A stretch of 34,715 nucleotides of DNA, taken from assembly GCA_016935075.1 (NCBI GenBank), contig JAFGRP010000230.1, positions 1 through 34,715 of the forward strand, in the 5' to 3' direction. Source of the DNA: Deltaproteobacteria bacterium. GTDB lineage: Bacteria; Desulfobacterota; Syntrophia; Syntrophales; UBA5619. A model generated the notes under the pieces. That model was not told the DNA's origin and ran no database searches. It was given only the letters and a program-made list of their open reading frames with translations. Within the stretch, counting starts at the first letter, position 1. Each line of letters opens with the position of its first letter. The translations under genes and the position numbers were made by a program. Positions 1 to 34,715 of this stretch are shown here, in pieces.

Positions 1-1267
1 GCATCCGGAGCTGCCAGGCAACCGACAATCCCGACGCCCCGCCGCCGATCACGGCGATCTTCCGGCCGGTGGCCGGCGCCGCTGCCGGGACGGCCGCCTG
101 GAGGCTGGCCCGTCCGAGGAGCGCCGTGTCGATGGCGGGAAGTCCCGCTTGTTGACGGGTGCAGCTCTGCATGCAGAGATTGGGACACAGGTAACCGCAG
201 ACCGTGGCCGGAAAGGGGGTGTATGCAAGCGCCAGATCCACCGCCTCCTGCATCTTTCCCATGCGGATCAGCTCCCACCGTTTCCGGACGGGGATCCCTG
301 TCGGACAATGGGCCTGACATGGGGGAAGGTATTTTTCGTTTTCCCAGACAGGGACAAATCGGCGCATCCGGCCGGTTGCAATCACCCCGATGGGGGTCCG
401 ATCCTGGTCGATCAAATCACCGATCATCCCACCCATCCCCAGCTCCCGATCCCAGACCTCCTCGCGGAAACGGCCGATATTCCGGCCCGGTGCGCCGGGT
501 TTTTCATAAGGTTTCCTGGCCACAAGGAGCTGCCAGGCGCCTCGCTCACCCATCCGTTCGGAAAGAAGGCCGGCCCGGCCGATCGCCTCCAGATAGGCCG
601 CCATGTTCGCCGTCAGCCAGCGCCACTCGCCGTCGTCGGGAACGGTCAGTCGGGCATCCCTTTCGCTGAATCCCTGATGGGAACCGCGGAAGAAGATTTT
701 CCCCCCCACCATTCCGACACAGGGGCGGTAGCCCAGGATGTTTTCCGTTTGTTCTTTTCCCGATCCGCAGACCACCGCAACGCCACCGGCCATGAATTCG
801 GCAAAGGAATCACCGACACTTCCCAGGACCCAGAGCTCCGGGGGATCGAAGCGGGGGTTGTGCTTCGTCATCGTCATCCCGCGCGCCCCGATGTCTCCCG
901 CGACATAGATCTTTCCCTGGGCCATCGCGTTGCCCACGCCGTTGGTGGCGTTGCCCCGAACGATGATCCGGGCCCCGGCATTGAGCCAGCCGACATCGTC
1001 GGAAGCGGGACCCACCACGTCGATCAGGGTGTTGGGAAATCCCATGGCGCCGACACGCTGCCCCGACGTCCCCAGGATGCGAATGGAAACGGGATCGTTC
1101 CCCGCCTTCCAGAGACGCCCGCCGAGGCCCTGCTGGCCGTGGGCGATGATCTCGATGTTCCGGTGGCCGTCGGCGACGGCCTGCTGGATGCGCTCCTCGA
1201 GCACACGCGAATCCACCCGAACGCCCTTTTCCGACCCCGGGATGATGATGGTAGGTTTTGTGGACAT
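1..1267 (-). CDS. Glutamate synthase GXGXG domain fused to GltD-like FAD oxidoreductase (partial)
   Basis: The reading frame is open from ATG at 1267 to the left edge, so only the first 422 residues are seen. The start follows GGAGAGG at a good distance, 19 bp after the preceding gene's stop. Residues about 1-240 resemble the GXGXG beta-helix that ends glutamate synthase large subunits (GltB3). A cysteine-rich segment of the GltD/DPYD N-terminal type follows, with C317, C321, C357, C361, C365 and C369, which in this family binds two [4Fe-4S] clusters. The last visible part is an FAD Rossmann loop, GGGASG at 408-413. By family knowledge this piece takes electrons from NAD(P)H to the FMN/Fe-S synthase subunit encoded just upstream. 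The fusion of GltB3 and GltD in one chain is directly visible; the C-terminal NAD(P)H-binding part lies outside the window. Confidence 0.88.
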   Translation of the reverse strand, partial: MSTKPTIIIPGSEKGVRVDSRVLEERIQQAVADGHRNIEIIAHGQQGLGGRLWKAGNDPVSIRILGTSGQRVGAMGFPNTLIDVVGPASDDVGWLNAGARIIVRGNATNGVGNAMAQGKIYVAGDIGARGMTMTKHNPRFDPPELWVLGSVGDSFAEFMAGGVAVVCGSGKEQTENILGYRPCVGMVGGKIFFRGSHQGFSERDARLTVPDDGEWRWLTANMAAYLEAIGRAGLLSERMGERGAWQLLVARKPYEKPGAPGRNIGRFREEVWDRELGMGGMIGDLIDQDRTPIGVIATGRMRRFVPVWENEKYLPPCQAHCPTGIPVRKRWELIRMGKMQEAVDLALAYTPFPATVCGYLCPNLCMQSCTRQQAGLPAIDTALLGRASLQAAVPAAAPATGRKIAVIGGGASGLSVAWQLRM

Positions 1268-1286
1268 GACCTCTCCTTAATATCTT

Positions 1287-2921
1287 CTACAGGACATACC
1301 GGATGCCGAGACGTTCCGCCGCGTCCCGGTCGGCGATCCCGAGCGCGTCGGACATGCCGATCGGCAACGATGTCGAGCGTCCGAGCGGTGCCACGATCTT
1401 CTTCAATTCCATATCGAAACTGACCACCACGTCGACGAGACGTTCGGCCACCTTCTCCGGATCGAGACGCCGGTAGAGGCGCGGGTCCTGTGAGGTAATC
1501 CCTTTCGGGCAGAGGCCGACGTTGCAGATGTTGCAGCGGTCCGCCTCCGAGCCGAGACAGCCGGCCGTCGCCTGCATGATGTACTTCCCCGCATGGATGC
1601 CGCTCGCCCCGAGCATGATCAGGGCAGCCGCATTGGCCGCCAGGTTCCCGTTTTTCCCCACGCCGCCGGCGGCGAAGATCGGGATCTCGTTCTGCTTGCC
1701 GACCCTCACCAGGTTGAGATAGGCGTCGCGGACGATGCCGGCGATGGGATGGCCCATGTGGTTCATCGAGACGTTGTAGGCCGCCCCCGTGCCGCCGTCC
1801 TCGCCGTCCATCGCCAGGGCCGCCGCATAGGGATTGCGCGTCAGATTGTTCATGACCGCAAGTGCCGTCGAGGTTGCAGAGATCTTCGGATAAACCGGCA
1901 CGCGGAAACCCCAGGCCATCGACATGGACTGGATCATCTTGGCAACCGCCTCCTCGATGGAATATTTCGTCTGATGGGTGGGCGGGCTGGGAAGATTGAT
2001 CCCCGTGGGCACGCCGCGGATCGCGGCGATCAGTTGGTTGACCTTGTACCACATCAGCAGTCCGCCGTCGCCCGGTTTCGCCCCCTGGCCGTACTTGATT
2101 TCGATGGCGCAGGGGTCCTCCTTCATCTCCGGCAGGGCGTGGATGATCTCATCCCACCCGAAGTAGCCGCTCGCGATCTGGAGAATGACGTACTTGAGAA
2201 ACCGCGAACGGAGGAGCCGGGGCGGGCAGCCGCCTTCCCCGGTGCAAAAGCGGACCCGCATCCCCAACTCCTCGTTCAGATAGGCCACCCCCATCTGGAG
2301 CCCCTCCCACATCGTGGGGGAAAGCGCCCCGAAGGACATGCTGCCCAGGATCAGCGGGTAGATCTCCCGAACCGGCGGAATCCGGCCGCCCTCGCGGGTG
2401 ACCCGGAGGGCCTCCTCCGGCGAGAGTACCCGGCCCAGCAGGGTTCGCAGCTCGAATTCGTGGCGTCCCGCGTCCAGGGCAGGGTCGGTCAGCATGGAGA
2501 TGCGGACGAACTTGATGTTGTCGAGGAGGCTTTCGCCTGCGTTGCGTCGACCGCCGCGTCGCCGCGGGATGCCTCCCTGGTTGATGTGAAAGCGGAGCTT
2601 GTCCGGTTCGTCATTGTGGATCGGCATGATCGCGTGGTTGGGGCAGACCATGTCGCACATCCCGCAACCGATACAGGCGTGGGCTGCGTCCGTCCGCTGG
2701 CGGATGCCGTGGTAGACGCCGAATAGATTGCTTGTTTTCTCCGTGAGCCCCAAAGGAACCTGCAGGACGCGCCGGCGATGGACGCCGAGTTCGATCGCCT
2801 GTACGGGACAGACCGCCGTACAGCGGCCGCAGAGGCTGCATTTTTCCTTGCTCCAGAGGATCTGCCAGGGCAGATCCTTCGTGCTCAGTGTAGACGGCTT
2901 AAGCTGTCCATCTGGTTCCAT
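1287..2921 (-). CDS. Archaeal-type glutamate synthase, FMN synthase domain with N-terminal ferredoxin domain
   Basis: A 544-residue protein with two [4Fe-4S] ferredoxin motifs at its N-terminus (C28, C31, C34, C38 and C83, C86, C89, C93), then the FMN-binding (beta/alpha)8 glutamate synthase domain (GltB2) from about residue 150. Near the C-terminus C455, C463, C466 and C471 lie in the region that holds the 3Fe-4S cluster in GltB proteins. It should transfer ammonia, released by the glutaminase subunit, to 2-oxoglutarate and reduce the adduct to glutamate in the cytoplasm. The start at 2921 follows AGGAGGT, and the gene overlaps the upstream glutaminase gene by 37 bp, which suggests translational coupling. 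Split glutamate synthases with a ferredoxin-bearing central subunit are known in archaea and some anaerobic bacteria. The subunit assignment is firm; the electron donor (NADPH through the partner, or ferredoxin) is inference. Confidence 0.93.
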   Translation of the reverse strand: MEPDGQLKPSTLSTKDLPWQILWSKEKCSLCGRCTAVCPVQAIELGVHRRRVLQVPLGLTEKTSNLFGVYHGIRQRTDAAHACIGCGMCDMVCPNHAIMPIHNDEPDKLRFHINQGGIPRRRGGRRNAGESLLDNIKFVRISMLTDPALDAGRHEFELRTLLGRVLSPEEALRVTREGGRIPPVREIYPLILGSMSFGALSPTMWEGLQMGVAYLNEELGMRVRFCTGEGGCPPRLLRSRFLKYVILQIASGYFGWDEIIHALPEMKEDPCAIEIKYGQGAKPGDGGLLMWYKVNQLIAAIRGVPTGINLPSPPTHQTKYSIEEAVAKMIQSMSMAWGFRVPVYPKISATSTALAVMNNLTRNPYAAALAMDGEDGGTGAAYNVSMNHMGHPIAGIVRDAYLNLVRVGKQNEIPIFAAGGVGKNGNLAANAAALIMLGASGIHAGKYIMQATAGCLGSEADRCNICNVGLCPKGITSQDPRLYRRLDPEKVAERLVDVVVSFDMELKKIVAPLGRSTSLPIGMSDALGIADRDAAERLGIRYVL

Positions 2922-4015
2922 CGCCCGACCTCCTGACGTTCCGGTCCCACAAAGACCGTATCATATTTCATCGGTTGAAAATCCCGGCTTTTGTCGCGCG
3001 CGGGGATCGCGGCATCCAGCCCGCACATCTCCGAGGAGAAGGCAAACATGCCGGGATTACCGCCCACCACGCCGGGACGGAGTTTTTTGCTGTCCTGCAG
3101 CATGAAGAGGGTTTTGTCGGGCAGACAGCCCATGACGCAGTTCGGCCCGTCGATGATCAGCGGCCGGCAGCTCTGCTTGACCATACGGAGCCAGGAACCG
3201 TTCGGATGGTTCTCCAGTTCGCCATCCTTGAGCGGTGTAATGATATGCTTGTACGTCTCGAGATCGAGATTCAGGTGCCGGATCGCGTAGTGGAGAATAT
3301 GGGTGAATACCTCGGAGTCCGACTGATATCCGACATAGCCCGGCTCCCTGCGCGACATGAGGAACTCCCGGATCGGCAGGAAGGCGGTGTTCTCGCCGTT
3401 GGTCATGGTGGCCATTCCCTGGATGAAAAAGGGATGGCAGGCATAGATGTTGATGGCATAGTTCGTATTCTGCCGACCCTGGGCCAGGATCGTCCGTGCC
3501 TGGAGTTCCTTGCGGTTCAGGCCGAGGTAGTCCGCGACGGCCATCGGGTCGCCGACCTCCTTGATCATGATCACGTCCGGCCAGAAACTGAAGACCATCA
3601 TCGATTCATCCTCCTCCCCCATCTTGCGGAGCTGGAGGCGGCACATCATCAGGCGGTGCTGGACCTCCTCTTCGGGCAGGTTCTCCCAATCGGGGGGATA
3701 TTCATAGACGCGGATCAGGTAATTGTCCCGCCGGGGCGTCCCCACCGGAGGGCGCTTCGCGGGGCGGAAAGAGAGTTTGTATTTCGTCATGAAATCCTTG
3801 TCCATCATGTACCGGTCAAGGGCCTTGATCCCCGTGTTGGAGAAAATTCCGGAGAGGATCGGCCCGCCCCGGAACTGCTCGAAATCACCGCCCAAATCGG
3901 TCATATAGAGCCCCACACCCGACCCGTCGTGACCCTCCTTCATCACGTCGAGGGCGCGGATCGCAACCATCGGGGACAGGGGATCCTTGCTGGTAATGGC
4001 AAACAATCTGCACAT
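2885..4015 (-). CDS. Glutamate synthase glutaminase domain (class II glutamine amidotransferase)
   Basis: A 376-residue class II (Ntn-type) glutamine amidotransferase, the free-standing equivalent of the GltB N-terminal domain. It should hydrolyse glutamine and pass ammonia to the synthase subunit encoded downstream. There are two in-frame ATG codons, at 4021 and 4015. I choose 4015 because it makes the protein begin Met-Cys-Arg-Leu-Phe, placing the catalytic cysteine at position 2 where Met removal exposes it, and because the AGGA Shine-Dalgarno is about 9 nt from this ATG but only 3 nt from the first. It is the first gene of the glutamate synthase operon and lies about 110 bp downstream of a sigma-54 promoter at 4125-4140. 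The family call is secure. Confidence 0.92.
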   Translation of the reverse strand: MCRLFAITSKDPLSPMVAIRALDVMKEGHDGSGVGLYMTDLGGDFEQFRGGPILSGIFSNTGIKALDRYMMDKDFMTKYKLSFRPAKRPPVGTPRRDNYLIRVYEYPPDWENLPEEEVQHRLMMCRLQLRKMGEEDESMMVFSFWPDVIMIKEVGDPMAVADYLGLNRKELQARTILAQGRQNTNYAINIYACHPFFIQGMATMTNGENTAFLPIREFLMSRREPGYVGYQSDSEVFTHILHYAIRHLNLDLETYKHIITPLKDGELENHPNGSWLRMVKQSCRPLIIDGPNCVMGCLPDKTLFMLQDSKKLRPGVVGGNPGMFAFSSEMCGLDAAIPARDKSRDFQPMKYDTVFVGPERQEVGRWNQMDSLSRLH

Positions 4016-4124
4016 GATCATCCATCCTTTCTATCATTCGTTGGAAACTGTAACGTTTTTTAAGGAGTCCGGGATCTTGCGAGACCGCAAACGCCTGTCC
4101 CGAAAAAGCCCGGGATAGTAATAT

Positions 4125-4140
4125 AGCCAAAACCGTGCCA
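4125..4140 (-). promoter_or_regulatory. Sigma-54 promoter of the glutamate synthase operon
   Basis: On the minus strand the sequence reads TGGCACGGTTTTGGCT. It matches the sigma-54 consensus TGGCACG-N4-TTGCW at all defined positions except one, with GG (-24) and GC (-12) at exactly the right spacing. It lies 110 bp upstream of the glutaminase start codon and faces that gene. Two dyads at 4245-4283 are placed like enhancer sites, and a sigma-54 activator gene is next door. Confidence 0.8.
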
Positions 4141-4244
4141 TTTTCAGGGAACAAGCGTTAAGAATGGCCGATGAATTGCCGCATGATTCCGGAGGGTAAC
4201 CATCCCGTCTCCGGCAGAGATGCAAACGACCGGGAGCCCTCGCA

Positions 4245-4283
4245 ACAAAAATGTCGCTTTGATGAAAAAAGGGACAAAATTGT
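4245..4283. promoter_or_regulatory. Paired ACA-N4-TGT dyads upstream of the glutamate synthase promoter
   Basis: Two dyads are seen on the plus strand: ACAAAAATGT at 4245-4254 and ACAAAATTGT at 4274-4283. Their centres are 29 bp apart, and 111 and 140 bp upstream of the -24 GG. The same two dyads with the same 29-bp spacing occur upstream of the amt sigma-54 promoter (21237-21275). Position and recurrence suggest upstream activator sites, probably for the NifA-like protein encoded from 4294. They do not match the classical NifA (TGT-N10-ACA) or NtrC sites, so the binding protein is inference. Confidence 0.6.
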
Positions 4284-4293
4284 ACCGCCGGAA

Positions 4294-5898
4294 TCAGCTT
4301 GCCTTGGCTCCGGGGCGCGAGCCGTTTTCCGTTTTCACACGGAAAGGCCGGGGGTCGATCCCCATCTTCCGGATCCGGTACTGGATGATCCGTTTCGTGG
4401 TCCCCAGCAGTTTCGCCGCCTGGGTCTGGTTCCCCCGGGTTTCCCGGAGGGCGTTGGTGATCAGCTCCCGTTCCTGCGCCTCGACGACGGCATTGAGCCT
4501 TCCCTGTTCCTTCTTTTCCGCGCCTTTCAACCCGATCTGCAGGGAGGGCGGCAGATGCACCGGCTCGATCGTGTCGCCCGGCGTGAGCAGAATTGCCCGT
4601 TCGATGCAGTTTTCCAGTTCCCGGACGTTCCCCGGCCAGTGGTAGGCCAGGAGGATGTCCGACACCGCAGGAGAGATCTTTTTGATCGGCTTTCCCATTT
4701 CCTTCGTATATTTCAGGACAAAATGGTCGGCCAGAAGGATGATGTCGCTCCCCCGCTCGCGCAACGGCGGCAGGAAAAGGGGAAAGACGTTCAGCCGGTA
4801 GAAGAGGTCGGCCCGGAACCGTCCCGGGGCGAGATCCTGCTCCAGATTCCGGTTCGTCGCGGCGATGACCCGCACGTCCACGCGCACCACGCGGGAGGAA
4901 CCGAGGGGCTGAAACTGCTTCTCCTGGAGAACCCGGAGCAGCTTGGCCTGTGCCGCGGCGGAGAGCTCCCCGACCTCATCGAGGAAGATCGTTCCCCCGT
5001 GCGCCTCTTCGAAACGTCCGCGCCGCTGGTGGATGGCGCCGGTGAAAGCCCCCCGTTCGTGGCCGAAAAGCTCGCTTTCGAGCAGGGTGTCGGGAATAGC
5101 GGCGCAGTTGACCTGCACGAGCGGCCCCTTGAGGCGGGGGCTGTTTTTGTGAATCGCCCGGGCGATCAGTTCCTTGCCCGTCCCCGTCTCCCCGTGAATC
5201 AGGACCGTTGTGTTGGAATCGGCCACCTGGGCAACCATCCCGAAGAGATTCTGCATCACCCCGGAATGGCCGATGATGTCCGCCGACGGCGTCCGGGAGC
5301 GGCCGAGGATATGGCGGAGGCGCCGGTTCTCCTCCTCGATGGCGCGGTTGTGGACCGCCTTGGCCAGAAGCTCGGCAACCGAAGAGAGCACGGCGAGTTC
5401 CCGATCCAGGTTCTCCACCTGCCGGGCAACCTTGTCCGCCGAGAGCACCCCGACGACGCGGGCGTCATAGATGATCGGCACACAGAGAAAGGAGAGTTCC
5501 GAACGGTTCAGGAACCGGCGGGCGCCGGTCCGGTCCAGGAAATGGACCTCATTCCCGAGATTCGCGCAGGCCATGGGACGGCCGGTCTGCGCGACCTTTC
5601 CCGTAATTCCTTCGCCGGGCTGGTAGGTCACGTCCAGGCCCTGGATATTAACGCTGTGCGCGACATCCAGCCAGGCCTCCCCCGTTTCGCGATCGAGGAG
5701 GGAGATCATCCCCCGCTGCATTCCCAGCCGGTCGCTCATCTCCCGCAGTGCCTGCTCAATCTGCTCCCGCAGCTCCCCGGGCTGCGCAAGGATCCTGGCG
5801 ACGGCATGCAATGCGGCAAGTTCTTCGAAATTATGGAGGCTGATCTCTTTTCCTCCGGGTGCACCGACCTGCGACGGCCGCCAAATCGACGAAGTCAT
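4294..5898 (-). CDS. NifA-like sigma-54-dependent transcriptional activator (GAF-AAA-Fis)
   Basis: A 534-residue enhancer-binding protein. A GAF domain spans about residues 25-190, followed by an AAA+ sigma-54 activation domain with Walker A GETGTGKE (236-243), the sigma-54 contact loop GAFTGA (283-288) and Walker B GGTIFLDE (301-308). A Fis-type helix-turn-helix lies near the C-terminus ([19 protein letters not shown]). No receiver domain is present, so control is expected through a ligand or protein bound by the GAF domain; in NifA relatives PII proteins can act there. The gene lies directly upstream of, and in the same direction as, the sigma-54-driven glutamate synthase operon, and is divergent from formate dehydrogenase. 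No nif genes are in the window. A role in nitrogen assimilation fits the paired promoters best; an FhlA-like formate role is the alternative, but I find no sigma-54 promoter in front of fdnG. Its SD (AGGAG) is an unusually long 13 nt from the ATG. Confidence 0.9.
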
Positions 5899-5973
5899 GA
5901 TCGAAACGGTTCTCCTGACTTAGGTGCGCTTCCAACCATTCCTGCCCAACCGGCGATATTAGACTAACACGGT

Positions 5974-6130
5974 TTGATACAAAAATGCAATGCACGCTGC
6001 GGAAGCATTTTTCTTTGTATTGTTTTTTTTCTTGACAAACTTACATTTCTCGTCAAGAATGCGCCATCCCGGAGTTGTCCTCTTTACTAAATCTCAAACG
6101 CACCATTGATTGACAACCATTTTGTATCAA
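5974..6130. repeat. Inverted TTGATACAAAA boxes in the regulator/fdnG intergenic region
   Basis: TTGATACAAAAATG at 5974-5987 recurs in inverted form as CATTTTGTATCAA at 6118-6130. The first copy overlaps a possible -35 region of the divergent regulator gene, and the second ends 1 nt before the GGAGGG Shine-Dalgarno of fdnG. The arrangement suggests an operator pair serving both divergent genes, but the protein is unknown. Confidence 0.4.
6032..6060 (+). promoter_or_regulatory. Possible sigma-70 promoter of the fdn operon
   Basis: TTGACA at 6032-6037 is followed after 17 bp by AAGAAT at 6055-6060, a weak -10. The pair is also bounded by a small dyad, CTTGAC (6031-6036) and GTCAAG (6052-6057). 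It would give a leader of about 80 nt before fdnG. No sigma-54 element is seen in this intergenic region. Confidence 0.35.
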
Positions 6131-6146
6131 GGAGGGTTTAAAGCCT

Positions 6147-9100
6147 ATGGGAATCACGCGACGGAAATTTTTGCAGTATTCAGGCCTGACCGCAGGATCC
6201 ATTCTTTTGCCTTCCGGTATGGCCGCATCCTCGGAAAAAGTAAAGGCCTTCCCCCTGCATAAACCGATCAGGGAGGCAGCCACCATCTGCCCCTACTGTT
6301 CCTGCGGATGTGGATTGCTCATTGCCACGGGACCCGACGGTCACATCATCAATTCGGAGGGGGATCCCGACAATCCGGTCAACCGCGGGGCGCTCGATCC
6401 GAAATCTGTCTCTGTTCGCCAGCTTTCCCAGAGTCCGTTGCGCTTGAGAAAGCCTCTGTACCGGGCGCCGGGCAGCGACAAGTTCGAGGAAAAGGACTGG
6501 GAGTGGACGATCGCCGAAGTGGCCAAACGGATCAAAACAACCCGGGACGCCACCTTCCAGAAACAAAACGATAAAGGCGTTACGGTGAATCGCACCACGG
6601 GTATGGCCTTCATGGGCGGCGCCGCGAACAACAATGAGGAATGTTATCTGGCCTCCAAGTTGAGCCGCGCCCTGGGTCTGGTCTATCTTGAGCATCAGGC
6701 CCGTATCTGACACTCCGCCACGGTGGCCGGTCTGGCCGCAAGTTTTGGTCGTGGCGCGATGACCAATCACTGGATCGATGTGAAAAATGCCGATGTGATC
6801 CTGGCCGACGGTTCCAATTGCGCGGAAAATCACCCGGCATCGATGACCTGGATCAATAAGGCGAAGGATGACCGGGGGGCCAAGTTCATCGTGGTGGATC
6901 CCCGTTTCACCAGGACGGCCTCGCAGGCGGATCTTTACGTCTCCATCCGCAGCGGCACCGATATCGCCTTCTTCGGCGGGATGATGAAATACCTGATGGA
7001 CAAGCAATTGTTCCATAGGGAATACGTGGTTCATTATACCAATGCGGCCAATGTGATCGATCCCGGATTCAAAGGGCCCGCTGACCTGGATGGCCTGTTC
7101 TCGGGTTTCGTTGATGACGACGGCGACGGCTTCGGCAAGTATGATCGGGGCACCTGGAAGTACCAGACGGATCCCCAGGGAAAGCCCCTCCGGGACGAGA
7201 CCCTGAAAAATCGACAGTGCGTTTTTCAGGTCATGAAGCGTCACTACGCCCGGTACACGCTCAAAACGGTCTCCGACATTACAGGCTGTCCGCCGGAAAC
7301 GCTGGAGGCGGCCTATAAACTGTTCGCCACTACGGGGGCGAAGAACAAGTCCGGGACCATTCTTTATGCCATGGGGCAGACGCAGCATACCGTCGGATCT
7401 CAAAATGTACGCTGTATGGGCATGATCCAGCTGCTGCTGGGCAACATGGGGGTTCCGGGGGGCGGGGTGAATGCGCTGCGCGGCGAGTCCAACGTCCAGG
7501 GGTCGACCGACCAGGGCCTTCTGGCCCATCTCGTTCCCGGATACATGAGCATTCCAAGGGCGGGCGATCATCCCACGCTGGCCGCTTACCATGAGAAGGA
7601 AACCCCCAAGACAAGCTATTGGTCCAACAAACCCAAATTCATGGTCAGTCTTCTGAAGGCCTGGTGGGGGGATCATGCCACGGCGGAAAACCAGTTTGCC
7701 TATGACTACCTGCCCAAGGTGGAGAGCCCGGCCAAACATTACTGGATAAGCCTGTTTGAGGAGATGTATGCCGGGAAGATCGAGGGATTGTGGCTCCTGG
7801 GACAGAACCCGGCGGTCAGCGGACCCAATTCCCGCCTGGAGCGGGAGGCCTTGAAGAAGCTCAAATGGATGGTTGTTCAGGAGATATTCGACACCGAAAC
7901 CTGCTCGTTCTGGCGCGCCCCGGACGTCATACCCGCCGACATCCGGACGGAGGTCTTTATCCTGCCGGCGGCGGACGCCATGGAGAAAGAGGGAAGCATC
8001 GGCACCAGCGGCCGGCTGATTCAGTGGCGGTCCAAGGTGGCCGATCCCCCCGGTATGGCGCTGCCGGATCATCAGATCCTCAATCTTATCGCCCTCAAAT
8101 TGAAGGAGCTCTATGCCGCCGCCCCAGGGCCCTTTGCCGATCCCATCATTCATCTCAACTGGGATTACGGCAAGGAGTTGAGCGTGGAGAAGGTGGCCCG
8201 GGAGCTCAATGGGTATGCGACTGCCGTCATTAAAGACCCCCAGGGCAATATCCTCGCCAACAAGGGCGACATCCTCAAAACGTTCGCCCTGTTGCAGGCC
8301 GACGGGACCACCGCATGCGGCTGCTGGATCTACGGGGGATATTTTGCACCGGCCGATGACGGGACGGGAAAGATGATGCCGGCAACCAAACGCCGGGGGC
8401 AGAAAGACCCGGGCGGTCTGGGGACTTACCCTTTCTGGGCCTTTGCCTGGCCGGCCAACCGGCGCATCATTTACAACCGCTGTTCCGCCGATCCCAACGG
8501 CAAGCCCTGGAGCGAGGAGAAAAAACTGATCTGGTGGGACGAGGCCCTGAAGAAATGGACGGGGTACGACGTTCCCGATTTTGCCCCCACCAAGGCCCCC
8601 TCGGATCCGGGCGGGAAAGATCCCTTTATCATGCGCATCGACGGGAGAGGAGGTCTCTTTTCACCCCTTAATGAAGGGCCGTTTCCGGAACACTATGAAC
8701 CCATGGAAACGCCGGTCGCGAAAAATCCCTTCTCCGCCCGTCTGCACAATCCGGCCGTTCAGGTCTGGAAGACGGATCAGGGCAAGGCGATCGGGGATAA
8801 CTGGGGAAAGACGGACAAGTACCCCATCGTGGCCACCACGTACCGGGTTGTCGAACACTGGCAGGCCGGCGGGATGTCGCGATGGCTGGACTGGCTGACC
8901 GAATGCCAGCCCCAGATGTTTATCGAGCTGAGCAAGGAACTGGCGGCCGAGAAGGGGATTCTAAACGGCGACCGCGTCAGGGTCAGCTCCGCCCGGGGGG
9001 AAATTTCGGCGGTAGCGGTCGTGACAGCCCGCTTCAAACCGTTCAAGGTAGCGGGTAAAGCCGTTCATCAAATCGGAATGCCCTGGCATTTCGGATGGGG

Positions 9101-9209
9101 GGGTCTGGCGACCGGGGATGTGGCCAACGATCTGACGCCCCATGTGGGGGATGCCAATACGACGATTCCGGAATACAAGGCATTCCTGGTGGATATTCGT
9201 AAGGCTTAG
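6147..9209 (+). CDS. fdnG: Formate dehydrogenase-N catalytic subunit, selenocysteine-containing
   Basis: One 1020-residue gene interrupted by an in-frame TGA at 6708-6710, read as selenocysteine 188. The context around it (QARI-U-HSATVA, then FGRGAMTNHW) matches the FdnG active site, where Sec ligates the Mo or W of the bis-pyranopterin cofactor. A twin-arginine signal (RRKFLQ at residues 5-10) predicts Tat export, so the enzyme faces the periplasm and oxidises formate to CO2. The [4Fe-4S] motif has C48, C51 and C55 plus an extra C53. The position of the usual fourth ligand (GALCPKG in E. coli FdnG) reads GALDPKS with D84. SD GGAGGG lies 10 nt before the ATG. fdnH follows after 12 bp and fdnI after that. 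Gene callers would split this gene at the TGA into 6147-6710 and 6723-9209. Confidence 0.96.
6708..6755 (+). promoter_or_regulatory. UGA selenocysteine codon and bSECIS hairpin
   Basis: Directly after the TGA (6708-6710) the mRNA can fold with an outer stem CGCCACG (6716-6722) / CGTGGCG (6749-6755) and an apical stem GGCC (6725-6728) / GGCC (6734-6737) closing the loop GGTCT (6729-6733). The loop GGUCU and its distance of 18 nt from the UGA are the same as I recall for the E. coli fdhF/fdnG elements recognised by SelB. Confidence 0.85.
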
Positions 9210-9221
9210 AAAGGGGATCTT

Positions 9222-10025
9222 ATGGCGCGCAACGCGATGTTGATTGACGAATCGAAGTGCACCGCCTGCCGCGGATGCCAGGTGGCCTGCAAACAGTGGA
9301 ACGAGCTTGCGGGGTGGGAGTATTCAAAAACCGTCAACAGGGGCGGCTATGAGAATCCTCCGAACCTTACCCCGCAGACGTGGACGCGGATCAAGTTTAC
9401 CGAATACGACGGCCCCCAGGGGTTTCGGTGGCTTTTTCTGAAGGAAGGCTGCATGCACTGCGGAAAACCCGCCTGTGTGGACGTCTGCCCCACAAAAGCA
9501 CTGAAAAAGCAACCCGACGGAAGGGTGACGTTGGAACCGGATCTGTGCAACGGCTGCGGTTACTGCGCCCAGTTTTGTCCCTTCGGCATTCCCAAACTGG
9601 AGGTGGCTGGCACGTTCACAGGAGCGGCCAAGGCTTCCAAATGCAACTTCTGCCAGGACCGCACCGACAACGGGCTGATCCCCGCCTGTGTGAAAACCTG
9701 CCCTGCCCAGGCCCTCCACTGGGGAGACCGCGATACGATGATCGCGGCGGGAAAGAAAAGGGTGGAAACGCTCAAAACCCGCGGATTCGCAGCGGCCAAT
9801 CTTTACGGGGAGGATGCCGTCGGTGGGCTTGGACGCCTGTATGTGCTGATCGAAAAACCCGAAGCTTACGGACTGCCGGCGGATCCCCAGTACCCGGTCA
9901 TGGCCGTTATATGGCAAAATGTCGTTCAGTTTCTGGGGAAGATCGCGATCGGTGGAACGGTGCTGGGAACCTTCGTGGCCTGGTTGATTATTCGCCGGAA
10001 TATCAAAATGGAGGAAGTCGAATGA
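9222..10025 (+). CDS. fdnH: Formate dehydrogenase-N iron-sulfur subunit
   Basis: A 267-residue electron-transfer subunit with four ferredoxin-type [4Fe-4S] cysteine groups; the first is C13, C16, C19, C23, and the others include CMHCGKPAC, CNGCGYCAQFC and CNFC. A single transmembrane helix near residues 228-250 anchors it, with the C-terminus positively charged (IIRRN) as in FdnH. It carries electrons from the selenoprotein active site to the cytochrome b subunit. It has no Tat signal of its own and is expected to travel with FdnG. The start follows AAGGGG; the gene ends in ATGA shared with fdnI. It is slightly shorter than E. coli FdnH. Confidence 0.93.
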   Translation: MARNAMLIDESKCTACRGCQVACKQWNELAGWEYSKTVNRGGYENPPNLTPQTWTRIKFTEYDGPQGFRWLFLKEGCMHCGKPACVDVCPTKALKKQPDGRVTLEPDLCNGCGYCAQFCPFGIPKLEVAGTFTGAAKASKCNFCQDRTDNGLIPACVKTCPAQALHWGDRDTMIAAGKKRVETLKTRGFAAANLYGEDAVGGLGRLYVLIEKPEAYGLPADPQYPVMAVIWQNVVQFLGKIAIGGTVLGTFVAWLIIRRNIKMEEVE

Positions 10026-10744
10026 ACGGTCAAGGACAAGAAGCAGGACAGGTCTTCCAGATCCGCTGGATCCCGAAGTACACCTTTGTCGAACGTCTCC
10101 TGCACTGGATCCATACCGCCAGTTTCATCCCTCTGGTGGTCACAGGACTTGTGCTCTATCTGGATATTTTGAGGCCCCTGGCCCAGGGCGATGCCGGTCA
10201 ATGGATGCGCCTGGTGCACCGTTTGACGGCGGTGCTTTTCATTGCGGAACCTGTGGTATACGGCATCCTGCAACCGCGGCGCCTGTGGATGCATTTCAAA
10301 GAGTTCAGCTTTGAAAAGGATGATCTGGGCTGGCTGAAAAACGCCTTCAGCTATTATGTCTGGGGAAAGCACGATGCCATGCCGCCGCAGGGCCGGTTCA
10401 ACACCGGGGAAAAGCTCAACGGGATGGTCATGATCGTCTCCTGGATCCTGTTCGTCGTCACCGGTCTGATCATGTGGTACGGCAAGGGGATCGTATCGGC
10501 GGAGCTGTTCCGCTGGATGGTGGTGATCCATGACCTGACCATGATCGTCGCCCTTTGCATGTTCATTGTGCATCTGTTCCTGGCGGTGGCGCATCCACTG
10601 ATGTGGGCCGCCCTGGTCAGTATGCGCTTCGGCGTCACCTCCGCCAGTTATGCAGCCGAACATCATGCGAAGTGGTATTATGGACCCAAACGGGCCAGGG
10701 AACTCTACGAAGCGAAAAAGAGAAACGCTGCCCACAGCGGCTGA
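10022..10744 (+). CDS. fdnI: Formate dehydrogenase-N cytochrome b556 subunit
   Basis: A 240-residue integral membrane protein with four hydrophobic segments, the gamma subunit that takes electrons from FdnH and reduces quinone. Histidines suited to the two b hemes lie in HWIHTASF (helix 1), VHRLTAV (helix 2), VIHDLTM and VHLFLAVAHPLMW (helix 4). It starts at the ATG overlapping the fdnH stop by 4 bp (ATGA at 10022-10025), a sign of translational coupling. The menaquinone end-point is family knowledge; in a syntroph the complex could also run in reverse. Confidence 0.92.
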   Translation: MNGQGQEAGQVFQIRWIPKYTFVERLLHWIHTASFIPLVVTGLVLYLDILRPLAQGDAGQWMRLVHRLTAVLFIAEPVVYGILQPRRLWMHFKEFSFEKDDLGWLKNAFSYYVWGKHDAMPPQGRFNTGEKLNGMVMIVSWILFVVTGLIMWYGKGIVSAELFRWMVVIHDLTMIVALCMFIVHLFLAVAHPLMWAALVSMRFGVTSASYAAEHHAKWYYGPKRARELYEAKKRNAAHSG

Positions 10745-10757
10745 AGGAGAATAAGGT

Positions 10758-11132
10758 ATGGCTAAAATTCTTGTTGTCGATGACGATCCCGATTTTATCA
10801 AGATTACCCGAACGATTCTGCAGTTTCAGAATCACGAGGTGCTGACGGCGGCAAACGGCGAGCAGGGGCTGAAGGTCATGCGTCAAGAAAAACCCGACCT
10901 GGTCCTTCTGGATATCATGATGTCCTATATCCTCGACGGTCTGGATGTCCGTCGTCAGATGGCTGCCGACAAGGATCTCAAGGATATCCCGGTGATCATG
11001 GTCACCTCGCTCACCGGAGAGAGAGTGCGCAGTGAACTGCCCTCCGATGAATATATCCCCGCATCGGAATGGATCCATAAACCCATCGATCCCGATAAAC
11101 TTCTTGATCAGATCAAAAGGACTCTCGGATAA
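10758..11132 (+). CDS. Single-domain response regulator (CheY-like receiver)
   Basis: A 124-residue stand-alone receiver domain. The acidic pocket D8-D10, phosphoacceptor D52 (LVLLDIMM), T83/S84 and K108 (HKPID) are all present, so it should be phosphorylatable. No output domain is attached. It sits 13 bp after fdnI behind a good SD (GGAG and AAGG), so it is very likely the last gene of the formate dehydrogenase operon. It is convergent with three histidine kinase genes that are plausible partners. Its target is unknown; a receiver co-transcribed with a respiratory enzyme is unusual and may report formate metabolism to the neighbouring kinases. Confidence 0.9.
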   Translation: MAKILVVDDDPDFIKITRTILQFQNHEVLTAANGEQGLKVMRQEKPDLVLLDIMMSYILDGLDVRRQMAADKDLKDIPVIMVTSLTGERVRSELPSDEYIPASEWIHKPIDPDKLLDQIKRTLG

Positions 11133-11178
11133 AAACCGTTGATGAGGGGGCGCGTCAGGCCAAGGCGCGCCTCTTCAA
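11131..11178 (-). terminator. Hairpin terminator of the histidine kinase operon
   Basis: Between the convergent genes, TTGATGAGG-GG-GCGCG (11139-11154) pairs with CGCGCCTCTTCAA (11166-11178), with one mismatch and a small bulge. On the minus strand the hairpin is followed after 3 nt by five T's (11135-11131), giving an intrinsic terminator for the kinase operon. On the plus strand the following tract is only weakly T-rich, so it may also slow transcription from fdn. The T tract overlaps the receiver gene's stop. Confidence 0.6.
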
Positions 11179-11182
11179 CCTT

Positions 11183-12361
11183 TCATGTCTTCGCCCGGGG
11201 AGCAGAGGCCAGCGGCAGCGTGAAGCTAAAAAGGCTTCCCTCGCCGGGGGCGGACTTCACCTCCACCCTGCCGCCATATCCTTCCACGATGCGCTTGACG
11301 AGAGGCAATCCCAGACCGGTTCCCCGACGCTCCATCTTCTTTGCCTCGACCGTCCGAAAAAATTCGTTGAAAATAAGCGGCAGATCCTGCGGCGAGATGC
11401 CGATTCCCGTGTCTTCAACGTTCCCGATTGCGTGTGTCTCATCGTGGTCGACCGTTACATGGATCCGGCCTCCGCTCCGGGTATATTTGATGGCGTTGGA
11501 TATGAGGTTGGTCCAAAGATGTTGCATATGATCGGGGTGGACCTCTACCCTGGGGTTCTGACGGATGGTCAGCGTCAGAGAAAGTCCCTTTCCCTCGGCC
11601 TCCGCTTTGAGGGAAGGCAGGATCTTTTCCAATTCGTCTCCGAGCTGCACCATGGACCGATTCTCCGCGGACATTTCCTGCCTTGCGGTAGCCAGATTGA
11701 TCAGATTGTCGACGAGATTCAACAGATCCTCTGAACGGTCCAAGGCATGCTGGATCATCTCCTTCCATTTTTCCGGGGGAACGTACCCTTTCAGCAGAAT
11801 GAGCAGGAAGCTCTGAAGGGCCGTGAGCGGGGCACGGAATTCATGCGCAACCGTAAGCCGGAAAGCGGCCGGGGCCAGGAAATCCTTGTCGAAAAGCTCG
11901 GAGGTTTCCAGTTCCCCCTTGGTCACGGACCAAAGGCGGGAGACGTCCTGCTCGAAAATCTGAAGCCTTTTCAGTTCCACGGCTCTCGTGCGCCATTCCA
12001 TGGCACGGTCGATCCGGAGCGAAAGGAGTTCGGGAATGATGGGCAGGGGAATGAGATCATCTGCGCCGGATTTAATCCATTGCAGTGCTCTATTCCATGT
12101 CGAGCGCCCGCTGAGCAGGATGCATACCCTTTCAGCATCATTCATCGTCAGGTTCGCATGAAGATTGGTCACGGAATGATCCGGAAGCATCTCGACATCC
12201 ATGAGGATGATGTCGATGTCCTTGCCGGTGGGGGTACATGGCCGCTCCGGCAGGCTATCGGTCACCTGAACGGAAAAGCGACCCGGGTCCAAGGCCTGAC
12301 GGCAGGCGGCCTGGAGGTCGCTGTTTCCGCTGATGATGAGGATGATGCCCTTGTTTTGCAT
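11183..12361 (-). CDS. Cytoplasmic histidine kinase with degenerate N-terminal receiver
   Basis: A 392-residue protein with no membrane segment. Residues 1-125 have a receiver fold by pattern, with the aspartate D55 (IILMDVEML), but the acidic pair is replaced (LIISGNSD) and the conserved lysine is missing (LIPLP), so it is likely a pseudo-receiver. HisKA follows with H173 in the canonical HEFRAP, then the HATPase_c domain (NLISNAIKY, DTGIGI, GTGLGL). It is the last gene of the three-kinase operon, 7 bp after the preceding stop and with only a weak SD, so probably translationally coupled. Its kinase half resembles the kinase encoded at 14357-15505, including a shared KGYVPP motif after the phosphohistidine helix, so the two look like paralogues. 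Confidence 0.88.
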   Translation of the reverse strand: MQNKGIILIISGNSDLQAACRQALDPGRFSVQVTDSLPERPCTPTGKDIDIILMDVEMLPDHSVTNLHANLTMNDAERVCILLSGRSTWNRALQWIKSGADDLIPLPIIPELLSLRIDRAMEWRTRAVELKRLQIFEQDVSRLWSVTKGELETSELFDKDFLAPAAFRLTVAHEFRAPLTALQSFLLILLKGYVPPEKWKEMIQHALDRSEDLLNLVDNLINLATARQEMSAENRSMVQLGDELEKILPSLKAEAEGKGLSLTLTIRQNPRVEVHPDHMQHLWTNLISNAIKYTRSGGRIHVTVDHDETHAIGNVEDTGIGISPQDLPLIFNEFFRTVEAKKMERRGTGLGLPLVKRIVEGYGGRVEVKSAPGEGSLFSFTLPLASAPRAKT

Positions 12362-12368
12362 AGTCCGT

Positions 12369-14357
12369 TTACTGAATCAAGGCACTGCGGGTATCGGCCT
12401 CTGTCCCGGGGGATGCTTCCGTCTTGGGCGGAATCATGGGCAAGGTAACGGTAAAGGTCGTTCCCTTGCCGGCCTGACTGGACACCTGTATCTGACCGCG
12501 ATGCATCTTGATGATGCCGTAGACAATCGATAAACCCAGCCCCGTTCCTTTTCCGAGCGGTTTGGTCGTAAAGAAGGGGGTAAACAGCTTTCCCAGGTTC
12601 TCCTCTGCAATGCCGCGTCCCGTATCCGCAATGTCGATCTCCACTGCCGGGCCTTTGGAGAACCGGGTGGTCATGGTGATCGCGCCACCTTCGGGCATGG
12701 CGTCGGCCGCATTATTGAGCAGGTTGACAAACACCTGCATCAATTGGGCCGGATCCGCCTGGATGAGCGGCAAATCAGGAACGAAGCACCGTTTGATCTG
12801 CACACGTTCAAAATTCGGCTGGCTGCCGACGCTTTGGATTGCCTGTTCCAGGATCTGATGCAGATCGCTCTCCTGGGTCAGCATTTCCTGTTCACGGGCA
12901 AAATTCAACAGGTCGGCGACGATCCGCTTGCACCGGTGGGTCGCATCGATGATCATTTTGAAATCTTCCCGCCTGGTGCCGTCTTCCCCGGCTTCCCGGT
13001 AGAGGGTTTCCGAGTACAGCATGATGGTGCCGAGGGGGTTGTTGATCTCGTGGGCGACCCCGGCGGCCAGCTGTCCCATGGAGGCGAGTTTTTCCTTATG
13101 GACCAGTTTCTTCTGGATGCTGTCGAGCGTCTCCACCATGCTGTTAAAGGAGTGGCCCAGCGTCGCCAGTTCCCCTTTCCCGGATACGTTCACCCGAACG
13201 CTCATGTCCCCCTGGGAGAGGCGGCGATTCGATTCCACGAGGTTTTTGATCGGCTTGATGAACAACCGGGCGATCGGCACTGCGATCACCCCCGCCAGCA
13301 GAATGCAGATGAGCGCAATCAGACCGACCCGATTATTGAAGTCGTGAATCAGGGTTAAAAACGATGATTCCCGGGCGCCCACGTAGAGGCTGCCCACCAC
13401 GCGACCCCGGCTGTCCGCGAGGGGGGTATAGCGGGTGATAAACCACTCGTTCACCACATAGGCGCGTCCCACATAATCGCGACCCTCGGAGAGAACGACA
13501 TTGCGGACCGCCTGCGATATCCGGGTGCCCACGGCGCGTTTTCCCTGCTCGGTCATCACGTTGGTGGCCACACGCAAGTCACCGAAGAATATGGTCACCG
13601 TGTCGATCCTTGCCACCTCCTTGATACGGTCCACCAAGGTGAAATCGTTGTTGAACAGATAGACCGACAAAACCGCACCGATGATCTGCCGATTGGGATT
13701 GTGCAGGGGATACACCCCGGTCAGAGCGAGACCGGCCGTCCCTTCCCGCGGATCAAAAGGCTCCGGGGCGGCCAGAGGCGTTTCAACAAGGGGAATGAAG
13801 GCCTGATGATCCAAACCGACCTGGGCCAAAAGTTCCTTTGATATGACTTCTGTGGCGGTCTGCGGCTTGCCTGTCTCCAGAACTTCCTGGACGATCGGCA
13901 GCTTTTTCCACCCGCCCTGCAGGAGTGGGGTTGAGAGCTCCCCCGTTTGACTGAGAACCCGGCCGACGACCGTACGCCCCCTTTTATCGAGGATGGCGAT
14001 GAAATGGGTGCCGCCGAGGGCCAGCACGGAGATTTTATTGGTAATCTGCTGATCGATGATTCTGATGGCTTCAGATTCTCCCCGGGCGGCGGCTGACAGA
14101 CCATTGATGATCCATGTATCCAGGGATAAGCGATGGCTGATCGCCTCAATTTCGTCCAGTTTGATCTGGTAAAAGGCCTTGGCCAGGTCCATGTCCCGGG
14201 CCACGAGATCCGCTTCCGCCTTGGAGAGATATTCACTGATCACCCGGGACGTAACCAGTGTGTTCAGGCCGATGGTGAGTCCGGCCACCAGGGCGAAGGA
14301 GGCGATCAGCACTGTTTGCAATCGGCCTCCAAGAATAATGCCCATCCATCGACGCAT
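12369..14357 (-). CDS. Membrane-bound sensor histidine kinase (Cache-like sensor, HAMP)
   Basis: A 662-residue sensor kinase. Transmembrane helix 1 is at about 12-34 and helix 2 at about 343-366; the roughly 300 residues between them form a periplasmic double-Cache-like sensor. A HAMP domain (365-415), HisKA with H436 (GVAHEINNPL) and HATPase_c (NLLNNAADA, DTGRGI, GTGLGL) follow. The HEINNPLG form is typical of kinases that pair with sigma-54-type regulators, but no such response regulator is in this cluster. I take the ATG at 14357, whose A overlaps the upstream stop (TGATG), rather than the TTG one codon earlier; GGAG lies 8 nt upstream. The ligand is unknown. Its place in the formate dehydrogenase neighbourhood suggests a periplasmic metabolite or redox cue. 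Confidence 0.9.
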   Translation of the reverse strand: MRRWMGIILGGRLQTVLIASFALVAGLTIGLNTLVTSRVISEYLSKAEADLVARDMDLAKAFYQIKLDEIEAISHRLSLDTWIINGLSAAARGESEAIRIIDQQITNKISVLALGGTHFIAILDKRGRTVVGRVLSQTGELSTPLLQGGWKKLPIVQEVLETGKPQTATEVISKELLAQVGLDHQAFIPLVETPLAAPEPFDPREGTAGLALTGVYPLHNPNRQIIGAVLSVYLFNNDFTLVDRIKEVARIDTVTIFFGDLRVATNVMTEQGKRAVGTRISQAVRNVVLSEGRDYVGRAYVVNEWFITRYTPLADSRGRVVGSLYVGARESSFLTLIHDFNNRVGLIALICILLAGVIAVPIARLFIKPIKNLVESNRRLSQGDMSVRVNVSGKGELATLGHSFNSMVETLDSIQKKLVHKEKLASMGQLAAGVAHEINNPLGTIMLYSETLYREAGEDGTRREDFKMIIDATHRCKRIVADLLNFAREQEMLTQESDLHQILEQAIQSVGSQPNFERVQIKRCFVPDLPLIQADPAQLMQVFVNLLNNAADAMPEGGAITMTTRFSKGPAVEIDIADTGRGIAEENLGKLFTPFFTTKPLGKGTGLGLSIVYGIIKMHRGQIQVSSQAGKGTTFTVTLPMIPPKTEASPGTEADTRSALIQ

Positions 14358-15505
14358 CAATCTGCTCCGGTCAATGCCGCTGTATGTGGGAGAATAAAAC
14401 GAAACGCACTGCCCAAGCCCGGGGTGGAATCGATTTCAAGCGTGCCGCCGTAAAGAGAGACGATCTGCTGTACAATGCACAATCCAAGGCCTGTTCCGGT
14501 CTCCTGCATGGACCTGGCTTCCTTCGTCCGGTAGAACTCCTCGAAAATCCGGGAAATTTCATCAGAGGGAATTCCTATGCCGGTATCGGTCACCGTCCCG
14601 ATGATTTTCTTTTCCAACGCATTTTCCTGAAGTGTGAGGGTGACCCGGCCGGCCGGCCGGGTATAGCGGATGGCGTTGCCGAGCAGTTGCGCCCAGAGTG
14701 CCTGAAGGTATTCTCTGTTTCCCGAAATAACCGGGTGGTTCATTCGCTCCACCTTCACCGTCAGGCCGCGTTCCGCAATCTCCTTTTTGAATGAGGCGAG
14801 GGCAGCTTCGAGCATGTCCGATAAGGAGACGGGTTCCGTTTTCAAGCCTCTTATGTTCTCTTTGAGACGCGACAGGAGGAGCAGGTCATCGAGGATGGTC
14901 AGCAATTCCCCGGCCCGTTCTTCGACTTGTTGCAGAAACGTAACCTGTTCCGCCGGCGGGACATATCCTTTGCGGATGAGTTGTATGGTGTTCAGGAGAA
15001 CGGCCACCGGCGCCCGGAGGGTGTGCACCATGGTCATCATAAAACGGCCTTGAATGACACCGATCTTCTCCATTTCGGCTCTACACTTTGCAAGTCCGGA
15101 GAGTTTCTCCTCCAGGTCTTTTACCCTTCGGGCCTCGCGGTGCAGTCTCTGCCGATCTATCTCCCGATTGATGACGTGCAGCAATAATTCATGTGTAAAA
15201 GGCTTGGCAATAAAATCATGCGCCCCCTCGCGAATGGCCTGAACGGCCAATTCAATGGTCGCATAGCCGGTAATGATGATGCCGATGACATCGGGGGCTA
15301 TTTTTCGCGCCTGCTGCATCATCTCCAGCCCGCTCATGCCGGGCATCATGGCATCGACCAGTAAAACATCAAAAGACCCTTGACGGAGTTTGTGCAGACC
15401 ATCAGGCCCGTTTTCGGCCACATCCACCTCCAGACCTGAAGAGGTGAGGGCACGCCGGCATCCTTCACGAATTCCCAACTCGTCATCCACCACAAGCACT
15501 CGCAT
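14357..15505 (-). CDS. Receiver-histidine kinase hybrid with unusual H-box
   Basis: A 382-residue soluble protein. An intact N-terminal receiver (VVDDE at 6-9 region, D51, K101) is followed by a short coiled segment, HisKA and HATPase_c (QLLGNAIRY, DTGIGI, GTGLGL). The phospho-accepting H161 is followed by threonine (HTLRAP) where nearly all kinases have Glu or Asp (HELRTP), a position needed for phosphotransfer in well-studied kinases. I choose ATG 15505 over a TTG at 15523 because AGGAG lies at a good distance. It is the first gene of the kinase operon, behind a TTGACA-17-TATAGA promoter. A receiver at the N-terminus means it may itself be controlled by phosphorylation. Confidence 0.88.
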   Translation of the reverse strand: MRVLVVDDELGIREGCRRALTSSGLEVDVAENGPDGLHKLRQGSFDVLLVDAMMPGMSGLEMMQQARKIAPDVIGIIITGYATIELAVQAIREGAHDFIAKPFTHELLLHVINREIDRQRLHREARRVKDLEEKLSGLAKCRAEMEKIGVIQGRFMMTMVHTLRAPVAVLLNTIQLIRKGYVPPAEQVTFLQQVEERAGELLTILDDLLLLSRLKENIRGLKTEPVSLSDMLEAALASFKKEIAERGLTVKVERMNHPVISGNREYLQALWAQLLGNAIRYTRPAGRVTLTLQENALEKKIIGTVTDTGIGIPSDEISRIFEEFYRTKEARSMQETGTGLGLCIVQQIVSLYGGTLEIDSTPGLGSAFRFILPHTAALTGAD

Positions 15506-15546
15506 ATTTCCTGCTCCTGCCAAGGTCTCTGATTCGGTATTTTATA

Positions 15547-15575
15547 TCTATAGCAGGAGCGGCCCGTGATGTCAA
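15547..15575 (-). promoter_or_regulatory. Sigma-70 promoter of the histidine kinase operon
   Basis: On the minus strand TTGACA (15575-15570) and TATAGA (15552-15547) are separated by exactly 17 bp, placing transcription start near 15540 and giving a short leader before ATG 15505. Confidence 0.6.
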
Positions 15576-15641
15576 ATGAAAGGTCTTTCATTACGGCTAC
15601 TTTATCACCGGGACATGGGCGCCGGCCGCCCCGAAAAAAGT

Positions 15642-15671
15642 TTGAAACGGACAGCAAATATTCGCTATGAA
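15642..15671 (+). promoter_or_regulatory. Possible sigma-70 promoter of fdhE
   Basis: TTGAAA (15642-15647) and TATGAA (15666-15671) are 18 bp apart, about 80 bp upstream of the chosen fdhE start. The match is moderate. Confidence 0.4.
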
Positions 15672-15752
15672 AAAATGTCGATTCAGTCTATGCTTGCTGC
15701 TATCCTTTTCCCCGATGGGGGGCCATTGTCCATGGTTTGTTCAGGAGATCAT

Positions 15753-16577
15753 ATGAGGTTCAGTCCGCAAGACCAAAACATACTGGAGCATTTGTGTCGG
15801 GCCGGGGCAGCGCATCCCCATTTGGATACGTTGTTCCATTTCTATGAGCAACTCTTTCAGATTCAATTTGCCTTCAAGGCCCGGCTGAGAGAGGATCGTC
15901 ATCTCGGATATCTGGAGGAGAAGGACATCGATCCCGAACGCTTGGCATCCGGAATCCCCCAGGTCAGCTTCGATGACCTCCGGATGGAGGCATCCCCATG
16001 GATCGATCTGTATGGAGACATTGCGGCGCTTTTGATCAGGGATACGGAATGCTTGGCCCCCGATAACCGCGAGCCGCAACCGGAGACAATCCTGGCCCAG
16101 GCGCTTGAGATCTTCACCAGCAAGGTCCCGCTGGTCGGCTCGGGCCAACCGGCCGATGTGACCAGAACGGCGAGCGGTCTTGTTTTGGCCCCTTATCTGC
16201 AACTGGCCTGCGAGCATCTGATGCCGCGCATCACCCAGAGTGCCTGGCATCGGGGGCATTGCCCGGTTTGCGGAGGCGCGCCGTCTTTTGCCGTCGTGCA
16301 TGCGGAGCCGGACTTCCGCACCCTGTTGTGCTCGCGCTGCAACGGTGAATGGCGTTTCCGTCGGATGGGGTGCCCTTTCTGCATGGAGAGAGATCACCAA
16401 ACCTATTATCCCACGGAGAGCGGGGATTACCGACTCTATGTTTGTGAAGCCTGTCGCCGTTACTTGAAATCCCTTGACATGCAGGAGTCCGATTCAGAGC
16501 GGTGCCTGCCCGTAGAGACCTTGTCGACCGTCTCAATGGATCTCGCCGCCCGGGAAAAAGGATGGCTGTTTTTTTGA
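15753..16577 (+). CDS. fdhE: Formate dehydrogenase accessory protein FdhE
   Basis: A 274-residue cytoplasmic maturation factor for formate dehydrogenases. The C-terminal third carries four CxxC pairs (CPVC, CSRC, CPFC, CEAC) that bind iron in a rubredoxin-like way in FdhE, which interacts with the catalytic subunit before Tat export. Start chosen at ATG 15753, where AGGAG lies 5 nt upstream and the protein begins MRFSPQDQ; the frame is open further upstream to 15576 but without an SD or similarity I recognise. It is separated from fdnGHI by the oppositely oriented kinase operon, so it has its own promoter. It is convergent with the next gene. Confidence 0.92.
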   Translation: MRFSPQDQNILEHLCRAGAAHPHLDTLFHFYEQLFQIQFAFKARLREDRHLGYLEEKDIDPERLASGIPQVSFDDLRMEASPWIDLYGDIAALLIRDTECLAPDNREPQPETILAQALEIFTSKVPLVGSGQPADVTRTASGLVLAPYLQLACEHLMPRITQSAWHRGHCPVCGGAPSFAVVHAEPDFRTLLCSRCNGEWRFRRMGCPFCMERDHQTYYPTESGDYRLYVCEACRRYLKSLDMQESDSERCLPVETLSTVSMDLAAREKGWLFF

Positions 16578-16634
16578 AAAGAAACGCTCCCGAGGCGCCT
16601 CTCGGAAAAAACAATCGGCAAACAGGGCATCCAT

Positions 16635-19271
16635 TCAACGGTCCGGTTTTCCCGCATCCAGATAGCAGACCGCTCGCTGGCTCTGGGGGTCGGCCACGAC
16701 CCGGGCATAGAGCCCGCCCGTTGCCGCCGGCAGGTCGAAGACGCGAATGATCTCCCGGAACCGTTCCGCATCGGGAAGGAGGTCCGTCAGAATATTCGGA
16801 AGGCTCTCGAAAATCCGCCGATTGAATTCCGCCTCCGGATCGCTCGGATAGACGGGCAGATAGATGATCTTCGCCTCAACGAGGTCGAGGAAGAAATGGG
16901 TCCCGTAGGAAACCTCCGGCGCCTGCCCCGCCTCTTCCCGCGCCATTTCCACCAGGACGGTCGTATGGTTGATGTCGGCATAGGTCACGTTCACGCCGAG
17001 ATTGATATTGCTGCTCCCCCACCGCCCCGGCCCCATCATCAGAATACGCCCCCGGGCCACATCCGGATGCTCGTTGATCCTCCCGACGACGCGGCCAAGC
17101 GATTTTTTCGCCCCCGTTGAGTCGATGGCGCCGTATCGCTCCGGATCGATGTAGAGGATGTAGCGTATCAGCGGCGTGACCCCGCCGCTGATCGTGCGAA
17201 CCGACCGGAAAAGGATATGCTCGGGAGGGATCCCCTCGGGGAGCTGCACCCGATCCACAGCCCCGGGGAGACGCATCGGGCGGCACTGGAGGAGGTTGAT
17301 TCGGACGCGGTCTTCGGCGCACACTGCGGCGGTGAATTCCGTGTCGATCGGCTGGCCGTAGGCCTTCTCCAGGCGGGTCAGCATCGCTCCGATGCAGCGG
17401 ACGAAGCCGGTTTTCGCAAGAAGGAGGTTGAAGGTCAGCACCAGATCGTCCCGGGTGGCTTCAAGGCGGCTTGTCCAGGGATCCGCAGGGTAGCCGTCCT
17501 TCATCAGGGAAACGAGGAGGTGGAGATTCGGGTAGTCGCGGCCTTCCAGAACTTCCGCAAGCGGCCTGGTCGCGAAGGCATCGTCTTCCAGATCGATGAG
17601 ATCGACCTCCCATTGGGAGTACTTGGCGATCTTGGCGCCGGATTCGGGCCGCAGCTGGGGATGGCTCACGGCAATCATCCGGGGGTAATCGTTTCCGACC
17701 CGGTTCACCGCTCGGGTTCCCAGACCGAAGACCAGGCGGATCATGCCCCGGGCGGGATCGATCCGGTCCGTCCAGGCATAGGGGTTCCTGGAGAAGGCCA
17801 CGCCGGCCAGGCTCGGAAAAAAGAACTGTTTGTAAGGTGTTCCGGAAACGCGCTGGACGAGGATCGCCATCTGCTCATCGCTCTCGCCCAGATTCCGGGC
17901 GCGGCGGTAGGCCATGGCGTCCGGGTTCAGCGCGCTCGCATAAACGAGCTTCACGGCGCGAAGAAACGCCTCCAGACGCTCCTCCGACGAGCCTTGGTTC
18001 GCGCAGTATTCGCTGCGGTACTTCCCGGCGAATGCGTTTCCGAAGCTGTCCTCCAGAAGGCTGGACGAGCGGGCGATGATCGGCGCCTGGCCGAAGTAGG
18101 AGAGCATGTCCCGGAACTGCTCCATAATCGTCGGCGAAAAACTCCCCGCGAGGAAGCGCTTTTCCACCTCCGCAAACTCCTCGTGAGAGATGTTCGTGGC
18201 GCGCGAGAGCTGGAGACGGAGGCGGAACAGGTCGTTGTTCACCAGAAAAGTGAAAAAAACATCCGAACCGATGTAGAAGGAATCGTGCGCCTCGAGAATC
18301 TCTGCAAAGTCTATCCCGCCCGGTTCCGCGAGCAGTATCCGCCGGGCGATGAGCATCCCGGCCGCCTTCCCGCCGATACGCCCCGAGCCGATCAGGCGGT
18401 CGCGAATGCCGAACAGATCGTCGATCGTCACGTACCGGTCCACAAGGCGGTTGAACTCGGGATGGGTCCCGATCATCATCCGCGAGAGTTCCTGCTTGAG
18501 GGCTGCGATCTCCGGCGTCTTCTCGTCGGGCATCATTCCCGTCTCCTGGTACCGCATCAGCCGGCGGTAGACACTCTCCCAGGGCGCAAGCGATTTTGCC
18601 CTCCTCTGCAGAGGATTCCGGCTCGCCGACACCGATACCGCAGCGGCATCCCCGCTCCCGAAAACCGGAAGCCAGTCGTCGTCCGACATCGCATGCGGAA
18701 GGAACATCTGCGGGGAATAGCGGTCCCAGACCTTGAGCGGATGGAGATACATCGTCTCCTTGACCTGATAGACATCCAGAAGAACCTGCGTCGTGTCGCG
18801 GATGCGGGCAACGGCGCCGTGGCTGTGTCGGCCCCGGGCGAGGGCGAAGTAGGCGACCGTGTCCAGCTCGAACAGAAAGGGACAGGTTACCTGGAAGAAG
18901 TTTGCGAGGAGTTCATCGGTGGCCCATTCGACGACAAGCGCCGAGAGGCTGTCAAAGACATAGAAGACCTCCCGGCCTTCCGCTTCGATGATCTGGTGGA
19001 GCATGCTGCTGAAGGAATCAAAACCGGTCTGGGGATTGATTTCAATCGTGGCGAGCCCGTTCAGCGGCGGCAGGATCGGCGGATGCGGGGCGAATCGGAA
19101 GTAGACGCACCTCCGCCCTGCCCGGATCGCCTGCCGGGCGAAGGGCTCCGCGAAGTGGCGGTAGTCGTCCAGGCGGTCCACCTGCCAGACAACATTGTCG
19201 CCCAGCCGGAGACCCTGCAGCACCTGATCCAGCGCCGCAAGACCGCTGGTCACCATTCCGGATGGCATCAT
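16635..19271 (-). CDS. Pseudo-KaiC domain fused to PEP/pyruvate-binding (PPDK_N-like) domain
   Basis: An 878-residue protein. Residues about 1-200 follow the KaiC/RecA-like ATPase pattern (GLAALDQVLQGLRLGD at the start; a Walker-B-like strand VFYVFDSLSAL at 102-112), but the P-loop is gone: the segment after G24 has no GxxxxGK[ST]. From about residue 290 there is a pyruvate phosphate dikinase/PEP synthase ATP-grasp domain with GGKAAG (300-305) and RSSS...GNAFAGKYRS (401-419). The phosphohistidine swivel and PEP barrel domains of PpsA are not recognisable, so it is not a complete PEP synthase. The function is unknown; a regulatory or phosphoryl-transfer role is possible. It follows glnB on the same strand after 156 bp, so may belong to the amt-glnB transcript. 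An ATG one codon later (19268) has better SD spacing. Confidence 0.75.
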   Translation of the reverse strand: MMPSGMVTSGLAALDQVLQGLRLGDNVVWQVDRLDDYRHFAEPFARQAIRAGRRCVYFRFAPHPPILPPLNGLATIEINPQTGFDSFSSMLHQIIEAEGREVFYVFDSLSALVVEWATDELLANFFQVTCPFLFELDTVAYFALARGRHSHGAVARIRDTTQVLLDVYQVKETMYLHPLKVWDRYSPQMFLPHAMSDDDWLPVFGSGDAAAVSVSASRNPLQRRAKSLAPWESVYRRLMRYQETGMMPDEKTPEIAALKQELSRMMIGTHPEFNRLVDRYVTIDDLFGIRDRLIGSGRIGGKAAGMLIARRILLAEPGGIDFAEILEAHDSFYIGSDVFFTFLVNNDLFRLRLQLSRATNISHEEFAEVEKRFLAGSFSPTIMEQFRDMLSYFGQAPIIARSSSLLEDSFGNAFAGKYRSEYCANQGSSEERLEAFLRAVKLVYASALNPDAMAYRRARNLGESDEQMAILVQRVSGTPYKQFFFPSLAGVAFSRNPYAWTDRIDPARGMIRLVFGLGTRAVNRVGNDYPRMIAVSHPQLRPESGAKIAKYSQWEVDLIDLEDDAFATRPLAEVLEGRDYPNLHLLVSLMKDGYPADPWTSRLEATRDDLVLTFNLLLAKTGFVRCIGAMLTRLEKAYGQPIDTEFTAAVCAEDRVRINLLQCRPMRLPGAVDRVQLPEGIPPEHILFRSVRTISGGVTPLIRYILYIDPERYGAIDSTGAKKSLGRVVGRINEHPDVARGRILMMGPGRWGSSNINLGVNVTYADINHTTVLVEMAREEAGQAPEVSYGTHFFLDLVEAKIIYLPVYPSDPEAEFNRRIFESLPNILTDLLPDAERFREIIRVFDLPAATGGLYARVVADPQSQRAVCYLDAGKPDR

Positions 19272-19427
19272 CCCGTCCTGTCTGAGAAAAAAGTGTTCCC
19301 CTGACCCCGTTTTCTGTCACTTCAAAATGCGCTCGATGAATTATGATATCACATTTTCGTTTCATTTTTATCTTTTTCCCCTTTTTGTCAGGAGAAACGA
19401 CCGTTGACCCCCATTGCGGGTTCCGCC

Positions 19428-19775
19428 TCAGCCGATGGCGACCCCGCCCCGTTCGCCGGAGCTGATCCGGACGCAATCGGCCAGATCCAGGACGAAGATC
19501 TTCCCGTCGCCGACCTTGCCGTCGCCGGTCCGGGCCCCCTTGTTGATGGCGGCGATGGTTGGCTCGACAAAATCTTCATTCACGGCGATGTCGAGCCGGA
19601 CTTTCCTCAGGAGGCCGCCGACCTCCTTCGATCCGCGATAGATTTCGGTATACCCCTTCTGTCTTCCCTGCCCGAGGACGTTGGAGACGGTCATCAGATT
19701 CACCTCCACCGTTTCGAGCGCCTGTTTGACCTCCTCCAGTTTGTGGGGCTGGATGATCGCGACGATGTATTTCAT
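19428..19775 (-). CDS. PII nitrogen-regulatory protein (GlnB/GlnK family)
   Basis: A 115-residue trimeric signal protein that senses ATP/ADP and 2-oxoglutarate and, by its linkage to amt, probably gates the ammonium channel (GlnK role). Start chosen at ATG 19775 in the cluster ATG-ATC-ATG because AGGAGGT is 7 nt away; the upstream ATG would be 1 nt from it. The T-loop keeps Y46 (TEIYRG) but the usual uridylylation residue Y51 is glutamate (GSKEV). The B-loop reads TGDGKVGDGK, two residues longer than in E. coli GlnB. K40, K58 and the GDGK motif are kept. It lies 12 bp after amt, so is co-transcribed from the sigma-54 promoter. Loss of Y51 implies regulation by ligand binding rather than UMPylation. 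Confidence 0.93.
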   Translation of the reverse strand: MKYIVAIIQPHKLEEVKQALETVEVNLMTVSNVLGQGRQKGYTEIYRGSKEVGGLLRKVRLDIAVNEDFVEPTIAAINKGARTGDGKVGDGKIFVLDLADCVRISSGERGGVAIG

Positions 19776-19787
19776 GATCATTACCTC

Positions 19788-21023
19788 CTATTCCACGACC
19801 GTGTAGGCCGATTCGCTCTGTTGGGTCAGGTCGAGGCCGACAATCTCGTCCTGCTTTTCCACCCGCATCCCGACGAGGGCGTCCACGGCCTTGAAGATGA
19901 TCCAGGTCATCGCCGCGGCGAAGAGCGGTACGACAATGACCAGCATGAGCTGGACCAGAAAAAGCCTGGCATTGCCGAAGAAGAGCCCGTCCGCCCCGGC
20001 GGCGTTGACCGCCTTCTCCGCGAAGAACCCCGTTGCCAGGGTCCCCCAGATCCCGCCCACCCCATGAACGCCGAAGGCATCGAGGGAGTCGTCGTAGCCA
20101 AACCGGGATTTGAGCATGACCACGGCGATGTAGCAGAACAGGGCGACCAGAATGCCGATGAAGATGGCGTTCATGGGGTTGACGAATCCGCAGGCCGGCG
20201 TTATGGCCACGAGCCCACCGACGACCCCCGTCGCTGCGCCGAGGATGGTCGGCGCCCCGTGGTGCCACCATTCGATGAGCGCCCAGGAGAGACCCGCGGC
20301 AGCCGCGGCGATATGCGTCGTCACAAAGGCGTTGGCGGCCAATTCGTTCGCCCCCAGGGCGCTTCCTGCATTGAAGCCGAACCATCCGAACCAGAGCATC
20401 GCCGCGCCGAGAACGGTGAAGGGGAGGTTATGGGGCCGGAAGGGTTGCTGCGCGTAACCGCACCGCTGTCCCAGGAGGATCGCCAGGGTCAATGCCGAGA
20501 TCCCCGAACTGACGTGGACGACGATCCCGCCTGCGAAATCCAGCGCCCCCAGGTTCCGGAGCCAGCCGCCGGTTCCCCAGACCCAGTGCGCCAGCGGATC
20601 ATAGACCAGCGTCGCCCACAGGAGGGTGAAGATCAGAAAGGCAGAAAATTTCATCCGCTCTGCAAACGCCCCGATGATCAACGCCGGCGTGATGACGGCG
20701 AACATCGCCTGAAAGATCATGAAGGCCTGATGGGGAATCGTCGCCGCATAATCGGCATTCGGCCGCCCGCCGACAAAGTTAAGCCCGGCCCACTTCAGGC
20801 TGCCGATGATCCCGAGCCCCGTGTCCGGCCCGAAGGCCAGCGAATAGCCGAACAGGACCCACTGCAGGCTGATGACGCAGGTGATGATGAAACACTGCAT
20901 CAAGATGGACAAGACATTCTTTCTCCGCACCAGGCCGCCGTAAAAGAAGGCGAGGCCGGGAATCGTCATGCCCAGGACCAGGGCCGATGCGATCAATACC
21001 CATGCCGTATCTCCCGTATTCAT
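19788..21023 (-). CDS. amt: Ammonium transporter
   Basis: A 411-residue Amt/MEP/Rh channel with about eleven hydrophobic helices. Family marks include FFYGGLVRRKN near the N-terminus, YDPLAHWVWG, FGWFGFNAGS and the pore histidine segment FGVHGVGGIWG. It imports ammonium across the inner membrane. Start chosen at ATG 21023 (MNTGDTAWV), with AAGGAGG 9 nt upstream; the open frame extends to 21098 without an SD. It is followed at once by glnB, the conserved Amt-PII pairing. It is preceded by a sigma-54 promoter (21138-21153) and the paired dyads at 21237-21275, so is expected to rise under nitrogen limitation. No C-terminal extension beyond the usual cytoplasmic tail is seen. Confidence 0.95.
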   Translation of the reverse strand: MNTGDTAWVLIASALVLGMTIPGLAFFYGGLVRRKNVLSILMQCFIITCVISLQWVLFGYSLAFGPDTGLGIIGSLKWAGLNFVGGRPNADYAATIPHQAFMIFQAMFAVITPALIIGAFAERMKFSAFLIFTLLWATLVYDPLAHWVWGTGGWLRNLGALDFAGGIVVHVSSGISALTLAILLGQRCGYAQQPFRPHNLPFTVLGAAMLWFGWFGFNAGSALGANELAANAFVTTHIAAAAAGLSWALIEWWHHGAPTILGAATGVVGGLVAITPACGFVNPMNAIFIGILVALFCYIAVVMLKSRFGYDDSLDAFGVHGVGGIWGTLATGFFAEKAVNAAGADGLFFGNARLFLVQLMLVIVVPLFAAAMTWIIFKAVDALVGMRVEKQDEIVGLDLTQQSESAYTVVE

Positions 21024-21137
21024 GATGGCAAACCTCCTTAATTTTATGCTTTCAGGGTCTTCCCCGCCTGAACCGCCGAGCTCCGAATCCGCAGGCAACG
21101 GCGCCGGCAGGCTGCGATCCCGTTCGGGAGGGAATAA

Positions 21138-21153
21138 CGCAAGGAGAGTGCCA
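21138..21153 (-). promoter_or_regulatory. Sigma-54 promoter of amt-glnB
   Basis: The minus strand reads TGGCACTCTCCTTGCG. It has GG and GC at the exact -24/-12 spacing and TGGCAC and TTGC intact. It lies about 115 bp upstream of the amt start codon, and its partner dyads are centred 90 and 119 bp upstream of the -24 GG. Confidence 0.82.
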
Positions 21154-21236
21154 GTGGAAGCGATGCATGATAAACATAAGAAATGTTACATTTATTGAAT
21201 GCAATGGCCCGGGAATGCGGCGGGAGCATGATCGTG

Positions 21237-21275
21237 ACAATTTTGTACCTTTCCCGAACGGTTCGACAAAAATGT
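21237..21275. promoter_or_regulatory. Paired ACA-N4-TGT dyads upstream of the amt promoter
   Basis: ACAATTTTGT at 21237-21246 and ACAAAAATGT at 21266-21275 have centres 29 bp apart. This is the same motif pair and spacing as upstream of glutamate synthase (4245-4283). The flanks are also shared: GACA-N4-TGTACC occurs at 21236 and at 4273. Probable enhancer sites for a sigma-54 activator. Confidence 0.6.
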
Positions 21276-21347
21276 GGTCTGCGGGAAGCGATTGCGGGGA
21301 TCCCCTCCGGAGGAGAAAACAGTTGCCCTGTGAAAGGACTTTGAGGT

Positions 21348-22094
21348 ATGCAACAGCCGATGATCACGGATAAAGAACGGAAACGGTACATCCGCCAGAT
21401 TCCGATGATCGGAGAGGCGGGACAGGAAAGGCTTAAATCGGCGCGCGTCCTCGTCGCCGGCGCCGGAGGACTGGGAACGGTGATCTCCCTCTACCTGGCC
21501 GCCGCCGGTGTGGGCTGCTTAAGGATCGTCGACTGCGATGCCGTCGAGCCGAGCAACCTGAACCGCCAGATCCTCCACTGGAGCGGGGATATCGGACGGC
21601 CGAAAACCGCATCGATCGAGGAGAAGCTCGCCGCCCTGAACCCCCTGATCCGCATTGAGACGGTCTCCGGAAGGATCACAGAAGAAAGCATCGAGAAGAT
21701 GGTGCGGAGTTGCGACCTCATCGTCGATGCGATGGACAATTTCCCGACCCGTTATCTACTGAACCGGACCGCCGTCGCAAAAGGCATCCCCTTCATCCAC
21801 GGCGCCGTGCGGGGTTTCTTCGGTCAGGCCACGACGGTCATCCCCGGAAAGACCCCCTGCCTGCGCTGCATCTTTCCCGGCGGGATTTCGCCGCAGGAGG
21901 TCCCGATCGTCGGGGCGACATGCGGCGTCATCGGCTCCATCGAGGCGACGGAGGCGATCAAACTGCTCGCCGGCCTGGGAGAGCCTCTGTCCGGCCGGCT
22001 TTTCCTCTGGGACGGCCTTGCCCTCAGCGCCGATTCCGTCACGGTCGAAAGGGATCCGTCGTGTCCTGTCTGCGGAATTCGGAAGGGGGGCTGA
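21348..22094 (+). CDS. ThiF/MoeB/HesA-family adenylyltransferase (E1-like)
   Basis: A 248-residue E1-like enzyme. It has the ATP-binding glycine loop GAGGLG (about residues 38-43), DCDAVEPSNLNRQ with the arginine and aspartate that bind ATP and magnesium, and two CxxC pairs (CLRC and CPVC) for a structural zinc. Enzymes of this family adenylylate the C-terminal Gly-Gly of small sulfur carriers such as MoaD or ThiS. No carrier or rhodanese domain is encoded nearby, so the pathway (molybdopterin, thiamine or other) cannot be set; molybdopterin is attractive because the window encodes a Mo/W enzyme. GAGGT lies immediately upstream of the ATG; a second in-frame ATG (residue 5) is possible. Confidence 0.88.
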   Translation: MQQPMITDKERKRYIRQIPMIGEAGQERLKSARVLVAGAGGLGTVISLYLAAAGVGCLRIVDCDAVEPSNLNRQILHWSGDIGRPKTASIEEKLAALNPLIRIETVSGRITEESIEKMVRSCDLIVDAMDNFPTRYLLNRTAVAKGIPFIHGAVRGFFGQATTVIPGKTPCLRCIFPGGISPQEVPIVGATCGVIGSIEATEAIKLLAGLGEPLSGRLFLWDGLALSADSVTVERDPSCPVCGIRKGG

Positions 22095-22116
22095 GGGAGT
22101 GCCGACGAACGGGTGG

Positions 22117-22746
22117 TCAGGCCAACGCAATGCGCCGTGCATCGCTTTCCGGAAAAGGGTATTCCATATGCCTGGCCGTTGCCTGTGCCACGGCGTCTCC
22201 AAAAAATCGGGCGACCACTTTCAGCGCCATGTCGATGCCGGCGGAGATGCCGGCGGAAGTGAACAGGGCGCCATCTTCTACGAAATGAAGCCCTCTTTCG
22301 ACATGGGTCTTCGGAAACAGCTCCTGCATCCAGTCCAGGGAACGCCAGTGCGTCGTCGCCCGCCTGCCGTCGAGAAGCCCGGCTTTACCGAGCAGCAGGG
22401 CGCCCGTACATACTGAAGCAAGGAGTTGAACCTGTCGGGAGCGATCGGCAATCCATCCAAGGAGACGCTCGTTATTCATTTCCGCTCTCGTGCCCCACCC
22501 GCCCGGAACGACAAGGATATCCAACGCCGGGCAATCATCGAGTCCGTAGTCCGGCAAGACCTTCATTCCGCCGGCCGTCGCCAGAGGGTTTCTCGTTTCG
22601 GCCACCAGAAAAACATTGAAAGGCGAAGGATCCTCTCGCCGTTCCTGTTCGTTCAAACGGGTGACGGAAAAGACCTCGAAGGGCCCGCAAAAATCAAGCA
22701 CCTCAACGTCTTTGAATACGACAATTCCTGTATTTTTCCTCTCCAT
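22117..22746 (-). CDS. DJ-1/PfpI superfamily protein
   Basis: A 209-residue DJ-1/PfpI domain protein of the subgroup related to isonitrile hydratase and to the sensor half of GATase1-AraC regulators. It has PGGWGTR, the nucleophile-elbow cysteine C113 in SVCTGALLLGKAGLLDG, and TTHW after it. No helix-turn-helix follows. AAAAGG precedes the ATG at 22746. It lies 25 bp downstream of the TRAP permease start-side operon end, in the same direction, so may be co-transcribed. The reaction is not predictable; the group includes hydratases, glyoxalases and chaperone-like proteins. Confidence 0.85.
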   Translation of the reverse strand: MERKNTGIVVFKDVEVLDFCGPFEVFSVTRLNEQERREDPSPFNVFLVAETRNPLATAGGMKVLPDYGLDDCPALDILVVPGGWGTRAEMNNERLLGWIADRSRQVQLLASVCTGALLLGKAGLLDGRRATTHWRSLDWMQELFPKTHVERGLHFVEDGALFTSAGISAGIDMALKVVARFFGDAVAQATARHMEYPFPESDARRIALA

Positions 22747-22771
22747 GTTCAGACCTTTTAAACCGAACCCT

Positions 22772-24733
22772 CTAACTTGCAGGCTGCGACTGCAGCGTGT
22801 CCTTCGGCGGGGCGATCCGCCGGTGGCGTATGACGCCGTAGATCGTCGCCGGCAGTAAGAACACGACCACCATCAGAGACACATTGCCGTCCGGGTGGAA
22901 TATGACCACGAAAGAGGCAAGGGCCAGCGCCGCGCGCAGCATCACGTTTGAGCCCCGGTTCCGGGCGAACTGCCCAAAAATGGAGAAGGTGATTCCGCAG
23001 CAGCCGATTGCCACGAGCAGCATATCGGCGATCTGAGGCCAGCCCGGGTTCACGACGATATTTGAGCGGAAGAAGATGGCAAACGTCATGATGGTGATGG
23101 GCAGACACAGTTTCAGCGCCTGCCACATGGTCCGCATGAAGGACGCTTCCGCAATCCTCGCCGAGACCGCGGCGGTCAGCGACGTCGGCGGCGACAACTC
23201 GCCCCAGACCGCCAGCAAGAAGGCGAAGAAGTGCGCAATCCACGGATCGATGCCGAGCTTGCGCATCGGGTCGACGATGATGACCGCGAGGAGGATATAG
23301 GTTGCCGTCGGCGGCAGGCCGGTGCCGACGAGCCAGCCGAACAACCAGGCCATCAGGACCAGCGCAATGACGTGCCACTCTCCGATGTGCAGGAGCATGG
23401 CCCCCATGCGGTTGATGAAGCCGGTCACGGTGAACAGGCCGACCATGATGCCGAGCGTCGAGAGCAGCAGCAGGAGATACGAGGTCATTTCGGCGTGCGT
23501 TTCGATCATGATGCGGATGTTCGCGAAGAGCGCATCCTTTTCCGTCGCCGGATCCTTCAGGACGTATTTGAAAAAAAGAAACATCAGAACAAGGAGCGTA
23601 AATATGAAGGCCCCGGTATAGAGCCCCGAGAGCTGCTCGCCGTAGTTGAGCAATCCCATCAGGATGGTGAGAAAGATGATCCCGATGAAGAAGATCGCCG
23701 TCTTGAGCTGCTCGTAGATCGGCATGGTCGTCTTTTCGATCGGCGTGGCGGGCAGAAGACTAACACTCAGCAGATAAATGGACAGGGAAAGCGTGGAGTA
23801 GTAGATGAAGGCCAAAGCGAAGCCGCGGAGTACCACGTCCCAGTAAGGGACGCCGAGGAATTCCGCCATCACGAAACCGGCGACCGCCATCACCGGCGGC
23901 ATGATCAGCCCGCCCATTGACGCCGACGTCTCCACCGCCCCGGCGAACTCCCCCGGCACGCCGTAGCGCTTCATCAGCGGGATCGTAAAGGCGCCGACCA
24001 CCGTCGCGTTGGCCGCGCCGCTGCCGCTGATCATGCCGATCGCGGACGAGGCGAGGACGGCCGTCTGGGGTATCGTGTGCCGCGACTTTCCGGCGATCCG
24101 CCGCATGAAACTGACCATCGCCCCCTGCGCATTGAAGCCGGCCGCCGCGGCCGCCAGCAGCAGAAACGCCGCGATCGTCGTCAGCGCGATCTGCGCGTAC
24201 ATCCCATAGATTCCGGTCGCAAGTTCAACCGTGCTCGAGGTGACTACCCGATAAAAGGTAGTCCCCGGATGCCAGAAGAAATCGACCGGGCTCAGATAAC
24301 CCCAGAGCGTGTAGAACACCATAATCACGTTCACCCAAAACAGCTCCGTATGGACGATCCTTGAGAGCTCCATCACCAGCAGGAAGATCAGGAGCCCCAT
24401 GATAAAGTCCTCCCGGGTGTAGGAACCCTGACGATAGATCGAGATCTGCTCGTATTCCACGAAAAAATGGTAGAAGGCATATATGCAGGCGGCGAGGTAG
24501 ATAACGACTATGATATGATTCGCGAGCGGCGGCAGTCGCTTGTATATAAAACCGTTTTTGTGCATGTGCAGGATCTGCAACATCAGGCAGATTGGCACAA
24601 GGGACGCCACGAGTTCAGTTGGGCCTCCGTAGCCGGTGTAAAAGTACCAGCACAGCCAGACGAACATGACGATCGATAAGAGGAAAATCAGGTTCTTGAG
24701 ATTAAGATGGCGCGCAATCCGGTTACTCGGCAT
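22772..24733 (-). CDS. TRAP transporter fused permease (DctQM, TAXI type)
   Basis: A 653-residue polytopic membrane protein joining the small DctQ-like four-helix part (about residues 15-150) to the large DctM channel part. Conserved DctM stretches include SGSGAANATVVGAFTIPLMKRYG, given here in pieces: the SGSGAANATV turn and the LIMPPVMAVAGF helix, and in the second half GTGLPPTATYIL and GELSPPTSLT. TRAP transporters take up organic acids with sodium and a periplasmic binding protein, whose gene lies upstream. Start chosen at ATG 24733 (MPSNRIARHL), after GAGGGAGG; the open frame extends to 24808 without an SD. Fused QM permeases typically go with TAXI-type binding proteins, as here. The substrate is unknown. 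Confidence 0.92.
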   Translation of the reverse strand: MPSNRIARHLNLKNLIFLLSIVMFVWLCWYFYTGYGGPTELVASLVPICLMLQILHMHKNGFIYKRLPPLANHIIVVIYLAACIYAFYHFFVEYEQISIYRQGSYTREDFIMGLLIFLLVMELSRIVHTELFWVNVIMVFYTLWGYLSPVDFFWHPGTTFYRVVTSSTVELATGIYGMYAQIALTTIAAFLLLAAAAAGFNAQGAMVSFMRRIAGKSRHTIPQTAVLASSAIGMISGSGAANATVVGAFTIPLMKRYGVPGEFAGAVETSASMGGLIMPPVMAVAGFVMAEFLGVPYWDVVLRGFALAFIYYSTLSLSIYLLSVSLLPATPIEKTTMPIYEQLKTAIFFIGIIFLTILMGLLNYGEQLSGLYTGAFIFTLLVLMFLFFKYVLKDPATEKDALFANIRIMIETHAEMTSYLLLLLSTLGIMVGLFTVTGFINRMGAMLLHIGEWHVIALVLMAWLFGWLVGTGLPPTATYILLAVIIVDPMRKLGIDPWIAHFFAFLLAVWGELSPPTSLTAAVSARIAEASFMRTMWQALKLCLPITIMTFAIFFRSNIVVNPGWPQIADMLLVAIGCCGITFSIFGQFARNRGSNVMLRAALALASFVVIFHPDGNVSLMVVVFLLPATIYGVIRHRRIAPPKDTLQSQPAS

Positions 24734-24908
24734 GGCCCCCTCCCTCTTCCTTGTTGTTTCGCTTTTGGTCTCCGTCGCCTCGACATGAACCGCGCAGAGA
24801 TCGGGCACATGGCCAAACGGTAAACGGCCGAATTCCCCCTTCCGTCGTTATCGCGCACTCCCGATCCCGGCCGCACGGTCTATGGTATTGTATGAGAGAT
24901 GGGCAAGC

Positions 24909-24950
24909 ACGGGGGCGGGAGCCGGCGCTGTCGCGGCGCAGGTCCCCCGT
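24909..24950. other. Stem-loop between TRAP binding protein and permease genes
   Basis: ACGGGGG (24909-24915) pairs perfectly with CCCCCGT (24944-24950), and inside it GCC-g-GCG / CGC-GGC closes a CTGT tetraloop (24921-24937). It lies just after the binding-protein stop in the mRNA. Such structures often protect the highly expressed upstream message or reduce downstream expression. No T tract follows. Confidence 0.4.
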
Positions 24951-24972
24951 CCCCGGCAAACCGTTTGAGCGA

Positions 24973-26016
24973 TCACTTGCCTGCAATCGTCCATTTGTCG
25001 TTCCAGGCCTTGTGTTCCTTCAGGAATTTTGCCAGCCCCGCATGGACCGGAACGGTCGGATTGGCTTTAATGCCAGTCACCTGCATACCGATGAAGTTGC
25101 GCGCCAAGGGTCCGAATCCCGGATCGGCCTTGGCAAGGATTTCCCGCTCGGCGTAGAATTTGTTCAGCATCTTGAAGATGATCTCCCCGGGCATATCGGC
25201 GAGCACATTGTAGGCGAAGAGGAGCGGCACGCCCAGGATCGTCTTCACACCGACATCCTTGCTAAAGACCTTCTTCGCATCGATCTCCACCGGTTCAAGG
25301 TTTGCAGCGGTGAGTTTTTTCACTTCATCCGCACTGGGATTGATGATCTTGATATCGGTGCGCAGTTCGGTTTCGCGCCAGTAAGAGGGGAGTGAGCGGC
25401 CGGCGGTGGTATAAGCAACAGCGCCGACGATGGTTCCCGCATGGAGAGCGTCGCCCTGGGCGGCCCCACTGATCTGAACGTGTTTGAACTCATAGCCGAG
25501 CGCCTTGAAAATACGTATGAAATTGAGCCAGTTCATGTAACCGGCGGGGGTGAAGAATACCGGCTTGCCGCTGAAATCGCCCCAGGAGCTGTATTTACTT
25601 GCATTGGGGGCGTACACGGCCATGAACGACTCCATCGGGTATGCATACCAGGTATGCACCATATTCGCTTTACCAGCTTTGTAATCCTTGAAGCTGCCTG
25701 TGCCGGCATAGAGATCGGTCATCCCGACGTCAGCCGTGTAGCCGATCTCCGCATTGCCATCCATCGTCGCCTTCATGGCGGCGGTGGTCGACGGGTAGGG
25801 ATTGACGGTAACGGTGTATTCGCCGCCAAGAGCGTTCTCCAACACACTGGTCATTTGGGCGGCGACCTTGTAGCCATAAGAACCTGTGTCGGACGTAGCC
25901 CAGCGGATCGACTTGCGCTCTGCCGCGCAGGCCGTGCTGATCGCCGAAAAGACGAAGAATGCGGCGAGAACCGCCACGCATACCGCGAACTTGTGACCCG
26001 GTCTTGTCTTCAACAT
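24973..26016 (-). CDS. TAXI-family TRAP transporter solute-binding protein
   Basis: A 347-residue periplasmic binding protein of the TAXI (TRAP-associated extracytoplasmic immunogenic) family. A signal peptide is clear: a basic start, then AVCVAVLAAFFVFSAISTA, with likely cleavage around CAA-ERKS. The mature part has the family's early GSYGYKVAAQM segment and the later LGYEFKHVQISG segment. It captures a small organic acid for the permease encoded downstream; characterised TAXI proteins bind glutamate or related acids, but this substrate cannot be read from the sequence. Start chosen at ATG 26016, with AAAGGAGGG just upstream. A good sigma-70 promoter lies at 26082-26110. The 239-bp gap to the permease contains a stem-loop. 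Confidence 0.92.
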   Translation of the reverse strand: MLKTRPGHKFAVCVAVLAAFFVFSAISTACAAERKSIRWATSDTGSYGYKVAAQMTSVLENALGGEYTVTVNPYPSTTAAMKATMDGNAEIGYTADVGMTDLYAGTGSFKDYKAGKANMVHTWYAYPMESFMAVYAPNASKYSSWGDFSGKPVFFTPAGYMNWLNFIRIFKALGYEFKHVQISGAAQGDALHAGTIVGAVAYTTAGRSLPSYWRETELRTDIKIINPSADEVKKLTAANLEPVEIDAKKVFSKDVGVKTILGVPLLFAYNVLADMPGEIIFKMLNKFYAEREILAKADPGFGPLARNFIGMQVTGIKANPTVPVHAGLAKFLKEHKAWNDKWTIAGK

Positions 26017-26081
26017 GTTTCCCTCCTTTGAATGCATTTAAATGGAACATTCTCGATCAGAAACACCTTGCCCTTTGGATG

Positions 26082-26110
26082 AGGATACGATGGGTTGCCT
26101 GGTTTGTCAA
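26082..26110 (-). promoter_or_regulatory. Sigma-70 promoter of the TAXI-TRAP operon
   Basis: The minus strand reads TTGACA (26110-26105), 17 bp, TATCCT (26087-26082), placing the start about 60 nt before the binding protein's ATG. A second TTGACA lies 25 bp upstream (26135-26130). The 228-bp gap after sdhB therefore marks a separate transcription unit. Confidence 0.6.
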
Positions 26111-26244
26111 GAATATGCTATCGTTATGTTGTCAACACCCCCTTCGTTCCCTTCCTGCCCTGTCATTCACAGGCTGATCTTCGATTTTCGTGGAAAAAGG
26201 ATTCCGGATCGATCCCTCGATTCGCTTCCGTTTCCCCGTCCCGG

Positions 26245-27078
26245 TCACCGGTTGCCTGCCGTAAAAGACGGCGCATCAATCTTGGGCTTCCGTTCCGCAT
26301 TCGGCTGCAGGGGATGGATCCGGGCACAGGCATGCTCTTTCCCCAAATTCAAGTAATCCCGGACGAGATCCCGCTTCAGAAGCTGGATCGCCCGGGCGGG
26401 GTCCACGCCCTTGGGACAGGCGTTGGAGCACTCGCCGGCGTAATGGCAGCCGAAGACCCCGTGGCCTTTCGCCACGAGATCCTTCCGTTCCCCGCCCCCG
26501 TCGTCACGGGAGTCCGTGTTGTAACGGTAGACCTGCGTGAGGGCCATGGGGCCGGGGTACCGCCGGTCCGTCGCCATGGTGGGGCAGGCGGCCATGCAGA
26601 CCCCGCATTTGATGCAGTAGGTAAACTGCAGAAACTCCTCCAGCTGATGCGGGCTCTGGAAATATTCCGCAGACGGTTTCTCCATCTCCTCGGCGTCCTT
26701 GCGGATGATGTAGGGCTTGATCCGCTGGTGGACGCCGAACATCGGAACGAGGTCGGGCACAAGGTCCCGGATGATGTTGAAATTGGGCAGGGCCGCTACG
26801 GTCAAGGCGCTGTCCGTCAAATCCAGGGTCTGTGTGTTGCACGCGAGCGTCGGCCTGCCGTTGATGAGCATGGCGCAGGATCCGCAGACCCCCATGCGGC
26901 AGGAAAAACGGAAGGCCAGGGTCGGATCCTGCTCTTCCTTGATCAGGTGCAGGCAGTCCAGAACCGTCATGCCCTTTTCCACCTGCAGCACGTACTTCTG
27001 GATCCGGGGCTCCTCATCTGCTGCCGGATCGAACCGCCGGATGTAAAACGTAATGGGAACTTTTTGGGTCTGTTCCAT
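26245..27078 (-). CDS. sdhB: Succinate dehydrogenase/fumarate reductase iron-sulfur subunit
   Basis: A 277-residue subunit with the N-terminal [2Fe-2S] site (CRMGVCGSC followed by LAC) and two C-terminal cysteine groups (CIKCGVCMAACP and CHYAGECSNACPKGVDP) for the [4Fe-4S] and [3Fe-4S] clusters. It passes electrons between the flavoprotein and the membrane anchor. The C-terminal extension after about residue 240 (PNAERKPKID) is longer than usual and unstructured by appearance. AAGGAGGAG precedes the ATG, 9 bp after sdhD. It is the last gene of the operon order A-C-D-B. Direction of catalysis (succinate oxidation or fumarate reduction) cannot be told from sequence. Confidence 0.94.
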   Translation of the reverse strand: MEQTQKVPITFYIRRFDPAADEEPRIQKYVLQVEKGMTVLDCLHLIKEEQDPTLAFRFSCRMGVCGSCAMLINGRPTLACNTQTLDLTDSALTVAALPNFNIIRDLVPDLVPMFGVHQRIKPYIIRKDAEEMEKPSAEYFQSPHQLEEFLQFTYCIKCGVCMAACPTMATDRRYPGPMALTQVYRYNTDSRDDGGGERKDLVAKGHGVFGCHYAGECSNACPKGVDPARAIQLLKRDLVRDYLNLGKEHACARIHPLQPNAERKPKIDAPSFTAGNR

Positions 27079-27087
27079 GTCTCCTCC

Positions 27088-27462
27088 TTACAGGACTTTA
27101 CCGATCGATCTTGCGGCAATGGCGGCGTATGTCCCGATGATGAACAGAACAATCCCCGCGCACCACAGGAAATTCGTGATGAACCGCTGCCCCTTCCGCG
27201 AAGGGCCCAGCTCGAAGAGGATCGTCCTTAACCCGAAGAATCCGTGGTAGAGAACGGCGGCCAGCAGGAAGATGTACGTCACGGTGAAGAAGAGTTTTCC
27301 GCTCCGCCAGGAGACGTTCTCCCAGTCCACGGCGTCTCCAAACGCCGGGTTGAAGATGCCGAAAATGGCGTTCATATGCACCGTCATCATGTGGAGCCCG
27401 CCCAGGATGAAGATGACGATGCCCGCGATGATAAACCAGACCCAGCTATATGTTTCACGCAT
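27088..27462 (-). CDS. sdhD: Succinate dehydrogenase/fumarate reductase membrane anchor subunit D
   Basis: A 124-residue membrane protein with three hydrophobic helices (about residues 7-30, 57-77 and 96-117). Histidines in helix 1 (GLHMMTVHM) and helix 2 (VLYHGFFGLR) are candidates for heme b or quinone binding. Together with the next subunit upstream it forms the membrane anchor. AAGGGGGT precedes the ATG, 12 bp after sdhC. The family is recognisable mainly by its place between sdhC and sdhB and by HGFFGLR. Confidence 0.85.
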   Translation of the reverse strand: MRETYSWVWFIIAGIVIFILGGLHMMTVHMNAIFGIFNPAFGDAVDWENVSWRSGKLFFTVTYIFLLAAVLYHGFFGLRTILFELGPSRKGQRFITNFLWCAGIVLFIIGTYAAIAARSIGKVL

Positions 27463-27474
27463 GTCGCACCCCCT

Positions 27475-27918
27475 TCAATGCAGGACAAAGATGTTCATGC
27501 CCCCCGCCAGAATAACCACGGCGGCGATGACCATGACGACGATCATGAGGGGCCTTTGCACGTTCAGGGAGGACCGGTACGGGTAAACCGGCTCCTCGGC
27601 TTTTCCCACGGCGAAGGCGAAACCGAGCTCGATGAGGATGAGCCGGAGGCCGTTGAGGGCATGGAAGGCGAACCCACAGTATAGGACGAACTCTCCGAAT
27701 TTAAACACGGGGTGTTCGAGAACATCCATGGCTGTATTCCAGCTTTCCGGTCCGAAGATCCGGACGGAGCTTTCGAAGATATGCATCATGAAAAAAAGCA
27801 GAATCCCCAGTCCGGCGACCCGGTGAACGATGTAGAGGTAGCGCTCGACCCCCCAGCGGCCGCCGCCGAGCCAGCCGATGATGCCCAAATGATTGTCGAA
27901 TTGTATAGTCTCTCTCAT
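27475..27918 (-). CDS. sdhC: Succinate dehydrogenase/fumarate reductase cytochrome b subunit C
   Basis: A 147-residue cytochrome b subunit with three transmembrane helices. HRVAGLGILLFFMMHIFESS in helix 1 and AFHALNGLRLI in helix 2 carry the family's heme-ligand histidines and the HxxxGxR pattern of quinone-reactive SdhC. Start chosen at ATG 27918 (MRETIQFD), with AAAGGAGGG 4 nt upstream; the frame extends to 27945 into a repeat element. The SD lies 4 nt downstream of a 121-bp palindromic repeat that fills the whole gap to the sdhA stop codon. Confidence 0.88.
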   Translation of the reverse strand: MRETIQFDNHLGIIGWLGGGRWGVERYLYIVHRVAGLGILLFFMMHIFESSVRIFGPESWNTAMDVLEHPVFKFGEFVLYCGFAFHALNGLRLILIELGFAFAVGKAEEPVYPYRSSLNVQRPLMIVVMVIAAVVILAGGMNIFVLH

Positions 27919-27935
27919 CGATCCCTCCTTTTGCA

Positions 27936-28056
27936 GGCTGTTCAAAAATGGCCGGATGCAAGGCCCCCGAAATCCTGAGCCGTGAGGCGTACTGTTCGCG
28001 TACGTTGAACGGCGAAGGATGAGGGAAACGCCGCAGATGGGCGTTTTTCAACAGCC
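27936..28056. repeat. Palindromic intercistronic repeat, copy 1 (121 bp)
   Basis: Two 57-nt arms, imperfect inverted repeats of each other, flank a 7-nt loop. Ends are GGCTGTT and AACAGCC; the innermost stem is CGTAC / GTACG around TGTTCGC. The outer end supplies the last base of the sdhA stop codon (TAG at 28058-28056), and the other end is 4 nt from the sdhC Shine-Dalgarno. Same orientation as copy 2. Confidence 0.9.
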
Positions 28057-29807
28057 TAATATTTCCGTTCTACCGGTTTCCAGTGTGTAATGGTCACCGG
28101 CTTGTAACTGAGCACGGGCCCCTCCCGGGTATAGCCGACGAGGGTGTGCTTCAGCCAGTTGTCGTCATCCCGGATCGTAAAGTCCCTCCGGGAATGGGCT
28201 CCCCGGGACTCCTGCCGGGCCAGGGCTGCTGTGACAAGGGCCTCGGCGAGATCGAGGAGGTTTTCGATCTCCAGGACATTGACGAGGTTCGTGTTGTAGA
28301 TCCCGCTCTGGTCCGCAACGGAGACACCGGCAAAGCGTTTTTTGAGGGCCTGGACGTGCTTCAAACCTTCCGCCATGCCAGCGGCATCGCGGAAAACCCC
28401 TGCGGACTTGTCCATCGCCTCGCGGAGTTCCTTTTTGATGGCGTAGGGATCTTCCCCGCCCTTCCGCTCGCACAGTCCAAAGATCCGCTCCCTCTCTGCG
28501 TCGATGGCGTCCGCCGGCAGTTTTTGCAGGGGCGGGTCCGACCGGAGGAACTTCACAATTGCTTCCCCGGCGATGCCCCCCCACACAAGGCATTCCGCAG
28601 TGGAATTGCAACCGAGACGATTGGCCCCGTGCAAAGAGTGGCAGGCAACCTCCCCTGCCGCCCAAACCCCGCGCATGGCGGTGGCGCCGTTGATGTCCGC
28701 TTCGATCCCGCCCATGGAGTAATGGGCAACCGGCCGCACGGGAATCGGCGTGAAAATCGGATCCAGGGCCAGGAACTTCATGCAAACTTCCCGGATCAGG
28801 GGAAGGGCATGATTGATCTTTTCCGCCCCGAGGTGCGTCAGATCCAGGTGGACGTAATCCAAACCGCCAGGGCCGGTAAAACCACGGCCTTCCAGGATCT
28901 CGGTCATTTCGGACCGCGAGACGATATCGCGCGGCGCCAGTTCCATGAATTTTGCGGCATATTTCTCCATAAGGCGATGGCCTTCGGAATTTCTCAGATA
29001 TCCGCCTTCGCCCCGGCAAGCCTCCGTCATCAGAATGCCCGAAGGGACCAGACCGGTGGGGTGAAACTGCAGAAATTCGGGATCTTCCAGATGAAGACCG
29101 GCCCGGTATGCGATCGCCTGGCCATCGCCGCTGACGGTCTGCGAATAGGTCGTGAACCCGTACAGCGTGCCCAGCCCGCCGGAGGCGATGAGCATCGCCT
29201 TGGCCCGCAGCATCATGAATTTCCCCGTGGGCATGAAAATCCCCGCCAGCCCGCAGAACGCGCCGTTTTCGACCAGGATGGCCGTCGCGAAAAATTCATC
29301 GTACCGGGAAAAATTCTGATACTGCATCAAGGTGTCATAAAGGGTCTGGACCTCGAAGAAACCGGTCCTGTCCGCCGCCATCGTGGCCCTGGGAAAGCTG
29401 TGTCCGCCGAAGGGACGCTGCTGGATACGGCCATCGGGGCGTCTCGACCAAGGCATTCCCCAGTGATCCAGTTGCAGAATCTCTTTCGGACTGGTTTCCA
29501 CAAAACGATCCACGACATCCTGGTCCGCGAGAAAATCGGCGCCTTTCACCGTGTCCCAGGAATGCAGATCCAGATTGTCGCCGTCTTCTTCCCGCATAAC
29601 GGCCGCCGTGCCGCCTTCCGCACAGACGGAATGGGGACGCTGAATCTGGACTTTTGAAACAAGCCCGATATTGATGGTGTCTTTGGATTTGCGTGCGATC
29701 TCGACCGCCGCACGCAGTCCCGCAAGCCCTGTTCCAAAAATCAACACATCATGTGCGACCACTTCCATTGCCCTGCCGCCATACCCTGAAGTTTTCATAT
29801 TTCTCAT
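28056..29807 (-). CDS. sdhA: Succinate dehydrogenase/fumarate reductase flavoprotein subunit
   Basis: A protein of up to 583 residues with the FAD dinucleotide loop GTGLAGLRAA near the start and the active-site landmarks of the SdhA/FrdA family: HSVCAEGGTAAV (His for covalent FAD is in this HSxxAxGG region), QFHPTGLVPSG, RGEGGYLRNSEG, RPVAHYSMGGIE and HGANRLGCNS. It interconverts succinate and fumarate at the cytoplasmic face. The start is uncertain: ATG 29807 lacks a clear SD, while ATG 29768 (MEVVAHDVLIFG) fits the family's usual N-terminus and has a weak GGCAGGG. It lies 17 bp after the fumarase beta gene. The stop codon's last base belongs to the repeat at 27936-28056. Confidence 0.93.
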   Translation of the reverse strand: MRNMKTSGYGGRAMEVVAHDVLIFGTGLAGLRAAVEIARKSKDTINIGLVSKVQIQRPHSVCAEGGTAAVMREEDGDNLDLHSWDTVKGADFLADQDVVDRFVETSPKEILQLDHWGMPWSRRPDGRIQQRPFGGHSFPRATMAADRTGFFEVQTLYDTLMQYQNFSRYDEFFATAILVENGAFCGLAGIFMPTGKFMMLRAKAMLIASGGLGTLYGFTTYSQTVSGDGQAIAYRAGLHLEDPEFLQFHPTGLVPSGILMTEACRGEGGYLRNSEGHRLMEKYAAKFMELAPRDIVSRSEMTEILEGRGFTGPGGLDYVHLDLTHLGAEKINHALPLIREVCMKFLALDPIFTPIPVRPVAHYSMGGIEADINGATAMRGVWAAGEVACHSLHGANRLGCNSTAECLVWGGIAGEAIVKFLRSDPPLQKLPADAIDAERERIFGLCERKGGEDPYAIKKELREAMDKSAGVFRDAAGMAEGLKHVQALKKRFAGVSVADQSGIYNTNLVNVLEIENLLDLAEALVTAALARQESRGAHSRRDFTIRDDDNWLKHTLVGYTREGPVLSYKPVTITHWKPVERKY

Positions 29808-29824
29808 CCCAATTAAGGTACCTT

Positions 29825-30382
29825 TCAGTCTTTCCGGTATTGCTTTGCGCCCTCGACATACAGATCGTTGCCCTTCGTATCGTTGATCACAACCACCGGA
29901 AAATCCTCTACTTCCAGTCTATGGATGGCCTCGGGCCCGAGGTCTTCATACGCAACCACTTGCGCCTTCTTGATGCTCTTTGCGAGCACCGCCCCGGCGC
30001 CGCCGGTGGCTCCAAAGTAAACCGCCTTGTTTTTTTTCATCGCCTGGATGACTTCGGGCGCCCGATTCCCCTTGCCGATCATCCCCCGCATGCCGATCTC
30101 CATCAGCCTGGGGGCGTAGGCATCCATCCGGTAGCTCGTCGTCGGTCCCGCGGAGCCGATCGGCTTGCCGGGCCTGGCAGGCGCCGGTCCCACGTAGTAA
30201 ATGACCTGTCCGCGGATATCCACGGGGAGTTCCTTCCCCTGATTCAGAAGATCGATCATCCGTTTGTGGGCCGCGTCTCTGCCCGTGTAAATGACGCCGC
30301 TGATCAGGACCTTGTCGCCGATTTGCAATCGATCGACATCTTCCTCGGTCAAGGGGGTCTTCAGTCGAATTGCGTTTGCCAT
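29825..30382 (-). CDS. Fumarate hydratase class I, beta subunit
   Basis: A 185-residue C-terminal-type subunit of the two-subunit, oxygen-sensitive class I fumarase (fumarate to L-malate). Family segments include GDKVLISGVIYTGRDAAHKR, YYVGPAPARPGKPIGSAGPT and YFGATGGAGAVLAKSIK. AAGGAGG precedes the ATG. In many anaerobes alpha and beta genes are adjacent or overlap; here a 122-bp palindromic repeat is wedged between them and its end is 7 nt from this gene's SD. Confidence 0.92.
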   Translation of the reverse strand: MANAIRLKTPLTEEDVDRLQIGDKVLISGVIYTGRDAAHKRMIDLLNQGKELPVDIRGQVIYYVGPAPARPGKPIGSAGPTTSYRMDAYAPRLMEIGMRGMIGKGNRAPEVIQAMKKNKAVYFGATGGAGAVLAKSIKKAQVVAYEDLGPEAIHRLEVEDFPVVVINDTKGNDLYVEGAKQYRKD

Positions 30383-30406
30383 AGTGCCCTTCCTCCTTTA
30401 TTTCCA

Positions 30407-30528
30407 GGCTGTTCAAAAAGGCCCGGATGCAAGGCCCCCGAAATCCTGAGCCGTGAGGCGTACTTTTTATGGTACGTTGAACGGCGAAGGATGAGGGAAA
30501 CGCCGCAGACGGGCGTTTTTCAATAGCC
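30407..30528. repeat. Palindromic intercistronic repeat, copy 2 (122 bp)
   Basis: Same 57-nt arms as copy 1 with a different 8-nt loop, TTTTTATG, between the conserved CGTAC / GTACG stem. One end has a single base change (AATAGCC). It starts 2 nt after the fumarase alpha stop codon and ends 7 nt before the fumarase beta Shine-Dalgarno. Confidence 0.9.
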
Positions 30529-30530
30529 TG

Positions 30531-31370
30531 TTAGATCGTCGCTTCCTTGTGCCGGTTAGCATGACACTGCACGTTGACGGCCAGCGGCAGGCTGGCGATA
30601 TGACAGGGTTCCACCTCAAAAAAGACGTCCAGCGCCGTCGTATTGCCACCGTAACCCATGGGACCGATCCCGAGTTTGTTGATCCTCTCCAAAACCTCCC
30701 GTTCCATCGCGGCAATTTCCGGGTCGGGATTCCGCTGCCCCACTTTCCGCAACAGGGCTTTCTTGGCCAGCATGGCCGTCCTCTCGAACGTGCCCCCGAT
30801 GCCGACGCCTACAATTGTCGGAGGGCAGGGGTTGGAACCGGATTCCTTCATGCGGTTGACGATGAACTCCTTGATGCCTTCAGCGCCCGCCGAAGGCGCC
30901 AGCATGTGGACGCGGCTCATATTCTCCGCGCCCCCTCCCTTCGGAACAGCCATGATTCTGATTTGGTCGCCGGGAACGATATCATAATGGATGATCGCAG
31001 GGGTATTGTCCCCGGTGTTCTTTCGGGTAAAGGGATCGCAGGCCGACTTTCTCAGGTATCCCTCTTTGTACCCCTGCCGCACGCCCTCGTTGATGGCGTC
31101 TCTCAGATCCCCCCCGACCACATGGACATCCTGACCCATATCGACGAATACGACGGCCAGTCCCGTATCCTGGCAAATGGGGTATTCACCCTGCGCTGCG
31201 ATGGCGACGTTCTCCTTCAACTCCTTGAGCACTTCCCGCGCAACGGGGGACTCATCGCTCTGAATCCTCCGGTCGAATTCGTCAACAATATCCTGGCCCA
31301 GATGATAATTGGCGTCAATCAAGAGCTCCCTGACCGTTTGGATAATCTTGTCCGCCTGGATCTCCCTCAT
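30531..31370 (-). CDS. Fumarate hydratase class I, alpha subunit
   Basis: A 279-residue N-terminal-type subunit of class I fumarase, which carries the [4Fe-4S] cluster. Cysteines sit in the family motifs YPICQDTGLAVVF, SACDPFTRKN and GSNPCPPTIVGVG, which are the three expected cluster ligands. GGTFERTAMLAKKALLR and GPMGYGGNTTALDV also match the family. GAAAGGGGGG precedes the ATG. It lies 18 bp after the malic enzyme stop, so the two are probably co-transcribed. The cluster makes it oxygen-sensitive, in line with an anaerobic host. Confidence 0.94.
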   Translation of the reverse strand: MREIQADKIIQTVRELLIDANYHLGQDIVDEFDRRIQSDESPVAREVLKELKENVAIAAQGEYPICQDTGLAVVFVDMGQDVHVVGGDLRDAINEGVRQGYKEGYLRKSACDPFTRKNTGDNTPAIIHYDIVPGDQIRIMAVPKGGGAENMSRVHMLAPSAGAEGIKEFIVNRMKESGSNPCPPTIVGVGIGGTFERTAMLAKKALLRKVGQRNPDPEIAAMEREVLERINKLGIGPMGYGGNTTALDVFFEVEPCHIASLPLAVNVQCHANRHKEATI

Positions 31371-31388
31371 GCGTGCCCCCCTTTCTCC

Positions 31389-32846
31389 CTATTTCTTCAC
31401 CTGTTCAATGGCCCGTTTCAGGGCGTTCCGGAGCATGCCGATAGGCGGTTTCCGGATGTACCCCTCCTTCATGAGGTGTTGAATCATGTCGCGGGATTCC
31501 TTGATGTCCTTCTCGGCCTTCTTGAAGGCCTCCTTGGCCGTCATCTTCACCCGGGCCACGCCGTCTTTGATGGCCTGCATGGCCACGTCACTGGCCTCCT
31601 GGGGAAAAACCGCCCATTCGTCCATCTTGGGCATGATGTTGTCCGGATTGATGCCCCGTTTCTCCGCGGACTTGGCCATGGAGTAAGCGGCAGCGATGGC
31701 CATGGTGTCCGTAATTTTCGACGCCTTGGCGATGAGGGCGCCTTTGAGGATACCCGGGAAGCCCATTGAGTTGTTCACCTGGTTGGGGAAGTCCCCTCGG
31801 CCTGTTGCCGTGATGTAGGCGCCGGCTTCTTTTGCCGCGTAAGGATAGATCTCCGGCACGGGATTCGCACAGGCAAAGACGATGGCCTTCTTTGCCATGG
31901 AGCTCACCCAGGCGGGCTTGATCACGTCCGGTCCCGGGGTGGAGACGGCAATCAGCACATCGGCCCCCTTCATGGCCGCATCGATGGAATTGACCTTATT
32001 CGGGTTCGTGGCCTTGCAGATCTCCCACTTCCGGTAGAACCGCTTGTCCGCCTGGATGTCCTTGCGGCCCTTGTGGAGCCCGCCTTTGGAATCGCAGACG
32101 ATGACCTTTTCCGGATCCGCTCCGGCCTGGAGGAGCAGGCGGATGATCGTCGCGTTTGCGGCCCCGGCGCCGAACATGGCAAGCCGGACGTCCTTCAGCT
32201 CCTTGCCCGCCACCTTGAGGGCGTTGATGAGTCCCGCCAGGGTTACGGAACCGGTCCCCTGGGCGTCGTCGTGCCAGACCGGGATCTGGCAGGCATCGCG
32301 CAGGGTGTCGAGCACCTTGTAGCAGTTGGGCTGGGAAATGTCCTCCAGGTTCACGGCGCCGAAACTGTGCTGAACCATTTTCACGAAATCAATGATTTTA
32401 TCCGGATCGTTCTCCCCTTTTTTGTTGCGGCTGTCCACGCACAGGGCGATGCAGTCCATCCCGCCCAGGTATTTCATGAGGAAGGCCTTGCCTTCCATGA
32501 CGCCGAGACCGCCCGGAGGCGTCACGTTGCCGTCCCCGAGGACCCGGGTGGAGTCGCTCACGACGGCCACGAGGTTCCCGCGGTTGGACAGCTCAAACGA
32601 GGCGTCGTTGTGGTCCCGGATGGTTGTGGAGATCTTGGATACTCCGGGGGTGTACCAGACGTTAAACCAGTTGAACCCGTAAACGCCGGCCTTGGGGATG
32701 GTCATCATCTTGCCGCCATAGAATTTATGGGCATCATAGGCCAGCTCCTTCAGAAACAGGGTCTGCCCCTTGGCGATCTGCGCTTCCGTAAAATTCTTCG
32801 GGAAGGCTTTCCGTAAATCGGTCAGTGCAAAATCAATCTTAGCCAT
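31389..32846 (-). CDS. NAD(P)-dependent malic enzyme (oxaloacetate-decarboxylating type)
   Basis: A 485-residue malic enzyme, which oxidises and decarboxylates malate to pyruvate. Landmarks are YTPGVS, SNRGNLVAVVSDSTRVLG, the acidic metal-binding segment PVWHDDAQGTG, and the dinucleotide loop FGAGAANATI. It lacks the C-terminal phosphotransacetylase-like domain of MaeB; instead it ends in a Lys/Glu-rich helix (about residues 420-485). Start chosen at ATG 32846 (MAKIDFAL), after GGAGAGGAG; the open frame begins at 32879 in a GA-rich leader. Cofactor preference cannot be set by eye. With fumarase and succinate dehydrogenase it links succinate to pyruvate. Confidence 0.92.
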   Translation of the reverse strand: MAKIDFALTDLRKAFPKNFTEAQIAKGQTLFLKELAYDAHKFYGGKMMTIPKAGVYGFNWFNVWYTPGVSKISTTIRDHNDASFELSNRGNLVAVVSDSTRVLGDGNVTPPGGLGVMEGKAFLMKYLGGMDCIALCVDSRNKKGENDPDKIIDFVKMVQHSFGAVNLEDISQPNCYKVLDTLRDACQIPVWHDDAQGTGSVTLAGLINALKVAGKELKDVRLAMFGAGAANATIIRLLLQAGADPEKVIVCDSKGGLHKGRKDIQADKRFYRKWEICKATNPNKVNSIDAAMKGADVLIAVSTPGPDVIKPAWVSSMAKKAIVFACANPVPEIYPYAAKEAGAYITATGRGDFPNQVNNSMGFPGILKGALIAKASKITDTMAIAAAYSMAKSAEKRGINPDNIMPKMDEWAVFPQEASDVAMQAIKDGVARVKMTAKEAFKKAEKDIKESRDMIQHLMKEGYIRKPPIGMLRNALKRAIEQVKK

Positions 32847-32944
32847 ACACTCTCCTCTCCTTTCTCTCTCTCTTTTCAATATTTAGGATTCAACGAACAT
32901 TCCGTTGCGTCAGGGAAAACCCGCCTTGAAAAAACTATAATTTA

Positions 32945-32961
32945 CTATCCCAATCTATCCC
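32945..32961. repeat. Tandem CTATCCC boxes upstream of malic enzyme
   Basis: CTATCCC occurs at 32945-32951 and 32955-32961, exactly one helical turn (10 bp) apart, about 100 bp upstream of the malic enzyme ATG and next to an AT-rich segment containing TATAGT on the minus strand. Possible operator; no protein is suggested. Confidence 0.3.
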
Positions 32962-33104
32962 ATAAAGGCAAGAAAAAAAATGGGGAAAAACACGCTTCTG
33001 CACAACTCTTCGGCGTCGGGTAGAAAACCTTTGCAGCACGGGGGGTTGCGGCGGTCCACCGGATCACCCTTGTCTGATTCAAGAACCTTTTGGAAACGCG
33101 CGCC

Positions 33105-33998
33105 TCAGGATGGAAGGGCGCCCACGTCGCGCAGGATTTTTTCGAGCGCCCTGCGTCCTTCGGGATCAAGCTGCTTCTGCGGGGGCATGGGAGAACCCAC
33201 CGGAAATCCCTGCATCTCCAGCCCCGCCTTGACGCATGCGGACAGCGAATACCGCTGGAAGGCCACGTTGAGTGGCCATTGCTTTTTCTGCAGGGCCGCC
33301 GCTTCCTCCCACCGGCCCTGACGCGCCGTTTCGTACAGTGCAATGCTCTGCTCGGGAATGACGCAGGCGGGACCGGACATCCAGCCGACGCCACCGATGA
33401 GAAACACGAAGAGCGGAACGGAAGAGGTATCGCTGAAGAGTTTGATCCGGTCCCCCAGGGTCGTGACGATGGACATGAGTTTGCCCACGTTCCCCGACGC
33501 ATCCTTGAGGTACTGGATATTCGGTTCCTCGGCCAGCTCCCGGAGCGCGTCAACGGAAAAATCCCAGGTCTGGAATTTCGGATTCGTATACAGGGTGACG
33601 GGACAGGCTACAGCACGGGCCACGGCCCGGAAATGGGCCACAACCTGCCGGTCGTTGAGGGGAAAGTAGCTCGGCATGACGGCCAGAATCCCGTCCACGC
33701 CTAATTTCTCCGTTTCCGCCGCCTCCTGCATGGCGCCGGGTGTTGACATGCTGCAGATACCCGCCACAACGGGAACCCGTTCTGCCGCAGCCTGGACCGT
33801 GACCTCCACCATCCGCCGCTTCGTCTCCCGGTCCAGATAGGGGGCCTCTCCGGTGCTGCCCAGGGGAGTGAGGCCATGCACCCCCTTTCGGATCAGGTGT
33901 TCCACGAGATCGGCAAGGGGCTGTTCCTTCAGCCTGCCCGCCTCGGTGAGCGGTGTAACCAGATAGGGGAAAATACCTTTGAATGCTTTCGCGACCAT
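33105..33998 (-). CDS. DapA-family (dihydrodipicolinate synthase-like) aldolase/lyase
   Basis: A 297-residue class I aldolase of the DHDPS/N-acetylneuraminate lyase family. The Schiff-base lysine is K165 (IQYLKDASGN), the active-site tyrosine Y137 (TLYTNP), and the pyruvate-binding turn reads GSTGE (47-51). True DapA would be expected near lysine genes; here it lies between an MmgE/PrpD gene and malic enzyme, so a catabolic aldolase or dehydratase that makes or uses pyruvate is more likely. Start chosen at ATG 33998 (MVAKAFKG), with AAGGAGG 5 nt upstream; the open frame runs back to 34088 through a repeat and has no SD. The specific substrate is unknown. Confidence 0.88.
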   Translation of the reverse strand: MVAKAFKGIFPYLVTPLTEAGRLKEQPLADLVEHLIRKGVHGLTPLGSTGEAPYLDRETKRRMVEVTVQAAAERVPVVAGICSMSTPGAMQEAAETEKLGVDGILAVMPSYFPLNDRQVVAHFRAVARAVACPVTLYTNPKFQTWDFSVDALRELAEEPNIQYLKDASGNVGKLMSIVTTLGDRIKLFSDTSSVPLFVFLIGGVGWMSGPACVIPEQSIALYETARQGRWEEAAALQKKQWPLNVAFQRYSLSACVKAGLEMQGFPVGSPMPPQKQLDPEGRRALEKILRDVGALPS

Positions 33999-34014
33999 GT
34001 GATCCTCCTTGTCA

Positions 34015-34134
34015 GGCTTTTGAAAACCGACCGTCTGCCGCGTTTCCATCATCCTTCGCCGCTCAACGTACCCTAAAGTACGCCTCACGGCTCAGGATAT
34101 CGGGGGCCTTGCATCTGGCCGCTTTTGAACAGCC
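34015..34134. repeat. Palindromic intercistronic repeat, copy 3 (120 bp, inverted)
   Basis: Two 57-nt arms flank the loop CCTAAA (34072-34077), again between CGTAC and GTACG. It is inverted relative to copies 1 and 2 and somewhat more diverged (outer end GGCTTTTG). Its left end is 4 nt from the Shine-Dalgarno of the DapA-family gene. Confidence 0.88.
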
Positions 34135-34220
34135 TGCAAAATAGACTTTTTCAACATGCCGTTGTTGCTTCCTTGCTTGTCCGTTGCCTCCGTCCGCTTT
34201 CGATTCCGGACGGGGCGCCT

Positions 34221-34715
34221 CTACGCCGAGAGGAGCAGGCCGATATCGGGGCTTTCATCAATATGCAGAACCCTTTCGATGAGCATATCCGTCCGGGCCG
34301 GCGGGATCACCCCCGAAACCAGAGATTTGAATTTTCCGATGACCTCCTCCTCGGAAAGGGGATTCTCCGGATCGCCCTTGGGGTATTCATTCGCTGCGGC
34401 GAGCTGCCGCCCGTCCTTCAGGACAATCCGCACGCGCGCCGGCCATTTGCGCGGGTAGGCCCCGGTCAGTTCGGGGTCGCTCTGGATCCGGATTTTCTGC
34501 ATCAGGGAGCCGATATCGGCGTCCCGGAGCCGGGCATCCGTGAAATCGCCGCGTTGGACATGACCATACCGCAGCGCCGTCGCGGCGCAGAAGGGGAGGC
34601 AGAATTTCGCCAGGTAGGGGGTCTTGGGTTCCACATTGCCCAGAAGATCGAGGGAGGCCTGATACAGGGAAACCTGCACCTCTTCCACATCATCCGGCCG
34701 AAACGTCTTCCCGCC
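34221..34715 (-). CDS. MmgE/PrpD family protein, C-terminal part (partial)
   Basis: The frame is open through the right edge, so only the last 164 residues are visible; a GTG at 34688 is not a real start because in-frame sequence continues upstream (GGKTFRPDD). The segment matches the C-terminal small domain of MmgE/PrpD proteins: RPDDVEEVQVSLY, then ATALRYGHVQRGDFTD, and VRIVLKDGRQL...YPKGDPENPLSEEEV. The family includes 2-methylcitrate dehydratase, cis-aconitate decarboxylase and iminodisuccinate epimerase; the catalytic part lies outside the window, so I cannot choose. It heads the dicarboxylate gene block here, with a DapA-family gene about 220 bp downstream on the same strand. Confidence 0.85.
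   Translation of the reverse strand, partial: GGKTFRPDDVEEVQVSLYQASLDLLGNVEPKTPYLAKFCLPFCAATALRYGHVQRGDFTDARLRDADIGSLMQKIRIQSDPELTGAYPRKWPARVRIVLKDGRQLAAANEYPKGDPENPLSEEEVIGKFKSLVSGVIPPARTDMLIERVLHIDESPDIGLLLSA

Follow-up and report, generated by a model that had tools for sequence, protein, structure and literature searches.

A protein family combining a pseudo-KaiC domain with a PPDK-type ATP-grasp domain is encoded near genes of nitrogen assimilation

Introduction

Several previously described proteins resemble parts of the protein that is analysed here. Rifampin phosphotransferase (RPH) and the HpeHI, CreHI and PpsAB systems have a histidine carrier, a swivel domain that is recognised as such and a site for a small molecule (PMC4844700, PMC12167813). 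VadK of Mycobacterium tuberculosis is described as a regulatory kinase that descends from PPDK and has an ATP-binding and a phosphohistidine domain (His422) (PMC13400623). The iKaiC proteins (MEDS, DUF835) consist of inactivated KaiC-like cores that are fused to signalling modules (PMC5847659). In the literature that we searched, we found neither a fusion of a KaiC-like domain to a PPDK-type ATP-grasp domain nor a paper on the pseudo-KaiC/PPDK_N family or its link to glutamate dehydrogenase (GDH). Here, we analyse a gene of this family in a stretch of 34,715 nucleotides, which is referred to below as the window. The pseudo-KaiC domain and the PPDK_N domain of the encoded protein are of known kinds, and together with an undescribed conserved tail they occur in a combination for which we found no description.

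Results

Gene and domain layout

The protein of 878 amino acids and its homologues can be aligned over nearly their full length, and for this reason we regard the open reading frame as a real gene (Table 1). A Pfam scan of the complete protein returned PPDK_N as the sole match, leaving the rest without a family, and NCBIfam yielded partial matches to PEP synthases and their relatives that remained far below the cutoff. The AlphaFold model, for which 49 sequences were used, reached a pLDDT of 84 and a pTM of 0.86. In our judgement, an architecture of a pseudo-KaiC domain, a PPDK_N ATP-grasp domain and a conserved tail can be considered almost certain.

Table 1. Features of the family gene and of selected neighbours in the window. 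Residue numbers refer to the protein of 878 amino acids.
Feature	Coordinates	Strand	Basis or remark
Ferredoxin-type glutamate synthase subunit, not adjacent	1287..2921	-	Pfam Glu_synthase, 5.9e-53
Tentative glutamine-amidotransferase part of glutamate synthase, not adjacent to the family gene	2885..4021	-	Cluster profile match
Whole gene, 878 aa	16635..19271	-	ATG start; exact ORF
C-terminal domain without known Pfam family, residues 680-878	16638..17234	-	Conservation, Pfam search
Codon of His792, candidate phosphoacceptor	16896..16898	-	Invariant in 132/132 aligned homologues
PPDK_N ATP-grasp domain, residues 298-667	17271..18380	-	Pfam PF01326, E 1.4e-45
Linker, mostly helical, residues 206-297	18381..18656	-	AlphaFold model
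Pseudo-KaiC (RecA-like) domain without Walker A, residues 1-205	18657..19271	-	Profile comparison, motif scan, model
Intergenic gap between glnB and the gene, 156 bp	19272..19427	-
glnB (PII protein)	19428..19781	-	Pfam P-II, 1.2e-25
amt (ammonium transporter)	19788..21098	-	Pfam Ammonium_transp, 1.1e-127

The ATP-grasp domain

An earlier note, made from the DNA letters of the window, had recognised the N-terminal landmarks of PPDK behind the first domain, and these coincide with the PF01326 match and its invariant site residues. K302, R401, E645, Q662 and R664 are unchanged in 132 of 132 non-identical sequences from three layers of the family. They belong to the motifs GGK, RSSS, D-x-EFT and LQCRP, which presumably correspond to the ATP-site residues of PPDK; Ye et al. 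reportedly studied these PPDK residues in 2001 as the catalytic site of the Clostridium symbiosum enzyme (cited in PMC13400623). Since the site residues are invariant and the motifs match those of PPDK, the domain is expected to bind ATP and probably carries out phosphotransfer chemistry. The PDB sequence search with this domain produced PEP-synthase-type matches only.

The N-terminal domain

The first 200 or so residues had been read in the earlier note as a KaiC/RecA fold with a lost P-loop, and this reading is upheld as far as sequence comparison can judge. KaiC and RadA proteins of related genomes match a profile of 45 N-domains at residues 7-115 (HHalign probability 93%, E 2.8e-7). Upon a rerun with a smaller KaiC set, the N-domain profile scored 39.8, as compared to at most 22.8 in 30 column-shuffled controls and 13.0 for the reversed control, and the profiles of the grasp and C-terminal domains scored 12 against this set. 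Individual N-domains matched KaiC, MEDS, PAXNEB/Elp4 and DUF7090 weakly; three of these, namely KaiC, MEDS and Elp4, belong to the RecA/KaiC-like proteins. The Walker A pattern GxxxxGK[ST] was present in the first 120 residues of none of the 111 full-length homologues, which is why we call the domain pseudo-KaiC. The position of Walker A is occupied by GDNVVWQVDxL, and a Walker-B-like strand (FYVFDSLSAL) is retained. In the AlphaFold model, residues 12-202 show an alternating alpha/beta order that is compatible with a RecA core. Searching the PDB sequences with the N-domain gave chance-level matches to RPA32 and a weak match to PH0284 (E 0.74).

A pseudo-KaiC domain lacking the P-loop was also noted in two transcription-regulator-like proteins, one encoded directly beside a family gene (L056:4413-5795, minus strand; with HTH_3 and cupin domains by Pfam) and one close to a family gene (L039:6111-7451, minus strand; with HTH and cupin domains). 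The P-loop-less domain is common to these HTH-cupin proteins and the N-domain of the family (HHalign 99.7%).

The C-terminal domain and His792

The last 200 or so residues form a conserved and undescribed domain, the key residues of which are invariant down to about 28% identity. Its motifs are GPGRWG, E775 and S-x-G-(T/S)-H-F-F, the latter containing H792, and R750, W751, E775, S788, G790 and H792 are invariant throughout the three layers (132 sequences). For residues 680-878 neither a Pfam match nor a PDB sequence match was obtained. A comparison with 48 PEP-utilizers sequences by HHalign gave a probability of 0.1%, which did not exceed the shuffled and reversed controls. A PEP/pyruvate-binding barrel had no Pfam match either, and no more than 211 residues remain after the grasp domain. 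The view of the earlier note that a phosphohistidine or PEP-binding domain cannot be recognised thus agrees with the Pfam and HHalign searches, the C-terminal third included, and it follows that the protein alone cannot be a PEP synthase. The assignment of the C-terminal domain as a phosphohistidine domain by sequence, tried with two PEP-utilizers profiles (probability 0.1%, within the controls), is unproven.

In the model, the local order is a strand (772-776), a loop, a helix (792-799) of which His792 is the first residue, and a further strand (803-807). PEP synthase likewise has a strand-loop-His-helix-strand order around its phosphohistidine. A C-terminal domain of the phosphohistidine type is suggested only by the predicted order of secondary structure and by where His792 lies in it. 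Because the profile comparison with PEP-utilizers was negative, we put forward the role of His792 as a phosphate acceptor as a hypothesis, with the chances for and against it evenly balanced. The earlier note had concluded that the protein cannot complete the PEP synthase reaction alone. This stands for PEP synthase, but it may not hold for phosphotransfer as a whole, since the C-terminal domain is conserved and its invariant His792 is predicted as the first residue of a helix that follows a beta strand, where a phosphoacceptor would sit.

The earlier note had also raised the possibility of a free-standing phosphohistidine domain elsewhere in the genome. None was found in the assembly, which is about 91% complete: all three PEP-utilizers matches are in long frames, of 515, 773 and 1430 amino acids. 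The frame of 515 amino acids is located at a contig edge and has an enzyme-I-like motif. The frame of 773 amino acids combines PPDK_N with PEP-utilizers, so that the protein studied here is not needed as the PEP synthase of the cell. The 1430-codon frame (G000:C25:14470-15762, plus strand) contains PPDK_N and a divergent PEP-utilizers domain, and represents a further PPDK-type fusion.

Family layers and distribution

A scan of reference genomes revealed at least 584 confirmed relatives. The best 80 of these derive from Deltaproteobacteria/Thermodesulfobacteriota, Chloroflexota, Omnitrophota, Lentisphaerae, Actinomycetota, Methanosarcinales and others, and nearly all of these 80 belong to metagenome-assembled genomes. 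Within the phylum, 79 of the 297 sampled genomes carry a match. The pseudo-KaiC domain is kept in close (about 55-87% identity) and mid (about 36-48%) relatives. Members of a third layer, designated the N-less class, have a different N-terminus, which in most of them spans about 140-200 amino acids and has no Pfam match, and the most distant layer (about 28% identity) consists of proteins of about 1000 amino acids, the N-terminus of which is receiver-like (Response_reg, weak DUF5752). The swapping of N-terminal modules on a constant core of grasp and C-terminal domains points to regulatory input, and from these sequences it suggests that the swapped module would serve as a sensor.

Two loci have an unusual composition. 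At L185:5542-8766 (minus strand), a family member carries an added C-terminal nucleotidyltransferase domain (NTP_transf_2, E 2.4e-9) and GDH matches are present on either side. At L063:5551-11011, two adjacent family members, one close and one 39% identical, are convergent and flanked by GDH and NrpR genes.

Genomic neighbourhood

The position of the gene after amt-glnB was known from the earlier note; Pfam confirms both neighbours, which are encoded on the same strand and separated from the gene by 156 bp. In locus L004, which encodes an orthologue with 87% identity, amt-glnB is likewise located upstream of the family gene, and the gene-proximal half of the gap is similar to its counterpart there. 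The gap contains no terminator-like site and one promoter-like site, which corresponds to chance frequency. Co-transcription of the gene with amt-glnB is unproven. Of the two genes in the window that are labelled as parts of glutamate synthase, the amidotransferase part bears a tentative label, there being no Pfam match for it. The GDH gene of the source genome is on a different contig from the family gene.

The window has further features of note. A plus-strand frame at 6147-9209 encodes a formate dehydrogenase-like molybdopterin oxidoreductase that is split by an in-frame TGA at residue 188 (ARIUHSA), where the TGA probably encodes selenocysteine. An FdhE-like gene is found at 15576-16577, and beyond it three consecutive histidine-kinase genes occupy 11183-15523 on the minus strand, two of them coding for hybrid kinases with receiver domains and one for a kinase with a Cache sensor.

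The link to GDH and ammonium assimilation, of which the earlier note gave only a hint, emerges from a survey of homologous loci. For the counts, only loci extending at least 4 kb to either side of the gene were used (n = 71). A GDH gene is near the family gene in 48 of these 71 loci (25/39 close, 11/19 mid, 9/10 N-less and 3/3 distant), and at least one of the listed nitrogen genes is near it in 60 of the 71, in every class. By comparison, nitrogen genes were found in none of 20 arbitrarily placed regions of equal size. The neighbour clusters of the close class include GDH, parts of glutamate synthase, NrpR, glutamine synthetase, Amt and PII, as well as NAD synthetase and HisF/HisH. The profiles used to recognise neighbours were derived from these same neighbours, and some representatives were checked by Pfam; the labels GlnA, NadE and HisF/HisH come from reading the sequences. 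Where GDH lies within 100 bp of the family gene, both are on the same strand in 20 of 22 cases. Gene order and orientation vary between loci, which means that the association with GDH has been kept through rearrangement, and at some loci of relatives a GDH neighbour is absent.

At the genome level, GDH was called with Pfam PF00208 at E 1e-50, a family that also covers leucine, phenylalanine and valine dehydrogenases. By this measure GDH is present in all 79 genomes of the phylum with the gene, versus 82 of the 218 without it (one-sided Fisher P 6.6e-27, without phylogenetic correction; the carriers belong to 32 families). There is hardly any doubt, in our judgement, that the family is linked to nitrogen assimilation. 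Since the family is encoded repeatedly beside GDH, it probably directs the way in which anaerobic microbes assimilate ammonium. Gene neighbourhood indicates a shared function and not a direct action on GDH, and that GDH itself is the direct target seems possible but rather unlikely.

Discussion

What the analysis shows is the architecture, the residue conservation, the loss of Walker A, the exchange of N-terminal modules and the genomic association with GDH and other nitrogen genes. A regulatory role of the family appears somewhat probable to us. As a more specific reading, we tentatively favour, at slightly less than even confidence, a sensor-controlled ATP-grasp phosphotransferase or switch for ammonium and glutamate metabolism that has His792 as its likely acceptor and is not a PEP synthase. 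The N-terminal module, which is KaiC-like without a P-loop here and helical or receiver-like in relatives, would sense a signal or bind a partner and thereby control the PPDK-type ATP-grasp domain. The latter would spend ATP to phosphorylate the invariant His792, and the phosphohistidine state, or phosphate relayed from it, would adjust ammonium assimilation, most plausibly GDH. We infer an active grasp domain, His792 as acceptor, the N-module as sensor and GDH as target. A bolder version of this proposal, namely an undescribed class of nitrogen regulators made up of PPDK-type ATP-grasp phosphotransferases that have interchangeable sensors and phosphorylate GDH (or PII or glutamate synthase) via a new phosphohistidine domain, must be called doubtful.

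The family might instead consist of metabolic enzymes, in which an ATP-grasp kinase or ligase acts on a small molecule of glutamate or ammonium metabolism and the C-terminal domain provides the substrate site with a catalytic His/Arg. The characterised PPDK_N proteins considered here, such as RPH and HpeHI, are mostly enzymes with small-molecule substrates (PMC4844700, PMC12167813), the polar residues R750, E775, S788 and H792 are strictly invariant, and GDH is always encoded in the same genome (79/79). Swapped N-modules of the pseudo-KaiC and receiver-like kinds are more typical of regulators, however, and a separate domain for a small substrate is not evident, so that we consider this alternative unlikely, if of some weight. 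The association with PII, NrpR and GDH genes, together with the failure to detect a phosphohistidine family, would also fit an ATP/AMP energy-charge sensor, the grasp domain of which binds nucleotide and changes shape without phosphotransfer, tuning GDH or GS/GOGAT by binding. The invariance of catalytic-type residues beyond the nucleotide-binding ones, including His792, makes this quite improbable.

A split system, in which the phosphorylated histidine resides on a separate protein (a free-standing phosphohistidine domain or PTS enzyme I), has precedents in HpeHI, CreHI and PpsAB, where the grasp domain is separate from the swivel and substrate part (PMC12167813), and the genome contains an enzyme-I-like frame (C90). 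Yet none of the PEP-utilizers domains found in the assembly lies on a short frame or close to the gene, and the neighbouring genes that were identified do not code for a swivel domain; we consider such a system very unlikely. Finally, the absence of PEP-binding and recognised His domains could be taken to indicate a decayed, functionless PEP synthase. This explanation is contradicted by the motif conservation across the family, with at least 584 relatives sharing strictly conserved motifs, and the genome has its separate PPDK_N and PEP-utilizers frame of 773 amino acids; its probability is negligible.

If the bolder version of the favoured reading is correct, an engine taken over from PEP synthase would control ammonium assimilation in anaerobic bacteria and archaea. 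To our knowledge, the post-translational control of GDH in anaerobes and archaea is poorly understood, and a family of hundreds of proteins that is usually encoded near GDH or other nitrogen genes, and has the build of a sensor-controlled phosphotransferase, represents a directly testable candidate for it. The family would join the small number of examples of a PPDK-type ATP-grasp domain being reused for regulation, and it would give pseudo-KaiC domains a new partner.

Like PEP synthase and PPDK (PF01326), the protein has a grasp domain with conserved nucleotide-site residues that is directly followed by a domain with a conserved histidine; unlike these enzymes, it lacks the PEP-utilizers and TIM-barrel PEP domains, its C-terminal domain is new and a pseudo-KaiC N-domain has been added. 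With rifampin phosphotransferase and HpeHI/CreHI/PpsAB it would share the reuse of a PPDK_N grasp domain for another acceptor, but it differs from them in lacking a sequence-recognised swivel domain or small-molecule site (PMC4844700, PMC12167813). The RecA/KaiC-like core is shared with iKaiC and Elp4/PAXNEB and is regarded as inactivated in iKaiC, the reported members of which, unlike our protein, are archaeal signalling fusions (PMC5847659). The family would resemble VadK, which is itself phosphorylated on a histidine, as a PPDK descendant turned to metabolic control, with the difference that VadK is tied to the methylcitrate cycle and the present family to nitrogen (PMC13400623).
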